This document shows positions 1 through 64,000 of a stretch of DNA of 64,000 bases, piece after piece. The first letter of the stretch is position 1. Each line of letters opens with the position of its first letter. The position numbers and the translations under genes were made by a program. The notes beneath the pieces were generated by a model that had not been told where the DNA came from, did no database searches, and saw only the letters and a list, made by a program, of their open reading frames with translations. This DNA is from Cylindrospermum sp. FACHB-282 (GTDB lineage Bacteria; Cyanobacteriota; Cyanobacteriia; Cyanobacteriales; Nostocaceae). The DNA is taken from the NCBI RefSeq assembly GCF_014697195.1, contig NZ_JACJRJ010000019.1, forward strand, positions 1 through 64,000, given 5' to 3'.

Positions 1-361
1 GGTCATTGGTGAGCCAGTGCGCAGAACCGTCTTGTTTCCACGCCACGTGCTTTAAGCCGGGGAACCCGTCCAACGCAGTGGCTCCCCATGAGCAACTGGC
101 GAACCCGAAGGGTTATTGGTCATTGGTCATAGAAGCTAATTACCTCTTCCCCAGTTTCCAATCCCTTTTTGAAGTTTGGAACAAGTCAGAATTTTCCTTC
201 ATGAAGACTTAGTGTAAATGCCATATCTTTAGTGGCAGTGTTTTACACCATAGAGGTTGGTTTTGCTATCTTTAGCAAGATGGGATTAAATTACTGATTT
301 TCACGGTTGCAAGACTACGTCAATTTTTTTGATTAATGGTTAAGAGTAATTACGGTTTGTT
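1..361. other. Intergenic segment with short dispersed repeats
   Basis: No convincing gene is visible. The segment holds ggtcattggt-type heptad repeat fragments at 1-10 and around 117-130. These belong to the same repeat class as the tandem heptamers near 18.75, 31.5 and 49.6 kb. An AT-rich stretch at 190-350 precedes the cupin gene and could carry its promoter, but no clear -35/-10 pair was identified. Confidence 0.4.
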
Positions 362-802
362 ATGTCTTCACATGAGGTAACTATGGCTCAATTTCCAGAA
401 ACCGCCCAAACTAGCACTCTGCCCCTACCCCCTGGCATCTCTTCCAGAGGCATTGCGGCAACTGAGTTGCGTCCTTGGGGTTCTTTTACAGTTTTGGAAG
501 AAGGGCGCGGATACAAAATTAAGCGCATCGAAGTTAAGCCTGGACATCGCCTCAGTCTACAAATGCACCATCATCGCAGCGAACACTGGATTGTTGTATC
601 TGGTACAGCTAGGGTAGTTTGTGGCCCACGAGAAGAGTTGTTGAGCAATAATCAGTCAACTTATGTACCCCAGTGCACAGCCCATCGTTTAGAAAATCCT
701 GGGGTAATACCTTTAGTGTTAATTGAAGTGCAAAATGGCGAATACTTGGGAGAAGATGATATCATTCGCTACCAAGATGACTACGCCCGTACAGAAAAGT
801 AA
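362..802 (+). CDS. Cupin-domain protein, mannose-6-phosphate isomerase type II-like
   Basis: The 146-residue protein matches the C-terminal cupin domain of type II phosphomannose isomerases (ManC/AlgA C-terminus). It has RPWG at 37-40, the metal-site segment HHHRSEH at 69-75, HRLENP at 108-113 and GEYLGEDDIIR at about 126-136. Family knowledge: this beta-barrel binds a divalent metal and interconverts mannose-6-P and fructose-6-P, feeding GDP-mannose and polysaccharide synthesis. The nucleotidyltransferase half of bifunctional ManC is absent, so this is a stand-alone cupin. The first ~35 residues are low complexity, and Met8 (nucleotide 383) is an alternative start. It is monocistronic. The isomerase role is an inference; a sugar-binding or regulatory role is possible. 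Confidence 0.85.
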   Translation: MSSHEVTMAQFPETAQTSTLPLPPGISSRGIAATELRPWGSFTVLEEGRGYKIKRIEVKPGHRLSLQMHHHRSEHWIVVSGTARVVCGPREELLSNNQSTYVPQCTAHRLENPGVIPLVLIEVQNGEYLGEDDIIRYQDDYARTEK

Positions 803-886
803 AACCAAAAAAGCGCTTCTAAACCTTTAAGGGTGATCAACTGATTTTTTCTGCAAGCCGTCTTTGTTAACTACTGCACGCCACGA

Positions 887-913
887 ATCCCCACCTGGTA
901 AAGGTGGGGGTTT
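887..913. repeat. GC-rich hairpin resembling an IS200/IS605 end
   Basis: An 8-bp stem (ccccacct / aggtgggg) with a short loop lies directly against the start of the ~170-bp repeat at 911. Similar C-run/G-run hairpins occur at 30161-30181 and 30639-30659. They resemble the subterminal hairpins of IS200/IS605-family elements, but no transposase gene is present. Confidence 0.45.
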
Positions 914-1079
914 CATTAAAGTTATCCTTTCATTGGCGGTTCCTGATCCAAAATCTATTCGTTAGATGGGTAAAATCGGTGCGCAGCGCGACATCACCCA
1001 AGATATTCGGTGAAAACGAGATTATAGAAGCCGCCAACAAGGGTTGGAACCGCCAATTTTGTCCAGGTTTTTCCCAAGG
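911..1079 (+). repeat. Dispersed ~170-bp repeat, copy 1
   Basis: One of four copies in the window (others at 8306-8478 and 34311-34480, and inverted at 39401-39572). Each copy runs from tttcattaaagtta to a caggtttttcc(c/g)a-like end. The terminal arms can pair (attggcggttcc with ggaaccgccaat), and a central hairpin tcaccc/ggtga surrounds aagatatt. No protein is plausibly encoded. The layout is MITE-like or that of a structured RNA or DNA hairpin. Confidence 0.8.
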
Positions 1080-1653
1080 ACGAAAGTCTAGCAGTGTTAT
1101 ACTAGAGATGGCATTCCCTCTCATGGATGCATAATAAGTAGCCAGTATAGCGAATGCTGATGGCAGATAGATAGCTAAAAATATAGAGTCTCTACCAAAA
1201 AAAATAAAATTTATCGGGCATTAGCCGATAACAAAATTGTTTATGAGGGTTTTCAGCTAGGGCTGAAAATGGTTTAAGAGTATCAACCCCTCTGTAACAT
1301 CAATCTGGGGTGTCGAGCAGTTATCCATCATAAATCTACAAATATCTAGTTTTACTTGCTGGCTTTCAAGTACAATTGCTGAAGATAAAGCAGCCGTAAA
1401 ATCGGATGGTGAGTTCTTGATCTAAAATTTATCCCCAAAAAGCTTCTGGTTAATTTATGGTGGAAACTATCCCAAAGTAATTCCTAATTTTATTGAGGGA
1501 ATAGAGGAGCCAGCAACCTGCGGTGGTTCCCACCCTTGAGGCGACTGGCGTGGACTGCCGTTTATCCTTGTAGTGGTGTTAATCCATTACAAACATTAAA
1601 GTTCAGATTTATCTAGATTTTAATGAGTGGTTTTCAATTGCTAAAAGAATTCC
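1080..1653. other. Intergenic region, no gene seen
   Basis: About 570 nt without a credible coding region lies between repeat copy 1 and the HesB-like gene. It contains short palindromic stretches (for example gccgataac-type near 1220) and AT-rich sequence before 1654. Nothing more specific can be supported. Confidence 0.4.
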
Positions 1654-1992
1654 ATGATTCATTTGAGTCAAGCAGCCGTAAGTGAGATCGGGCGATTAAA
1701 GTCCAAGCAACAGCCAAACGTCTTATTTCGATTGACAGTAGAAATCGGTGGCTGTTCTGGGTGGTTTTATGATATGTCCTTTGATGATGCAGTAAAAGTT
1801 GGGGATCAGGTGTTTGAACTCCAGGGAATTCAAGTAGTCATAGATGGCGAAAGCCTAAATTACATCAACGGTTTAACAGTGGATTATTCAGAAGATTTGA
1901 TGGGCGGTGGGTTTCGTTTCCACAACCCAATAGCGATCGCCACCTGTGGCTGTGGCAATTCCTTCAACATTAGTCAGCAAAGGCAGGTTTAA
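1654..1992 (+). CDS. HesB/IscA-family iron-sulfur cluster assembly protein
   Basis: The 112-residue protein has the A-type Fe-S scaffold signature: Cys34 in GGCSGW and the C-terminal CGC at 98-100, three cysteines spaced as in IscA/SufA/HesB. Family role: it binds iron or [2Fe-2S]/[4Fe-4S] clusters in the cytoplasm and passes them to apoproteins. It lies alone upstream of the str operon, ~170 nt before rpsL and separated from it by a strong promoter, so it is probably transcribed separately. No nif or suf genes are adjacent, so a nitrogen-fixation-specific role cannot be claimed. The loop after Cys34 (GWFYDMSF) differs a little from canonical SufA. Family assignment is firm; the client proteins are unknown. 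Confidence 0.92.
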   Translation: MIHLSQAAVSEIGRLKSKQQPNVLFRLTVEIGGCSGWFYDMSFDDAVKVGDQVFELQGIQVVIDGESLNYINGLTVDYSEDLMGGGFRFHNPIAIATCGCGNSFNISQQRQV

Positions 1993-2081
1993 ACCATCAA
2001 CGTTATGGGAATACAGAATATCTCTTTCAAACCCGCCCCTTGAGTCAGTGGTCAGTAGCCAAAAAAGCTGACAATTAATGA

Positions 2082-2111
2082 TTGACATAAAGCCATAAAA
2101 AACGATATAAT
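2082..2111 (+). promoter_or_regulatory. Sigma70-type promoter of the str operon
   Basis: A perfect TTGACA (2082-2087) and a perfect TATAAT (2106-2111) are separated by 18 bp, predicting transcription from about 2118, some 43 nt before rpsL. A full consensus match at both boxes fits a highly expressed ribosomal-protein operon. Confidence 0.8.
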
Positions 2112-2160
2112 CAGGATTTGTTAAAACTTAGACCATAAGCAGCTTTACGCGCTGTAACTC

Positions 2161-2544
2161 ATGCCAACAATACAGCAGCTAATACGTAATGAGCGCGAAA
2201 AAGCGCGTCAGAAAACAAAGTCCCCGGCTCTGAAACAATGCCCTCAACGCCGAGGTGTTTGTACCAGAGTATACACGACTACACCTAAAAAGCCTAACTC
2301 AGCTCTCCGCAAAGTAGCAAGGGTAAGACTGACCTCTGGATTTGAAGTCACAGCTTACATTCCAGGCATTGGTCACAACTTGCAAGAGCACTCTGTTGTG
2401 ATGATCCGTGGTGGTCGGGTGAAGGACTTACCAGGGGTAAGATACCACATTATCCGTGGCACATTAGATACAGCCGGAGTCAAAGACCGCAAGCAAGGTC
2501 GTTCCAAGTATGGAACCAAGCGCCCGAAAGCAGCGAAAAAATAG
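2161..2544 (+). CDS. rpsL: 30S ribosomal protein S12
   Basis: This 127-residue S12 sits at the decoding centre of the small subunit. The conserved segment [15 protein letters not shown] (about 44-58) and the [14 protein letters not shown] loop (about 85-98), including the sites where streptomycin-resistance mutations fall in other bacteria, are intact. The C-terminus is lysine-rich (RPKAAKK). Length is normal for the family. It is the first gene of rpsL-rpsG-fusA-tuf-rpsJ, directly behind a consensus promoter. A hairpin with a T-rich tail follows it, which may reduce readthrough into rpsG. Confidence 0.98.
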
Positions 2545-2589
2545 GACAGTTGATTAATCGCATCAAACACGATTAATCGTCTCTCCTAA

Positions 2590-2629
2590 AAGCGCCGAAT
2601 TAAAAAAAAACAAGCGGCGCTTACTTTTT
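2590..2629 (+). terminator. Hairpin terminator/attenuator between rpsL and rpsG
   Basis: An 8-bp GC-rich stem (aagcgccg at 2590-2597, cggcgctt at 2615-2622) spans an A-rich loop and is followed by acttttt. It looks like an intrinsic terminator inside the str cluster, so it could make rpsL partly independent of the rest. Confidence 0.6.
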
Positions 2630-2867
2630 CTAGCAACTAAGCAACACACTACACTCTTGCTTTTCAAGTGTAGCAATGTTTAAGCAGAGTCCGGTAAGGG
2701 ACAGCAGCACTTTAATCTAGATATTAAGGTTTACGATGTTGCTGCCTTGTGTGTCTGGTATTAGGTAGCAAGTAAATTAGGAAGTGCCTCGCTGTAACTG
2801 TAGAGCAAAAATTGAGGAACTCTGAGGGGCGGCTACCACCGCTTTTAGTTTCCAGTGTCTGATAGCA

Positions 2868-2873
2868 TATAAT
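2868..2873 (+). promoter_or_regulatory. Possible -10 box upstream of rpsG
   Basis: A perfect TATAAT lies 31 nt before the rpsG start in the 360-nt rpsL-rpsG gap, after the hairpin at 2590. No good -35 hexamer is seen at the right distance, so this secondary promoter is tentative. The rest of the gap (2630-2860) has no gene. Confidence 0.35.
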
Positions 2874-2904
2874 TTCGTTGCCAAATCCGAATTAAGGGTG
2901 AAGT

Positions 2905-3375
2905 ATGTCTCGTCGTGGTGTTATTCAAAGGCGCCCAGTTCCGTCTGATTCAGTTTATAACAGTCGCCTTGTGAGCATGATTATCAGGCGGATCATGCGT
3001 CATGGCAAGAAATCACTTGCCGCCCGGATTGTTTATGATGCCTTGAAAACTATTGAGGAACGCACTGGTAGCGGTGCCTTGGAAACCTTTGAAAGAGCAG
3101 TGCGAAATGCAACGCCTTTAGTAGAAGTGAAAGCTCGCCGAGTCGGCGGAGCAACATACCAAGTACCAATGGAAGTGCGTTCAGAACGGGGTACTACCCT
3201 AGCACTGCGTTGGCTGGTGCAATATTCCAGAGCTAGACCAGGCCGCACAATGGCAAGCAAATTGGCGAATGAGTTAATGGATGCTGCCAACGAAACTGGA
3301 AGTGCGATTCGCAAGCGGGAAGAAACGCACCGGATGGCGGAAGCCAACAAAGCATTTGCGCACTATCGTTACTAA
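2905..3375 (+). CDS. rpsG: 30S ribosomal protein S7
   Basis: At 156 residues this is the usual length for S7, which nucleates assembly of the 30S head by binding the 3' major domain of 16S rRNA. The conserved MSRRG start, the [14 protein letters not shown] helix (about 34-47) and the [12 protein letters not shown] loop (about 80-91) are present. A purine-rich gggtgaag sits just before the ATG. It is the second gene of the str cluster, followed 137 nt later by fusA. Nothing unusual is seen in the protein. Confidence 0.98.
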
Positions 3376-3501
3376 GTAAAGAAACGATATATCGCTGAAT
3401 CAAACGCGGTATATCGTAGATTTTCCAAAAAGACGGTTTTCCGTAAAAGTATAGAATCTTAACAAAGAGTAATATACAAGATATCATGAGGCAAAAACTA
3501 T

Positions 3502-3507
3502 AGGAGG
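3502..3507 (+). promoter_or_regulatory. Shine-Dalgarno of fusA supporting a GTG start
   Basis: A perfect AGGAGG stands 5 nt before GTG at 3513. This identifies GTG as the fusA start codon, giving the family-typical MARTIPL N-terminus. Confidence 0.8.
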
Positions 3508-3512
3508 CAGCT

Positions 3513-5591
3513 GTGGCACGTACGATCCCGCTAGAGAAAGTACGCAATATCGGTATTGCGGCGCATATAGATGCGGGCAAAACAACGACAACAGAGAGAA
3601 TATTATTTTACTCTGGGATAATTCATAAAATTGGCGAAGTTCATGAAGGAACTGCCGTCACAGACTGGATGGAACAGGAGCGGGAGCGGGGAATTACCAT
3701 AACTGCCGCTGCCATTAGTACCAGCTGGAAAGATCATCAAATTAACATTATCGATACCCCAGGTCACGTTGACTTCACAATTGAAGTTGAACGTTCCATG
3801 CGCGTGTTGGATGGTGTAATCGCCGTATTTTGTTCTGTGGGTGGGGTTCAGCCGCAGTCCGAGACAGTGTGGCGGCAAGCAGACCGCTATAAAGTACCTC
3901 GGATAGCCTTCATCAACAAGATGGATCGCACAGGAGCGAACTTCTATCGGGTTCACGAGCAGATGCGCGATCGCCTGCGGGCTAATGCCATTGCCATTCA
4001 ACTGCCAATTGGTAGTGAAAATGACTTCTTAGGGATTATTGACTTGGTGCGGATGTGTGCATACATTTACAACAACGACCAAGGTACTGATATCCAGGAA
4101 ACAGAAATCCCGCCAGAATTGCTAGAACAAGCAACTGAATACCGCACCAAGCTGGTAGAAGCAGTATCAGAAACAGATGATGCTCTGATGACTAAGTACT
4201 TCGAGGGTGAAGAACTTACAGAAGCGGAAATCCGTCTTGCCCTGCGTAAAGGCACAACTGCGGGTACGATTGTGCCAGTATTATGCGGTTCAGCATTCAA
4301 AAACAAAGGCGTGCAGTTGATGCTGGATGCAGTTGTAGATTATCTACCAGCACCAACTGAAGTGCCGCCAATTCAAGGTCTTCTGCCGAATGGCGAAACT
4401 GTTGAACGGCGGGCAGATGACAACGAACCTTTATCAGCTCTAGCGTTCAAGATTATGGCTGATCCTTACGGTCGCCTCACCTTCGTTCGCGTTTATTCTG
4501 GTGTCCTGAAAAAGGGTAGCTACGTCCTCAATGCCTCCAAGGACAAAAAAGAACGGATTTCCCGTTTAGTTCTAATGAAGGCAGATGACCGACAAGATGT
4601 GGATGAACTGCGGGCGGGTGACTTGGGAGCAGCCTTGGGATTGAAAGACACCTTAACCGGTGACACATTGTGTGATGAAGGATCGCCAGTAATTCTGGAA
4701 TCCCTATTCATTCCTGAGCCTGTAATCTCGGTAGCGGTTGAACCCAAAACCAAAAATGATATGGACAAGCTGTCCAAGGCTCTGCAATCCCTCTCAGAAG
4801 AAGACCCCACCTTCCGCGTTCGCGTCGATCCGGAAACCAACCAAACCGTGATTGCAGGCATGGGTGAACTGCACCTAGAAATTCTTGTAGACCGGATGTT
4901 ACGCGAATTTAAAGTGGAAGCGAATGTCGGTGCGCCGCAAGTAGCTTACCGCGAAACAATTCGCAAAGCCGTAAACAAAGTGGAAGGTAAATTCATCCGC
5001 CAAAGCGGTGGTAAGGGTCAATACGGTCACGTTGTCATCAATTTGGAGCCAGGAGAACCAGGCACAGGTTTTGAATTCGTTTCCAAGATTGTTGGTGGTA
5101 CCGTACCCAAAGAGTACGTTGGCCCGGCAGAACAAGGAATGAAAGAATGTTGTGAATCCGGTGTTGTCGCTGGATATCCACTCATTGATGTCAAAGCTAC
5201 TTTGGTGGATGGTTCTTACCACGATGTAGACTCTTCAGAAATGGCTTTCAAAATTGCTGGCTCAATGGCAATGAAAGAGGCGGTAGCGAAAGCTTCTCCC
5301 GTACTGTTAGAGCCTATGATGAAAGTTGAGGTGGAAGTTCCCGAAGACTTTATCGGGAACGTAATTGGCGACCTCATCGCCCGGCGAGGGCAGATTGAAA
5401 GCCAAAGTACTGAACAGGGACTCGCTAAGGTGACATCCAAAGTTCCACTGGCGACCATGTTTGGCTACGCCACTGATATCCGGTCTAAGACCCAAGGTCG
5501 GGGTATCTTCACAATGGAGTTCAGCCACTACGAAGAGGTGCCTCGCAGCGTGGCTGAAACTATCATTGCAAAAAGCAAAGGGAACGCTTAA
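3513..5591 (+). CDS. fusA: Elongation factor G
   Basis: The 692-residue translational GTPase drives mRNA-tRNA translocation and, with RRF, ribosome recycling. GTPase motifs are intact: AHIDAGKT at 17-24 (G1), DTPGHVD at 81-87 (G3) and NKMD at 135-138 (G4). Domains II-V follow at full length, with the GQYGHVV segment of domain IV near residue 504. Start is GTG with a perfect AGGAGG. It is third in the str cluster; tuf begins 23 nt after its stop, so the two are surely co-transcribed. No truncation or odd residues were seen. Confidence 0.98.
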
Positions 5592-5614
5592 TTAGAATAA
5601 GGAAATGAGCATTC

Positions 5615-6844
5615 ATGGCACGCGCAAAGTTTGAAAGAAATAAACCCCACATAAATATCGGTACTGTTGGCCACGTTGACCACGGGAAAACTACCTTAAC
5701 AGCAGCTATTACCATGACCTTGGCGGCTAATGGTCAGGCTATTGCTAAAGGCTACGACCAAATCGATAACGCGCCAGAAGAAAAGGCACGGGGTATTACG
5801 ATCAATACCGCTCACGTTGAGTATGAAACCGGAAATCGGCACTATGCTCACGTAGACTGCCCCGGACACGCTGACTATGTGAAGAACATGATCACCGGTG
5901 CGGCGCAAATGGATGGCGGCATCCTGGTAGTGGCTGCTACCGATGGCCCTATGCCCCAAACCCGTGAACACATCCTGTTGGCAAAACAGGTCGGTGTTCC
6001 TAGTCTGGTTGTCTTTTTGAACAAAGAAGACTTGATGGATGATCCAGAACTCCTGGAACTAGTGGAACTAGAATTGAGAGAATTGCTCTCTAGCTATGAT
6101 TTCCCCGGTGATGATATCCCAATTATTAAAGGATCTGGTCTGCAAGCTCTCGAAGCAATGACCAAGAATCCCAAGACCCAACGGGGCGAAAATCCCTGGG
6201 TAGACAAAATCTACGAACTAATGGATGCTGTAGATTCCTACATCCCCACCCCTGAACGGGATGTAGATAAGCCCTTCCTGATGGCTGTAGAGGACGTGTT
6301 CTCTATTACAGGTCGTGGTACTGTTGCCACTGGTCGGATTGAACGGGGTATAGTCAAAGTCGGCGATAACGTCGAACTAGTTGGTATTCGAGATACTCGC
6401 GCCACTACCGTAACTGGGATCGAGATGTTCAAGAAGAGTCTTGATCAAGGTATGGCTGGGGATAATGCCGGTGTACTTCTGCGCGGTATCCAAAAGGCTG
6501 ATATTGAACGTGGTATGGTAATCGCCAAACCCGGTTCAATTAAACCTCACAATCAATTTGAAGGTGAAGTATACGTTCTGACAGAAAAAGAAGGTGGTCG
6601 CAAGACTCCATTTTTCTCTGGCTATCGTCCCCAGTTCTACGTACGGACAACTGATGTAACTGGTACGATCACAGCTTTCACCTCTGATGATGGCAGTGAA
6701 GCGGAAATGGTAATGCCAGGCGATCGCATCAAAATGACAGTTGAATTGATCAACGCGATCGCTATTGAGCAAGGTATGCGCTTCGCTATTCGTGAAGGTG
6801 GTCGCACCATTGGTGCTGGTGTCGTCTCCAAAATCCTCAAATAG
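5615..6844 (+). CDS. tuf: Elongation factor Tu
   Basis: The 409-residue EF-Tu carries aminoacyl-tRNA to the ribosomal A site as a GTP ternary complex. GTP-binding motifs are GHVDHGKT at 19-26, DCPGH at 81-85 and NKED at 136-139. The NKxD cysteine of E. coli is a glutamate here, a variation also known in plastid EF-Tu. It is longer than E. coli EF-Tu (~394), with the extra residues in domain I (around 182-195), as usual in cyanobacteria and plastids. It lies 23 nt after fusA. A 13-bp perfect hairpin follows the stop codon. Confidence 0.98.
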
Positions 6845-6864
6845 CACATTTTTGCTCTCATAAC

Positions 6865-6902
6865 AAAGGAGCAGAGATGGTATCATGCCTCTCTGCTCCT
6901 TT
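6865..6902 (+). terminator. Hairpin after tuf
   Basis: A 13-bp perfect stem (aaaggagcagaga at 6865-6877, tctctgctccttt at 6890-6902) with a 12-nt loop starts 21 nt after the tuf stop. It has no long T-run, so it may act as a weak terminator, a processing site or a 3'-end stabiliser in the tuf-rpsJ spacer. Confidence 0.55.
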
Positions 6903-6925
6903 CGCTTCCCTCAAACCATTTTAGA

Positions 6926-6985
6926 TTTTGGATGCAAGGATTTTAGATTGAATCTAAAATCCAAAATCTAAAATCTAAAATATCT
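6926..6985. repeat. Short AT-rich repeats in the tuf-rpsJ spacer
   Basis: Several near-identical ttttagatt / aatctaaaat words in both orientations form small palindromes just before rpsJ. Similar words occur at 32401-32420 and 55978-55990. They look like dispersed cyanobacterial intergenic repeat sequence, with no function visible. Confidence 0.5.
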
Positions 6986-7007
6986 AGAACCTGGACAATT
7001 AAAGAAG

Positions 7008-7325
7008 ATGGCAACTCTACAGCAGCAGAAAATTAGAATTCGCTTACAAGCTTTTGACCGGCGCTTATTAGATACATCTTGCGAGAAGATTGTAGACACA
7101 GCTAACCGCACTAATGCTACAGCAATAGGACCCATACCTTTACCAACAAAACGGCGGATCTACTGCGTGCTGCGATCGCCTCACGTAGATAAAGACTCAC
7201 GGGAACACTTTGAAACTCGCACCCATCGCCGGATTATTGACATTTACCAGCCTTCTTCTAAAACTATTGATGCTCTGATGAAACTGGATCTACCGTCGGG
7301 TGTGGATATTGAAGTCAAGCTGTAA
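7008..7325 (+). CDS. rpsJ: 30S ribosomal protein S10
   Basis: The 105-residue protein is standard S10, a 30S head protein that in other bacteria also works with NusB in transcription antitermination. It has the conserved IRIRLQAFD start (about 9-17), the [11 protein letters not shown] loop (about 42-52) and the [17 protein letters not shown] segment (about 60-76). It closes the rpsL-rpsG-fusA-tuf-rpsJ cluster. It is 163 nt after tuf, and a clear intrinsic terminator follows at 7397. Confidence 0.98.
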
Positions 7326-7396
7326 TGAGTTAGTTGTCAGTTGTCAGTAGTTAAGAAAAAACAACTGTCCATTGATATTAGTATGAATATTTACCT

Positions 7397-7430
7397 AGCC
7401 CTGAAGAAATTTACCTCAGGGCTTTTTATT
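7397..7430 (+). terminator. Intrinsic terminator of the str cluster
   Basis: Stem agccctga (7397-7404) and tcagggct (7416-7423) with an 11-nt loop, followed by a T-run (ttttt, then att). A classical Rho-independent terminator 71 nt after rpsJ. Confidence 0.85.
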
Positions 7431-7519
7431 AGCTATGAAACAGATGATAGAATGTAAATAAAGTACGGGAAAAGCAAAGAAAAATTAATTTTAAAAATTA
7501 AATTTATACCAAGGTAACA

Positions 7520-8167
7520 ATGACATCCTCATCTAAAATTGCTGTTCGCGAACTACCTCTGTTCCCGTTACCCGAAGTGGTTCTGTTTCCCTCCAGGCCA
7601 TTACCCCTGCACATCTTTGAATTTCGCTACCGAATCATGATGAATACGATTTTAGAGAGCGATCGCAGGTTTGGGGTTTTGATGGTCGATCCAGTCAAAG
7701 GCACAATTGCAAACGTTGGCTGTTGTGCAGAAATTATTCATTGTCAGCGGCTGCCAGATGATCGGATGAAGATGTTGACCTTGGGACAACAAAGGTTTCG
7801 TGTCTTAGAGTATGTCCGCGAAAAACCGTACCGTGTAGGTTTAGTTGAGTGGATTGAAGATCAGCCACCGACTAAGGATTTGCGACCTTTGGCCAATGAG
7901 GTAGAGCAACTGCTGCGAGATGTCGTGCGTCTCTCAGCCAAGTTAACTGAACAAAATATCGAACTGCCAGAAGATTTACCAGATTTGCCAACAGAGCTAT
8001 CTTATTGGGTGGCAAGTAACCTCTATGGTGTCGCTGCAGAGCAGCAGGCATTACTAGAAATACAGGATACATCGGCTCGTCTGGGACGGGAAGCAGAAAT
8101 TTTGACTTCTACTCGTAATCATTTAGCAGCTCGTGCTGTTCTCAAAGACACATTTAATCAAAGTTAA
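7520..8167 (+). CDS. LON substrate-binding domain protein (no protease domain)
   Basis: The 215-residue protein consists of the N-terminal LON domain only: RELPLFPLPEVVLFP at about 10-24 and LHIFEFRYRIM at about 31-41, followed by beta-rich sequence and a helical C-terminal part. The AAA+ ATPase and Ser-Lys protease domains of Lon are missing, so it cannot be Lon itself. Such single-domain proteins are widespread in cyanobacteria and plants; a role in protein quality control or as an adaptor is inferred only. It lies 195 nt after rpsJ, beyond a terminator, so it probably has its own promoter. Confidence 0.88.
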   Translation: MTSSSKIAVRELPLFPLPEVVLFPSRPLPLHIFEFRYRIMMNTILESDRRFGVLMVDPVKGTIANVGCCAEIIHCQRLPDDRMKMLTLGQQRFRVLEYVREKPYRVGLVEWIEDQPPTKDLRPLANEVEQLLRDVVRLSAKLTEQNIELPEDLPDLPTELSYWVASNLYGVAAEQQALLEIQDTSARLGREAEILTSTRNHLAARAVLKDTFNQS

Positions 8168-8305
8168 TGAGTCAGCCTCCTAGGGGGAAATTCAAAATTC
8201 AAAATTATCAAATCAATCAATTCAACTGGCTCTGTATCCTTTGATTTTTTTGAATTTTGTGCCTCTTGCTCTAGGTGCTACGAAGACAACCTAGGTGCGG
8301 TCGGG

Positions 8306-8478
8306 CTTCATTAAAGTTATCCTTTCATTGGCGGTTCCTGATCCAAAATCTACTCGTCAGATGGGTAAACTCGGTGCTTTTTGGCGGCTTCACCCAAGAT
8401 ATTGTGTGAAAACGAGATTGTCAAAGCCGCCTTCGGTGCGTTGGAACCGCCAATGAAAGGACAGGTTTTTCCCAAGGC
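8306..8478 (+). repeat. Dispersed ~170-bp repeat, copy 2
   Basis: This is the best-preserved copy of the family at 911, 34311 and 39401. Its terminal arms pair perfectly over 19 bp (tcctttcattggcggttcc near 8321-8339 and its complement near 8443-8461), and an inner stem ggcggctt/aagccgcc is present. It lies between convergent genes (LON-domain gene on +, pheA on -). No coding capacity. Confidence 0.85.
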
Positions 8479-8510
8479 TCTATGAGATAATTTTGAATTT
8501 TGAAGAAGCG

Positions 8511-9392
8511 TCACTCTTGAGGGCTAACTGGCAAGACATTATAGCTGCCAAATATTTTTAACACTTCTGTGTAAGCCTCTAACTCTGGCAAAGCAGATTG
8601 CATTTGTGGTGCGGTAAGGTCTGCTTCCGCGTCAATAAAAAACAAGTATTCTCCTAGGGAGCGCTTCGTCGGACGAGACTCAATCCGACTGAGGTTAATA
8701 CCTAGTTGAGCGAATACTTGCAAGATTTGGAGCAATGCACCAGGTACATTGGCAGGAACACTTAAAGCCAAGGAGGTGTGGCTGGTACTTGTGGAAGAAA
8801 TATAGTGAGCAGCCTGTGCTTGATGTTGATTTTGGCTGATCACCCAAAACCGGGTCGAGTTTTCTGGATAGTCGTTAATACCACTCGCTAATATGGGTAA
8901 GCTGTAAAGTTGAGCTGCTCTGCTAGATGAAATTGCCGCCGTTGTTACCTCTTGCTCTAGCCCCTGTAATGCTTCAGTTGTAGAGTTGCGGGGAATTAAC
9001 TGCACAGTTGGGAGAAACTGCTCCAACCATCCCTGACATTGTGCCAAAGCTTGGGGATGAGAATAAACAGTTTCAATTCGATCTAAACTAGCCGCGCAGG
9101 AAATTAAGGTATGGACGATTGGCATGACTAAAGCCAACTGAATTTGCAAACTGTCCAACTGCCATAGCGCATCCATTGTCATGCTCACACTTCCTTCAAT
9201 GGAGTTTTCCATTGGCACAACTGCTAACTGGGCTTGATCAACAGCAACGGCTTGCAGTGACTGGGCAATGGTGGGATAGGGGCATAAGATAGCTTCTACT
9301 CCCTGAGTTTTGTTCAGCCAGTTGACGTAGAAAAAAGCTGCTTGTTCTGTGTAAGTACCTGGAGGGCCTAAATGTGCAATTGATAGAGTCAT
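8511..9392 (-). CDS. pheA: Prephenate dehydratase
   Basis: The 293-residue monofunctional enzyme converts prephenate to phenylpyruvate in phenylalanine synthesis. The catalytic domain starts with LGPPGTYTEQAA (about 8-19) and has ENSIEGSV (62-69) and the catalytic TRFWVI at 180-185. A C-terminal ACT domain follows (about 205-280), with ESRP at 238-241, the phenylalanine-binding motif that gives feedback inhibition in this family. There is no fused chorismate mutase. It is divergent from the DUF1997 gene, with a 94-nt shared upstream region. Confidence 0.95.
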   Translation of the reverse strand: MTLSIAHLGPPGTYTEQAAFFYVNWLNKTQGVEAILCPYPTIAQSLQAVAVDQAQLAVVPMENSIEGSVSMTMDALWQLDSLQIQLALVMPIVHTLISCAASLDRIETVYSHPQALAQCQGWLEQFLPTVQLIPRNSTTEALQGLEQEVTTAAISSSRAAQLYSLPILASGINDYPENSTRFWVISQNQHQAQAAHYISSTSTSHTSLALSVPANVPGALLQILQVFAQLGINLSRIESRPTKRSLGEYLFFIDAEADLTAPQMQSALPELEAYTEVLKIFGSYNVLPVSPQE

Positions 9393-9486
9393 GCTTTGTG
9401 CCTTTAGTTATGAGTTTAATTGATACTCTATCAATCCAATTTATTAAAAAATATTAAAATTATAGAACAGATTATTTAATTCACTC

Positions 9487-10074
9487 ATGGCTATCCGGTT
9501 TATTGCCTCCCAATCGGTCGAAATCGCTGTCCCAAAGCAGCCTATTCCCATTCAGCACTACTTGCGTCAGCCTCAACGGCTGGTAAATGCAATGGTTGAC
9601 AACAGCCGGATTCAGCAACTTTCTTCAGAAGTATTTCGCTTGAAAATGCGTCCTCTAGCTTTTATGTCATTGAGTATTCAACCAACTGTAGACATGAGAG
9701 TTTGGGCAGATGCCAATGGAATGATTTATTTACGCTCGGTGGGTTGTGAAATCCTTGGTTTCGAGTATATTAACCAACGCTTTGCTCTGAATTTAAAAGG
9801 TTATTTATCTCCCTACCACCTAAGTACTGGCACTCGCCTACAAGGAAGAGCCGATTTAGAAGTGCAAGTGGATCTGCCAGTGCCATTTTCCCTCACTCCC
9901 AAGCCAATTTTAGAAGCCACTGGCAATGGTTTGCTCAAGAGCGTGCTATTGACGGTTAAGCAAAGATTGCTACATCAACTTTTATTGGATTATCGTCACT
10001 GGGTAATATCACAAACCAAGGAAATAGGGCTTGACGATGACGGTGCTGAATTGCCAATCCTGAATTTAGAGTAA
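9487..10074 (+). CDS. DUF1997 family protein
   Basis: The 195-residue soluble protein has no signal peptide or membrane segment. The central part (about 45-165: LSSEVFRLKMRPL, RLQGRADLEV, a proline-rich PVPFSLTP segment) fits DUF1997, a family of cyanobacteria and plant plastids related in shape to lipid-binding START/SRPBCC proteins. No biochemical function is established to my knowledge. It is divergent from pheA and convergent with rnhB, so its context is uninformative. Family recognition is from memory. Confidence 0.75.
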   Translation: MAIRFIASQSVEIAVPKQPIPIQHYLRQPQRLVNAMVDNSRIQQLSSEVFRLKMRPLAFMSLSIQPTVDMRVWADANGMIYLRSVGCEILGFEYINQRFALNLKGYLSPYHLSTGTRLQGRADLEVQVDLPVPFSLTPKPILEATGNGLLKSVLLTVKQRLLHQLLLDYRHWVISQTKEIGLDDDGAELPILNLE

Positions 10075-10140
10075 TTTTTTACTCACTCAGTATTCAATAC
10101 TCAACACTCAGCACTCAGCAACGCCAGTTGCTACAACTTA

Positions 10141-10833
10141 TTAAAGAGCAAGGCACTGCTTCCTCAGCATACTCATTTGGCAAGGACGAAAAGACTTGCG
10201 ATGTAGGGGTGAGGGGCCGTACTGTTGCAGAGCCAGCAAATGTTGCTGGCTGCCGTAACCTTTATTACGTTCCAAGTTGTACATGGGGTACTTTGATGCC
10301 AGACGCATCACCAGATCGTCACGCCAAACTTTAGCGACAATGCTGGCAGAGGCAATATTAAGCGATCGCTCGTCTCCTTTGACTATTGTTTGTTGCGGCA
10401 CTAGCAAATCTTTGACTGACTGATTGCCATCAACGAGGCAGAGTACAGGCTGTACCTTCAGCTTCTGCACAGCCCGCTTCATTGCTAACAGCGTTGCCTG
10501 CAAAATATTCATTTGGTCAATTTCCGCAGTGGTCGCAAAACCGATTTTCCAGTCTATAGCCAGCACACCAATTTGCTGTGCTAGCTGAGTCCGACGAGAT
10601 ATAGACAACTTTTTACTGTCTTTAATTCCAGATGCTATGAGTTCTGGCCAAGTATGCTTTGGTAGTATCACTGCCGCGGCAACTACAGGGCCAAATAAAG
10701 CACCTCGCCCCACTTCATCTACACCGACAACCAGCCCCTGAATATCTAAAAAAGTGGACAACTCCAACCAAGGCGCCTCCCCCGGAGATGCTGATAAACA
10801 AACAGCAGTGGCAGTTGGCTCTGTCTTTAACAT
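10141..10833 (-). CDS. rnhB: Ribonuclease HII
   Basis: The 230-residue enzyme cleaves RNA in RNA-DNA hybrids and removes misincorporated ribonucleotides. Active-site residues of the RNase HII fold are visible: Asp39-Glu40 in GVDEVGRG, Asp135 in LVDGNQ and an Asp near 172 after the ASIVAKVWRD segment. DSKKLS at 72-77 is conserved. The first ~30 residues are poorly conserved. It starts 9 nt after the rne stop on the same strand, so the two RNases almost certainly form an operon. Length is normal. Confidence 0.96.
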   Translation of the reverse strand: MLKTEPTATAVCLSASPGEAPWLELSTFLDIQGLVVGVDEVGRGALFGPVVAAAVILPKHTWPELIASGIKDSKKLSISRRTQLAQQIGVLAIDWKIGFATTAEIDQMNILQATLLAMKRAVQKLKVQPVLCLVDGNQSVKDLLVPQQTIVKGDERSLNIASASIVAKVWRDDLVMRLASKYPMYNLERNKGYGSQQHLLALQQYGPSPLHRKSFRPCQMSMLRKQCLAL

Positions 10834-10842
10834 AAAGTTCAG

Positions 10843-12930
10843 TTAACTTTCTTCACCGTTGGCGGTGTCTGCATCCAATGCTGAAGAACGACGACGACGG
10901 CGACGGCTGGCAGTGGAGGCACTATTGGCTTCACTTTCATCTGCTAGGGTCACAAACTCTAATGGCTCAATTACAGGTTGGGGGAAGGGTTTTTCTTCTA
11001 TCTCAACTTGTTGTGCAGGTATCTTGACTGGGGCGACTTCAGCGATCGCTTTTTCTATGACAATTGGTTCTGGCGTCGATTCAGTTGGTGTAGTCGGCAG
11101 ATGTCCAGGTTGAACAATGTTAATAATTACAGATTTGGGATTTTTCACCTCCCGCTCTAATTTCACTAAGGGAGAAATTCCCATCAAAGCGAAAACATCT
11201 TGTTCCTGTAGGCTCATTTCTACCGTCCTAATCTCCGGTGGTTCTACCACAGGTTTAACGGGTTCTGCTTTGGTAATTTTCGTGCGCTCTGCTCTTTCAG
11301 TCCAACCGGGTTTGCCAAGGTTAGGGGCGGGTATTTCTGGTGTTGTTACTAGTTCTGCTTCGGTATCCAGGTCTAAGTCTGGCTCGTTGACAAAAGCTAG
11401 TGGATTGGCAACTACTCTAGTAGGCTCATCTTTCACACTTGCGCCATTGATACCAATTCGACTCCGGCGAGTCCGGGTACGACGCTTGTTGTTATCACCT
11501 AGTTCTTGATAGCTGGGATGATTGATTAGATTCAGGGCAGCTGAATCTGAGTCACCATCATAAGCTTCCCCAAATCCATCATAGGTTTCTCGTGATTCTG
11601 TGACGCGGGCAGATGACAGACGTGGTTCTCTATGAGGCAAGGATACAAAACGCTCGCTGTTTTCTGCTGCTGGTGTTGGCAATCGGTTTTCGTGTTCTCC
11701 AGGTAACCGTACTGTATGCCCTAAACCGCCACAGGTGGGGCAAGTTTCACCAAACAATTCGTAAATGTTTTGTCCTTGACGCTTGCGGGTCAGTTCTACC
11801 AAACCTAGCTCAGTGAGTTGGGCAATCTGAGGACGGGCTTTGTCTGCTTTGAGTGCTTTGTTAAAGTGTTCTAGAACTTGCAGTTGGTCACGCCGTGATT
11901 CCATATCAATAAAATCAACGACGATTACGCCGGCAATATTCCGCAGACGCAGCTGACGCGCAATTTCAGTAGCCGCTTCGCAGTTCGTCCACAGTACGGT
12001 TTCTCTGGCTGTTGCCGATCGCGTAAAAGAACCAGAGTTGACATCGATTACCGTTAATGCCTCAGTTGGCTCGATGATAATGTAACCACCAGAAGGTAGG
12101 TCTACTCTGGGTTTAAGGGCTTCGCGAATGGCGGCATTGATGCGGAAGTATTCTAAAATGGGAGAGCGATCGCGATGATGGTCAATCAACAATCCCTGCG
12201 GTGTTTGACCCCCACTCCAGTTCTGCAAATACTGCTTCACCCGCTTCAAACCAGTACTGGAATCGACTACAATCCGATTCACATCCGCACCGTACATATC
12301 TCGCAACACGCGCTGGATAAAGTCATCATCCCGGTTGAGTAATGCTGGCGCACGGGTGGAATGTGCTTCCTGCTGAATAGCTTCCCATTGCTTTTGCAGG
12401 GCTTCTAAGTCTTCAATAATCGCTTCCTCTGGCTTGCCTTCGGCTTCTGTGCGTACCAGCAAACCCATTCCCGCAGGTTTGATCAAAATTGCTAGGGCCC
12501 GCAAGCGGTTGCGCTCGCTTTCACTCTTAATCCGCCGGGATAAATTTACACCTCTACCATAGGGCATCAGCACGACATAGCGTCCGGGTAAAGTTATATT
12601 ACCCGTAAGCCTCGGGCCTTTTGTTCCCGTTGGCTCTTTCATGACTTGCACCAACACTTTTTGCTGTGGTGCTAACAGTTCTGTAATCGCTGCTGCGGTG
12701 CGTTTGAGCTTCAATGGGCCCAAATCAGTTACATGAATAAAGCCGTTGCGCTCTGGGTCGCCGATATTGACAAAAGCCGCGTCTATCCCAGGTAATACAT
12801 TTTCTACTACTCCTAAGTAAATATCACCAATTTGGTGATGACCCGTGGCGACAACGAGTTCTTGTATTTGATCTTCAGAAAAGACGGCAGCAATTTGATG
12901 CTGCTCCGCGATGATAATTTGTTTTGGCAT
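10843..12930 (-). CDS. rne: Ribonuclease E/G
   Basis: The 695-residue endoribonuclease acts in mRNA decay and rRNA/tRNA processing. It has an N-terminal S1 RNA-binding domain (about 35-120) and the catalytic domain with Asp296 (VIDVNSG) and Asp339/Asp342 (VVDFIDME) as likely metal ligands. A zinc-link CPTC at 397-400 is the tetramerisation site in E. coli RNase E. The C-terminal third is low-complexity and disordered, ending with RRRRRRSSA at 676-684, matching the short peptide described in cyanobacteria as the PNPase-binding motif. It is shorter than the proteobacterial enzyme, as usual in cyanobacteria. rnhB follows in the same operon. Confidence 0.97.
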   Translation of the reverse strand: MPKQIIIAEQHQIAAVFSEDQIQELVVATGHHQIGDIYLGVVENVLPGIDAAFVNIGDPERNGFIHVTDLGPLKLKRTAAAITELLAPQQKVLVQVMKEPTGTKGPRLTGNITLPGRYVVLMPYGRGVNLSRRIKSESERNRLRALAILIKPAGMGLLVRTEAEGKPEEAIIEDLEALQKQWEAIQQEAHSTRAPALLNRDDDFIQRVLRDMYGADVNRIVVDSSTGLKRVKQYLQNWSGGQTPQGLLIDHHRDRSPILEYFRINAAIREALKPRVDLPSGGYIIIEPTEALTVIDVNSGSFTRSATARETVLWTNCEAATEIARQLRLRNIAGVIVVDFIDMESRRDQLQVLEHFNKALKADKARPQIAQLTELGLVELTRKRQGQNIYELFGETCPTCGGLGHTVRLPGEHENRLPTPAAENSERFVSLPHREPRLSSARVTESRETYDGFGEAYDGDSDSAALNLINHPSYQELGDNNKRRTRTRRSRIGINGASVKDEPTRVVANPLAFVNEPDLDLDTEAELVTTPEIPAPNLGKPGWTERAERTKITKAEPVKPVVEPPEIRTVEMSLQEQDVFALMGISPLVKLEREVKNPKSVIINIVQPGHLPTTPTESTPEPIVIEKAIAEVAPVKIPAQQVEIEEKPFPQPVIEPLEFVTLADESEANSASTASRRRRRRSSALDADTANGEES

Positions 12931-13896
12931 TCAATTTCCTCAAAAATTGGCAGCACCAACGGGGATTAGGAGACCTACTGTAGATGCCTCTCGCCCCTAC
13001 AGTAGCCACTAAAAGGCGCTACTGGTAATAAACTTTGCGAATCAGAAGCTCTCAATCAAAGTTATGGAGCCATTAACACTGGGAAGGGCGTTTACACGCC
13101 TGATTATTCCAGAAGGGCTGCAATGCATATTGTTTAAGTAGTGAAATCAACCATCCGTGGTCGATTTTTGGTGCAATACCTTCACCAAAGGAATTCCTAA
13201 GTTGAAAGTCCTCAGGTGCCAGTGGCGTGGTGAAGTAGTCTGATCTTGGGGAGCCACGGCGTTGATGAGGCAGTCCGCAGAATAGGGGGTTTTCCACGGG
13301 AGTTGCTACGACTAAATGGAGGAAGAGCACCGCACTCCCTCGATTTGAGCAATCGAGTGTTCCTGGGTGAGCATTTGACTCAGGACACTTGATTTGAAAG
13401 CAATCGACTGGAGTCGTTAAGAAAAAGAAACTACTTCTGTTCTCCATTCCCCAGATTCATCCTGATGGTTAAACTCAGCACTCAGTAACATCAATTGCTA
13501 CTCTTTGCCAAGCCACCCTCCGGAGGATACTGCTTTACTCTCTCAACCAGAGCAACGCACTGGCTCCTCAGCACTACTGTGGATTAGGCATTCAGCAGTT
13601 GTTTTAAAAATCATAGAGTTAGAGAAGCTGACGGAGCCTGTTGTTAGTGCCTGATTCACAAGGTAGCTATAGAGAGAGTGTGTTCTTTAATCTGCCTCAG
13701 TTTATCTGGGATAAAATCCTAGAAGTTGCACTCTTATATCTTTGCTTTCGCCCCCTGAGTACCAGGGTAGTGAACCAGGTCATTCAATGCAGCGCCAGAA
13801 AATTTCTCTTCATCCCATTCTAACGCAACCTTGCTAAAAATCAATTCCCATGATGTGCTACATCAGGACAACTACTAGCAAGTTGCCCTTCAGGGA
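12931..13896. other. Long rne upstream region with repeats
   Basis: No credible gene lies in this ~970 nt. A hairpin (ctactgtag...ctacagtag, about 12972-13003) stands ~45 nt upstream of the rne start and would be in its leader; rne leaders are sites of autoregulation in other bacteria, so this is a candidate regulatory structure. At 13240-13330 there is the ttttccacgggagtt-type repeat, and at 13475-13590 words similar to the gtgctgagtt/actcagcac repeats seen near 10.09 and 23.2 kb. Confidence 0.45.
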
Positions 13897-16527
13897 TTAT
13901 ATCCCTAAAACTAGTTGATTGCGGTGGATGTGCAGGAGATGAAATTCTACATCAGCCACTACTTCTAGCATAGACAGGATTTGTTCTGGACGCAACAGCG
14001 AACCGTCGTGGCGACAGCTACCCAAATAACGCAAGACAGATGTAGAGTCTGCTTCGCTAATTTGGGTTTCTACCAATTCCAACTCAAATAAGCGATCGCG
14101 CAGATTTATTAACTGGCTCTTGCCTGACTTAGTTGTATGCTCCCACCAGATTTCGTCTTTGGCAATAATGGTATCAATCCAGGAGTGCCATTGTGTCGAT
14201 GTCGCCTGCCCTTCTGTAGCTACAGTGAGCAAATACTCCGCCGCTGCCATCAGTTGACTAGCTGCTGGAGACTTTAAATCTATCTCTACCACATCATATA
14301 TAGGTATGTCTGTGGGCAGTTCGCGAGCCAGTTTTTCCCGAAAACTATCCACCGATACTGGCGCAGTTAATTCAAAATCCACGATTTCACCGCTGCTTGA
14401 AAGACCCAGGGACAAGGCACTGGCTAGAATGATCCGCGGACTCGGATGAAACCCACCGGTGAAAGCCACAGGTATTCCTGCGCGCCGCATTACTCGGTCA
14501 AACAGGCGCATCAAATCTAGGTGACTCACCAAAGTCATATCGCCCTGCTTACCAAACCAGACGCGCAGTCGTTGTGCCTTGGTTGTGTTGGGGACAAATT
14601 GGCCAGCGAATTCTGGAATAGCTGGCGGCTCAATTACAACATTGTGGCCAAAATCAGTGCCACAGACGCCACAATGGGAACAACCTTCAAAAGAGCAGTC
14701 TGGGACAATTGCGGCTTCTAGGGCGCGTTGCAAGTCTTGCTGGAGCCATTTTTTATCAATCCCTGTATCGATATGATCCCAAGGTAGGGGAGCGTCCAGT
14801 AACTGCTGAGTGGTTTCTTGGGTATTTTGCCCATCATTGCTACTCTGCTGCTCTTGTGCATAAAACAGATTCCATTCGCCGTTTTCTACTAGGCGATATT
14901 TCCAGTCTAAACCAGCTTCGGAGATCGCACTTTCCCAAGCTCCAAAAGCCTGATCTATATTCTCATACCAGGAATCCATGCCTGCGCCCAATTCCCAAGC
15001 ACGGCGGACTACTTTGCCCAATGAGCGATCGCCCCGGCCAATAAAGTCCTCCATTGCCGAAATGCGGACATCAGTAAAATTAATCTTCACTCCCCTACTC
15101 CGGCGGAATTCTAGCCGCAGTAGCCGTTGCTTGCGCTTAAATTCAGATGTAGAAACAGAGTGCCATTGAAAGGGTGTATGGGGCTTGGGCGTAAAGTTAG
15201 AAATCGTCAAGTTAAAGTTGAGCGGCTTTCTCCCTTTTCCCCGGCATTCTCGCTGCAACCAGCTGACCGTTTCTGCAATGCCCAAAACATCGGCATCTGT
15301 CTCACCCGGCAAACCAATCATGAAATACAACTTGATTTTATCCCAGCCCTGCTCCCAAGCCGTTTTCACACCCCGCAGCAATTCTTCATTCGTCAAACCC
15401 TTATTTACAATGTCCCGCATCCGCTGAGTGCCAGCTTCCGGGGCAAAAGTCAGCCCACCTTGCCGCGTACCACCAAGGATGTTGGCAATATTCTCATCAA
15501 ATCTATCTACTCGTTGGCTGGGTAAAGTCAGGGAAATATTTTCATTTTTTAATCGATTTTTGATTTCCATCCCCACCGCTGGTAGGGACAAATAATCGGA
15601 ACAACTCAGAGATAACAGGGAAAACTCATTGTAACCTGTCGCCCGCATTCCCTCCTCAATTGCTTTTACCACCTTGTCTGGTTCTACATCCCGTGCTGGT
15701 CGGGTTAGCATTCCTGGTTGGCAGAAGCGACAACCGCGAGTACAGCCGCGCCGAATTTCCATTGTCAGGCGGTCATGGACGGTTTCCACGTAGGGCACTA
15801 GCCCAATGGAATATGCGGGAATCGGCGTCGCCACCCGTCTGAGCACTCTTAGTGGTACATCTGGCCGCTGAGGCTCAACTGCACCGCCCGCTTTCATTTC
15901 ATAAAATTGGGGGACATAGACGCCTGGTATCTGTGCCAAATCTAGTAATAATTCTTCTCGACTCAATCCCGTTTGCTTACCGAACGCCAACACCAAGCCA
16001 ATTTCTGGTAAGAGTTCCTCCCCATCTCCTAGGGCGAAAAAGTCAAAGAAGTCAGCGTAAGGTTCAGGATTCGATGTTGCCGTCTGTCCACCAGCAAAAA
16101 TTAGGGGGTAATTCCCCGCTAACCTTTCTTGCCATGTCAGCGGAATCCCAGCTAAATCCAACATTTCTAGGATGTTGGTTGCTCCCAGTTCATAACTGAG
16201 GCTAAAGCCTAAAATGTCAAATTCTGTCAGAGGGCGCTTGGACTCTACTGCAAACAAGGGTGTATTGGTGGCACGGAGTTTGGCCGCCAAGTCTGATCCT
16301 GGTAGATAAGCGCGATCGCACAACTGGCGCGGTTGGGCATTCAAGATGTTATAGAGAATCACATGCCCTAAATTAGAGGCACCAACTTCATATACTTCTG
16401 GGTAGGTTAAGACCCAGCGGATCTCTGCCCTATCCCAAGGCTTATGTACTGCTAATCGCTCGTTACCCAGGTAACGAGCTGGTTTTAAAATATCCGAGGT
16501 TATTAATTGTTCAACTGCAACAGTCAC
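13897..16527 (-). CDS. Radical SAM protein with C-terminal DUF2344 domain (TIGR03960/TIGR03936-like)
   Basis: The 876-residue protein begins with a B12-binding-like region (about 35-230), then a radical SAM core with the [4Fe-4S] motif GCTRGCRFC (Cys262, Cys266, Cys269). After a linker and a further Cys cluster (CSFEGCSHCGVC, about 613-624), a DUF2344 domain follows (from about 650, VSHLDLMRLFDR). In many bacteria these two parts are separate adjacent genes next to rne/rng and rplU. Here they are fused and lie upstream of rne on the same strand, ~970 nt away. The modified substrate is not known; a tRNA or ribosome-linked role is an inference from gene order. Confidence 0.9.
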   Translation of the reverse strand: MTVAVEQLITSDILKPARYLGNERLAVHKPWDRAEIRWVLTYPEVYEVGASNLGHVILYNILNAQPRQLCDRAYLPGSDLAAKLRATNTPLFAVESKRPLTEFDILGFSLSYELGATNILEMLDLAGIPLTWQERLAGNYPLIFAGGQTATSNPEPYADFFDFFALGDGEELLPEIGLVLAFGKQTGLSREELLLDLAQIPGVYVPQFYEMKAGGAVEPQRPDVPLRVLRRVATPIPAYSIGLVPYVETVHDRLTMEIRRGCTRGCRFCQPGMLTRPARDVEPDKVVKAIEEGMRATGYNEFSLLSLSCSDYLSLPAVGMEIKNRLKNENISLTLPSQRVDRFDENIANILGGTRQGGLTFAPEAGTQRMRDIVNKGLTNEELLRGVKTAWEQGWDKIKLYFMIGLPGETDADVLGIAETVSWLQRECRGKGRKPLNFNLTISNFTPKPHTPFQWHSVSTSEFKRKQRLLRLEFRRSRGVKINFTDVRISAMEDFIGRGDRSLGKVVRRAWELGAGMDSWYENIDQAFGAWESAISEAGLDWKYRLVENGEWNLFYAQEQQSSNDGQNTQETTQQLLDAPLPWDHIDTGIDKKWLQQDLQRALEAAIVPDCSFEGCSHCGVCGTDFGHNVVIEPPAIPEFAGQFVPNTTKAQRLRVWFGKQGDMTLVSHLDLMRLFDRVMRRAGIPVAFTGGFHPSPRIILASALSLGLSSSGEIVDFELTAPVSVDSFREKLARELPTDIPIYDVVEIDLKSPAASQLMAAAEYLLTVATEGQATSTQWHSWIDTIIAKDEIWWEHTTKSGKSQLINLRDRLFELELVETQISEADSTSVLRYLGSCRHDGSLLRPEQILSMLEVVADVEFHLLHIHRNQLVLGI

Positions 16528-17176
16528 TGTGCTATCTTCTAGCTACCTTAAATTACCGCCACTCTCTTTCAACACTAGCATTGATTAAGCTTTTCGACTG
16601 AGTTGATCGGGAGCAACTTCCAAATCTGTTACATAAATTAATCTCAACTCAGGCTGACACCCACAACAACTGATCCACTGTATCTAACTGATGAAACAAC
16701 CTCACCATGAGTATTCCCATTAAAGTTATTAAGCTGGAAGGCTGAAGTTTGTTTGAACATAATCTGTTTTTTCTCATTTTGACCAGATATGTTAGGTTTC
16801 TTTGCTGAATCTTTATTGCTTTTACATCTCTGTTTAAAGATTGTCATAAGTACACTATAAAATGTATTTATATATACATTTTTTTTGGTTGAGTTAAAAA
16901 ACAATCAACATAGACAGCCCTCATGCAGATTAATCATCTTTGAGTAAGATTAGAAACCTTTCTGAATCTATGACTCAAGCAAATTTAATCAAAAGTCGGC
17001 TGTAGAAAAAAATCCCTAATTTTTACCTTTCTAGGTAATAGAGTTCAGGGCTAATGAAGAACTATATATCTCAATTTTGTTGTGACCTAGATCACCATAA
17101 TGCAGGTGTTTGGATCACTTTTTATACCTGGCTTTATCTTGGATAATGAGTAGCAATTACATTTGGTTTATTCCTT
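16528..17176. other. AT-rich intergenic region
   Basis: This 650-nt gap separates the divergent radical SAM gene and a small plus-strand gene. It is AT-rich with no recognisable RNA gene. An 86-codon minus-strand frame (16644-16904) has no codon-use or motif support and was not called. Confidence 0.4.
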
Positions 17177-17374
17177 ATGAGAACACGATACGTAATCCGT
17201 CAATTGGTAGAGAAAGCTCTGGACATAAAAAGATTAACGCCAGAAATAGAAAATGAAATCAACTCAGAACTGACGGAATTAGGTTATATATCTGACGTTG
17301 ACTACGAAGCACTGGAATTGTTAATGGCAGAGATGGATGCTGGCCGAGTTAAGTTGGTTCCTAGCCTGGGATAA
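17177..17374 (+). CDS. Small conserved-looking hypothetical protein
   Basis: This 65-residue acidic, helical protein (RQLVEKALDIKRLTPEIENEIN, then a short DYEALELLMAEMDAGRVKLVP tail) has no signal or membrane segment. I do not recognise a named domain. The sequence has the composition of a folded small protein, with regular hydrophobic spacing, and resembles short cyanobacterial proteins of unknown function. ATG start with an AT-rich leader. It stands alone. The function is unknown. Confidence 0.6.
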   Translation: MRTRYVIRQLVEKALDIKRLTPEIENEINSELTELGYISDVDYEALELLMAEMDAGRVKLVPSLG

Positions 17375-17816
17375 TCATCGAAATTAATTCAGTATTAAGA
17401 TAGCTATCAAAGTTTCAAATAGGTAAAAGTTGCCAACAAGGCAACGCGCATTATAAACGCCAAATCAACAGAGCGTGTTTTTCTGTGAGCTTGACTATTT
17501 AATTCTCTAGCGTGGCGTAAATTGGGCTAATGAGCATCCACATTTGCATTAGTAATAAATTGTCATGCAGTTTGCTAAACGCTGAGGCAGAATTCCTCCC
17601 TATCTGTTTGCTGAAATTAACCGTAAACAGAATCAACTCGTGACCAACCAAGGGAGTTGACATAATTAATATGGCAAGCGGGCAGACTGGTTTTGTTGTT
17701 GGTAATGTTATTGGAATTAAAGGCTTAACACAGGTAAAAAGTAATATCGGCAAATCTTCACAATCCCTAATTGCCAATCCTTGGGGAAAAACCTGGACAA
17801 AATTGGTAAGCCTTCG
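17375..17816. other. Intergenic region, no gene seen
   Basis: About 440 nt between convergent small genes. Plus- and minus-strand frames at 17.5-17.88 kb overlap each other and have no domain support. A ggaaaaacctggacaaaattgg stretch near 17784 resembles part of the outer arm of the dispersed 170-bp repeat, so a fragment of that family may lie here. Confidence 0.35.
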
Positions 17817-18200
17817 CTATTTAGCGGCTTTGAGAATCTTGTTTTCACCCCCTAATCCCTCTTGGGAAGCTTGCCAAAGTTGGTGAATAAACTGATTGAG
17901 TTGTTGATTAGCCACTGAGTCAGGTTCAGCTTTTGGGTCTTTTGCCAAAACTTGACTCAATAGGGTAATTACTTCTGTGTCTAGAGCAGGTCGAAATAAA
18001 TTTACAGGCCAAAACAGGTCAGACGCATCTCGCAGATCAGTGACTAGCGGTGGTTCATGGGTGAAAGCGACCAGCAGCCAAGGACGCACCCAGCATAACT
18101 GACGGGAAACTACAACTTGAATAACTTCTGCATAGAGATTCCTGTGGCCATGCTCTAAAGACACAATTTGTCCTGGTTGAAAGTTGAAGCTAATATCCAT
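17817..18200 (-). CDS. Hypothetical protein with SH3-like N-terminus
   Basis: The 127-residue soluble protein begins with a beta-rich part (FQPGQIVSLEHGHRNLYAEVIQVV, 7-30, typical of a small barrel that reads like SH3 or KOW). A WVRPWLL segment and a helical C-terminal half follow (DTEVITLLSQVL ... NQFIHQLWQAS). It is cyanobacterial in character, but I cannot name the family. No neighbour is co-directional. The function is unknown. Confidence 0.65.
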   Translation of the reverse strand: MDISFNFQPGQIVSLEHGHRNLYAEVIQVVVSRQLCWVRPWLLVAFTHEPPLVTDLRDASDLFWPVNLFRPALDTEVITLLSQVLAKDPKAEPDSVANQQLNQFIHQLWQASQEGLGGENKILKAAK

Positions 18201-18469
18201 AATTATGCAGATGGGGCTACCGCCAAGGATAGTATTGCAGCTTTCTTAATTTTAAGAGTGAGCAGCCCCTATCCTGAAGAAAAATTCCTGTAACCCCAAT
18301 GGTGCCAGCAATCTCCTGTTTATCTGTCTGTGCAATCAAAATTTGGCAGCAAAAATTCCTTCTGTCGTAGAATTTGGATAAAAATGCTATAGAATGAGTG
18401 AATAACTGTTAAGCAGATGCTGGACAGAAACCTTGTTGTAGTAAATCAACGATAAAAGAGCAAAGAGCA

Positions 18470-18751
18470 GTGTCAGTCGAAACCATTGAGAAGCGTTCCA
18501 CATCCCGCAAGCTCGCGCCTCGGTATCGCGTTTTGCTCCATAACGACGACTACAACCCTATGGAGTATGTAGTTCAAGTGTTAATAACCACTGTGCCGAA
18601 TCTCACCCAGCCCCAGGCTGTTAGCATTATGATGGAGGCCCATACTAATGGGCTAGCCTTAGTCATTACTTGCGCTCTGGAACATGCTGAGTTTTATTGC
18701 GAAACATTAAAAAGTCATGGTTTGATCAGCACTATTGAACCTGATGAATAG
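18470..18751 (+). CDS. clpS: ATP-dependent Clp protease adaptor ClpS
   Basis: The 93-residue ClpS family protein binds the ClpC/ClpA N-domain and delivers N-degron substrates. Core motifs are present: LHNDDYNPMEYVVQVL (about 23-38) and ALEHAEFYCETLKSHGL (about 71-87). The N-degron pocket residues (Asn-Asp in HNDDYN, His in EHAE) are conserved. Start is GTG at 18470; a purine-rich agagcaaagag lies just upstream. Cyanobacteria often have two ClpS paralogues; which one this is cannot be decided here. Its stop codon abuts a gtcatta tandem repeat. Confidence 0.93.
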   Translation: MSVETIEKRSTSRKLAPRYRVLLHNDDYNPMEYVVQVLITTVPNLTQPQAVSIMMEAHTNGLALVITCALEHAEFYCETLKSHGLISTIEPDE

Positions 18752-18786
18752 TCATTAGTCATTAGTCATTAGTCATTAGTCATTAG
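18751..18786. repeat. Tandem heptamer (gtcatta)5
   Basis: Five exact copies of gtcatta start at the last base of the clpS stop codon. It is a short tandem repeat of the STRR type known from heterocyst-forming cyanobacteria and fills the clpS to CPBP gap. Confidence 0.9.
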
Positions 18787-18827
18787 CAGAAATATATAGT
18801 GGACTAATGATTATTGACTGACGTGCT

Positions 18828-19664
18828 ATGAAAATCAACTTACCTCAACTCGCCCAACGCCCTGCTCCTCTGAGGCTGGGTTGTTTTATTTGCTTGTTAT
18901 TGCTTTTATGGTTGCCCCTAGCCGCACTAATTTACAGGATAGTGGGTGAGAGAAATGACCATGGCAATTTAGCAAGTATCTTGACAATGCCGATATTGTG
19001 TGCAGAGTTTATTTTTCTGGTGAAGTTATGGGGTAAGCAAGTCTATCAGCAACCGCAAATATTCACTGATTATGGTTTAGAGTTTTCACGTCTAAATGGT
19101 TTAGATGTGCTGCGGGGTTTAGCTATTGGATTCATTAGTGTTTTGAGTATATTTAGTTTACAGGGTTTATTAGGTTGGTTAATTTGGCAACCACCACAAG
19201 TTTTTTTACTCAAAATTATTTTAGAAGGTTTGCTGATTAGTTTAGCAGTGGCCTTTGGTGAGGAATTATTCTTTCGGGGTTGGTTGTTGGATGAATTGCA
19301 GCGAGATTACAGTCCGTCCATGGCACAATGGACAAATGCCATTTTATTTGCTGTAGCGCACTTTATTAAACCACTGGAGGCAATTATTCACACATTGCCG
19401 CAATTTCCAGCTTTAGTATTGCTAGGCTTAACGCTGGTATGGGGTAAGCGTTGGCGACGGGGACGTTTGGGCTTACCAATTGGTTTACATGGTGGTTTAG
19501 TTTGGGGTTATTACATTATTAATGTAGGGGAACTAATGACATATTCTCAACAAGTTCCTGACTGGGTAACTGGTGTGAATAAAAATCCTCTACAAGGTGT
19601 GATGGGGGTGCTATTTATGAGTGGATTGGCTTTATGGATGCGGAGGCGGAGTGTTAAAGTTTAA
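18828..19664 (+). CDS. CPBP-family intramembrane metalloprotease
   Basis: The 278-residue membrane protein has ~7 hydrophobic segments. The Abi/CPBP (CAAX protease and bacteriocin-processing) motifs are complete: EELFFRGW with Glu145-Glu146 and Arg150, FAVAHF with His178, and the third-motif His221 in LHGGLVWGY. These residues form the glutamate/histidine active site in the family. The substrate is not known; family members act in prenyl-protein processing, bacteriocin self-immunity or signalling. A small secreted-protein gene starts 2 nt after its stop, suggesting co-transcription. Confidence 0.92.
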   Translation: MKINLPQLAQRPAPLRLGCFICLLLLLWLPLAALIYRIVGERNDHGNLASILTMPILCAEFIFLVKLWGKQVYQQPQIFTDYGLEFSRLNGLDVLRGLAIGFISVLSIFSLQGLLGWLIWQPPQVFLLKIILEGLLISLAVAFGEELFFRGWLLDELQRDYSPSMAQWTNAILFAVAHFIKPLEAIIHTLPQFPALVLLGLTLVWGKRWRRGRLGLPIGLHGGLVWGYYIINVGELMTYSQQVPDWVTGVNKNPLQGVMGVLFMSGLALWMRRRSVKV

Positions 19665-19666
19665 GT

Positions 19667-19963
19667 ATGATTAAACGTTTCATTGTACTTTTACTAGTAT
19701 TAATACTTTCTTTGTCTGTAGCCTCTCCAGCTTTGGCTAAGGTATGCCGCAATTATGAAGGACAGGAAATTTGCATTCTCAGTATCAAACGTAGTGCCAA
19801 GAAATATTGGGAATATAGGGCTGCTGTGAGTGTTGATGAGGTAAAAATACCTGTAGAAGTTTACAACTGTCGGGGTAGGTTCAAGGTGAAAAAAGATGGG
19901 AGTATAACTCAATTTACACAGAATAGTCCTGGTGAGATGATTTGTAGTTTTTTTAAGAAATAA
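19667..19963 (+). CDS. Small secreted hypothetical protein
   Basis: The 98-residue precursor has a clear signal peptide (IKRFIVLLLVLILSLSV, predicted cleavage after ASPALA at about residue 24). The ~74-residue mature part contains four cysteines (at about 27, 36, 68 and 93), suggesting disulphide bonds in the periplasm, and ends with FFKK. I know no domain for it. It begins 2 nt after the CPBP protease stop, so it is probably in the same transcript; whether it is a substrate or partner of that protease is speculation. Confidence 0.7.
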   Translation: MIKRFIVLLLVLILSLSVASPALAKVCRNYEGQEICILSIKRSAKKYWEYRAAVSVDEVKIPVEVYNCRGRFKVKKDGSITQFTQNSPGEMICSFFKK

Positions 19964-20006
19964 TCATTTCTATTTCATGTTCCTGTAGGGGGCAATTGGC
20001 AATTGC

Positions 20007-20576
20007 TTATCCAAAAACAATGGCGCGATAAATTTCTGCGATCGCTAATTCTATCCCAACTGACTCTAAGGGAATCGATTGCTCTAAGTTGTTAAAATCA
20101 CTGAGTAACCAACCTTGGGATTGCTTGCTATAGCCTTCTAGAAAAGGTTCATCCTGTTCGATTAATAAATATTCCCGAAAACTCTTAATCGAGCGATACA
20201 TCCGAAATTTATTTTCCCGATCATAATCGGCTGTTGAAGGGGATAGTACTTCAATAATTAAGATGGGATTCAAGACTTCATCCGTGCGATTTTCATTCAG
20301 TTGCGGTTCACCCTCAAAAACCATCACATCTGGATATAGTCCACGTCGATGCTCAGGAATCCACAGCCGTAAATCGCTGTTAATTGGCTCGAATTGAGTA
20401 TCGCGTAGCAGAGAGGTAAGATAGGTCAAAGTGTTGCGACCGATGCGGCTGTGGTTAAGCGATCCTCCAGGCATAGGTACTATTTCTCCATCACGATATT
20501 CCCTGCGTCCTTCTGCTTTTTCTTCAATTGTGCGATATTCATCCAAACTGTAGCGATGCTCAACGGTAGTAATCAT
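20007..20576 (-). CDS. Uma2-family (DUF820) putative endonuclease
   Basis: The 189-residue protein matches the large cyanobacterial Uma2/DUF820 family with a PD-(D/E)xK nuclease-like fold. It has SLDEYRTIEE at the start, DGEIVPMPGGSLNHSRI (about 29-45), PDVMVF (about 77-82) and IIEVLSPSTADYDRENK (about 106-122), with a possible active site formed by the Asp in PDV and the Glu in IEVLS. These genes occur in many copies per genome, and nuclease activity is a prediction. It is isolated and convergent with the CPBP/small-protein pair. Confidence 0.88.
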   Translation of the reverse strand: MITTVEHRYSLDEYRTIEEKAEGRREYRDGEIVPMPGGSLNHSRIGRNTLTYLTSLLRDTQFEPINSDLRLWIPEHRRGLYPDVMVFEGEPQLNENRTDEVLNPILIIEVLSPSTADYDRENKFRMYRSIKSFREYLLIEQDEPFLEGYSKQSQGWLLSDFNNLEQSIPLESVGIELAIAEIYRAIVFG

Positions 20577-21081
20577 GGGTTATAACCGATTACATTGGCT
20601 TGTAGGGCAACAAAACTATTTTGTCACAGATTTAAGCGGGAGATGACATTTGCCCAGGGAGAGGATTTTCAACAATGCAAGGGCGCGTTATCAGTTAAGC
20701 GTTTCTTCCTTCTCTTCGAGACGCTTCGCGTAACCGCGTAGCCTGCGCTTTGCGCTTACGCGGTAATGCCGACCGCACCTACGCGAACGTTAAAAAAATT
20801 GACTTTGACAAAGAGTTAAGCCTTAACACCAAGCGTAGTTGGCTGGAAGTCGAAAAATTGTTAATTTATCCGAGAGCCAATACAGGGGCACAGCATTGCT
20901 GTGCCCCTACGATTAAACTAAATTTTGCCCAATTGAAGAAGTTTTTTATGTTTATTTATTCGGTGTGGCAAAAACACGCCAAATAATAAAGGCTGTAAAC
21001 CCTAAATAGGCGAATACAGTCAGCCATTCTTGCCAACGATTTGATATATCATTCATCGGTAATAGCAGAAAATAAATAATA
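20577..21081. other. Intergenic region with GC-rich palindromic repeat
   Basis: About 500 nt without a gene. At 20717-20765 there is a dense palindrome-rich block built of cttcgcgtaac / gttacgcg-like and gcgctttgcgc words, a common mobile repeat type in Nostoc-like genomes. A second palindrome (caggggcac...gtgcccct, about 20882-20907) follows. Confidence 0.5.
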
Positions 21082-21714
21082 TTAAACTTCCAATATTGTC
21101 CCCACCAAACAAGCCCTATCTAAATTAGCACCTTGCAAATTTGCCCCTTCTAATTCAGCACAGAGTAAATTCGCCCCTGTCAAATTCGCCCCCGCTAAGT
21201 TCGTCTTCCGCAAGTCGGCTTCTTCCAAATTAGCTTCACTTAATAAGGCGCCTCGCAAATCAGCGCGACTCAAGTCTGCACCTTTGAGATTTGCCCCTGT
21301 TAAATTTGCCCCCCGTAAATCCGCATCTCGAAAGTCAACATCTTGCAAGTTTACACTCATCAAATTGGCACCACTCAAGAAAGCACCTGCCAAAGTTACA
21401 TCGCTGAGGGTGGCTCCCATTAAGTTAGCACCGCGCAAATTACTACCTCGCAAGTCAGCACTTGTTAAATCGGCTTGCATCAAGTTTGCTCCCATGAGGT
21501 TGGCCCGCAAGTCGGTTTCTTGGAGGTTCGCCCCCATTAAGTTTGCGCCCTCTAAATGCCCGCCTTCGAGTTTAGAACCAGAGAAATTAGTACCCACAAG
21601 GTTCGCACCGGCTAGATTGATGCGGCTTAAATCTAGTTGAGATAGTTCCTCGTCTTCTAAGTCTGCCCCTGGGAGTTGTTTGAGTTTTCCTAATCTGATG
21701 GCTTCAATATTCAT
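21082..21714 (-). CDS. Pentapeptide-repeat protein
   Basis: The 210-residue protein consists, after a ~30-residue head, of about 33 tandem A(D/N)LXX pentapeptides (for example GANLMGANLQ, ADLRG), predicted to fold as a right-handed quadrilateral beta-helix. Such proteins are very common in cyanobacteria; some act as DNA mimics, most have no assigned role. No signal peptide or membrane segment. Its start overlaps the end of the DICT-HD gene by 4 nt (21711-21714), so the two are translationally coupled. Confidence 0.93.
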   Translation of the reverse strand: MNIEAIRLGKLKQLPGADLEDEELSQLDLSRINLAGANLVGTNFSGSKLEGGHLEGANLMGANLQETDLRANLMGANLMQADLTSADLRGSNLRGANLMGATLSDVTLAGAFLSGANLMSVNLQDVDFRDADLRGANLTGANLKGADLSRADLRGALLSEANLEEADLRKTNLAGANLTGANLLCAELEGANLQGANLDRACLVGTILEV

Positions 21715-23132
21715 TGGGGGTAAGTACCAATTTCTTCACTAATCTTGCTGTGGCTATCCCAGCGGGAATTAAGTAACCAGATACCGCTGCTAACTTTCGG
21801 TGTCGTCACGGGTAATTCGAGTCCCTGTTGCAAACCCATAACTAATAAAGTTAGGGTATCTACAAGTTTAGGGTCAAAGCGGGTTGATTGTTGCTGTCTG
21901 CACTCTTCTAAAGCTTGAATCAATATCTGTTCCTGACTTTTATCAGTAGATTTGTGCTGATTGACTCGCCGCTGAAAGTCTGCCACTAATGCCAAAATTC
22001 TCGACTCTAGAGGAATTTCATCCCCAGCTAAACCTGCTGGTTCTCCTGTACCATCCCACCACTCGGTTTGGTGGGTGATAATTTGGGCAACTGCTCGTAG
22101 TCGTGGCATTGTCCGCAATGCTTGGGCCCCTGGTACTAGAGGACAAGTTAAGGGACAACTCAGTACATCTTCTTGATAGCGTGTGGATGTACCGGGAGTG
22201 AGAACACTTTCTGCCTGCTGTAGGGGATCTATGCGGTGTAACAAACCGGCTAGGCGCAATCTCTTAGTTTGCCATGCTGGTAAATCTAACAGCTGCCCAA
22301 TTGTTTCAGAAATTGCGACTACTTCGGCGGAGGCCATGGGGTTTTTAATATCTGCTAGATCCATCAGTTGTGCCATCCGCAAAAATGCCTGGATTTCGTT
22401 AGAAACCAGGTTGCGATCTAGGGCTAGTTGGCGCTGCGCTGCGGGGATAGCTAGATTTTCTTGCCCCAATTGGAGGTAATCTACGACGCGGGAGACAACT
22501 GCGCTGAGGTTTGCTAGTGGGGCAATGGCGAAACGCCCGCGGTCGGGGAGTGTATTTTTAATTGCTTGTTGATGGGCGGTGAGTTTGTTCGCCAGTTCTG
22601 GGTTGTATGCTTGGATGTGGGCGATCGCTAATTCTGCTGTCTCTTGGACTAGTTCTGGCTCAAATGTCCACAAGCCATAGAACTTGCGCTCTAAATCTGA
22701 TGTCGGTAGCCCAGCGCTGCCATAATCAGCTGCTGATAATTCTTGACAAAGTACCATCGCTGTGTAGCTGGGCGAGAGGATAATCAAATGCCACTCCTGG
22801 GCCACTGGATCACCAGAATCTAACGCCACTAAATCTACGTTGGGCAGCAGGCTGGTGGGGTGTTGGCCAAATCCGGCGTCAGGGGCAGCCATGATCGCAA
22901 TTTCCCGGCTACGCTGGGCGATATCTGCGTATCGATTTGCTTCTTGCAGATACCATTTACCCTGTTGAAAGGCGGTGATCACTAAGGGCTGACCATCGTC
23001 GGTTAAGATGTGGTCTTCTAGGGCATGGCATAGAGATACTAGGGTATTTTTGTAGTACACCCCAAAGTGAATCGGCCTGGAGCTATGGCGGTGGGCTGTT
23101 TCCAGCTGTTGGATAATTGAACCTTCTAGCAT
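21711..23132 (-). CDS. DICT sensory domain protein with HD-type C-terminal domain
   Basis: The 473-residue protein has an N-terminal DICT domain (about 1-170; IHFGVYYKNTLVSLCHALE near 21-39), named for its presence in diguanylate cyclases and two-component proteins. A helical linker follows, then an HD-like domain (LAGLLHRIDP near 298-307; ITHQTEWWDGTGEP near 359-372), with a tyrosine/tryptophan-rich WWDGTG matching HD-GYP helices (xxHHExxDGxGYP) but degenerate at several positions. The metal-binding His-Asp pairs are therefore probably incomplete, and phosphodiesterase activity is doubtful. It overlaps the pentapeptide gene by 4 nt. Confidence 0.78.
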   Translation of the reverse strand: MLEGSIIQQLETAHRHSSRPIHFGVYYKNTLVSLCHALEDHILTDDGQPLVITAFQQGKWYLQEANRYADIAQRSREIAIMAAPDAGFGQHPTSLLPNVDLVALDSGDPVAQEWHLIILSPSYTAMVLCQELSAADYGSAGLPTSDLERKFYGLWTFEPELVQETAELAIAHIQAYNPELANKLTAHQQAIKNTLPDRGRFAIAPLANLSAVVSRVVDYLQLGQENLAIPAAQRQLALDRNLVSNEIQAFLRMAQLMDLADIKNPMASAEVVAISETIGQLLDLPAWQTKRLRLAGLLHRIDPLQQAESVLTPGTSTRYQEDVLSCPLTCPLVPGAQALRTMPRLRAVAQIITHQTEWWDGTGEPAGLAGDEIPLESRILALVADFQRRVNQHKSTDKSQEQILIQALEECRQQQSTRFDPKLVDTLTLLVMGLQQGLELPVTTPKVSSGIWLLNSRWDSHSKISEEIGTYPQ

Positions 23133-23287
23133 AGGGTTATGTGAGTGCTGAGTTATGAGTGCTAAGTGCTGTTAGCGGTGGTGGGGCGTTTAGCCCGTGC
23201 TGAGTTAAGAATAAAAACTAACAATTAACCAGTTACAACTAACAACTTATCACTCAGCACTCACTACTCAGCACTGTAGCTTGTCTT

Positions 23288-24880
23288 CTATGATATGCCT
23301 GCTAGCTGTTTCGCTTTCGGCTCTATTGGTGCAGTAAGTGCTGTTTCTAGTTCGGCACAACCTAATCTTTCTTCTAAGATTTTCATAACTTCGCGTCCGA
23401 AGTCATTGGGGTTGCGTCGCCAAGCTTGTAAACAGACTTCCCCGAAAAAGGAGCCAAGAGGTTCGGGGTTCCACAGGAGTTTTCTGGCATTCCACGGCAT
23501 ATGGCTCATGGGATTGTATCCTGGTTTAAGGATACCCTCTTTAAAGGCAAATTCTTCTAAGTGGGTATGAGGTTGCAGCCCAATAAAGAAGATTGCAGGT
23601 TCGACTTTATCAGCACCAAAAATATTTTCTAGTTCTCGGTGGTAGGCGATGGTTTGGCGAATAGTTTCGGGGCGTTCGTCAATCACGTTAAAGGAGTAGT
23701 TGACGGAAACTAAGTCGTTGAAACCAGCTGCTTTTAAATCGCGACAGTTTTGCAAGACGGTTCGCAGGTTATACCCCATCCGCATTTTCCGCACAAGTTC
23801 TTGAGAACCGCTGGTAATACCGATTTCAAAGTAGTTCATCCCGGTTTTCGCCATCAAGTCACACAATTCTGGTGTCAGGTTGTCGGCTCTGATGTATGCT
23901 GCCCAGTGGATGTCTGTCATGCCAGAATCAATGATTTTTTGTAAGAGTTCTACAGCATCATCGATAAATTTCCGGGCGGGGATAAATTGGGCATCGGTAA
24001 ACCAGAAATTGCGAACGCCGCGATCGTATAATTGGCGCATCTCGGCAACGACTTCATCAGCTGGGTTAATGCGTACCTGTTTACCTTCAACAACGGTGTA
24101 GACGCAATAACAGCAGTTGTGGGGACAACCGCGCTTGGTTTGTACGCCGATGTAAAAGTCTTGTTCTTGCAGGTAATAATTAAATTCCGGCCAGATGGTT
24201 TCGATATAGTCGTAGTTACAGGCGGTTTTTTCCAGTGGGGTGGGTTGTTCGTGGATGAGGCGTTCTCGCGGTTGAGTTTCGCCGACTACATAGCAGCGTT
24301 CATCCCGAAACTCACTACCATTTAAGACTTTTGTGAGTAGGGTTTCTCCTTCACCTACAGAAATAATTGTCCCTTGAGGCAAGCTTTTACCCAACTGTTC
24401 GTAAAACACGCTGACTGCGCCACCACCCACAACTAAGCGAGTGTCAGCATTGTATTTCTGGGCGCGTTTAAGTCCGCGTTTGATTAATCCCAGGTTTTGC
24501 CAAAGTTCTCCATAGTAACTTAGGAGTAACTTTAAGCCGCCCAATGCCCCCCTTAATCTGACAAAGGGATTTTTGGCATAAAAGACTTCAAAGGAATTTT
24601 GCAGGGGGTTACCACCGCGTCCACCAACTGGGGCATATATTTGAATATCCCGCCAAGAAAAGACTAACAGTGTGGGTTTAAATTCATCGATACAGCTATC
24701 TAGGGCGGCAGCGTAATCTAGAGGTGGCACTGTGCCCAAATCAAAAATCCGCTGTTGGATGCTGGGAAATAGCTTGTGGACGTGATCACAAAGATAGACA
24801 ACCCCAATGGGAAAGATGGGGTTACAGGGAAGGCGAACGTAGAGAATTCGATTTTCCATCATAGGGGGTTTAACTTCCAT
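23288..24880 (-). CDS. B12-binding-type radical SAM protein (possibly Slr0320-like)
   Basis: The 530-residue protein has an N-terminal Rossmann-like region (about 10-200, VVGGGAVS at 150-157, typical of cobalamin-binding domains but without a DxHxxG motif). The radical SAM core follows with Cys252-Cys256-Cys259 in GCPHNCCYC and GITSGSQELVRKM near 370. The family is cyanobacterial; I tentatively recall a homologue (Slr0320) linked to photosystem II function in high light. It is monocistronic. ATG at 24880 is used; Met7/Met8 are alternative starts. The substrate is unknown. Confidence 0.85.
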   Translation of the reverse strand: MEVKPPMMENRILYVRLPCNPIFPIGVVYLCDHVHKLFPSIQQRIFDLGTVPPLDYAAALDSCIDEFKPTLLVFSWRDIQIYAPVGGRGGNPLQNSFEVFYAKNPFVRLRGALGGLKLLLSYYGELWQNLGLIKRGLKRAQKYNADTRLVVGGGAVSVFYEQLGKSLPQGTIISVGEGETLLTKVLNGSEFRDERCYVVGETQPRERLIHEQPTPLEKTACNYDYIETIWPEFNYYLQEQDFYIGVQTKRGCPHNCCYCVYTVVEGKQVRINPADEVVAEMRQLYDRGVRNFWFTDAQFIPARKFIDDAVELLQKIIDSGMTDIHWAAYIRADNLTPELCDLMAKTGMNYFEIGITSGSQELVRKMRMGYNLRTVLQNCRDLKAAGFNDLVSVNYSFNVIDERPETIRQTIAYHRELENIFGADKVEPAIFFIGLQPHTHLEEFAFKEGILKPGYNPMSHMPWNARKLLWNPEPLGSFFGEVCLQAWRRNPNDFGREVMKILEERLGCAELETALTAPIEPKAKQLAGIS

Positions 24881-25460
24881 CTTGCCGTTATTTAAGGAAA
24901 ACGCGAGAGAAACATCCAGTTTTAAATTGTGTGTTTGTTTTGGTTGCTCTTATCTATCACCATTTTGCTTGACATTTCAGCCGATTATTGATAGACGATA
25001 GCAACCGGGAAAAAAGTTAAACTTGCTCTAGGTAAAAGATGCATGGCATCTAGAAAATAAGCTTTATGAAGAAAGTTTTCATATAGCTTTACCATAACAT
25101 TGAGTTGATTAATTAAGGGATGATTCTCGCCTGTTAGTCCGGGGAGGGATGAAATAGAAAAACTAGTTCCTTTATTTTGGTAAAGCTAAGGGGATCGTCG
25201 CCATGTCTATCCTCTTGATGATCTTCCTTTGCGGATTTGTAGCTGAATTGTCAGGAAACAAATATCAAAATAACTATTGATGGTGTATAATTATAGGAAA
25301 ATTATATACGTACACAAAATTTTCATAATTCAGACATATCTTTAGATAGAAATGATGCAGAAAAGTTTAGTTGGTAGTCGGAGTTACAGCAACTGGGGAT
25401 CGGCCGATGCTAGTTTGTCTGGTGTAATGTAAAATTGTGGCGTAAAGCTCCTCAGCAGTT
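24881..25460. other. Intergenic region, no gene seen
   Basis: An AT-rich 580-nt divergent promoter region between the radical SAM gene (-) and DUF1830 (+). A small palindrome (agatgcatggcatct, about 25037-25051) is present. No small RNA or gene can be supported from the sequence. Confidence 0.4.
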
Positions 25461-25856
25461 ATGGCTCAAATATTAGACCCTCTACCACCGGAGCAATCGG
25501 GGAAATTTCTCTGCTGCTACGTCAATGCCACGAGCAAAATACAGGTGGCTCGCATCTCGAATATTCCTAACTGGTACTTTGAAAGGGTTGTTTTTCCAGG
25601 ACAACGCTTAGTTTTTGAAGCACCGAAAGAAGCTCATATGGAGATTCATACGGGTATGATGGCAAGTGCAATTTTATCGGATAATATTCCGTGCGATCGC
25701 CTGGCAATCCATGAATCTAGTACTGAAGAGTTTGATAAAGACTCATCAGCAGGAATAGACCCTATAAATACCAACGCTATGGTGTCCTCAATTAATACAA
25801 AAACCGGAGAAATCACAAAACCCTTACAAGTTGCTGGATTATCATCTGTTGATTAA
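25461..25856 (+). CDS. DUF1830 domain protein
   Basis: The 131-residue cytoplasmic protein matches the cyanobacterial DUF1830 family: CCYVNATSKIQVARISNIPNW (18-38 region) and ERVVFPGQRLVFEAP (42-56), followed by MEIHTG and an IPCDRLAI segment. The acidic and variable C-terminal ~45 residues are not part of the domain. No function is known for the family. An intrinsic terminator follows 25 nt after the stop, so the gene is monocistronic. Confidence 0.85.
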   Translation: MAQILDPLPPEQSGKFLCCYVNATSKIQVARISNIPNWYFERVVFPGQRLVFEAPKEAHMEIHTGMMASAILSDNIPCDRLAIHESSTEEFDKDSSAGIDPINTNAMVSSINTKTGEITKPLQVAGLSSVD

Positions 25857-25881
25857 AAAACACAATTTTGCTCAATTTGAG

Positions 25882-25908
25882 GGTTGCTGAATTCAGCAAC
25901 CTTTTTTG
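25882..25908 (+). terminator. Intrinsic terminator after the DUF1830 gene
   Basis: The perfect palindrome ggttgctgaattcagcaacc (25882-25901) is followed directly by six T residues. It is a strong Rho-independent terminator. Confidence 0.85.
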
Positions 25909-26117
25909 TTGAGGAACGTGGATTAGGCGTTGCTGAAGAAAGAGGATAAATTGAGATTTTTGACCAAGGCTAAAGGTTGATTTAATGTTGCTAGAGAAAT
26001 GCTGCTATCGTCAGGTATCGAAAAATTTCCTGTGTTTGCCTTGGAGTAGCACTCTACTCAACCCATTTAGAACTCATATAAGCCGTACAATCAATATAGT
26101 ATGTTCGTGTTTATGCA

Positions 26118-26972
26118 ATGACTAAAAACGTTCTCCTACGGAACAATGTGAGAGTATTTGGACAAGGCACACAGTCCATGCTGTTCGCTCATGGATTTGG
26201 CTGTGATCAGAATATGTGGCGTTTCGTAACACCAGCTTTCGAGAACGACTACCAGATCGTTCTATTTGACTATGTAGGGTCGGGGAAATCTGATCTTAGC
26301 GCCTACAGTGCCGAAAGGTACGGCCACCTCAAGGGCTATGCCCAGGATATTCTCGATATCTGTGCAGCATTGGCGTTGACCGATGTGATTTTCGTCGGGC
26401 ATTCTGTCAGCAGCGTCATTGGCATGCTGTCCTCCATCCAAGCTCCTAATCTTTTTGACAGCCTGATTCTCGTCTGTCCTTCACCCTGCTACATCAATGA
26501 CCTACCCGATTACTTGGGAGGGTTTGAGCGCCAAGACATTGAGGATCTGCTTGATATTATGGATAAAAATTACATTGGTTGGGCGAGCTTTCTGGCTCCT
26601 ATGGTGATGAAAAACGAGGATCAGCCTGAGCTAACTCGTGAACTTGAGAGCAGCTTTTGCTCTACTGATCCTGTGTTTGCCAGCCGCTTCGCCAAGGCCA
26701 CTTTTTACTCTGACAACCGTAGTGATTTACCCAAGGTGAGAGTACCTGCACTAATCTTGCAATGTGCCGAGGATGCGATCGCCCCCATCGAGGTGGGACA
26801 TTACCTGCACCACCACTTGCTCAAAAGTACGTTGAAACTGATGAAGGCTACGGGACATTGCCCACACATGAGCCATCCAGAGGAGACTATCCATCTAATT
26901 AAGGAGTATCTGACTGCCGTCCCATTGCCAACACAATTGAGCACCGAAAAAGAATCATCAACAAACCCCTAA
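26118..26972 (+). CDS. RsbQ-like alpha/beta hydrolase
   Basis: The 284-residue alpha/beta hydrolase has AHGFGCDQNMW at 24-34, nucleophile Ser96 in GHSVSS, Asp219 in CAEDAIAP and His247 in GHCPHMSHP. These residues, and even their numbering, agree with the catalytic triad I recall for Bacillus RsbQ. RsbQ is required for energy-stress signalling through the PAS domain of its partner RsbP, and D14/KAI2 are plant relatives. The next gene downstream on the same strand begins with a PAS domain, mirroring the rsbQ-rsbP arrangement. The ligand or substrate is unknown. It is 179 nt from that gene, with a 50-bp repeat in the gap. Confidence 0.9.
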   Translation: MTKNVLLRNNVRVFGQGTQSMLFAHGFGCDQNMWRFVTPAFENDYQIVLFDYVGSGKSDLSAYSAERYGHLKGYAQDILDICAALALTDVIFVGHSVSSVIGMLSSIQAPNLFDSLILVCPSPCYINDLPDYLGGFERQDIEDLLDIMDKNYIGWASFLAPMVMKNEDQPELTRELESSFCSTDPVFASRFAKATFYSDNRSDLPKVRVPALILQCAEDAIAPIEVGHYLHHHLLKSTLKLMKATGHCPHMSHPEETIHLIKEYLTAVPLPTQLSTEKESSTNP

Positions 26973-27080
26973 ATTTATTTATGGATAACGTAGAAATAAT
27001 TGTGCCTCCAGGCGTAAGCACTCTTACACAAAGTGTCCTTGTTCAGAAGAACTAAATTTATTTATGGGGGTTGTAATTTT

Positions 27081-27130
27081 GAATTTTGTTAGCGCAACTC
27101 CTCTGAAAGAGGCATTTTGAATTTTGAATT
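27081..27130. repeat. 50-bp inverted repeat, left copy
   Basis: It matches the reverse complement of 28787-28836 at 48 of 50 positions. The pair brackets exactly the PAS-GAF-GGDEF gene. The core itself is palindromic (cctctgaaagagg). Confidence 0.9.
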
Positions 27131-27151
27131 CCCCGAAGGGTTTACCAATCA

Positions 27152-28783
27152 GTGACTTACCAGATAGACGAGCTACTCAACACCGCGCCCTGTGGCTTCC
27201 TCTCGTTTATTGACGATGGCACCATCGTGATCGCCAATGCCACGCTACTGGAATTACTTGGACATGAACCCGACGGATTGAGGGGACGGAAGATCGAATC
27301 AATTCTACCGATTGCCAGCCGCATTTTCTATCAGACCCATTTTTTCCCACTTTTGAAACTGCATGGTAAGGCAGAGGAAATATACTTTTCATTGAGGCCG
27401 AGGCAGGGGAGTGATATACCCATGCTTGTCAACGCAGTGCGTCGGGAGAAGGCAGGAAGCTTTGTCAACAACTGTATCTTCATACCTATCCGCCAGCGTA
27501 TCCAGTACGAAGATGAAATTCTTCAGGCAAAGAAAGTGGCAGAGACAGCCATCCGCGCCCAAAAGCAAGCAGAAATAGCTCTGCGGCAACAGTACGAAAG
27601 GGCTATATTACTTCGAGAAATTAGCCAACGGATTTATCAATTCCTTGATTTATCTAAAATTTTTGAGATTGCTTCTCATGAGATCCGCGAGTTAATTCAC
27701 GCCGATAGGGTAGGGATCTTTAAATTCTCTCCCAACGCTCACCATAACGATGGGGAATTTGTTGCCGAATCTGTACTTAAGGGATTTGATTCTCACTTGG
27801 CGACAAAAATTCACGATCATTGCTTTGGCAAACAGTACGCCAGCTACTATCGGCAAGGCAGAATTCAAGCCGTAGATGATATCGACAATGCTGGACTTAC
27901 AGAGTGTTATCGGGGCTTTCTGGCACAACTTCAGATTCGAGCAAATCTCGTTGTGCCATTGCTGAATGGTGGAGACGATTTGTGGGGCTTGTTATACATT
28001 CATCAATGTTCTGCTCCTCGACATTGGCAAGAAATTGAGATTGACCTGATTAAACAAATAGCCAACCAGTTAGCGATCGCTATTCAGAAAGCAGATATTT
28101 TTCAGAAGTTGCAGAAGGAATTGGCAGAACGGCAGCAGGCAGAAACCCGACTCACAGAGAGCAACCAACAACTAGCATTTTCTAACGAAGAACTGGCTTG
28201 TGCTACTCGCCTCCTAGAAAAGCTAGTCAACATTGATGGGCTGACTCAAATTGCCAATCGCCGCTGCTTTGATGATCGCTTAGAGCAAGAATGGGCGCGA
28301 CTATACCGGGAACAGGAACCTCTGTCTCTGCTATTGTTCGATGTCGATTATTTTAAACGCTATAACGATTCCTACGGTCATCAACTGGGGGATGAGTGTC
28401 TCACCAAACTTGCTCAAGCCGCGCAACAGGTGGTGTGGCGTCCCGCCGATTTGGTGGCTCGCTACGGTGGGGAAGAATTTGTGATCATTTTGCCCAATAC
28501 CGATCAACAAGGGGCAATGGCGGTTGCAGAACGGATTCACCTGGCCATTAAAGCCTTAGGCATCCCTCACCAAACTTCTGATGTGAGCGATGTAGTCACC
28601 ATTAGCCTTGGCATTGCCGTCCTGATACCTAGTCCCGAACTATCACCAGCCATCCTGATTGCTCAAGCAGATCAGGCACTCTACTGTGCCAAGAAACAAG
28701 GGCGCAATCAATCTGTGATCTACCCCCCACCATACCAGTTAGGGTATGGTGGGGACATCGTTTCTCCTTCTACAAAAGAGTAA
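27152..28783 (+). CDS. PAS-GAF-GGDEF diguanylate cyclase
   Basis: The 543-residue cytoplasmic protein has an N-terminal PAS domain (about 5-115), a coiled coil (about 118-155), a GAF domain (about 165-312), a second coiled linker and a C-terminal GGDEF domain (about 355-530). The active-site loop is GGEEF at 439-443 and the inhibitory site RxxD is at 430-433, so it should make cyclic di-GMP with product feedback control. The start is GTG. The GAF has no Cys-His chromophore dyad, so it is not an obvious cyanobacteriochrome. The RsbQ-like hydrolase gene just upstream suggests that the PAS domain senses a hydrolase-derived ligand (inference). Confidence 0.93.
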   Translation: MTYQIDELLNTAPCGFLSFIDDGTIVIANATLLELLGHEPDGLRGRKIESILPIASRIFYQTHFFPLLKLHGKAEEIYFSLRPRQGSDIPMLVNAVRREKAGSFVNNCIFIPIRQRIQYEDEILQAKKVAETAIRAQKQAEIALRQQYERAILLREISQRIYQFLDLSKIFEIASHEIRELIHADRVGIFKFSPNAHHNDGEFVAESVLKGFDSHLATKIHDHCFGKQYASYYRQGRIQAVDDIDNAGLTECYRGFLAQLQIRANLVVPLLNGGDDLWGLLYIHQCSAPRHWQEIEIDLIKQIANQLAIAIQKADIFQKLQKELAERQQAETRLTESNQQLAFSNEELACATRLLEKLVNIDGLTQIANRRCFDDRLEQEWARLYREQEPLSLLLFDVDYFKRYNDSYGHQLGDECLTKLAQAAQQVVWRPADLVARYGGEEFVIILPNTDQQGAMAVAERIHLAIKALGIPHQTSDVSDVVTISLGIAVLIPSPELSPAILIAQADQALYCAKKQGRNQSVIYPPPYQLGYGGDIVSPSTKE

Positions 28784-28786
28784 TCC

Positions 28787-28836
28787 AATTCAAAATTCAA
28801 AATGCCTCTTTCAGAGGAGCTCCGCTAACAAAATTC
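28787..28836. repeat. 50-bp inverted repeat, right copy
   Basis: Begins 3 nt after the stop codon of the GGDEF gene and is the near-perfect inverted partner of 27081-27130. A following partial copy (aaaattcagaatgcatctttcagaac, 28830-28856) suggests a repeat-prone site. Confidence 0.9.
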
Positions 28837-28861
28837 AGAATGCATCTTTCAGAACTCTTTT

Positions 28862-29350
28862 ATGCATCTACCTTCTTTTATTTGGTTATGGAAAATGGCC
28901 GCTTGGTCTATGGGGTTGTCGCTGCTGGCATATTTGCTGTTAGCGGTCACAGGTGTTTGGATGTTTCGGATGAGAACTTCGGGAAGCTCTCGTTTCGGCG
29001 CCCCATTAACGGGTGGAAATGAGGGAGTGGGTTCACCTCTGACGCTGCCCTACGTGCGATCGCTTCATTATACAATCGGCATCAGCATGGTCAGTTTAGT
29101 GCTACTACTGTTGGCAATTGGCATTGTTGGCACTTTGGGACACTTTGGTTCCTTAGGACACTCATCACACTTGGTGGCTGGATTAATAGTGGTAGTCTTG
29201 GTTTTGCTATCTGCTGTCAGTGCGACCCAAATTAGCGCCAGAAGACCTTGGGCCAGACTTTTACACATCGGTATTAATATTGTGCTGTTTGTTGGTTTTA
29301 CCTGGGTGTCCCTGACTGGTTGGATTGTAGTCCAAAAATATTTGCCTTAA
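28862..29350 (+). CDS. DUF4079-like membrane protein
   Basis: The 162-residue protein has four predicted transmembrane helices (about 10-34, 73-96, 102-122 and 136-156). Histidines lie near helix ends (LHYTIG at about 68-73, GHFGSLGHSSH around 93-103, LLHIG near 132), a pattern like cytochrome b561-type membrane proteins. It resembles the cyanobacterial DUF4079 family. Two upstream ATGs (28746, 28840) belong to other frames; the ATG at 28862 gives the natural length. The function is not known. Confidence 0.75.
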   Translation: MHLPSFIWLWKMAAWSMGLSLLAYLLLAVTGVWMFRMRTSGSSRFGAPLTGGNEGVGSPLTLPYVRSLHYTIGISMVSLVLLLLAIGIVGTLGHFGSLGHSSHLVAGLIVVVLVLLSAVSATQISARRPWARLLHIGINIVLFVGFTWVSLTGWIVVQKYLP

Positions 29351-29785
29351 TATCCTCGCCACTAATTTAAAACGGCGATAAATTTTATCTCTCTTGCATC
29401 TGTTGATACGCTATATCTGGTAGTTTTATCAGATTTGTCCTTTGTTAAAATTGTTGCTAATCTTCGATGGCTGGCAATTTTTAGCGAAGAAAAAGTATCG
29501 CAGTTGTAGATGTATTGTTAGTGCAATAATTTTCCAGATGATAACAACATTTTTAACCTATGAGATGGGTATTCGTGCTGGTGCTAAAAAGTTTCATTCA
29601 ACTTTAGGCTAAACTTCGTTTAATCCTAAGGTCAGACATTTAGTATTTTAATGTTCTAACTTTAGGAAAATTGAATCTCTAGAAAATCTAGTTTAGAAAG
29701 AAACTATAGACATTTCCCCCTTCTGCTTACCATGAGTACGAGGGTGATAGCTATTCAGCAACATGAGGAAAATGAGGTAATTTTT
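29351..29785. other. Intergenic region, no gene seen
   Basis: An AT-rich gap before the leader-peptide-like gene. No RNA gene or strong promoter was identified. Confidence 0.35.
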
Positions 29786-29974
29786 ATGTCAGTTCAATTG
29801 CTTCAATCTGAGTTACTGGAAGATTTAGCCATAGAGCAACAGGAGCTTATAGCTGGAGGAAAATGCTATAAAGGTGACGATGAGGACGATGATAAGTCCA
29901 AAAAATCCAAGGAAAAGCGCAAGTTTCCCATCTATCTGAAAGGCTACGTTTTCATCCCTGAGTCCGACGACTGA
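29786..29974 (+). CDS. Small peptide with double-glycine leader (putative RiPP/bacteriocin-like precursor)
   Basis: The ATG at 29786 is chosen over 29732 because an aggta sequence stands ~8 nt upstream and because the protein then begins with a leader-like MSVQLLQSELLEDLAIEQQ ending in a Gly-Gly pair at 24-25. Such leaders direct cleavage and export by C39-peptidase ABC transporters. The 37-residue remainder has one Cys (27), an acidic run (DDEDDD), then KSKKSKEKRK and an aromatic tail, so it is strongly zwitterionic. No modifying enzyme or peptidase-transporter gene is adjacent. Precursor status is an inference from the leader. Confidence 0.6.
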   Translation: MSVQLLQSELLEDLAIEQQELIAGGKCYKGDDEDDDKSKKSKEKRKFPIYLKGYVFIPESDD

Positions 29975-30152
29975 AAGGGTAATACTGTGAAGTGAGTGAA
30001 ACCTCAGACCTGATTATTCCCGTGGTTGAAATTTTGCTCTTAGCCCAGGGAAGAGAAGAGTCAGATAATGAGACCTTGTCAGGTTCCAGATATAAAACTG
30101 GCTAAAACTCAATCAGGACAAGCAAGATGTATGCATCAATAGCTTGCATTTG

Positions 30153-30183
30153 TTGACACTCCCCCGCCTCGAAGGTGGGGGTT
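30153..30183. repeat. IS200/IS605-like terminal hairpin
   Basis: ttgacact is followed by a C-run/G-run hairpin (cccccgcct / aggtggggg). The same ttgacact plus hairpin arrangement occurs at 30631-30662. It resembles the ends of IS200/IS605-family elements; nothing recognisable as a transposase lies between them (30184-30630, ~450 nt without a gene). Confidence 0.5.
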
Positions 30184-30630
30184 TATTAAAAATCAATCCT
30201 GACTGTTAATGGAATAGTAAAAAACTAGTTACACACTCGTTAATAATGCACTCTATGTTTATTTTAAATCAAGATATTAGCTAGATAATTAAGGTTTATC
30301 TTGGCAATATGCTCCGATTTTGAACTGTAGAAACTGCGCTTCTTAAGTTTTTACTAAAAAACCCACATATTATCTGGGGATATCAGCATTGTAAACAGAG
30401 AGTTCATCACTTTACAAAAAGCTAGCTTTGCTGGTGTAAGTTTTGGTAAATCATCTAGGATATTTGAGGAAGTGCTTGAATTTTTTCTGGGAGATACCAC
30501 TATGCAAGAAGTCTACTGACAGTTGCACCCATACCCAAGAAGACTTTGTTTATTGGTGGTGATACCAGCGTTGAGGGTGAAAGCAGCGTCACAAGACACC
30601 CTTGCTTGTCGGCTTCTCGATTGATTTCTT

Positions 30631-30662
30631 TTGACACTCCCCAGCCATAAATGGCGGGGATT
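30631..30662. repeat. IS200/IS605-like terminal hairpin, second copy
   Basis: ttgacactcccc followed by a gccataaatggc stem-loop and gggg, the classical pattern of such ends. It lies ~50 nt upstream of a small ribbon-helix-helix-like frame, which could be a remnant of the same element. Confidence 0.55.
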
Positions 30663-30711
30663 CTAGTTTCACGGTCGTTGCTTGCTCTTGCAGGTCTAAA
30701 GATTAAAAAAT

Positions 30712-30852
30712 GTGCCTGTTTTGCACAATGAAGTAAAACAAAGACATCAGATAGTAGTGACCCCTACCGCTTGGGAAAACATGAAAACCGAGGCAACTAG
30801 TAGAGGTATTAGTATCAGTGAGTTAATAGAAGAATTTGGAAAGCGACTTTAG
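30712..30852 (+). CDS. Short ribbon-helix-helix-like protein
   Basis: A 46-codon frame from GTG at 30712 ends at TAG 30850-30852. Its middle, HQIVVTPTAWENMKTEATSR, then GISISELIEEFGK, reads as a beta strand followed by two helices, like CopG/RHH DNA-binding proteins common next to cyanobacterial mobile elements. It could be complete or a remnant. No Shine-Dalgarno is obvious. It sits just downstream of an IS605-like hairpin. Confidence 0.45.
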   Translation: MPVLHNEVKQRHQIVVTPTAWENMKTEATSRGISISELIEEFGKRL

Positions 30853-30939
30853 TCGCCTCCGACTTATCCCCATGTCTGAAGCCACTTGCTCTGCGTCTCG
30901 CTTTCCGGTCAGAATAAAGAAAAGCATCGTAATTAAGCC

Positions 30940-31506
30940 ATGACAGCAAACTCAGCCAATACCTCAGCTTCTGTTTTTCACCTATCTCCGTTGATTCGGC
31001 TGACGCTGTTGAGTTTATACATAGCACTCACAGTCCCATTACCTTTTTTATCCCAGGTAACAGCCGCACCCATAGCACCAACATTATTGTGGATCGGGAT
31101 TAGCATTGGCTTAGTTGCCCTATATGCAGTGTTGACTGAAAGAGTAATACTAGATGACAAGGGTATTCAGGTTACTTACCCCACCTGGGTACCTCGCTTT
31201 TTTCGTAAAGGTTGGTTTTTACCTTGGTCAGAGGTGAAAGAGTTAAAACCCCGCACCACTGGACAAGGGGGTCTAGTTTATTATTTTCTCAGCCAGGAAG
31301 GTAAAGCTTATTTACTACCAATGCGTGTTGCTGGATTTGCCCGTTTGGTGCAATTTGTGCAAGCAAAGACGGGTATTGATACTACAGATGTTCGGCCTTT
31401 AGCGCAGCCGTGGATGTATCTGATTTTATTGGTCTTCACTCTGCTGTTGCTGTTAGTGGATGCTTGGACTATCACCACAGCATTATCTATTGGACAATTA
31501 GCGTAA
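30940..31506 (+). CDS. Membrane protein with PH-like domain
   Basis: The 188-residue protein has two N-terminal transmembrane helices (about 21-40 and 46-64), a central soluble part (about 66-140) and one C-terminal helix (about 158-182). The soluble part (TERVILDDKGIQVTYPTWVPRF, WFLPWSEVKEL, AYLLPMRV) has the strand order of bacterial PH-like domains as found in YdbT/YcxB-type membrane proteins. No enzyme motif is seen. It is followed by tandem heptamer repeats and an ABC ATPase gene on the same strand. The function is unknown. Confidence 0.65.
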   Translation: MTANSANTSASVFHLSPLIRLTLLSLYIALTVPLPFLSQVTAAPIAPTLLWIGISIGLVALYAVLTERVILDDKGIQVTYPTWVPRFFRKGWFLPWSEVKELKPRTTGQGGLVYYFLSQEGKAYLLPMRVAGFARLVQFVQAKTGIDTTDVRPLAQPWMYLILLVFTLLLLLVDAWTITTALSIGQLA

Positions 31507-31509
31507 TCT

Positions 31510-31600
31510 GTCAAACAGGTCATTGGTCATTGGTCAAACAGGTCATTGGTCATTGGTCAAAAAGCTATTCCCCAGTCCCCATTCCCCAGTCCCTATTTCC
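31510..31600. repeat. Tandem cattggt and ccccagt/ccccatt heptamer repeats
   Basis: Two 22-nt units built from ggtcattggtcattggtcaaaca run over 31510-31560 and are followed by ccccagtccccattccccagt at about 31570-31591. Both are period-7 repeats of the STRR class. They cover the region just upstream of the ABC ATPase and may place its ribosome-binding site within repeat DNA. Confidence 0.85.
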
Positions 31601-31612
31601 ACAAAGTTAGAC

Positions 31613-32395
31613 TTGGATAATTTCACCGCCAAAACCCAACTACGACTAGAGCAAGTTAATCTATTTACGAGGCTGAAAACTCAGCCTCAAGTCAATCAGC
31701 AGGGATACCCGATTTTGCAAAATCTATCCTTTGAGGTATTCCAGGGCGATCGCCTGGCCATTGTCGGCCCTAGTGGTGCTGGTAAAACTTCGTTATTACG
31801 CCTCCTCAACCGCCTAATTACACCCACTAGCGGCAAAATTTATCTAGAAAATCAGGAATATCACCAAATCCCTGTCATCGAGATCCGTCAAGCGGTGACA
31901 CTGGTGTTGCAAGAGTCCAAGCTGTTGGGGATGACAGTCCAGGAAGCATTAGCTTATCCTTTGCTTTTGCGTGGTTTGCCCAAACAGACAATTCAGCAAC
32001 GAGTCAGTGACTGGATAGAACAACTACACATTCCCAGTGAGTGGTTAGGGCGAACTGAGGTGCAACTTTCAGCAGGAGGGCGACAGCTAGTGGCAGCAGC
32101 ACGTGCCTTGGTCATCCAACCAAAAATTATACTATTAGACGAGCCTACCTCCGCCTTAGATGCTGCGACATCTGGCCGCTTAATACAAGTCCTCACCCAG
32201 CTAAACAAAACCCATCTAACCACCATTCTGATGGTAAATCACCAACTGGAGCTAGCCCAAACATTTTGCACCCGATTATTACACCTCCAGCAAGGTCAGT
32301 TGTTAGCAAATCAACCAACCTCTGAGATAAATTGGGCTAGCTTACACACAAGCTTGATGCAATCAGAAACTCAAGCATCTGAGGAATGGAATTAA
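31613..32395 (+). CDS. ABC transporter ATP-binding protein (orphan)
   Basis: The ABC ATPase has Walker A GPSGAGKT, a Q-loop (LVLQESK), signature LSAGGRQ (instead of LSGGQ) and Walker B IILLDEPTSALD. In-frame codons continue upstream to 31523 but run through heptamer repeats, so TTG at 31613 is the more likely start, giving 260 residues with the domain at the expected place. It resembles single-domain ATPases of the FetA/YbbL type, which pair with a separate permease, but no permease gene is adjacent. The transported substrate cannot be assigned. Confidence 0.82.
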   Translation: MDNFTAKTQLRLEQVNLFTRLKTQPQVNQQGYPILQNLSFEVFQGDRLAIVGPSGAGKTSLLRLLNRLITPTSGKIYLENQEYHQIPVIEIRQAVTLVLQESKLLGMTVQEALAYPLLLRGLPKQTIQQRVSDWIEQLHIPSEWLGRTEVQLSAGGRQLVAAARALVIQPKIILLDEPTSALDAATSGRLIQVLTQLNKTHLTTILMVNHQLELAQTFCTRLLHLQQGQLLANQPTSEINWASLHTSLMQSETQASEEWN

Positions 32396-32567
32396 TTAAT
32401 TTTGGATTTTAGATTTTCCTAAGGCAGCACCGAGAATAGGGGTTTTCCACGCCACTTGACGATTTTTTGCTGCCTCTTGCTCCCATAGCTACGCTAACAA
32501 GTCTCTTAACCTCCAGAGGGATTTTGGATGAAGTTTTTTCCCATTCTTCCTGCTTTTCCCACTTTCT

Positions 32568-33338
32568 CTATGACCTTTGAGTTGTCAGGGTAGAACGATG
32601 ATTACTAAATCTTTCTGTCGCTAACTTTGTTTGTGATTGCGGAATATTGCCATTCAAAATTTCCATGTTAAATCGGTAGCCCACATTGCGGATGGTTTGA
32701 ATTAAGCTAGGCTGGCGGGGATCAAGTTCAACTTTTTTCCGCAGCGATAAAACATGAGTATCAATGGTACGCGGGTTGTCGATGGCGTCAGGCCAAGCAC
32801 GACGTAACAATTCCGACCTACTCAAAGGCACACCTCCAGCCTGTGCTAAAACGTAAAGCAAACTAAATTCCTGGGGTGTTAAGTCAATGAACTCCCCTTG
32901 AAAGCGGACGCGGCGCTGTACTAAATCGATTTGTAAAGTCCCATAATCCAAATAAGCTGGTGCAGTGGGTGTGCGCTTGCGGCGAATTAATGCCTCGACC
33001 CTGGCCAAAAATTCTTGCATTCCAAAAGGTTTACTCAAATAATCATCAGACCCAGCCTTCAATCCAGCGACGATATCGGCTTCATTACTACGGGCAGATA
33101 GCATTAAAATTAAAGGCTGTTGCTGACGATGCAACCAACGGCAAAACTCAATACCATCGCCATCTGGCAAATCCGCATCCAGAATCACCAGTGTTGGTTG
33201 ATGGCTTAAAAATACTTCCCTTGCTTGATAAATACTGGCAGCTTGATGCACCCGGTATTCCAGTTGTTGCAAGTGCCAACCCAGCAACGACCTCAAATGG
33301 GGATTCCCCTCAATGATTTCAATACAAACCGATCCCAC
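32568..33338 (-). CDS. OmpR-family response regulator
   Basis: The 256-residue protein has a receiver domain (about 4-118) with likely phosphorylated Asp54 (VILDADLP), Ser81 and Lys103 (SKPF). It also has an OmpR/PhoB winged-helix domain (about 130-230; LTPQEFSLLYVLA, RTIDTHVLSLRKKVE, IRNVGYRF). The usual acidic pair near residue 10 is reduced to one Glu (IIEGNPH), so Mg2+ binding may be altered. A ~25-residue Thr/Ser-rich tail follows. No histidine kinase gene is adjacent. The target genes are unknown. Confidence 0.9.
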   Translation of the reverse strand: MGSVCIEIIEGNPHLRSLLGWHLQQLEYRVHQAASIYQAREVFLSHQPTLVILDADLPDGDGIEFCRWLHRQQQPLILMLSARSNEADIVAGLKAGSDDYLSKPFGMQEFLARVEALIRRKRTPTAPAYLDYGTLQIDLVQRRVRFQGEFIDLTPQEFSLLYVLAQAGGVPLSRSELLRRAWPDAIDNPRTIDTHVLSLRKKVELDPRQPSLIQTIRNVGYRFNMEILNGNIPQSQTKLATERFSNHRSTLTTQRS

Positions 33339-33846
33339 GGTGGCAAGACCCCTTAGCGTTGATAGACTCCCAAATTAACAAGCCCCTGTCCAAGGTTTTG
33401 TAGCCTTTGTTACTTCAATTGCTATAATTTTTACATTTCCTTATGGAAATACTTGCAATAATTTTAATTTGTGCTTTTCCCAAAGCCAAGTTAGTAATAT
33501 TCTTAAATTTTTGTTAGACTGATCGAACATCAAATAAAATAACCGTTAGCTGAGTTATCTCTCAGCCTTAGGGTAGAAGCGGAACCTATTTTGCCTACAG
33601 TGACGTTTACAGCCACTAATTATAAATTTGGGCTGTTGACAGGCAAAATCATCAAAATAGCTTACCAAATAATCATATTCCAAGTTTTCTGGAATAGCAT
33701 CTAACTAATTGCATTTTTAGCTGCTGGGGGGTCTTACCCAAGGTAAAAATATTAACTTTTAGTTAATACTTGAGAGGGATGTGATACTTCACATTTCAGC
33801 GTGAATCATTTACAATTCTCATTCCGAAGAGATTAATACAGCAGTT
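33339..33846. other. Intergenic region between divergent genes
   Basis: About 500 nt, AT-rich, with no gene. It must hold promoters for both the response regulator (-) and the small conserved gene (+), but no consensus pair stands out. Confidence 0.35.
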
Positions 33847-34104
33847 ATGCTCCAAGACACACAAACCATCCGCTACTACCAAAGACTGACCGACGCCTTC
33901 GTCGAGCTATGGAATCGCGGTTATCGCACGGCTGATATGCGGATGTATTTGGATGGATATCTAGCCGCACTGCGACAGGGTAATGCCATTGAACCTTACC
34001 TGATTCATCGCCTAGAGGAGGAAGCTAGCCGCTACCTGTACGATGGCTCAAACTTTGTAATGACGCAAACGCAAACAGAGCCACAACATGATTACTACCG
34101 TTAA
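33847..34104 (+). CDS. Small conserved cyanobacterial protein (DUF6761-like)
   Basis: The 85-residue soluble helical protein, with IRYYQRLTDAFVELWNRGYR near 8-27 and DGYLAALRQGNAIEPYLIHRL near 37-57, is of a type conserved throughout cyanobacteria. I recall it as DUF6761, with moderate certainty. It has no catalytic motif and no membrane segment. It is monocistronic, with a hairpin-like sequence (taacccagttaa-type, about 34110-34125) after the stop. The function is unknown. Confidence 0.75.
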   Translation: MLQDTQTIRYYQRLTDAFVELWNRGYRTADMRMYLDGYLAALRQGNAIEPYLIHRLEEEASRYLYDGSNFVMTQTQTEPQHDYYR

Positions 34105-34310
34105 ATACCCTTAACTGGGTTAATGGTAGCCAACCTGGATAGCCGCCGACCATTATAGCATATTATCTGCATTGGTCAACGGGTACAGTGGTAGGAAATT
34201 TGGGAAAAATTTATTGTATTGATCAAACGCATCCCTTCAGTGCTGTTTTGGTTTACCAAATGCACCTGAGGGGATTTTTGGTGATTGGTGTCCAGGAATG
34301 AACGGTGATG

Positions 34311-34480
34311 GGTTTCATTAAAGTTATCCTTTCATTGGCGCGTCCTGAGCCAAAATCTACTTGTTACATGGGTAAACTCGGAGCTTTTTGGCGGACTCAC
34401 CCAAAATATTGTATGAAAACGAGATTGTCAAAGCCGCCCTCTAGCGTTGGAACCGCCAATTTTGGACAGGTTTTTCCGAG
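34311..34480 (+). repeat. Dispersed ~170-bp repeat, copy 3
   Basis: Same family as 911, 8306 and 39401. The left arm is cattggcgcgtcc and the right arm ggaaccgccaat, so pairing is interrupted by a two-base change. The inner aagccgcc arm is kept but its partner reads ggcggact. Confidence 0.85.
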
Positions 34481-35438
34481 GGGAGCGTCTCCAGCTAAGG
34501 ATGTTTTGACTGGTGCGGTACATACTTGACGCTTCGTATTTGTGAAATCAACTTAAAAGCCGCAGAACTTCGCAGATGTGAAGACCAGGGAGAGAAAGTT
34601 TAATTGAGATTATTGGTAGTATAGTAAGAAATAGTTGTAAATTTAGGCGTATTTTACCTACAGTGCTTTTATTAGCTCATAAATGATAGAAAGCCTAAAA
34701 TTTGCATACACATTTAGTTTAAAAAAATTATATTGACAAAAATTCTGGGTTTGAGCGGACAATCTGCGTTAGACGTAATTTAATTTTTGATATAAATTTT
34801 TACAAAATGTGGGCGATAAACCATTATTTATTTTATGATCAATATTTGATAGTAAGAAACACTATTATGTAAGTAGCGATGCTTATAGCAGCGCTCACAT
34901 TTCATAGCATCTTTTTTGATGGATAAATACTAAGACTTATCAGACACTTTAAGTTTTTGCCTTAATAGTGCGATTGTTAGCTTGTGCAAAGATTTTAATT
35001 TGATAAGTTGATTTGCTCCAACTCGATACTTATAAGAAGTATCTTAGCTTTTGGGGGTGAAAATTTTGCCAAAGTTTCTGAATAATTTAGGGTAAGTTGG
35101 CTGCCAAGTTGAGAGCAGCACTCTGCTAACTGTTGGTAAAATAACAGGGTAAAAGGCTCACCAGAGGTGATGGAGAAAAATTAGCTTACATTCCATATCT
35201 TGAACTGTGATCTAAAATAAATATTCGATAAATATTGGGCAATTAATCCTAGTTTTTGATTAGACTATTAAGCTCTAATTTTTATATACCAATAGTAAAT
35301 AAGGCAGGCTTAATTGAGAATAATCAGTATTTAAAATAACCTTTTTAGCCCTGTAAAAGCAGTAAAAGATAATCGTGATACTTGAAACTAAGAAATTTTC
35401 AAAACCATTAATATTTGATAATTTAAACACCTGGAACT
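34481..35438. other. Long AT-rich region upstream of the hybrid kinase
   Basis: About 950 nt without a gene. It is strongly AT-rich, especially 34700-34900 and 35200-35430, and would form an unusually long 5' region for the hybrid kinase. No riboswitch or RNA gene was recognised. Confidence 0.4.
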
Positions 35439-37562
35439 ATGTCAGAATTATGGACTAATTTATTTAGCTCAAATCTGTTTATCCCCCACGGACACTGCTA
35501 TTTATGGAAAACAGATTTAGTCTGGTTACACTTAGTATCTGACGCAATCATTGCGCTAGCTTATTACTCTATTCCAGCGACATTGTTTTACTTTGTCCGC
35601 AAAAGGCAGGATCTGCCTTTTCATGGAATTTTTCTCCTGTTTAGTGCATTTATCTTAGCTTGCGGCACAACGCACATTCTGGAGATTTGGACACTTTGGT
35701 ATCCAACCTATTGGCTGTCGGGGTCAATCAAAGCAATAACTGCAATGCTATCTTTACTTACAGCAGTAGAGCTTGTGCCCTTAGTTCCCCAAGCTCTGAC
35801 ACTTAAGAGTCCGGCTCAACTCGAAAAAGCAAACGAAGAACTTCAAACACAAATAGCCGAGCGGTTACGGGTAGAGGAGGAACTGAGAAGATACCAAAAT
35901 CATCTGGAGGATTTGGTGGCTTTTCGTACCAATGAGATTACCAAGTCCAACGAGCAATTACAACAGGAAATTGCTGAACGCCAGCGCCTTCTAGCAGTTC
36001 TCAAACTAAGTGAGGAACATTACCGTTATTTGGCGGAGTCAATTCCCCAACTCGTATGGACGGCTGAGTCCAATGGGAATACTGATTATTTTAATCAGAA
36101 TTGGTGTGATTACACGGGGTTAACAGTGGAGGAGTCCTTGGGTTCTGGTTGGTTGGCGGCGTTGCATCGAGATGATGTAGAAAGTGCTGAGGAGGTATGG
36201 TCAAATGCTGTGAATAATGGCATTTTATATGAAAATGAATACCGCTTCAAACGGGCTGTTGATGGTTCTTATCGCTGGCACTTAGCGCGAGGCTTACCGC
36301 TAAAAGATCAGCAAGGTTGTGTAATCAAGTGGTTTGGAACTTGTACTGATATCCACGAACAAAAAGAAATACAAAAAGAACGGGAGCACCTGCTGGAATT
36401 AGAACAAACCGCACGCGCTAAAGCAGAAACGGCGAATCGAATTAAAGATGAATTTCTGGCTGTACTTTCTCATGAGCTACGCACTCCACTTAATTCGATT
36501 CTTGGGTGGTCTAAGTTGCTACAAAGCCATAAGTTTGACGAAGCAAAGACATCTCAAGCCCTAGCTACAATTGAGCGTAATGCGACATTACAGGTTCAAT
36601 TAATTGAGGATTTGCTGGATACTTCGAGAATTTTACAGGGTAAATTGTCGCTGAAGATTAGGAAGATCAATTTAGAATATACAGTCTTGTCTGCACTAGA
36701 CACGATGCGGTTAGCAGTAGAAACAAAGTCAATTCAGGTGGATACAATATTTGCCCCGAATGTGGGCATGGTTCTGGGTGATTATACTCGCTTGCAGCAG
36801 GTTGTTTGGAATCTCCTTTCCAATGCTGTCAAATTTACACCCAAGCAGGGAAAAATAGAAGTGCGACTAAGGCAGGCTGATGGTTATGCTCAAATCATAG
36901 TTAGCGATACAGGCAAGGGAATTAGTGCTGAGTTTTTGCGTTATGCTTTTGATTACTTCCAACAGGCAGATAGTAGTTCTGTGAGAAAATTTGGCGGATT
37001 AGGGCTGGGACTAGCAATTACCCGTAATCTCGTGGAGATGCACGGCGGTACTGTTAAAGCAGAAAGCTCTGGTGAGGGAAAAGGGGCAACATTTACCGTC
37101 AGTTTACCGCTTTGCGAAAATGAAAGCCCTAGTGTGCCAGAGGAACCAAATCAGCCTAGATTTTTAGCACCATTATCTTTAACGCTGGCTGGTGTAAAAG
37201 TTTTAATTGTTGAGGATGATGCTGATTCACGAGATTTTGTTGTTTTTGTCTTAGAGCAAGAGGGGGCTGAGGCGATCGCAGTATCTTCGGCTTTTGAAGC
37301 CTTACGAGTCTTGGAACAGCTAAAGCCAGATGTTTTGGTCAGTGATATTAGTATGCCCGATATGGATGGCTATATGCTCATACGTCAAGTGAGAACTTTG
37401 ATCCCAGAAGCTCTTGGGCAAATTCCGGCGATCGCGATGACTGCCTATGCGAGAAAATATGACCAGCAACAAGCACTCTTAGCAGGGTTTCAGATGCATT
37501 TATCTAAGCCGCTGAATGCAGAAAAGTTAGTTGCAGCGGTTGTCAGCCTTGTAGAGGCATGA
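35439..37562 (+). CDS. Hybrid histidine kinase with ethylene-receptor-like membrane domain
   Basis: The 707-residue protein starts with three transmembrane helices (about 28-53, 62-85 and 93-118) that match the plant ETR1 ethylene-binding domain: Asp36 in SDAIIALAYYSIP, and Cys75 and His79 in CGTTH, the copper-coordinating pair of ETR1. A coiled coil (about 125-190) follows, then PAS/PAC (about 190-308), HisKA with His345 (SHELRTP), HATPase (about 440-558; DTGKGIS, GLGLGLAI) and a receiver with Asp636 (SDISMPDMDG). Synechocystis SynEtr1 is the known cyanobacterial ethylene receptor; this protein is organised differently, with an attached receiver. Partner regulators are not adjacent. Confidence 0.93.
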   Translation: MSELWTNLFSSNLFIPHGHCYLWKTDLVWLHLVSDAIIALAYYSIPATLFYFVRKRQDLPFHGIFLLFSAFILACGTTHILEIWTLWYPTYWLSGSIKAITAMLSLLTAVELVPLVPQALTLKSPAQLEKANEELQTQIAERLRVEEELRRYQNHLEDLVAFRTNEITKSNEQLQQEIAERQRLLAVLKLSEEHYRYLAESIPQLVWTAESNGNTDYFNQNWCDYTGLTVEESLGSGWLAALHRDDVESAEEVWSNAVNNGILYENEYRFKRAVDGSYRWHLARGLPLKDQQGCVIKWFGTCTDIHEQKEIQKEREHLLELEQTARAKAETANRIKDEFLAVLSHELRTPLNSILGWSKLLQSHKFDEAKTSQALATIERNATLQVQLIEDLLDTSRILQGKLSLKIRKINLEYTVLSALDTMRLAVETKSIQVDTIFAPNVGMVLGDYTRLQQVVWNLLSNAVKFTPKQGKIEVRLRQADGYAQIIVSDTGKGISAEFLRYAFDYFQQADSSSVRKFGGLGLGLAITRNLVEMHGGTVKAESSGEGKGATFTVSLPLCENESPSVPEEPNQPRFLAPLSLTLAGVKVLIVEDDADSRDFVVFVLEQEGAEAIAVSSAFEALRVLEQLKPDVLVSDISMPDMDGYMLIRQVRTLIPEALGQIPAIAMTAYARKYDQQQALLAGFQMHLSKPLNAEKLVAAVVSLVEA

Positions 37563-37613
37563 GTTTGACATCCTTTTTTAGTAAATGATCACCAAACCCA
37601 AAGCCTGAAAAAA

Positions 37614-37659
37614 CCCTTGAAATGGGGGAAATCATCAGCATCCCCCTAATTTTCAAGGG
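37614..37659. terminator. Bidirectional hairpin between the kinase gene and grxD
   Basis: Long inverted repeat cccttgaaa-tggggga ... tccccc-taattttcaaggg between convergent genes; it can serve as a terminator for both strands. Confidence 0.7.
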
Positions 37660-37686
37660 CAATAAAAACAGGACAAATTGAAAATA

Positions 37687-38010
37687 TTAGGAAGCTAGGG
37701 CAACTTCCACCAACTGCTGCAACTCGCCTTTTTGGTACAGTTCAATCAAGATGTCAGAACCGCCAATGAATTTACCATCAATATAGACTTGGGGAATTGT
37801 CGGCCATTCGGAATATTCTTTGATTCCTTGGCGAATTTCGGAGTCTGCTAAAACGTCAACTGTCTCAAAGGGAACTCCCAAGGTATTGAGGATTTGCACA
37901 ACGTTGTTAGAGAAACCGCATTGAGGCATCAATTTGTTGCCCTTCATGAAAACCATAATCTTGTTTTGTTCTAACAAGTTATCAATTTTCTCTTTGAGTT
38001 CTGGTGTCAT
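37687..38010 (-). CDS. grxD: Monothiol glutaredoxin (Grx4 type)
   Basis: The 107-residue monothiol glutaredoxin has active-site CGFS at 31-34 and conserved WPTIPQVYIDGKFIGGSDI downstream. It binds a [2Fe-2S] cluster with glutathione as a homodimer, or as a heterodimer with BolA, in Fe-S trafficking and iron sensing. The ATG at 38010 is chosen; an upstream in-frame ATG (38049) would add 13 residues not seen in the family. The BolA gene lies directly upstream on the same strand (100 nt), matching the known physical Grx4-BolA partnership. Confidence 0.96.
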   Translation of the reverse strand: MTPELKEKIDNLLEQNKIMVFMKGNKLMPQCGFSNNVVQILNTLGVPFETVDVLADSEIRQGIKEYSEWPTIPQVYIDGKFIGGSDILIELYQKGELQQLVEVALAS

Positions 38011-38110
38011 GGTTTTTTGTTTCCTATGTGGCTGATAGTCAAGATTCAATAGTTAATAGTCAACAAGCCAACAGTTCAGCGTTTCAATTTTGCACTTGGG
38101 ACTATTGACA

Positions 38111-38368
38111 TTACGAAGCAGTTGTGGATTGCCAAGCTTCGGGGGTATATGTTTTTAGAGCCAAGGCATGAATTGCTTCCGTTGACATAGCTTGCCGCAC
38201 CGCACCATAAACCAACTGATGCTGTTGTACCAGTCCCTTACCGGCAAACTGCGATGAAACTACTGTCACCTGATAGTGGTCACCGCCTCCAGTTAAGTCC
38301 TGCACCTGAACTTGGGCGTCTGGCAGTCCCGCCTTGATCATTGCTTCAACCTGCTGCGGACTAATCAT
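38111..38368 (-). CDS. BolA family protein
   Basis: The 85-residue BolA-fold protein has [20 protein letters not shown] at the N-terminus, [13 protein letters not shown] in the middle and the invariant ALALKTYTP near 68-76, with the conserved loop histidine. BolA proteins form [2Fe-2S]-bridged heterodimers with CGFS glutaredoxins; the CGFS glutaredoxin gene follows at 38010 on the same strand. The length is typical of the short cyanobacterial form. Confidence 0.94.
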
Positions 38369-38655
38369 CGCAATTCCTGAAAAAACTTACTTTACTATTA
38401 TTAACAAGATATGGGGCAGATGCCGTTGCCCGTGTCATATTTTGGCAAAGTGGAGAATAAAAGGGCCCTTGAGGGGTATTTGTGCGATCTGCACCAAAGC
38501 AGTAGCAATGAAGCGATCGCGATCGCTTCCACCGGGCCGAGTACCCAAGGCCCGTAGCGCCCACAATTGTCACCGCAGATAGCCTCATCTTAACATTGGG
38601 CGTTCTCAAGCTGCTCAGAAAGAGGTGAGAAGAACCAGTAGAAATTAAAGAACGC

Positions 38656-39258
38656 TTATTTTGGGGAAGATGAAGTAGTACCTTGTCTCGGATAGGGAGT
38701 ATCAACAAAACCTAACTCCAACAACTGTTGATAGGCTTTTTTGCCTAAATCCCGCGTTGGGTTTTGGCTCTTAATAATTTGCACTAACAAGGGTACGGCT
38801 AATTCTGACTGATTTAGTGCCCGATGTACCAGTGCTAACCGATAAGTAGCCTCATCTCGCAGTTGGGCTGTTTCTAGGGCTTTTTTCCGCTGGGAATCAG
38901 AAACACTGTTGTCAATTCCCGAAAAGCTAGAGTTGAGGTCTTGATAAAAATTAGATAGCTGATTAAAAACCTGACGTGCTTCTAGGAGCTTCTTAGCGGC
39001 TAGGTCGTATTTTTGGGCAGATACAGCATCATCTGACTCTTTAAGGAGACGCTGCCCGCCTTCGATGCTTAAAATGCTGTTATTTTGGCTTATGGGACGG
39101 AGATTATTGGGATCGTTGGGGTCAATCGGTTGTGGTTGTCTAGTAGCACTTGGTGGCTGTGATACCTGAGCATTGACGGGCGATAGCAGGCTAAAGGCAG
39201 CGATGAGTGATAAGCAAGTGAAGCGAATTAAGGGAGGAGCAACATCAGCAATGTTCAT
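38656..39258 (-). CDS. Exported hypothetical protein, helical (TPR-like)
   Basis: The 200-residue precursor has an N-terminal hydrophobic segment (about 12-30, with VNAQ as probable cleavage site), predicted periplasmic. A Pro/Gln-rich linker (about 33-55) leads to helices with paired repeats (SDDAVSAQKYDLAAKKLLEA, 74-93, and TYRLALVHRALNQSELAVPL, about 138-157) like tetratricopeptide units. No catalytic motif is seen. It is 290 nt upstream of bolA on the same strand, so co-transcription is possible but not certain. Confidence 0.7.
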   Translation of the reverse strand: MNIADVAPPLIRFTCLSLIAAFSLLSPVNAQVSQPPSATRQPQPIDPNDPNNLRPISQNNSILSIEGGQRLLKESDDAVSAQKYDLAAKKLLEARQVFNQLSNFYQDLNSSFSGIDNSVSDSQRKKALETAQLRDEATYRLALVHRALNQSELAVPLLVQIIKSQNPTRDLGKKAYQQLLELGFVDTPYPRQGTTSSSPK

Positions 39259-39400
39259 GGGATCAATTAGTGTGACAATTATCTAAAAAAGGTATGGAAA
39301 CTTCGGGTATCTTAACTCTGTTTGCGTCTTCGACAAAGCAAATTTACATAGTAAGTTTTTCTGGTTTAGACTGAGAATCAGTTCACTAGAGTTCCCATTG

Positions 39401-39572
39401 CTCTTGAGAAAAACTTGTCCAAAATTGGTCAACCTTCCCTTGAGGGCGGCTTTTAGAATCTAGTTTTCACCCAATATCTTGGGTTATGGCGAGAAAGCGG
39501 GTCTGAGTTTACCCATTTAACGAGTAGATTTTGGATCAGGTTGACCAATTTTGAATAACTTTAATGAAACCC
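39401..39572 (-). repeat. Dispersed ~170-bp repeat, copy 4 (inverted, divergent arms)
   Basis: Minus-strand copy of the family. Both terminal arms have changed to aaaattggtcaacc / ggttgaccaatttt and still pair perfectly, whereas copies 1 and 2 have attggcggttcc / ggaaccgccaat. The inner hairpin acccaa...ttgggt is perfect here. It ends 22 nt before the protease start codon. Confidence 0.85.
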
Positions 39573-39594
39573 CTGCTTCACTAAAATCATCCCT

Positions 39595-41718
39595 ATGAGC
39601 GATCCCATCAATTCCTCAGATTTTTCCACTACAGGTGTACCAGCAAGCAGCCAGGGATTGGTTTTACAACGCGGTGGTGAAGAGTTGATTTTAGAAAAAG
39701 CTTTGTATCGTTTCACCATCCGGCTGGTTTCTGACCTTGGGCGATCGCAATTATCTCAGCTTACTTGGGGTGTTTGGCGTCGGACTATTCCCCCAGCACA
39801 ACTGGAACTATTCACTGTTGAACCCGGCCAGTTAGAAGCAGCCATGTCTCAAGCACGGGCTGACCAAAATGTAGCTTTTGCCAGTCATGTTTACAAAATC
39901 AAAGATAATCCTGGCTCTTTCGTTTATCTGAGTGACCAAATCACGATTCAATTTGCCTCTTGGGTGGATAGTGCCAAAATTAATGCTATAGCCACCACCT
40001 TTAGATTAGTCCAAGATAAACCAGTCTTGGGACTGCCTAATACTTTTGTGTTTTTGGTCACTAAAGAAGCAACAGAAAATCCCCTCAAAATTGCTAACCA
40101 ATTGTCAGGACTGCCCTTCGTTTTAGCTGTTGAACCTAACATCATCATCCAACAAGAACCACATTATAAACCCCGCGATCCTCTCTATACCCAGCAATGG
40201 TATCTCAACCACAATGGCGGTAATCAGTTGGCGGTGGGTTCCCATATTGATGCGGAAAAAGCTTGGGATATCACTCGCGGTGTCCGTTCTGTGGTTGTGG
40301 CGGTAGTGGATGATTCTTTTGATTTGAATCACCCAGATTTTCAGGGTTTGGGAAAAGTTGTTGCCCCCAGAGACTTGAAAGAAAATGATTTTTTACCATT
40401 ACCTGATGAAAAAGAACCCAGTCACGGTACAGCTTGTGCAGGGATAGCGGTGGCTGAAGAAAATGGTACGGGAATTGCTGGAGTGGCATCTGGTTGTGCA
40501 TTGATGCCGATTCGCACTACTGGGTTTTTGGATGATGAATCAATTGAAGAAATATTCGACTGGGCAATAAACAAGGGAGCGAGTATTATTTCTTGCAGCT
40601 GGGGAGCATCGGCTGTTTATTTCCCTCTGTCTATGCGCCAACGTGCTGCTATTAGCCGCGCTGCTGCTCATGGGCGCAATGGCAAAGGTTGCGTGATTGT
40701 GTTTGCGGCAGGTAATGCCAACCGCCCGATTGACGGTAGTGTGAATGAGCGGAATTGGCCGAAAAATATTTTACAAGGTAATACGGCTTGGTTAAGTGGT
40801 TTTACTATTCATCCAGATGTGATTACTGTGACTGCTGCTACGAGTTTGAATAAGAAAGCAGCTTATAGCAATTGGGGTACTAACGTTTCAGTGTGCGCCC
40901 CTAGTAACAATGCCCCACCGGGGATGTGGTTTCAGGAGATTGGTTTTGTATACACACAACCTGCGATAAATACGGTGGGTGTCGCCAACGGCTCTTCCCT
41001 TTCTGGATTGGGAATATTCACCACTGACCAAGTGGGAGCGGCTGGCTATGACCAAGGTAATTTTACCAGTAACTTTGGCGGTACTTCTAGTGCCACTCCC
41101 GTAGTTGCAGGTGTAGCTGCACTAGTTTTATCAGCAAATCCTGATTTGACGGCCCAACAAGTAAAACGCATTCTGCAAGAAACCGCTGATAAAATTGTTG
41201 ACCCTGATCCTGACCCCCAATTGGCTCTGCGTGGGGGTACTTACGATGCTAGTGGTCATTGCCAATGGTTTGGTTATGGCAAGGTAAATGCCGCCAGGGC
41301 AGTGCAAGCAGCCAAGCAGGTGCTGGCGGTGGCGTCAAGTGCCAGCAGACAAGTCAGGGGTGAGAATAACAACCAACTAGGGATTCCGGATCATAATCAA
41401 CAGGGGATCAAGAGTGGGATCACCATTGCTGAGGCTATTATCATTCAAGATATTCAGATCAGAGTTAATATCACTCACGATTTTTTAGGTGATTTAGAAA
41501 TTTATTTAATTTCCCCTAGCAATCAGCAAGTGTTGTTGCAAAGTCGCACCTTAGGCCGTGGCACCAATTTGCAAACAACCTATAAAATGCAAACGCACCC
41601 CGCCCTCAAGCAGTTACTGTCCCTGTCAGCTCAAGGACGCTGGCAGTTGTGGATCATCGACTACTCACCCCAAGATGTGGGCAGACTAAATAGCTGGGAA
41701 TTAGTCATTAGTTATTAA
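39595..41718 (+). CDS. Subtilisin-like S8 serine protease with P domain
   Basis: The 707-residue protease has catalytic Asp239 (VAVVDDSFD), His277 (SHGTACAG), oxyanion Asn374 (FAAGN) and Ser498 (GGTSSATP). Residues 20-190 form a propeptide-like region without a signal peptide, and a C-terminal proprotein convertase P domain (about 590-707, NITHDFLGDLEIYL) has beta-sandwich features. The overall order matches calcium-dependent cyanobacterial subtilisins such as PrcA, but the protein is larger. No Sec signal is seen, so it may act inside the cell or be exported otherwise. Repeat copy 4 lies immediately upstream and could carry its promoter or leader. Confidence 0.93.
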   Translation: MSDPINSSDFSTTGVPASSQGLVLQRGGEELILEKALYRFTIRLVSDLGRSQLSQLTWGVWRRTIPPAQLELFTVEPGQLEAAMSQARADQNVAFASHVYKIKDNPGSFVYLSDQITIQFASWVDSAKINAIATTFRLVQDKPVLGLPNTFVFLVTKEATENPLKIANQLSGLPFVLAVEPNIIIQQEPHYKPRDPLYTQQWYLNHNGGNQLAVGSHIDAEKAWDITRGVRSVVVAVVDDSFDLNHPDFQGLGKVVAPRDLKENDFLPLPDEKEPSHGTACAGIAVAEENGTGIAGVASGCALMPIRTTGFLDDESIEEIFDWAINKGASIISCSWGASAVYFPLSMRQRAAISRAAAHGRNGKGCVIVFAAGNANRPIDGSVNERNWPKNILQGNTAWLSGFTIHPDVITVTAATSLNKKAAYSNWGTNVSVCAPSNNAPPGMWFQEIGFVYTQPAINTVGVANGSSLSGLGIFTTDQVGAAGYDQGNFTSNFGGTSSATPVVAGVAALVLSANPDLTAQQVKRILQETADKIVDPDPDPQLALRGGTYDASGHCQWFGYGKVNAARAVQAAKQVLAVASSASRQVRGENNNQLGIPDHNQQGIKSGITIAEAIIIQDIQIRVNITHDFLGDLEIYLISPSNQQVLLQSRTLGRGTNLQTTYKMQTHPALKQLLSLSAQGRWQLWIIDYSPQDVGRLNSWELVISY

Positions 41719-41737
41719 CTCAGGACAACGGACAAAA

Positions 41738-42508
41738 TTAAGAGTTGGGAATTTCTGCAAAAGCGTGATTAGCGATCGCAGATTCTTGATGGCTTAATGA
41801 AAGCAACATATTTGCTAAATCTGCTGTCAGGCGTTTGGCATCTCGTTTTACACAGCCATTGAGATAATCTGTTACTTTTAGGGCTTCACCAATGTGAATA
41901 CTGGCATCTGCACCCCAACTAGGATAAGGTTGGCTGTAATTGATGCCGACGGGGACAATTTGCACCCCCAATCCTGGGTGAGTCAATTCAGCACTCAACG
42001 CCAAACGAGCAATTCCCGGTTTTAACGGATGAACTTGGCGATCGCGATAAATCCCCCCTTCTGGATAAATAACCAACATTTCTTTATTTACCAGCAATTC
42101 CACAGAATGACGGAGAGTGGCGATCGCTGGACGCTGAGGATCTACAGGAAACCCCCCCATCCGTTGGACAAACCAACCTTGCAGCCCAGTACATTCAGTA
42201 ATCGTCACCATAAAACGCAAGTCTCGACCTGTCACGCAACGACCAGCAGCATAGGGTAAGAGCAATGAATCCCAACGCGCCCGATGGGTAGGAGCAAAAA
42301 TCACAGGCCCACATTTGGGAATATTGTCTTGCCCAGTAATTTTAATTCGCCGAAAGAATAATGGTAGAACAACGTGACGCCCCAATAGATACAGCAGAGG
42401 ACTTAACCAAGGTGAAACCTGGGAGGTAGTAGAAGCCACCTCAGAATGTGCTGGCATATCCGTTGGTGTTGCTTGGCAGGTAGTAGAAGCAGAGTAAAGT
42501 TCCATCAT
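41738..42508 (-). CDS. plsC: 1-acyl-sn-glycerol-3-phosphate acyltransferase
   Basis: The 256-residue acyltransferase has the HX4D catalytic motif HRARWD at 75-80 (His75, Asp80) and the phosphate-binding YPEGGIYRD near 147-155. It acylates lysophosphatidic acid to phosphatidic acid in membrane lipid synthesis at the cytoplasmic side. The N-terminal ~30 residues are Ser/Thr-rich and variable, so Met18 could also be the start. It is convergent with the protease gene (19 nt apart) and not part of an obvious operon. Which lyso-lipid it prefers is unknown. Confidence 0.92.
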   Translation of the reverse strand: MMELYSASTTCQATPTDMPAHSEVASTTSQVSPWLSPLLYLLGRHVVLPLFFRRIKITGQDNIPKCGPVIFAPTHRARWDSLLLPYAAGRCVTGRDLRFMVTITECTGLQGWFVQRMGGFPVDPQRPAIATLRHSVELLVNKEMLVIYPEGGIYRDRQVHPLKPGIARLALSAELTHPGLGVQIVPVGINYSQPYPSWGADASIHIGEALKVTDYLNGCVKRDAKRLTADLANMLLSLSHQESAIANHAFAEIPNS

Positions 42509-42620
42509 GACGGTGGCTGCTGATTGTCGAGTAAATATAAAAGGAAAGCTTGATTATCTACACCGTAGATTTTCTTGCGTCACTTGTGTCCTACCAATTG
42601 GACAGTTTCACCTCTGTCCG

Positions 42621-43106
42621 TTAATTTCGCTGACGCCGCTTAGTAGCAAACCACCCTTGTAATTGCTGACGGCAGGCTGATTCTAGAATACCGCCAACTA
42701 CTTGCAGGCGGTGATTAGAAGCTGGGCTAGCAGGTATGTTGATAACAGTACGAATTGCGCCAGTTTTTGTATCGTCCACCCCATAGACAAGTGTACCCAA
42801 ACGTGCTTGCACAATCGCACCAGCACACATCGGGCAAGGTTCTAAAGTTACATAGAGGGTACATTGATGAAGACGCCAACTTTGCAAGCTTTTAGCAGCA
42901 GCCCTGAGAGCGATAACTTCTGCATGGGCTGTGGGGTCTTTGTCCCGTTCTTTTCTATTTTCACCTTCTGCAAGTAAGCTTCCGGTTGAGTCAATGATCA
43001 CAGCCCCCACAGGAACTTCCCCCGCATCACCTGCTATTTTCGCTAATTCTAGGGCATGATGCATCCATTGTCTATGTATAAGATATTCTGCATATTCAGT
43101 AAACAT
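42621..43106 (-). CDS. tadA: tRNA-specific adenosine deaminase TadA
   Basis: The 161-residue deaminase converts A34 to inosine in tRNA-Arg(ACG). The zinc-binding active site is complete: His61-Ala-Glu63 (TAHAEVIA) and PCPMC at 90-94 (Cys91, Cys94). The N-terminal helix and the C-terminal RLQVVGGIL(E)SACRQQL region fit the TadA family. It lies 82 nt from grxC and 113 nt from plsC on the same strand, which may reflect a loose cluster. Confidence 0.95.
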   Translation of the reverse strand: MFTEYAEYLIHRQWMHHALELAKIAGDAGEVPVGAVIIDSTGSLLAEGENRKERDKDPTAHAEVIALRAAAKSLQSWRLHQCTLYVTLEPCPMCAGAIVQARLGTLVYGVDDTKTGAIRTVINIPASPASNHRLQVVGGILESACRQQLQGWFATKRRQRN

Positions 43107-43187
43107 CTTCTTAATATTTGGGCAAATAAATAACCCTCAGACTTCTAGCCTGGGGCTACAAAACAGAGCATACCTGCGTGGGCTATT

Positions 43188-43499
43188 TTATGCAGCTTGA
43201 GCTAGAAGGGAGTCTAGTTGACCTTGTGTATCTAACTGATAAAGGTCATCACAGCCGCCAATGTGCTGATTATTAACGAAAATCTGCGGAACACTGCGGC
43301 GTCCGTTGGCCCGTTCAGCCATTTTTGCTCTGGCTGCTTCATCACCATCAATTTTGTATTCGGTGAATTTGACACCTTTCCACCACAGCAGCAACTTGGC
43401 ACGAATGCAATAAGGGCAAGTTTGCCAAGTGTAGATTTCCACATTGGCTTGAACCCGTTCTGGGTGGCGACCTAAGAGAGGATTGAGAAAGTCCAGCAT
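43188..43499 (-). CDS. grxC: Glutaredoxin 3
   Basis: The 103-residue dithiol glutaredoxin has active site CPYC at 28-31, the cis-proline segment RRSVPQIF near 68-75 and GGCDDL near 81-86. It reduces disulphides and glutathione mixed disulphides using GSH, in the cytoplasm. The ~16 residues before the domain are a short N-terminal extension. It is in the same orientation as tadA, 81 nt upstream of it. Confidence 0.96.
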   Translation of the reverse strand: MLDFLNPLLGRHPERVQANVEIYTWQTCPYCIRAKLLLWWKGVKFTEYKIDGDEAARAKMAERANGRRSVPQIFVNNQHIGGCDDLYQLDTQGQLDSLLAQAA

Positions 43500-43673
43500 A
43501 TTTTTTAGTAAACTTCTTAACTACACAACACGTAGACTAAACACTAATAAAAAATATTTTTTTACTCAGAAACTTTGTTAACTGCAAAAAAATTAGAAGT
43601 TTGCTTATTCAATATTTTAACTATTAGTTTAGCATCACAGCTACTTAAAGACAAGATTTTTTTTGTTACAAGC

Positions 43674-43699
43674 AAGTCGGAGATTTACAGCTCCGACTT
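43674..43699. terminator. Hairpin between grxC and the DyP gene
   Basis: Perfect 8-bp stem aagtcgga...tccgactt with a 10-nt loop, in the gap downstream of the minus-strand peroxidase gene. No T-run follows on the minus strand, so its terminator role is tentative. Confidence 0.4.
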
Positions 43700-43768
43700 G
43701 GTTTAAGAGAATTCTTAAATTAAATACATTGCTGTGTCACAAGTTCATCAGTGACTCAACCCAACTTG

Positions 43769-45244
43769 TCAAATATTCTTGAGAGAACTAATGCTAGGAG
43801 CAAAGAAGTATTCACCACCCTTAAGGTGTACCCAAAGTTGAAAGTTAAATCCTGGTTTTGTTTCTGGTTCTCCCCACTTTATCGGCCATTTTTGATTTCT
43901 CGCATCAGGAGCAGCTTGACCAATAATCGGATCTGTCCCCACATTAACTTGAACAAAATTGTTGGGATTAGACCAAGCTGCTTGGATGAAATTAAATTGA
44001 TTTTCAATGTCAGCTTGAAAGCACAAAAACAATAATCCTGAACCAGTGCTTGTTGCTTTGCTAAGGTCAGATTCTCCATAACTGATTCCACGACGAGCAA
44101 TCCTGTGATTTCTTTCTTTTTCCAAAGCTTGCTCAAAACTTTCCCCAGAGGAAACTACTCTTCCTGTATCTCCTCTAGGGTTAGATTTACGAACGTGACT
44201 ATGAAATGGGCATTTTAACGCCTGTTGATCATCACTATAATCGAAATTATTTGTTTCATCTTTAGCTGGTGTACTTGAAAGTGTCAATGGGGTTCCATCA
44301 CGGAAGCGTCCCATGGTTAATGCTCCAGCTAATTCTTGATCTATATCCCCTAACTCCTTAGCGAGGAATGCTTGAGCATCACGGAAGGCATTTACATCTT
44401 GTTCAAGTTTGCGATAAACTAAATAACTGCCATAACTATCTTCTAGCTTACCGTTAGGATCTTTAGCCAAAAGAAGACTGAGAGGAGCACGAGGATTCCA
44501 TTTAGAATCCAATTCCTTAATCAACTCCTGAATCGCCTCCTCACTCAAGTTAGGATTAGACTCCCTAATTTTTTTGATTTCGATATTTCTGACTCTTTCG
44601 ATATCTCTTTTCAGAAACAAAGGTTGACTAATACCATCAATAAAACCAAAGTGTTCGATGATATCTCCATTGTCATTTCTGAGAATAAAACCATTCTCTC
44701 TGTGAACAACTTGAGCTAATTGTTCCAGTTGTTCAGTAATATAATCAATTGCTAGTTGTAGTTTTTCCAAACTATCATCTGCTATCAGCAATAAAGCATG
44801 AATTTCTCCTTGTAGTCCTGTGTCCCATTCTTCAATAACTGGATCACCTAACAAGTTTCTGACAGCATCATTTTTCATGCCAAAGCGAAAAGGTTGATCG
44901 CCCGGAATTTGAAAAGGTTTGAATTCCAAAAATTCATAACCCTTACGCGAGAGAAAGAAGTTGATAAATAGATCACCTGCGATTTTTGCCTTTCGGAATC
45001 TTACCGCATCTGTTGCCTGTTTCTGAGCAGATGTTACATTTTGAGCAAAAATTTTAATCCATTCTTTTAATGGCTGGACTTGATTGGGTTTGAACTGTAA
45101 AAACAAATGTACAGTATGGTCTCGTCCATGTCCTCTGAGAATATTTCCCTGCAAATCACTGAGCAATTCTGCATATTTACCAGGAATCTCAGTGTCAATA
45201 CCTTCTGCTGGTATTTCTTGCAAATCTTCTTCTGTTAGTGCCAT
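43769..45244 (-). CDS. DyP-type heme peroxidase
   Basis: The 491-residue dye-decolourising peroxidase has the diagnostic distal GFIDGISQP motif (Gly200-Gly204; catalytic Asp203), a conserved Arg region and the probable proximal heme ligand His350 in CPFHSHVRKSNP, with NPRGD after it. It oxidises phenolic and dye substrates with H2O2. No Sec or Tat signal is seen. The length and the insert between the motifs (helical, lysine-rich) resemble the larger D-class of fungi more than short bacterial DyPs. An oxidase gene that should generate H2O2 lies 84 nt upstream on the same strand. Confidence 0.93.
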   Translation of the reverse strand: MALTEEDLQEIPAEGIDTEIPGKYAELLSDLQGNILRGHGRDHTVHLFLQFKPNQVQPLKEWIKIFAQNVTSAQKQATDAVRFRKAKIAGDLFINFFLSRKGYEFLEFKPFQIPGDQPFRFGMKNDAVRNLLGDPVIEEWDTGLQGEIHALLLIADDSLEKLQLAIDYITEQLEQLAQVVHRENGFILRNDNGDIIEHFGFIDGISQPLFLKRDIERVRNIEIKKIRESNPNLSEEAIQELIKELDSKWNPRAPLSLLLAKDPNGKLEDSYGSYLVYRKLEQDVNAFRDAQAFLAKELGDIDQELAGALTMGRFRDGTPLTLSSTPAKDETNNFDYSDDQQALKCPFHSHVRKSNPRGDTGRVVSSGESFEQALEKERNHRIARRGISYGESDLSKATSTGSGLLFLCFQADIENQFNFIQAAWSNPNNFVQVNVGTDPIIGQAAPDARNQKWPIKWGEPETKPGFNFQLWVHLKGGEYFFAPSISSLKNI

Positions 45245-45328
45245 TGTCTTGAATTCCTATTTCTAAGTTTGTTGTCACACTGTTACTGTATTTAATAACA
45301 GCAACAGTGGATTTAAAGCGGAATGTGC

Positions 45329-47302
45329 CTATGCTTCTAGTTTCACGATCTTGGCTTGGGAAGGCTTGCCAATATCATTGACGTAAAACAGCATATAATA
45401 GCCAGTTGGATACAGATTGGCATTTGTTGGAGCGGTGAAATTGATTGTAGAATTATCTGCTGATATATTCTCAATCTTTAAATCTGCTAACCGTTGTCCA
45501 TAATCAAAAGAGTGAGTACCTGAACTCAATTTAATCAGAACAAGAGAGCCTGTGCTAGTAGCATTTTTGAGTGAAATTGTGCTTGATTTTCCGTATTGAA
45601 GCTTTTCAGAAGCTGTGACAATTTCTGGACGCAGTCCAGATGTGAGTAGATAAGGTGGAGTAAAAATCTCTGCTTGCCAAATTTCTGCTGGGACGAATGG
45701 CTCTGTATCACCATCTACAAAGTAAGTATCAGGAGCTTGGTAATACTTGTCTAGATCGAATGGTACAACGTTCCCTGATTTGTCTTTCAGTTGGGGTATT
45801 GTGTAGTAATTCTGAGTGTCTGGTAAAACGTCAACATGAACTGTTCCGTTTTCTTCCCTAGCTGCACGACTAGGATTACCACCAATGATTAATACACGAG
45901 CATCAGGTAATAAGATAGCATTGTTATGATAGAGCCTAGGGAATTTACCAGGATTCATCGTTTCAGTTTTATAGCCACCTGGTGATAACTTATCAGCAGT
46001 CATCAACAGTGGCTCGTGAATAGCCTTGTATTCCCCATATTCACCACCATTGATTGCCAAGATTTGTTTAGTGGGTAGAATCACAGCCTGATTCATCGCA
46101 TGAGGCTGATCAAAATACTCAGGATATATTTTCCATTCTCCATTTGGCTCACCGCTAATTTTTGGTGAAGACCAACGTTCTAAACTTTGGGCAATTCTGA
46201 CTCCTTTGGCTTTTAAACCATCATTGTAGCTACCCAAATAAGGACGACCATAATTAATGTCATTGGTACCAATGAGACCTCCCATTAGCAAGACATCTCC
46301 TTCGTAATTTGGATCTAGCAGTCCAGTTCCATAAACTTTGGATATAGCCTTTCTGTCGGGGCCAACTTCAAAACTTACACTAAATTTCCCCAGACTATCC
46401 TGCTTAATTGACATTAAATAGGTTTTGTTGCTTTCGTGGAGTTCCAGTGGAAATTTACCTGCACCATCACCTGTAATCAACAACCTACCATCAGCAGTGG
46501 GAAAAACACGGGGGTAGAGATCGATACTATCGTAAGCATCTATGGTTCTGGAAACTGGTTGATTGTTGTAGATGTAATTATCTTGGTAGGTAAATTTGGT
46601 GTTGAAGGGGCTATTCTCTACGTAGGTCAGATCAATATACTGAAACTTCTTAGTTACAGGATCGTAGATTTCAATTGAAGGTGTGATTTGATTCGGTTTG
46701 TCAAATTTTAAACCCGAAAAAATGACAAGTTTTCCGTCTGCTAAAGCTATAGGACTAGGATACCAACGTCCTTCCCTTAACTGACCAACAGTAGTCCAGG
46801 TTTTGTTTTGCCAGTTATATAAGTTGGTTTGTTTTGAGCCTTCAAACTTTTCTCCTGGGTAGTAGCGATTTGAGCCACTAATAAAAAGAATGTTGCCATC
46901 TGATAAATGCACATTTGCTGAACAAAAAGGATCATTACTTTGTCCATTTTGTACAGCAGGAGGTGATGCAATTCGTTCAAATGTACTGGTTTTAGGGTCA
47001 AATAAGGCTGAATGATTGACTACTGCATAATCAGTTCCCTTGACCCCATCTATAAATTTGTTACCAGTTTCAGTTTTCTCTAAAGTGTTGCGATTACTGC
47101 TGCCATTGACAATTAATACTTTGCCGTTAGGTAACAGTGAAGTATGAACAGCTTGCATCCAATCTGCTTTATTTGTGGGTAATGGTACTGTTTGCCATTC
47201 CCCCTTGCTTACACTAACCGTATCAGCTCTGACAAGGTCTGGATTAATCATTAATCCTAAACAGGTCAGTAGAATTATGAGAAATGTAATTTTTTTCTTC
47301 AT
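45329..47302 (-). CDS. Galactose/glyoxal oxidase-like copper-radical oxidase with DUF1929 domain
   Basis: The 657-residue precursor has a Sec signal peptide (cleavage after about residue 26, VRADT). Kelch-type beta-propeller sequence carries the copper-radical oxidase ligand set: Cys127 (DPFCSA), Tyr181 (RWYPSP), Tyr458-His459 (RLYHNN) and His597 (GTHSFD). Cys-Tyr crosslink, axial Tyr and two His are as in galactose and glyoxal oxidases. The C-terminal part (from ~555) is the DUF1929/immunoglobulin-like domain. Such enzymes oxidise alcohols or aldehydes and release H2O2. It is followed by a DyP peroxidase gene in the same direction. Confidence 0.9.
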   Translation of the reverse strand: MKKKITFLIILLTCLGLMINPDLVRADTVSVSKGEWQTVPLPTNKADWMQAVHTSLLPNGKVLIVNGSSNRNTLEKTETGNKFIDGVKGTDYAVVNHSALFDPKTSTFERIASPPAVQNGQSNDPFCSANVHLSDGNILFISGSNRYYPGEKFEGSKQTNLYNWQNKTWTTVGQLREGRWYPSPIALADGKLVIFSGLKFDKPNQITPSIEIYDPVTKKFQYIDLTYVENSPFNTKFTYQDNYIYNNQPVSRTIDAYDSIDLYPRVFPTADGRLLITGDGAGKFPLELHESNKTYLMSIKQDSLGKFSVSFEVGPDRKAISKVYGTGLLDPNYEGDVLLMGGLIGTNDINYGRPYLGSYNDGLKAKGVRIAQSLERWSSPKISGEPNGEWKIYPEYFDQPHAMNQAVILPTKQILAINGGEYGEYKAIHEPLLMTADKLSPGGYKTETMNPGKFPRLYHNNAILLPDARVLIIGGNPSRAAREENGTVHVDVLPDTQNYYTIPQLKDKSGNVVPFDLDKYYQAPDTYFVDGDTEPFVPAEIWQAEIFTPPYLLTSGLRPEIVTASEKLQYGKSSTISLKNATSTGSLVLIKLSSGTHSFDYGQRLADLKIENISADNSTINFTAPTNANLYPTGYYMLFYVNDIGKPSQAKIVKLEA

Positions 47303-48474
47303 TGACTCTCAACTTTGAAGTAATTTGGCAAAAAAACACAGCAAAATAATAGCGGTACTGACAATAAAGCCTCAATACTTTTGCAAAACAGTATTAATGC
47401 TTTTCAAGTACTCACTGTTGTGGATAGCGTCAGAGCAAATTAGAAGTTATTCTGCTAGCTGTCTGGTCGCATATTTAGGGTTATTAAAGGTACATAATGT
47501 TTGAGGAATCGATATGTTGGATTGGGTATGACAATCAGATATACCGTGAAGGCAGAGTTTTCTAAATCACTGGGTTTTTCACTGAAAAAGTTGTCAGAGT
47601 GGGATGGTCTTAATTGGTTGCCAGACGCGTGTCTTAAGATTTATTTGCCCAATATATTAATTGTTTTAATTGGACTTAAACAAATCAGTAAGATAGCAAG
47701 GTTTATTAATGCCTATTCTGAGATATACGACAGATTGTCAAACAAAAGATGATATCTTTATATTTTTTAATACTTTTTTAACTAAAATGCTAAAGCTATA
47801 AAGCTACGACATTGTAACAATAGACAATACGTGTAAATAGAAATAAATTTGTTTTTCTTTTGTTAAATAAAACTTTCAAGTCTTGATTGAACATAATTTT
47901 AATTGTTGTTTAAAAAGTAAAAATAATTTTGATTATTTAAAATATATTTACTAAGTTTTATAAAATTTGCGGTTTTGTTTTCAAAGAAAATAACAAGTAG
48001 GACTTAGGCATTGACAAAAAATGGTAAATATGAACATCAGTTTTATTGATTGAAAGTCCTATAAATTCTGCGTTAGGGAATGCACGCTACGGGGAAAGTT
48101 GCATAAAGAGACCCATTCAAAAAGCCTGAAAATAGGGTAAATTTTTACTGTGGGTAAGTTCTAACAAGTTAAAAGTAAAAAATCCTTTGAATTTATTCAT
48201 AAAAATTCAGGTGGCTCAAGATTCTTGCCTTTGTTGAATTTTGCCTTTTGAACTGGATTAGAGTTAATATATTTGCTATATTTTATACTTGTAAGTATGT
48301 AACTACAAAAATACATAAAATTTTCGGAAAGCCGACACTTGTGGTTTAGCAGCAAAACTTAACACAGGTGCTAGTCAAGACTTTTTTCTATATGTATCCG
48401 CGCTTTGGTAGACTTGAAAACTGATATGGCCAGAGAAAACGGCGGAAATTCAAGCAGTTGAGAGGGCAGACTCT
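47303..48474. other. Long intergenic region, no convincing gene
   Basis: About 1170 nt, very AT-rich (notably 47750-48000), between the divergent oxidase gene and glpX. A weak 83-codon frame at 47501-47752 has no domain support. A gcgttagggaatgcacgctacggggaa repeat at about 48071-48097 also occurs near 51402-51424. It probably contains the promoters of both genes. Confidence 0.4.
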
Positions 48475-49512
<1,038 letters not shown>

Positions 49513-49576
49513 TCATTAGGCATTGGTAATAGGTAATTGGGGATTGGTAATTGGGGGAAGAGAAGAAAAGCTATAA

Positions 49577-49655
49577 CCCATTACCCATTACCCATTACCC
49601 ATTACCCATTACCCATTACCCATTACCCATTACCCATTACCCATTACCCATTACC
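49577..49655. repeat. Tandem heptamer (cccatta)~11
   Basis: About eleven exact copies of cccatta (period 7) end 10 nt before the hemA start codon. It is the largest STRR-type array in the window and would replace most of the hemA leader. Confidence 0.95.
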
Positions 49656-49665
49656 AATTTAAGAA

Positions 49666-50952
49666 ATGAATATTGCAGTGGTGGGGTTAAGCCATAAAAC
49701 AGCCCCAGTAGAAATCAGGGAAAAGCTGAGTATTCCAGAGCCACAGACTGAAAGTGCGATCGCCCAACTCCTCAGCTGTTCCCATATTGACGAAGTCGCA
49801 GTACTTAGCACTTGTAACCGTCTGGAAATTTACATCGTTACCAGTGAAGCCAACCAAGGTGTGAGACAAGTTATTCAGTTTCTGGCTGAATACAGCAAAT
49901 TACCAGTTGTACCTTTGCGACAACACCTGTTTACATTACTCCATGATGATGCCGTGATGCATATCATGCGGGTAGCGGCTGGGTTAGATAGTCTCGTACT
50001 CGGCGAAGGTCAAATTCTGGCTCAGGTGAAAAATACTCATAAACTGGGGCAGCAATACAGCGGTATAAAAACCATTCTGAATCGATTATTTAAACAAGCG
50101 CTGACATCTGGTAAGCGGGTTCGCACCGAAACCAGTATTGGCACTGGTGCTGTCTCCATCAGTTCGGCAGCTGTGGAGTTAGCCCAGATGAAAGTCAAAA
50201 ATTTAGCTGCTTACCGTGTGGCAATTTTGGGTGCGGGTAAAATGTCTCGGCTGCTGGTACAACACCTGATTTCTAAAGGGGCTGGGCAAATTACCATTGT
50301 CAATCGCTCTCGCGAACGGGCAGCAGAATTGACGAAGTTGTTCCCAGATCAACCGATTCAAATCCATCTGCTCTCGGAAATGATGTCTGTAATTGCCGAA
50401 AGCGATATTGTATTTACTAGTACTTCAGCTACAGAGCCGATACTTGACCGCGCCAAGTTGGAAATGGTTTTAGAACCGAAGCAATCTCTAATGTTATTTG
50501 ATATTTCTGTGCCGCGTAATGTGGATGCAGATGTAAATGATCTGGCAAATGTGCAGGCGTTTAATGTGGATGATTTGAAGGCGGTAGTCGCGCAAAACTA
50601 CGAAAGTCGCCGGAAAATGGCATTAGAAGCCGAGAAAATTTTAGATGAAGAAGTAGCAGCTTTTGATATTTGGTGGCGCAGTCTAGAAACTGTTTCTACC
50701 ATCAGCTGTCTACGGAACAAGATCGAAACTATCCGCGAACAAGAACTAGAAAAGGCTTTGTCGCGCTTGGGTTCGGAGTTTGGCGAGAAACACCAAGAAG
50801 TTATCGAGGCGCTGACACGGGGTATTGTGAATAAAATTTTACATGACCCGATGGTGCAATTACGAGCGCAACAGGATGTAGAAGCGCGAAGACGTTGTAT
50901 GCAGACTCTGCAAATGTTGTTTAACTTAGATGCAGAAGAGCAGTTTAGCTGA
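49666..50952 (+). CDS. hemA: Glutamyl-tRNA reductase
   Basis: The 428-residue enzyme reduces glutamyl-tRNA to glutamate-1-semialdehyde, the first step of tetrapyrrole synthesis for chlorophyll, heme and phycobilins. The catalytic cysteine is Cys50 in STCNRLEIY; the conserved [17 protein letters not shown] segment is at about 106-122, the NADPH-binding GAGKMSRL near 189-196 and the C-terminal dimerisation helices follow. Start ATG at 49666 lies immediately after a cccatta tandem array, and only aagaa precedes it as a weak purine-rich signal. The gene is monocistronic. Confidence 0.97.
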
Positions 50953-51181
50953 AATCCACGGCTATTATCATTGGTGCGTTAGCTTCATTTCTAACGCATC
51001 AACACCACATTTGTTTGCTACCTGTCATAGGGATTAACAAAGACAGGTATTGAATTAATAATTTGGCGTTGCTGATTAAAAATATGAATATGTGTCACGC
51101 AAAGGCGCAAAGGCGCAAAGAATCAAGCTTAAAAACGTTGAATTTCCCAATTTGATATTCTAATTCAGCAACGCCAATAAT

Positions 51182-51287
51182 TTAAGCTAAAACTTCCTGT
51201 GCATTTTTAAAAGCTTCTTCGTAAGTTTCACCGTCAACCACCCACCACTAATCGGAGTACCGATATTATTGTGTAATGATAATTCAT
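51182..51287 (-). pseudogene. HicB-like antitoxin remnant
   Basis: On the minus strand an ATG at 51285-51287 starts MNYHYTII, a typical HicB beginning, and overlaps a preceding short frame by 4 nt. About 50 nt further, in another frame and after a TAG, come the HicB-like WWVVDGETYEEAFKNAQEVLA segment (split here as WWVVDG and ETYEEAFKNA) and a stop. A frameshift or small deletion plus a stop therefore break the gene. The 28-codon frame upstream (MKPYQDKDVNNALKK...) may be its truncated partner. The rest of 50953-51545 holds no gene; it includes gcaaaggcgcaaag and the gcgttagggaacgcacgctac repeat. Confidence 0.55.
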
Positions 51288-51545
51288 TCTTTTTCTTCCT
51301 CTTGAGCTTTTTGAACCTCTGCGATTTTTTTGAGTGCGTTATTAACGTCTTTGTCCTGGTAAGGTTTCACATAATTTATTGATAATGAATAAATAAATAT
51401 TCGTGCGTTAGGGAACGCACGCTACTTAATGAAGCATTACGCTTTCATCATGAAGAAACGTAGACCGAAGGGCGTGCCGCAGACTACCGCAGAGGGCAGG
51501 GAGAAATAAGAGTTTGGGAGAGTTTTTGCGTAAGTCCTATGAAGT

Positions 51546-52319
51546 TTATTGTCCTAAATATGCCTCTAGAACTTTGGTGTTTTTTTGAATTTCTGCGGGA
51601 GTACCTACAGCTAAATTTTGTCCTTCGGCGAGTACCCAAACGCGATCGCACAATGACATAATCAAATCCATATTGTGTTCAATAATCAGAAAGGTCATGC
51701 CGTCGCGGCGGTTCCAACTGATAATGCGATCGCATATATCGTCAATTAATTTAGGATTCACCCCCGCCGCAGGTTCATCTAGCAAAATCAACTTGGGGTT
51801 AGTCATCAGCGCCCTTCCCATTTCCAGCAGCTTGCGTTGTCCACCAGACAAACTACCGGCATAATCTTGGGCTTTTTTCTCCAAACCCACAGACTCTAAC
51901 AAAAACATCCCCCGTTCTTTGAGTTCCTTTTCTTCCTTCGCAACAATGTGTGGTTGCAACTGCACTTGCCAAAAATTCTCACCTGTTTGTTTTTGGGCCG
52001 CCAGCAGCATATTTTCTAACACCGACAACCGCGAAAGCGTCCGGGCTACCTGAAAGGTGCGGACTAATCCCTGCTGGGCGATTTGGTATGGTTGCAGCTG
52101 GTGAATTGGTTCACCGTCAAAAATCACTCGCCCTTTATCTGGACGAATGAAATTAGAGAGTAAGTTAAATAAAGTGGTTTTACCGGCACCATTGGGGCCA
52201 ATCAACCCAGTAATGCTGCCTTTAGCCACCTCAATGTTAGCGTCATTGACTGCTTTGATGCCGCCAAAGCCTTTACAAAGTCCAGTGGCGGCTAATAGGG
52301 GAAGTTGGTTATTTACCAA
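51546..52319 (-). CDS. Branched-chain amino acid-type ABC transporter, ATP-binding protein
   Basis: The 257-residue ATPase of the LivG class has Walker A GPNGAGKT, signature LSGGQRKLLEMGRAL and Walker B LILLDEPAAGVNP, plus the LivG-type C-terminal part (DRVWVLAEGQ). It energises uptake of hydrophobic amino acids in this family; the Anabaena NatA system is related. Its start overlaps the end of the permease gene by 11 nt (52309-52319), so the two are translated together. The second ATPase (LivF), second permease (LivH) and binding-protein genes are not present in the window. Confidence 0.88.
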   Translation of the reverse strand: MVNNQLPLLAATGLCKGFGGIKAVNDANIEVAKGSITGLIGPNGAGKTTLFNLLSNFIRPDKGRVIFDGEPIHQLQPYQIAQQGLVRTFQVARTLSRLSVLENMLLAAQKQTGENFWQVQLQPHIVAKEEKELKERGMFLLESVGLEKKAQDYAGSLSGGQRKLLEMGRALMTNPKLILLDEPAAGVNPKLIDDICDRIISWNRRDGMTFLIIEHNMDLIMSLCDRVWVLAEGQNLAVGTPAEIQKNTKVLEAYLGQ

Positions 52320-53439
52320 GGGTGAGTTCCTCCTTTTTCCCTAAGATACCTTGAGGACGCCAAATCATCAGTACCATTAAAATAAAACCGATGACCATAA
52401 TGCGAAATGCACCGAGACGGGCTTCATCTAGGGGAATGATTTGCGGTAAAACTTCCCGCGTGATGGCATCATAAGCAAAGAAAATCACCGCGCCTAAGAG
52501 AGTCCCGATATTATTGCCAGAACCGCCTAAAATCACCATAATCCAAGCGTCAAAGGTAAGTTGCGGTTGAAAATTATCTGGGTAAATGGCGCTGAGTTGC
52601 CAAGCAAAGAAAGCACCAGCGATGCCTGCGATCGCACCCCCAAGCATGAGGGATTGCACTTTGTACCAAAAAACGTTTTTACCCATAGCCTTGGGTATTT
52701 CTTCATCTTCACGGATAGCTTTGAGGACTCTACCCCAAGGCGATCGCACTAAAATTTCCAAACGCCAAAAAACAAAGGCTAATACCAACAGCACCAACAG
52801 CATCAAACCTGCTTTGGGGTTGTAGTTATACAGGGCGATCACTCCAGAAACATAAATCGCCGTTACTAGAACTCCGAAAATCAACCCCACGATCAAGCGC
52901 GAGGTGAATTCTGCCTTGCTAACTTTCTTAGCCGCATCTTGAATCTGGGATAATTGGCTAGAGCGAACCCACCTGAATAGGGAATATAAGGTGATTAACA
53001 TTAGCAGCGATAACAGCCCAATCATCACCAGTCTGAAAAACAAATTAGGGGTTGTGGATAGGGGGATAGTATAACTTTGGATGCCAAAAGCCCCAGATAT
53101 CCAGGTATCACCTACGGGTAATTCCTGATTGTTAATCACCAACCGAATCAGTTCCCCCACACCAACAGTGACAATTGACAGATAATCTTCTCGTAAGCGC
53201 AGAGTCGCAAAACCAATTACCAAGCCCAAGATAGCGGCAACGACTGCCCCAATTATAGCTGACAGCAAAAGAGGGACTCCCTTGAAACTTAACAAGACGG
53301 TGGTATATGCTCCCAAGGTCATGAAAGCAATGTGACCAAAATTAATTAACCCTGTAAAGCCCCACTGGAGATTGAGTCCCAGTCCGAACAGAGCAAAAAT
53401 TGCCGTAGAAATTGCCAGAAAAACCAGATAATCAACCAT
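52309..53439 (-). CDS. Branched-chain amino acid-type ABC transporter permease (LivM-like)
   Basis: The 376-residue inner-membrane permease has about ten hydrophobic segments. It carries LivM features: GLNLQWGFTGLINFGHIAFMTLGAY near 21-45 and the EAA-like LGLVIGFATLRLREDYLSIVTVGVGELIRL around 70-99. The C-terminal GGSGNNIGTLLGAVIF segment (about 306-321) is the GG-loop typical of LivM/LivH permeases. A soluble insertion (about 165-195, with a charged helix) is longer than usual. It is the first gene of the pair with the LivG-like ATPase. The substrate is inferred from family only. Confidence 0.88.
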   Translation of the reverse strand: MVDYLVFLAISTAIFALFGLGLNLQWGFTGLINFGHIAFMTLGAYTTVLLSFKGVPLLLSAIIGAVVAAILGLVIGFATLRLREDYLSIVTVGVGELIRLVINNQELPVGDTWISGAFGIQSYTIPLSTTPNLFFRLVMIGLLSLLMLITLYSLFRWVRSSQLSQIQDAAKKVSKAEFTSRLIVGLIFGVLVTAIYVSGVIALYNYNPKAGLMLLVLLVLAFVFWRLEILVRSPWGRVLKAIREDEEIPKAMGKNVFWYKVQSLMLGGAIAGIAGAFFAWQLSAIYPDNFQPQLTFDAWIMVILGGSGNNIGTLLGAVIFFAYDAITREVLPQIIPLDEARLGAFRIMVIGFILMVLMIWRPQGILGKKEELTLGK

Positions 53440-53648
53440 ACTTAAGTTAGAACGTATAATTACTTAAACTATTAAGATTCAGGGAATGGCAGAGACAGGG
53501 AAACTACGGAAATAGTTTTTCTTGTCTGATTAAACACCCAACAGGGGAATAAATTTGTAGTGTAGCTTGGGGATAATGCGGTAATCCCATGATCCAGAGC
53601 TAATTTTTTGGGAAAACTATTGTTGTCGAGTTGGGGGTAATCAATTAT

Positions 53649-53846
53649 ATGAATTTGCTGCGGATTAGAATGCATCACTTAATCGAGCAGTTGGCTGATG
53701 AGGATCTACAAAGCGTTTGGGGGGTTGTTCAAGGTTTGTATTTTGATGTTTATATGCTGAAAGCGATAGAACAAGTCAGGCGATCGCAACAGCCGTGGGA
53801 CATCTTAACCCATGAAGAGGCGCTACGACTGTTAATGTTTTTATGA
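53649..53846 (+). CDS. Putative antitoxin of a type II toxin-antitoxin pair
   Basis: The 65-residue helical protein starts with MNLLRIRMHHLIEQLADEDL, then WGVVQGLYFDVYMLKAIEQ and a short THEEALRLL tail. This is typical of small cyanobacterial antitoxins (LxxLIEQLxxEDLxxVW pattern). ATG at 53649 is chosen because the family begins near this point; upstream TTG (53631) is less likely. It is followed 59 nt later by a RelE-like toxin gene, giving the usual antitoxin-first order. DNA-binding has not been checked. Confidence 0.72.
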   Translation: MNLLRIRMHHLIEQLADEDLQSVWGVVQGLYFDVYMLKAIEQVRRSQQPWDILTHEEALRLLMFL

Positions 53847-53905
53847 ATCAGGTCACTGTCGATTTAGGGCCAGTAGCACTTAAGTATTGGTTAAGGTAGG
53901 CAAGA

Positions 53906-54163
53906 GTGAATCTGGAAGTCCGCTATGCCAGGTCTTTTTTAATAGACCTGAGGGGTTTAGAGCCTGCTGCCTACGAGCGGGTGTATAGTTTTGTGTTTAT
54001 TGATTTAGCTGAAAAGTGGCAACCTCATTACCTCCCAGAATTGCGACAATTGGATAATGAGGGGATTTTTTATCGCTTTACCATCGATAATTATCTTATA
54101 GGCATAGAAATTAGGGGTGAAATCGTCAAGTTTTTGCGTGTCATCCCTATGCCAGATGTCTAG
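53906..54163 (+). CDS. RelE/ParE-like toxin
   Basis: The 85-residue protein has the RelE/ParE fold order: a beta strand (LEVRYARSFLIDLRGL), two helices, then the RelE-like C-terminal strands YRFTIDNYLIGIEIRGE and FLRVIPM. RelE-type toxins cleave mRNA at the ribosome; ParE-type poison gyrase. Which type this is cannot be decided, as the key catalytic residues of RelE are not clearly all present. The start is GTG, preceded by aaggtaggcaag. It pairs with the small gene 59 nt upstream. Confidence 0.8.
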   Translation: MNLEVRYARSFLIDLRGLEPAAYERVYSFVFIDLAEKWQPHYLPELRQLDNEGIFYRFTIDNYLIGIEIRGEIVKFLRVIPMPDV

Positions 54164-54267
54164 GGTGAGGATTTTTCCAAGACTTAAAACTGTATAAGAC
54201 AAAGCAGGGATCGCCAGAGCCTTACATTAAACTGGTTTTTGACAAACACTTTACTTGAGATTTCCCT

Positions 54268-55854
54268 ATGGATGCTAGGGCACTTTGGCAACGATACCAA
54301 GACTGGTTATATTTTCACGAAGGATTGGGACTGTACCTAGACATCAGTCGAATGCGGTTTGATGATGCCTTCGTGGAATCATTGCGGCCGAAGTTTGACA
54401 AGGCATTTGCGGATATGGCGGAACTGGAGAAAGGTGCGATCGCCAATCCAGATGAAAACCGCATGGTAGGACACTACTGGTTGCGGAATCCGGACTTAGC
54501 CCCCACTCCCGAACTAACACAAGAAATTGTCCAAACCATAGAGCAAATCGAAGCCTTTGCCGAAAAAGTCCAAACAGGTGCTATTCATCCACCCAGAGCT
54601 AGCCGCTTCACCGATGTCATCTCCATAGGTATTGGTGGTTCCGCCCTCGGCCCCCAATTCGTCGCTGAAGCCCTCTCTCCTGACTTCCCACCCCTGAAAA
54701 TTCACTTTATCGACAATACCGATCCTGCCGGTATCGATCGGATTCTCACCCACCTGCGAAATAGCCTCTCCAGCACTTTGGTATTGGTAATTTCCAAATC
54801 TGGGGGGACTCCAGAACCCCGCAACGGCATGATTGAAGTCAAAAAAGCATACTCTGGACAAAATTTAGACTTTGCCCAATATGCAGTTGCTATTACCGGC
54901 CCAGATAGCAACCTGGATAAAATCGCCAAATCTGAAGGCTGGCTAGCCAGGTTCTTCATGTATGACTGGGTGGGAGGACGCACCTCGGAAATGTCCTCTG
55001 TGGGGCTAGTACCAGCAGCATTGCAAGGCGTTGATATTCGCGCCATGCTAGAAGGTGCCAAAGAAATGGATGACGCCACCCGCATTCCAGATGTGAAAAA
55101 TAACCCAGCCGCTTTATTAGCCTTGGCTTGGTATTATTCTGGCAATGGCCGGGGCGAAAAAGACATGGTTGTCCTACCTTATAAGGACAGCTTATTGTTA
55201 TTCAGCCGTTATTTGCAACAGCTGGTAATGGAATCCTTAGGCAAACAAAAGGACTTAGACGGCAACACAGTCTATCAAGGCATCGCCGTTTATGGCAACA
55301 AAGGCTCAACAGATCAACACGCCTACGTTCAGCAACTGCGGGAAGGTGTGCCGAATTTCTTCGCCACCTTAATTGAAGTTTTAGAAGATCGTCAAGGCCC
55401 ATCCCCAGAAATCGATCCGGGTGTAACAGCAGGTGATTATCTTTCCGGTTTCCTCTTAGGTACCCGCCAAGCACTGTATGAAAATCACCGCGATTCAATT
55501 ACAGTCACCATTCCTCAAGTCAATTCCCGGACTGTGGGCGCGTTAATTGCCTTGTATGAACGGGCTGTTGGTCTATACGCTAGTTTAATCAACGTCAACG
55601 CTTACCATCAACCAGGGGTAGAAGCTGGTAAAAAAGCTGCCGCTGTAATTCTCGATTTGCAAAAACGCGTTGTGGATGTGCTGCAAAAGGAAAAATCAGC
55701 CCTTTCTCTGGCTGAAGTTGCCGAAAAATCTGGCTCACCCGACGAAGTTGAAGCAATTTACAAAATTCTGCGACATCTGCACTCCAATCAGCGCGGTGTG
55801 GTGCTAAAAGGTGATTTAGCCCAACCTAGCAGTTTGATAGTTTCTATTAGCTAA
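54268..55854 (+). CDS. pgi: Glucose-6-phosphate isomerase
   Basis: The 528-residue enzyme interconverts glucose-6-P and fructose-6-P between glycolysis, the pentose phosphate cycle and glycogen. Conserved signature segments are [17 protein letters not shown] (about 120-136), [13 protein letters not shown] (about 175-187) and [15 protein letters not shown] (about 235-249). It is shorter than E. coli Pgi, as expected for the cyanobacterial type, and has an extended C-terminal helical part. It is on the plus strand 105 nt after the RelE-like toxin gene but is probably transcribed on its own. A strong terminator follows. Confidence 0.96.
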
Positions 55855-55894
55855 TAAACCAATCCTATTTGATTTGTGAAAATCGAAAGGCTTC

Positions 55895-55927
55895 AGATCC
55901 CCGACTTGTTTAAAAAGTCGGGGATCT
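55895..55927 (+). terminator. Intrinsic terminator after pgi
   Basis: A 13-bp perfect stem (agatccccgactt / aagtcggggatct) with a 7-nt loop, followed by tgtttta. It starts 41 nt after the pgi stop. The remaining sequence to 56154 has no gene. Confidence 0.85.
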
Positions 55928-56154
55928 TGTTTTATAGGTTAAATTGAGGGACGAAACCCAACAACTCATACCATTTGAGATTTTAGATTGTCTAAGAGTT
56001 CCTGATAATCACCGTCAAATAAAGAAAGATAGCGATCGCATCCAAGTCCGGGGTGTGGAGTAACCCAAACCAAGAGAAGCCTTGGGATTATCGACGACGA
56101 CAAAGGCAAAAGTAAAACTTGTTAACAAGTAAAAAGCAAGAAACGAACAGGTTG

Positions 56155-57183
56155 CTAGGCAACAATAATTGTCTGACCATCAGTCAAACTGGCGAAGTCA
56201 TACTTTGTGCTACCAGCTATGAGTTTCTCAAATTCGGAAGTGTTCATAGTGATGCCATTACTCGTGAAGTTCACTGTTGCTCCCGATATGCCGATAGTAT
56301 AATTTCCTGTCGTTAATTCCAGTGTGTCTTTACCGCTTCCTCCATAGAAATTACCACTACCAAAACCCTTGAGATAGTCTTTATCCTTTCCTAAAAACAC
56401 GCTGCCAATGCCATTGAAGCCTCCATCAGCAATGATAGAGTCTTCGCCATTTCCAGTATTGATGATACCGTTGTTGTAGATGCCAGTACTGCCAGTGCCA
56501 ATGATTTTGTCCTTACCAGCGCCAGTATCGATAGTACTGCCGGAATAGTTGTAGATGCCCCAGCCGGTAGTGTTAGTGCCAGTGATTTTGTCGTTACCAG
56601 CACCAGTATCCATTGTACCGACGTTGACGATGCCGTAACCACCTGTGAGAGTTCCATTGCCAGTGATTTTGTCGTTACCATCGCCGGTAGTGATGATGAA
56701 ATAGTTTTCGACACCGTAGCCGCCAGTACCAGTGATTATGTCGTTGCCCTTTCCAGTATCAATGATGCCCTGGTAGTTGACATTTACGCCAGAATCGATG
56801 GCAGTGCCAATGATTTTGTCGTTACCATCGCCAGTATTGATGGTGCCGAGTGAGGTAAAGATGCCACTGCCTGCCTGTCCAGTACCAGTGATTATGTCGT
56901 CACCATCATCGGTATTGATGGTACCTCCTTCGTTGCGGATGCCACCACCGGGAATGATGGTATTTTCGTCGCAAATACCAGTAATGATGTCATCACCAGC
57001 ACCAGTATTGATGGTGCCAGAGTTGAGGATGCCGAAGCGATCAGAGCCAGTGATAGTGCCTGTGATGATGTCGTTGCCAGCAAAGGTATTGGCGATGCCA
57101 GTATTGATTATTTGCTCAGTCCCTGATATTGGAACAATGTCAGCCTTATTAGTAAACGTTAGATTTGAAAGTTCTATTGCCAC
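56155..57183 (-). CDS. Calcium-binding-repeat-like (RTX-related) protein
   Basis: The 342-residue protein is composed of about nine irregular repeats of 25-40 residues, each holding a (I/M)(N/D)TGxG(N/D)D(K/I)I(I/T)G core (for example INTGAGDDIITG, MDTGAGNDKITG). GGxGxD-type cores bind Ca2+ in RTX proteins, but here only one core occurs per long unit, and extra GIYNxG motifs separate them. The last ~70 residues (GGSGKDTLELTTGNYTI...) resemble the C-terminus of hemolysin-type calcium-binding proteins. No signal peptide; type I export is plausible. It has no protease or toxin domain. Confidence 0.82.
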   Translation of the reverse strand: MAIELSNLTFTNKADIVPISGTEQIINTGIANTFAGNDIITGTITGSDRFGILNSGTINTGAGDDIITGICDENTIIPGGGIRNEGGTINTDDGDDIITGTGQAGSGIFTSLGTINTGDGNDKIIGTAIDSGVNVNYQGIIDTGKGNDIITGTGGYGVENYFIITTGDGNDKITGNGTLTGGYGIVNVGTMDTGAGNDKITGTNTTGWGIYNYSGSTIDTGAGKDKIIGTGSTGIYNNGIINTGNGEDSIIADGGFNGIGSVFLGKDKDYLKGFGSGNFYGGSGKDTLELTTGNYTIGISGATVNFTSNGITMNTSEFEKLIAGSTKYDFASLTDGQTIIVA

Positions 57184-57439
57184 AAAAATACCTCAAAATT
57201 AAGAGAAAAAAGCAGAAAGATTGCCCTTTTTCGTATATTATCAATAAACCGCGAACTTTGGGAAATAAACGTAAAAATTGTAAGGATTCAGGTCTAAACT
57301 TGAGGTATTAAAGATGGTGCTTGCACATCAGGATTAACTATCGCTTTTATAGCTTGCTCAAAAAATTCAATTACGGAACGTCCTTGGCGATAGATATTAT
57401 TGTAAAATAAAGCTAAAACAACAGCAATAGGTAGGATTT

Positions 57440-57757
57440 ATGACTCAGCTAACACCAAAGCCACCAACTCGTAGAGGACGAATTTTCCCAGAACGCACTT
57501 TATCACCAGAGGAACTAGCTAGACGCAAAGCTGAAAATGAAGCACAATATCAACGTTATCGGGCAATTTTTGAGCGTGTACGTCCTGAGTTGATTCAAGA
57601 ACATTATGGTTGGTATATTGCTATTGAGCTAAATAGTGGTAATTATTTGATTGATGAGGATAAAGAAGTTGCACATAAAAAAGCCCATGAGAAATATCCA
57701 AATAGTGATCACTGTGTTTTTTGCTTGAACGAAACTGGAGCAACTGGCAGAATATAA
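57440..57757 (+). CDS. Hypothetical protein, tandem duplicate A
   Basis: The 105-residue soluble protein is a paralogue of the next gene (about two-thirds identical, both ending NETGATGRI). Shared features are a basic start (TPKxPTRRGRIFPE), a charged coiled region LSPEELA(R/K), RAIFERV, HYGWYIA(I/V)E and an IDxDxEVA(x)xKA(x)EK(H/Y)PN segment. I know no named domain. In copy B the partner is a retropepsin-like protease gene that overlaps it by 4 nt; copy A is followed instead by ttatttt-containing sequence that looks like a shortened relic of that gene start. Confidence 0.75.
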   Translation: MTQLTPKPPTRRGRIFPERTLSPEELARRKAENEAQYQRYRAIFERVRPELIQEHYGWYIAIELNSGNYLIDEDKEVAHKKAHEKYPNSDHCVFCLNETGATGRI

Positions 57758-57803
57758 AAGATTATTTTAAGTTAAACTAATAGTTACAGTTAGGTAAATA
57801 GTT

Positions 57804-58121
57804 ATGACTCAATCAACACCAAAGTCACCTACACGTAGAGGTCGAATTTTCCCCGAATTGACTTTATCACCGGAAGAACTAGCTAAACGCGAAGCTGAAA
57901 GAGAAGTTTTTCATAAACGTTGTCGGGCAATTTTTGAGCGTGTCCTTCCTGAATATATCGAGAACCACTATGGCTGGTATATTGCAGTGGAGCCAGATAG
58001 CGGTGATTACTTTATTGATAAAGACATTGAAGTAGCTAGTCAGAAAGCACGAGAAAAACACCCAAATGCTGTACATTGTGCATTTCGCCTAAATGAAACT
58101 GGAGCCACTGGCAGAATATGA
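57804..58121 (+). CDS. Hypothetical protein, tandem duplicate B
   Basis: The 105-residue paralogue of the preceding gene begins 46 nt after it. It has the same length and the same conserved core (RAIFERV, NHYGWYIAVE, NETGATGRI). Its last codons overlap the start of the retropepsin-like gene by ATGA (58118-58121), so translation is coupled and the two proteins likely work together. The abundance of charged residues and the lack of signal or membrane segments suggest a cytoplasmic partner or substrate of the protease. The function is unknown. Confidence 0.75.
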   Translation: MTQSTPKSPTRRGRIFPELTLSPEELAKREAEREVFHKRCRAIFERVLPEYIENHYGWYIAVEPDSGDYFIDKDIEVASQKAREKHPNAVHCAFRLNETGATGRI

Positions 58122-58480
58122 TACAGGGTTATTTTGGTGATGAGGGGCAACTATTTTTTGAAATTGAATTGATTACTAATGATAGATTAAATTTACCTGT
58201 GGAGATAATGTTAGATACTGGCTTTACAGGATTTATGGCTATAAACAAACAAGATTTAGATGCTCTAGACTGGCAATTTGTTCGTGAGCAAGAACTGATT
58301 ACAGCACAGGGAGAAAAAATATTTGATTTGTATTTAGGTAAGGTGATATTGGATGGAGAAGAGTATGAAATTCCAGTATTTGCAGGGAATAAAATCACAG
58401 AGATTTTATTAGGTTCGGAATGGTTGAGGTTTCTGCCTTTAGTGGTGAATTTTCAAGCGGGTATTTTAACTTTGGGATGA
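58118..58480 (+). CDS. Retropepsin-like (clan AA) aspartic protease
   Basis: The 120-residue single-domain protein has the aspartic protease signature LDTGFTG (Asp33-Thr-Gly35), the flap-like region near 58-80 (TAQGEKIFDLYLG) and the hydrophobic hhG motif EILLGSEWL near 95-103. Single-domain proteins must dimerise to make an active site with one Asp from each chain. There are no signal or membrane segments. It overlaps the duplicate B gene by 4 nt, so the two are translated together. Proteolytic activity is inferred from the motif. Confidence 0.87.
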   Translation: MIQGYFGDEGQLFFEIELITNDRLNLPVEIMLDTGFTGFMAINKQDLDALDWQFVREQELITAQGEKIFDLYLGKVILDGEEYEIPVFAGNKITEILLGSEWLRFLPLVVNFQAGILTLG

Positions 58481-58545
58481 AACGAACCGCAAAGGGCGCA
58501 AAGAGCGCTAAGGTAAGAAAGAAAAGAAGAGAAAATTCGTTATTT

Positions 58546-60036
58546 TTAGTTTATTGGTAGGTCGCGCAGGTAGTAAAATTTATCGTTTTTCCCATCACTT
58601 AATCTTTCACGTCCTAAGTAGCCGGTTAGGGGTGATGATAGTTCTATCAGTAAATCATAAGCTATTTCATCTGTTAGTTTGGGGTTATGAGTCACGTTGT
58701 AATGAACACGAATTTCTGTAACTGTAACCTGTTGATGTATAGCTGACGAAATTTCACTCTGTTGCTTAGAGAGTTCTTTAACTGTTTTGATAATGTTTGA
58801 ACGCAATTTAATACCTTGCCAGAGGTTATCAATATAGCGATTTATTTTATCATCGGCTGCTTCACCAAAAGGTTCGTTTTCTAAGCATGGTTTTAAGTTT
58901 AATAAATCTATTGAACCTGGGTGTTTTGCTTTTAATTCAACTAATTTTTGTAAGGTTTCAGGACGAATAACGTTCATTTGATTTCCACTCGCAGTTGATT
59001 CAGCAGGTTTTGTTAATTCACCAGCAGCCATAATGATTTTGATACAACTATTATATTGCTGTTGTAAATGCTTGTATCCCAGTTTTACAAGTTGTGCCGC
59101 TGTACCATCAGGAACTTTTTCTGTTTTAGTAGCTTTACATTCTCCAACGATTCGATAAGGATACTCACAATAAAAATCTAACCCACCAGCACCACCTAGT
59201 TTATCAGGATCTAGGTTAGCTTGAGAATTCGTATTAGAACAAGAAAAGCCTAGTGTGACAAAGCTTTTACGAACGAGTTTTTCAAACTCGTTACCATCAC
59301 TAGAATTACCAACTTTAGCAATTTTTCTAACCCAAGCTAAATCTGAATCTAGTTTATTTGCACTTTGCTCACTACCCCAACCCAAAAAGACTTTAATATC
59401 ATTTTCTAATTGCTGTGCTGCTGGGTTGGTGTAGGATATTTGCGATAAAGTACTCTGCAATTCTTCTAATTCACGATTTTGAGGAGGTTCTAGATTTTCT
59501 AATTGGCGTTTGCGTTGGGTAAATATTTGCTCACTTAATACAGGTTTAGCTTCAGAAGAAGCAATATTAGATAAACCCACAAATTTACCTAATTTATCTT
59601 GAATATTTGCATTAACTGGAACTTTACAGAACTGAGACAAATGATAAACGCGCAAGTAAGCGAGAAAAATATTTTGTTGTTTCTGTATTATTGCTTCAAA
59701 TGCTTCTGGTGCCCATATTGTCAATTGAGACAAAATATCTAACGGTTTAGATTTATCTAGAATTTGGCAAAGTTCACATTTAGCCCAACCTTTAATTGAA
59801 ACTATCTCAGAATTAACTTGTTTGATAGCAGTTTGAGCATTTGGTAAAAAATTTGGGCGGTAGTATTTTTCAATTGAAAGCTGATTTGCTGAAACATCAA
59901 CAGGATAAAGTGCAAATCTCTGTCCTGGACGAAGAAACATTCTGGGTAAAGCTGCAACTGTTCGTCCCTGTATTAAGGCTTCAATATCAGGGACGGGTAG
60001 ACACAGTGCTGTTGGAAGTGAAAACTGCTGAGTCAT
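58546..60036 (-). CDS. PD-(D/E)xK nuclease of a three-gene cassette
   Basis: The 496-residue protein has three parts. The N-terminal ~130 residues (DIEALIQGRT, GQRFALYPVD, GWAKCELCQ) might be a PUA/ASCH-like domain (weak inference). A helical linker follows. A PD-(D/E)xK nuclease core (about 245-345) has Glu250 (GNEFEKL), Asp287 (GGLDFYCEY) and Glu299-x-Lys301 (GECKATK). The C-terminal ~100 residues are unassigned. It begins 2 nt after the ATPase stop, so the cassette is one transcript. Key residues are all present, so nuclease activity is likely. The target is unknown. Confidence 0.72.
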   Translation of the reverse strand: MTQQFSLPTALCLPVPDIEALIQGRTVAALPRMFLRPGQRFALYPVDVSANQLSIEKYYRPNFLPNAQTAIKQVNSEIVSIKGWAKCELCQILDKSKPLDILSQLTIWAPEAFEAIIQKQQNIFLAYLRVYHLSQFCKVPVNANIQDKLGKFVGLSNIASSEAKPVLSEQIFTQRKRQLENLEPPQNRELEELQSTLSQISYTNPAAQQLENDIKVFLGWGSEQSANKLDSDLAWVRKIAKVGNSSDGNEFEKLVRKSFVTLGFSCSNTNSQANLDPDKLGGAGGLDFYCEYPYRIVGECKATKTEKVPDGTAAQLVKLGYKHLQQQYNSCIKIIMAAGELTKPAESTASGNQMNVIRPETLQKLVELKAKHPGSIDLLNLKPCLENEPFGEAADDKINRYIDNLWQGIKLRSNIIKTVKELSKQQSEISSAIHQQVTVTEIRVHYNVTHNPKLTDEIAYDLLIELSSPLTGYLGRERLSDGKNDKFYYLRDLPIN

Positions 60037-60038
60037 TT

Positions 60039-61928
60039 CTATTTAGTTATGGGTTCACTCATTTGAATATTTTCAGCATTTGCAGCACTTTGAGGAATAC
60101 TAACAGGTAATCCATCAGGAGTTAATTTAGTCGGTTCTTGACCAGAAGGATCACTTAAAATTTCTCGAATTAGAGGATTGTTGATAGCGATTTGTTTCTG
60201 TTTTATAAATTCAAAAATCTGCTCCTCTGTCAATTCATAACTCTTACGATTGTCCCAAACATACAAGATAGCTAAAAGAGGTTTAATATCTTGGCTTTGC
60301 AACCCTACCCATTCTCCACCCTTTTGTTTTAACAGTATTCTCAAGTTTTCTCTAGCTAATTTAGCAGTAGTAGAAATTTCCTTTGAACGCACCAAGCAAC
60401 CGCGAGTTAAATCATATTTATGATAATCAATTAATCTACTCAACGCTGCTGCGATACTACTACCATTTGGTTGCTGTATGACATCTACCCCAATTTTTAC
60501 TTGTTGTTTATTCCCAATAATTTTAAAATCAATATGTTGTTGATTAGGTACTTCTTCAATTTTTTCAATTGTCACACCTTCTATAGTTTCACCTATTAAC
60601 CTATCAAAAGAAAATTTAAGTGCCTTGGCAATTATTACTTCATCATCTAGCAGTAAATTGATAGAAGCTCGTAGGTGTACTAATTCACTCAGAAAATACG
60701 GTTTAACTAGATGGGGATGGATGTCTTTTGGTTTGGGTGGATCATCTTTCTTTGGTAGGGTTTTTCCATTAAAATTATCCGCGCACCATTTTAAAACTGC
60801 TCTCACGGTCGGTCTTTGTTTCCCAAGTTCTCGGAGTTCATTTTCATCAAATGGATAAAGAGGATGAGGAGGTGTCTGTTGATGTTCTTTATAAAACTCT
60901 TGCAACCATTGACTAACTATGGCAATAACATCATCAGGATTTAAAAATTTCAGTCGGATTGGTAGTCTATCAACTTGATTGCTGACTAATCTATCCATAA
61001 CAGCTTCAGCTTGTGGTAAAAGCCTGATTTGATCTTCCCAAGTTTCACGGTACATTGTCAGCAGAAAAACACCTTTCTTCAGACTGTTATACATATCCTT
61101 AACCAAGTTTGCAATAACCTGGGCTGTTGTAAAACCTGAGCCTGAAACTTCCGAATTATCTAATTCATCAAAGCAAATTACTGGTATTTTGTAATTGCTA
61201 GTTATATCGAGAATTTGGCGAACAGTATTTAATGCCTCAACCTCTCTATCTTCAGTTTTAGGATTTGGTAAACCCATTGCTTCAGCCTGAGCCTGTGTTA
61301 GTTCCAAGCCCGATAGCCAAAAATTTGCAAAATTCGCATGGGCTGGAGAAAGTGTCCACAAAATCGCTTTGACTATGTAAGGATTAGTGATTTCAGGCTT
61401 GATTTGCTGAATAAGTTCTGTCAAGTTATCAAGAAATTTAGTTGAATATTGATTTAACCAATTTGGATATTGATTAATATACTGTTGTGGTGTAAATTTC
61501 CATGATTTTGCTTCGTTGATTAAAGCTGCTGCAATTTCTTGCCACTGCATTACTTTCTGACTTCCAAAAGCTCTGAGACTAGAGGCAACACTTTGCAGAA
61601 ACTGAGACTTAATGCAATTCAAGTTATCGTATTTACTCACATAGATAAATAAGCTGCTATTGTCAGCCTGTAGACGGTGGCGAATACGACTAATAATATG
61701 GCTTTTACCTGCGCCTTTTGGAGATGCAATTGTGATACCTACAATTTCACGTTTTCCCTTACTAATTTTTTCAATTGCTTCAAAAACTGCATCAGAAGCA
61801 TGAGCATTAATTGAAGGAACATCAGGAAAGCTTTTACCCCATACTTGTTGGGATCTGACAACGATATGTCCTGCAAATGGGTTGTGATTTCTAATCAGTT
61901 CGTCAATGGTAGATCCGTTAGTACTCAT
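60039..61928 (-). CDS. P-loop ATPase of a three-gene cassette
   Basis: The 629-residue ATPase has Walker A SPKGAGKS (69-76) and Walker B VICFDELDN (250-258; Asp254-Glu255), followed by a sensor-1-like LLTMYRETW and arginine-rich segments, resembling AAA+/Orc-like or STAND-type ATPases. The C-terminal ~250 residues contain a region (about 470-555; DFKIIGNKQQVKIGVDV, then a helix and a LVRS strand) with a PD-(D/E)xK-like layout lacking a clear E-x-K, as in DUF234-type C-terminal domains. It lies between the wHTH gene (45 nt) and the nuclease gene (2 nt), all minus strand. Confidence 0.78.
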   Translation of the reverse strand: MSTNGSTIDELIRNHNPFAGHIVVRSQQVWGKSFPDVPSINAHASDAVFEAIEKISKGKREIVGITIASPKGAGKSHIISRIRHRLQADNSSLFIYVSKYDNLNCIKSQFLQSVASSLRAFGSQKVMQWQEIAAALINEAKSWKFTPQQYINQYPNWLNQYSTKFLDNLTELIQQIKPEITNPYIVKAILWTLSPAHANFANFWLSGLELTQAQAEAMGLPNPKTEDREVEALNTVRQILDITSNYKIPVICFDELDNSEVSGSGFTTAQVIANLVKDMYNSLKKGVFLLTMYRETWEDQIRLLPQAEAVMDRLVSNQVDRLPIRLKFLNPDDVIAIVSQWLQEFYKEHQQTPPHPLYPFDENELRELGKQRPTVRAVLKWCADNFNGKTLPKKDDPPKPKDIHPHLVKPYFLSELVHLRASINLLLDDEVIIAKALKFSFDRLIGETIEGVTIEKIEEVPNQQHIDFKIIGNKQQVKIGVDVIQQPNGSSIAAALSRLIDYHKYDLTRGCLVRSKEISTTAKLARENLRILLKQKGGEWVGLQSQDIKPLLAILYVWDNRKSYELTEEQIFEFIKQKQIAINNPLIREILSDPSGQEPTKLTPDGLPVSIPQSAANAENIQMSEPITK

Positions 61929-61973
61929 AGTATTGTGAAGTTAAGGTGTGAGAAGTTGAAACAAGATTTAAGG

Positions 61974-62633
61974 TTATAAACGTATGGCGTAGCAGCGTAG
62001 TCCATCAAGTTTTGTACTAATAGAATCTTCTACTTTGTCGCTGGCATTATCTTCTATAGTTCCCCCTTGAAGTTGGAAAATATCGTCAGCTTGCATTTCT
62101 AGCAGAAAATCATTAAATTCAGTACGACTTATGCGATCGCCTATTTCTCTCCTAATGCGGTAAATTGGCACTAGATGATTAAAGTTGTATTCATAGTTCA
62201 ACTTGTCGTAGACTTCTAGCGCTACAGACTTAAACTCGTCGTAAGAAGCAATGCTTGCACTCTTCACCCCATCCCCAGACGCAACCACCGCTACATCAAT
62301 CTGACTAATCCACTTCAGCAACGCATTCGCAACCCAAGTACCGACAATAGTTCCCTCAAACTTAAACTCGCTATGTCGCAAACCCGCACCCAACACCTCT
62401 AAACCCTTGGGAGATGTGAGAGAGTATCCTTTTTTGGAAATTGCGATCGCACCCTGCTTTTCTAACTCCGCAAATATCTCCTGAAAATCTGCAACCTTCT
62501 TACCCTTAGATATAATTCGCTTAGTGAGTTGACCTTTAGCTACTTCCTTCTCTCTCCCTCCCAAATCCCATAAAGCCAGCAACAAACGAGTTGTAGCTGC
62601 ATTAGCCTGTAAAATATTTTGTTTAGTAACCAT
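61974..62633 (-). CDS. Winged-helix protein of a three-gene cassette
   Basis: The 219-residue first gene of the cassette. The N-terminal ~85 residues read as a winged helix (TRLLLALWDLG, FQEIFAELEKQGAI, YSLTSPKGLEVL). The C-terminal part (about 150-219) looks like a second winged helix (LVPIYRIRREIGDRISRTEF, FLLEMQADDIFQLQGG). Two small DNA-binding modules suggest target or regulator recognition. It begins 45 nt before the ATPase gene; no ribosomal or transport context. I do not know a named family for it. Confidence 0.65.
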   Translation of the reverse strand: MVTKQNILQANAATTRLLLALWDLGGREKEVAKGQLTKRIISKGKKVADFQEIFAELEKQGAIAISKKGYSLTSPKGLEVLGAGLRHSEFKFEGTIVGTWVANALLKWISQIDVAVVASGDGVKSASIASYDEFKSVALEVYDKLNYEYNFNHLVPIYRIRREIGDRISRTEFNDFLLEMQADDIFQLQGGTIEDNASDKVEDSISTKLDGLRCYAIRL

Positions 62634-63197
62634 ACTATGTGCCTTATTTGACGAATAATAATTATAATAGTTTTCTTTTTTCCCTTAGCCAGAGAAAAAA
62701 CTTTTGTTATTTTCTATATATTTCATAAAGAAATTCAGATATTTACTCAAAGGATAAATCCAGAGATTACACGTATTTTGTTTGTTTAAATTTTACAAAA
62801 ATTGCAACAATTAGAGGACTTTTCAATTACATACACCACCCCGTAAGCCTACGGTTTACACACAAGTCTCTCTCGATGCAATTTAGGGTTAAAACCTCAC
62901 CCTGGTTCTGCTATTCGCTTTACCTCTCCCTCTCCAACGCATAGAGAGGGATGTCCGTCAGGACTATTTGAGGTTAATCTTTTGTCATATTCCCCAGGAG
63001 ATAAGTAATCCAGCCTATATCAACAGCAGGATGGAAAACTTGAGAAATTGCTTCATCATGCCAAGAGAAACTCTTTATCAGTGCTGTTGTAAAACAGCGG
63101 CAAATGCTTATTCAATTGCAGAAAAAATAGCAGGAATTACCACCCTGTTTTTGCCACAGTACGCCTTTTAGCAAACCCAGTGTGAGGACAAAATCTG
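62634..63197. other. Divergent intergenic region upstream of the cassette
   Basis: About 560 nt without a supported gene. The first ~200 nt are very AT-rich and may carry the promoter of the three-gene cassette. A weak 67-codon frame at 62968-63171 was not accepted. The lipoprotein gene follows. Confidence 0.4.
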
Positions 63198-63692
63198 ATG
63201 AATGCAATATACCGAGAACGTAAAACAGCTTCCCGTCTCTTAGCGGTGCTACTTTCAGCACTCCTCATGGTACCCTTACTGAGTAGCTGCGGTGGAGGAA
63301 CCCGAACCGCAACACCGCCGCCACCTGTTGACGATTCCATCGGTAGAACAGTCAGTAATAATAACCCCGCAACCCAACCCGAAGCTAAAAAGGGGTTAGG
63401 CACTGGGCAGAAAGTAGCGCTTTTGGCGGGAGCAGCGGCACTTTACTACCTCTACAACCAGCATAAGAATTCTCAAGCAGAAGGAGCGCAGGGCAAGTAT
63501 TACCTCTCCAAAAATGGGCGCGTATATTACCGTGATGCTAAAGGGCAAGCTCACTGGGTAACTCCACCACCAGAAGGAATACAAGTTCCTGAATCTGAAG
63601 CGCAAAAGTACCGGGACTTTCAAGGCTATAACAACCGTCCCACAGGTCGCGATCTAACTAACTTAACTTCCAGCCCCGCCCCAGCACTTTAG
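63198..63692 (+). CDS. Putative lipoprotein
   Basis: The 164-residue precursor has a positively charged N-terminus (RERKTASR), a hydrophobic stretch and a lipobox LLSSC (Cys31), so it is probably anchored to the membrane by a lipidated cysteine. A Pro/Thr-rich linker leads to GLGTGQKVALLAGAAALYYLYNQH (about 66-89), an additional hydrophobic helix, then YYLSKNGRVYYRDAKGQAHWVTPPPEG, a Tyr/Trp-rich short motif. The end is low complexity. It is a common type in cyanobacteria. A gaggac sequence lies 9 nt upstream of the ATG. The function is unknown. Confidence 0.8.
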   Translation: MNAIYRERKTASRLLAVLLSALLMVPLLSSCGGGTRTATPPPPVDDSIGRTVSNNNPATQPEAKKGLGTGQKVALLAGAAALYYLYNQHKNSQAEGAQGKYYLSKNGRVYYRDAKGQAHWVTPPPEGIQVPESEAQKYRDFQGYNNRPTGRDLTNLTSSPAPAL

Positions 63693-63877
63693 CTAACTGA
63701 AGCCTGTGTGTAAACCCAAAGTGGCTTTCAGCAGATCGCACAGATGGAACACGAAACCATACTTCTCAGTTAAAACTCGATCCCCCTGCCTTAAAAAGCG
63801 GGCTTCGGGGGATCTTCTTCCGCTTTTGATCAATAACCGAAAAGTATTGGCACAGGGAAAATTAAATCAGGAGATAA

Positions 63878-64000
63878 ATGATGGTAGATAACTTTTTGCG
63901 AAAGGCGAAGGATTTGTTCTTAGGAACAAAGGACTCTGAAGTTGACCAAGATGCCGAATATCGCGGCAAAGTACGACCAGCCAGCGAAGACCCTTATGGT
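63878..64000 (+). CDS. Partial gene at the window end
   Basis: A frame opens at ATG 63878 (or 63881) behind a good Shine-Dalgarno aggaga (63869-63874) and runs off the end of the window. The 41 visible residues (MMVDNFLRKAKDLFLG..., then DSEVDQDAEYRGKV and RPASEDPYG) are hydrophilic with no recognisable domain. It follows the lipoprotein gene on the same strand by 185 nt and may form a pair with it. The full function cannot be judged. Confidence 0.7.
   Translation, partial: MMVDNFLRKAKDLFLGTKDSEVDQDAEYRGKVRPASEDPYG

Follow-up and report, generated by a model that had tools for sequence, protein, structure and literature searches.

A three-gene ATPase and nuclease cassette of cyanobacteria as a probable DNA restriction system

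Described systems and the layout of the cassette

McrBC, a type IV restriction system, is composed of an AAA+ NTPase and a separate PD-(D/E)xK nuclease. Modification-dependent enzymes of the PUA superfamily include VcaM4I, with EVE-HNH architecture (PMC7897488), and HhiV4I, with PUA-wH-HNH architecture (PMC11037411, which also names McrBC), and a PUA-superfamily domain is likewise joined to a nuclease in the EVE-PD(D/E)XK proteins (PMC7641849). PMC11037411 gives the reading of modified bases by ASCH domains as a prediction only. A further class, operons of Orc/Cdc6, an ASCH-REase, and a DndG-like triple-wHTH protein, was predicted in one sentence by Rakesh, Aravind and Krishnan in 2024 (PMC10853773). 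In related ATPases described in the same paper, an inactive REase separates the AAA+ core from a C-terminal wHTH, and Orc/Cdc6 ATPases are also found in HerA/FtsK capture systems (PMC10853773; PMC12839542).

The window analyzed here, a stretch of 64,000 nucleotides from Cylindrospermum sp. FACHB-282 (contig NZ_JACJRJ010000019.1), contains a cassette that matches the class predicted in PMC10853773, with which it shares an Orc/Cdc6-type ATPase and, by prediction, an REase fused to an ASCH-like domain and a wHTH protein. All three genes lie on the minus strand: gene 1 (61974..62633) encodes a wHTH-type protein of 219 aa, presumed to be the DNA-binding or targeting subunit, gene 2 (60039..61928) a predicted Orc/Cdc6/TnsC-type AAA+ ATPase of 629 aa, and gene 3 (58546..60036) a nuclease of 496 aa with predicted DUF1802/ASCH-like, PD-(D/E)xK, and winged-helix regions. 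As in McrBC, the AAA+ NTPase and the PD-(D/E)xK nuclease are distinct proteins, but in the cassette the putative reader domain is on the nuclease and the ATPase is Orc/Cdc6-like. The predicted PUA-like domain and the nuclease of gene 3 are common to the PUA-superfamily enzymes, as is the winged helix in the case of HhiV4I; unlike these enzymes, the window nuclease is encoded with an AAA+ ATPase and a wHTH protein, and its domain order is PUA-like, PD-(D/E)xK, wH. No HerA/FtsK translocase is present in the window cassette, whereas the domains listed for the capture systems are present in a paralogous cassette of the same genome.

The initial annotation had described three co-directional ORFs separated by 45 and 2 nt, exactly as found here, and had looked to conserved gene order for support. 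The same three ORFs were recovered in the same order and on one strand in all 29 further whole-genome loci fetched, and 59 of the 80 loci of a second collection had one trio whose genes share a strand and are uninterrupted by further called ORFs; hence, the trio is not a chance arrangement. Of 194 cyanobacterial genomes sampled, 34 had a match to the nuclease and 30 of these had all three genes in order, with two of the exceptions (G151 and G153) cut by contig ends and two (G131 and G133) giving partial matches only. The trio is a genuine unit, its genes coupled in one predicted operon. All 80 titles listed, of 239 relatives, are cyanobacterial, including Nostoc, Calothrix, and Anabaena. The annotation had also been unable to assign the trio to a known system, which holds for PADLOC, whose protein models gave no family match to any of the three proteins at E values up to 1, but not for the literature, where PMC10853773 already predicts the class. 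NCBIfam scores fell below the curated cut-offs (Sll1717 ATPase, 37.7 versus 75; DS41_1 antiphage, 22.7 versus 370), and searches of PDB sequences with single proteins and profiles gave only chance-like rows; among these, the ATPase profile gave weak YTH rows (E = 0.021) that fall inside the AAA+ region and were taken as chance.

Predicted folds and conserved residues

The AF2 model of the nuclease (pLDDT 88.3, pTM 0.60) and Pfam together indicate three regions. Residues 10–178 match DUF1802 in Pfam (E = 6e-38; 59503..60009, minus strand), for which an ASCH/PUA-like fold is predicted: the first 13 Foldseek rows for this region are ASCH/TRIP4 proteins (best E = 3.3e-3), and VIA aligned it with CXorf40A (6kir; Z 9.8, 141 residues, r.m.s. 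deviation 3.6), 2dp9 (Z 9.0), and ZmASCH (Z 8.4). Counting against the restriction reading, these fold matches are modest, with no Foldseek row at E ≤ 0.001, and a profile comparison of DUF1802 with ASCH gave nothing (probability 0.1); the latter test is weak because the ASCH alignment was poor, comprising 16 rows of which several are short wrong-frame fragments. DUF1802 is also widespread as a free-standing protein.

The catalytic domain (residues ~227–408; 58813..59358, minus strand) is, from the model, of FokI/Mrr-type PD-(D/E)xK fold, VIA giving Z scores of 14.1 with FokI (2fok; 150 aligned, r.m.s. deviation 3.3), 13.8 with N.BspD6I, and 10.5 with AF1548, and Pfam placing Mrr_cat (E = 4e-4) at 20.9 bits against a cut-off of 21. 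Of the catalytic residues named in the initial annotation, D287 (80/82 sequences), E299 (81/82), and K301 (81/82) were borne out, whereas E250 (21/82) is to be replaced by E252 (81/82); the set E252-D287-E299-x-K301 is complete in 80 of 82 nuclease sequences. The C-terminal residues (~408–496; 58549..58815, minus strand), with the motif ELSSPLTGYLGR, form a predicted winged helix that VIA matched to 7jgr_G of an ORC-Cdc6 complex (Z 10.4, 81 aligned, r.m.s. deviation 2.0), and Glu465, Ser468, Leu470, Gly472, and Gly475 are invariant in 82 sequences. Both this winged helix and the DUF1802 domain had been missed initially. Some nuclease matches have an N-terminal gap; a frameshift was dropped as its cause because the two nuclease pieces in G072 share one frame.

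Gene 2 is, according to its AF2 model (pLDDT 88.0, pTM 0.79) and conserved Walker residues, an AAA+ ATPase of Orc/Cdc6/TnsC type. Structural comparison of residues ~1–388 gave tied scores for Orc2 (1w5t; Z 14.7, r.m.s. deviation 3.8, 242 aligned) and TnsC (7mcs; Z 14.5, r.m.s. deviation 4.7, 258 aligned), together with Cdc6 (1fnn; Z 14.4, r.m.s. deviation 3.9, 239 aligned), and MuB was also among the best matches. In Foldseek, by comparison, the top rows were mitoribosomal and NSF proteins and Orc first appeared at rank 6, which counts against the restriction reading. The Walker A lysine, previously placed at K76, is Lys75 in the alignment (78/78), and Walker B residues Asp254 and Glu255 are present in 77 and 74 of 78 sequences, respectively. 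In the model, residues ~409–543 (60300..60704, minus strand) follow the strand and helix order of a restriction-endonuclease core and residues ~545–591 are helical. Taking residues 482 and 484 as the equivalents of the (D/E)xK position, Asp is found at the former in 21 of 78 sequences and Lys at the latter in 0 of 78, and this C-terminal stretch is a candidate inactive nuclease domain; an hhalign profile comparison of the ATPase with the gene 3 nuclease gave no link.

Residues ~1–388 of the ATPase also resemble the immune NTPase RdrA (8hr8; Z 12.8), among others, and in PMC10853773 related Orc/Cdc6 genes are linked with NACHT, TIR, and KAP partners. An abortive infection system, in which the ATPase would sense infection and free the nuclease to destroy the host genome without modification sensing, could be built from such parts; however, with two putative DNA-reading domains on the nuclease, target discrimination fits better, and we regard abortive infection as improbable.

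The two winged-helix regions first described in the 219-aa protein of gene 1 have weak profile support, with Pfam matches to DUF6293_C in 7 and SelB-wing_2 in 5 of 30 members (best E = 0.0035). The alignment of 30 cassette copies has 17 invariant columns, and profile comparison with the gene 3 nuclease found no link. By profile comparison, the protein is homologous to the gene 1 product of the paralogous cassette (G000:C33; hhalign probability 98.7, E = 2e-16), which lies elsewhere in the genome and encodes a wHTH protein, an ATPase, and a 3'-5' exonuclease with PD-(D/E)xK and FtsK components, whereas the effectors of the two cassettes were unrelated by profile comparison.

Distribution, the empty site, and allele exchange

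The cassette adjoins pgi in the window and in 10 of 16 fetched loci of its family, a position as expected for a vertically kept gene and one that counts against the restriction reading. Relatives of the nuclease were found in none of 72,556 plasmid records and none of 50,697 phage records, and none was confirmed in IMG/VR viral contigs; these results also count against restriction and give no sign that the cassette is mobile. PMC10853773 calls the neighborhoods of its operons mobile, whereas the present cassette had no plasmid, phage, or viral copy in these records and, in part of the family, keeps synteny at one site. Known defense genes as neighbors had been named as a second source of support. 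PADLOC matched 49 families among 142 neighbor proteins and 148 among 97 control proteins, where the counts are of families and not hits per protein, 25 families are itemized for each set, and the control, drawn from around ten free-standing DUF1802 genes, is rough. The neighbor set comprised the nearest five genes of ≥110 aa within 5.5 kb (proteins >1,400 aa excluded) at 31 loci selected largely from beyond the window's family, whose own loci were left out. As the matches do not exceed the control, a defense-island neighborhood was rejected as support, and the result counts against the restriction reading.

DNA homology to L186 ends at ~58478 and restarts at ~63014, and this block (58478..63014, no strand assigned) is cleanly missing from genome G099, whose syntenic site has 137 bp of unrelated sequence between its flanks. 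This was the one clean empty site among five genomes without a full cassette in which the pgi site was inspected: G024 and G125 retain pgi and the mdh-like flank and lack the cassette, and no far flank could be located in the stretch fetched for G189 and G172. The unrelated sequence in G099 also argues against a Tn7-like fragment or relative, in which a TnsC/MuB-like ATPase would act in transposition with a TnsA-like nuclease. Such a module would accord with TnsC and MuB among the best matches of gene 2, and with a recurrent ORF (cluster 17) that we read as TnpB-like and that 5 of 29 loci have close to the cassette, but the nuclease best matches FokI-type domains and no DDE transposase was recognized by eye among neighbor clusters shared by three or more of the 29 loci, which makes this origin very improbable indeed.

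Immunity genes are often exchanged between related genomes at one site. Between two loci of one genus (L036 and L043), aligned DNA averages 88% identity over the 5 kb preceding the cassette, 87% in the wHTH gene, and 91% over the 5 kb following it, whereas the ATPase gene aligns over only 5% of its length and the nuclease gene over 40%, with identity back to 89% in the last 110 bp of the latter. Thus, ATPase and nuclease alleles have been swapped in place among close relatives at one chromosomal site. Tandem, mostly divergent copies were also observed, with two full trios each in L087, L095, and L128, and three and two ATPase-nuclease pairs in L084 and L088, respectively.

Mean protein identity in the family is 0.86 for Pgi, 0.58 for the wHTH protein, 0.52 for the nuclease, and 0.45 for the ATPase. 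No gene or pair tested had a dN/dS ratio of 1 or more (nuclease, 0.20–0.43 in six pairs; Pgi, 0.07–0.10 in five), which counts against the restriction reading. Purifying selection would suit a role in host DNA repair, recombination, or chromosome maintenance, with the Orc-like AAA+ protein loading on host DNA and directing a structure-specific nuclease, as would the Orc/Cdc6-type fold, the stable site in part of the family, and the repair-like set of exonuclease, nuclease, and FtsK translocase in the paralogous cassette. Against such a role, the cassette is patchy and the whole block is missing from G099, the swapped alleles are deeply divergent, 3 of 29 loci have the ATPase divided between two ORFs, and housekeeping Pgi is far more conserved than the cassette proteins; a repair function is therefore considered unlikely.

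A probable role in restriction

The best explanation, with a probability of about 0.72, is that the cassette is an anti-invader DNA restriction system, possibly a modification-dependent one. The conserved order of the trio, its patchy distribution, the missing block in G099, in-place exchange, and tandem copies argue for this, as do the paralogous pairing of wHTH protein and ATPase with an unrelated nuclease/translocase effector and the published prediction of the same trio. The predicted ASCH/PUA, PD-(D/E)xK, and winged-helix combination is likewise comparable to the PUA-superfamily sensor-nuclease enzymes described in PMC7897488. Of the anti-invader triad first proposed, co-occurrence, order, patchiness, the empty site, allele exchange, and the prediction in PMC10853773 speak in favor, whereas the defense neighbors do not. 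In a restriction system of this kind, the Orc/Cdc6-type AAA+ protein would assemble on DNA in an ATP-dependent manner, guided by the wHTH protein, and would recruit or license the nuclease, so that cleavage would be ATP-gated within a complex. The ASCH/PUA-like N terminus and C-terminal winged helix of the nuclease would inspect the DNA, the most likely mark of foreign origin being a base that is modified or unmodified, and the FokI/Mrr-type domain would then cut it, giving protection against phages or plasmids.

More tentatively, and with considerable doubt, the cassette could be a hypervariable immune locus in which a more constant wHTH targeting subunit serves exchangeable ATPase and nuclease modules. 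In cyanobacteria, the core pair of wHTH protein and Orc-like ATPase would then have acquired two or more nuclease effectors unrelated to each other, the exchanged ATPase might recognize the invader, and DUF1802 might add a new base-reading branch to the ASCH/PUA superfamily.

The class predicted in one sentence is now placed in named cyanobacteria, Nostoc, Calothrix, and Anabaena among others, where the empty-site genome, tandem copies, and exchanged alleles are ready-made experiments, and a fold and role are proposed for DUF1802. The paralogous cassette suggests that the pair of wHTH protein and Orc-like ATPase is a reusable platform able to carry different nucleases.

A conserved three-gene unit

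The three minus-strand open reading frames proposed in the initial annotation, encoding a wHTH-type protein (61974-62633, 219 aa), an ATPase (60039-61928, 629 aa) and a nuclease (58546-60036, 496 aa), were confirmed as stated by an ORF check on the window. Conserved gene order and known defence neighbours had been named as support for a defence role; the first was found, and the second was not, with known defence genes not enriched around the cassette in a rough comparison with control neighbourhoods. Among 194 genomes taken across the phylum, the ATPase was matched in 39, the nuclease in 34 and the wHTH protein in 36, and the full trio lies on one strand in the order wHTH, ATPase, nuclease in 30 of the 34 nuclease-positive genomes (the window and 29 fetched loci). 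The remaining four are interrupted by contig ends (G151, G153) or have partial nuclease matches (G131, G133). L039, L054 and L059, among the 29 fetched loci, each have an ATPase divided between two ORFs. Exceptions to the trio are partnerless ATPase relatives in loci L061-L063, partnerless wHTH relatives in L064-L066, and L069, which has the ATPase and wHTH genes without a nuclease.

A nuclease profile search of a second collection returned 239 relatives, and the best 80 of the 239 all bear cyanobacterial titles. Exactly one trio on a single strand was present at 61 of these 80 loci, 59 of them without another called ORF between the genes; at 11 loci the trio is accompanied by additional copies or fragments, at 3 the ATPase is broken into pieces, and at 5 the upstream genes are missing, 4 of these at contig starts.

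The cassette adjoins pgi in the window and in 10 of the 16 fetched loci of its family. In genome G099 the flanking genes are kept and the cassette block is missing, with homology stopping at window position 58478 and restarting at 63014. Window positions 57440-58480 hold two 105-aa ORFs (71% identical to each other) and a retropepsin-like ORF of 120 aa (clan AA, below its cut-off in NCBIfam at E = 2.5e-10), relatives of which recur next to the nuclease at several loci and persist at the empty site. No cassette copy was found on mobile elements in the plasmid, phage and viral records searched.

Domain architecture of the three proteins

The nuclease matched DUF1802 (E = 6e-38) and, slightly below cut-off, Mrr_cat (E = 4e-4) in Pfam, and its AlphaFold2 model (pLDDT 88.3, pTM 0.60, 82 sequences) comprises three parts. 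For residues 5-165, Foldseek rows 1-13 were ASCH-domain proteins (E between 3e-3 and 3e-2, with no row reaching 0.001), and VIA gave Z = 9.8 to 6kir, the ASCH-type protein CXorf40A (141 residues aligned, r.m.s. deviation 3.6), and 8.4 to ZmASCH. Residues 227-408 resemble the cleavage domains of FokI (Z = 14.1) and N.BspD6I (Z = 13.8), and residues 408-496 a winged helix (Z = 10.4), both by VIA. Of 82 sequences, 80 keep the complete four-residue catalytic set; those that do not are L108 and the second, tandem nuclease copy of L113 (10570-12012). All four positions are substituted in the latter, which from its sequence is perhaps an inactive partner. The 82-sequence alignment places the first catalytic acidic residue at E252 rather than E250, as originally assigned, and the conserved Walker A lysine of the ATPase is K75 and not K76.

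Free-standing DUF1802 proteins are clear homologues of the fused domain (hhalign probability 98.9, E = 3e-17), and the domain, fused or free-standing, occurs in 50 of 194 genomes. Because profile comparison found no link between DUF1802 and ASCH by sequence, the ASCH assignment of DUF1802 rests on the predicted fold. The free-standing proteins (L191-L200 and G000:C32:57120-57641, in the window genome) are ~195 aa long, mostly with LLRKGG and YPT(Y/F)EHQ motifs; a gene read by eye as aldo/keto reductase-like lies next to 3 of the 10 (L193, L197, L200).

Structural comparison of the modelled ATPase identified residues 1-388 as AAA+ of the Orc/Cdc6/TnsC/MuB kind (Z up to 14.7); in Foldseek, mitoribosomal and NSF proteins ranked first and Orc appeared from rank 6 onwards. 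The helices and strands of residues 409-543 follow the order seen in a restriction-endonuclease core, and a lysine at the presumed catalytic position was found in 0 of 78 sequences. Two ATPase relatives of 802-848 aa (L231 5210-7618, L232 4960-7506) have an extra N-terminal part that reads by eye as DnaQ-type exonuclease-like.

For the gene 1 product, in which two winged-helix regions were first noted, the winged-helix matches in Pfam are all weak. Some of its relatives have other settings. A full-length one (45% identity) precedes, by 140 nt, the gene for a PLDc-SNF2 helicase protein of 1097 aa (L064 9157-13376), a locus with no ATPase relative, and free-standing proteins of 101-102 aa (L065 9290-9595, L066 9186-9494; 61-63% identity) each adjoin two conserved genes of unknown function, of 267 and 433 aa. 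At four loci (L082 4903-5919, L087 182-1180, L090 4852-5832, L095 280-1278), a lysine-rich protein of 326-338 aa, histone H1-like by eye with a C-terminal gene-1-type wHTH domain, is encoded upstream of the cassette; the L082 copy had no Pfam match.

In-place replacement and divergence

Mean pairwise protein identity in the window's family is 0.86 for Pgi, 0.58 for wHTH, 0.52 for the nuclease and 0.45 for the ATPase, and rank correlation with Pgi identity is 0.61 for wHTH, 0.44 for the nuclease and 0.26 for the ATPase (136, 136 and 120 pairs). DNA comparison at the pgi site shows in-place replacement. Between loci L036 and L043, aligned DNA averages 88% in the 5 kb before, 87% in the wHTH gene and 91% in the 5 kb after, whereas the alignment covers only 5% of the ATPase gene and 40% of the nuclease gene, the final 110 bp of which stand at 89%. 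L036 and L050 share the wHTH gene (at 83%) and the nuclease gene (at 80%), and their ATPase genes align over 3% only.

Pairwise DNA comparison of 11 loci divided the ATPase genes into classes, L037, L043, L045, L046 and L050 (mutual coverage 0.71-1.00), L055 and L060 (1.00), L035 and L036 (1.00), and L032 and the window (0.98), with coverage of 0-0.39 between classes except for L035 and the window, which are intermediate (0.64). The wHTH match is lost as well in pairs at greater distance, those with L060 for example, and the constant wHTH is therefore limited to close relatives.

Two full trios lie in tandem at L087, L095 and L128; L084 has three ATPase-nuclease pairs and L088 two, and no wHTH gene was called for the middle pair of L084 or the first pair of L088. 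Tandem copies mostly share 30-60% identity, with one L084 pair at 84-88%. None of the six pairs tested had a dN/dS of 1 or more, so these data show fast turnover and exchange, not overall positive selection.

Relation to predicted restriction systems

The window genome also has a paralogous cassette (L071, G000:C33, 5574-11141), which encodes a 284-aa wHTH-like protein, a 668-aa Orc-like ATPase and an 870-aa effector with 3'-5' exonuclease, PD-(D/E)xK and FtsK domains that is unrelated to the window's nuclease; its first two proteins are homologues of those of genes 1 and 2 (hhalign probabilities 98.7 and 99.9). This second ATPase was matched at 300 bits or more in 24 of 194 genomes. Of 18 loci with it, 11 have wHTH-like, ATPase and effector genes in order, 3 have a pair of ATPases but lack the effector, another 3 carry the first two genes only and 1 has the ATPase alone.

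The window's trio fits the Orc/Cdc6, ASCH-REase and wHTH operons predicted by Rakesh, Aravind and Krishnan (PMC10853773), and the paralogous cassette their HerA/FtsK capture systems with Orc/Cdc6 ATPases. The domain assignments were made before that description was consulted and so agree with it independently. No experimental test of such cassettes was found in the literature searched; on DUF1802 nothing related was found, judged by title, on Sll1717 nothing, and on DS-41 PMC13092281. Modification dependence of the cassette is plausible but unproven. The most likely reading of the trio is a restriction cassette directed against invaders, belonging to the predicted Orc/Cdc6-ASCH-REase-wHTH class.
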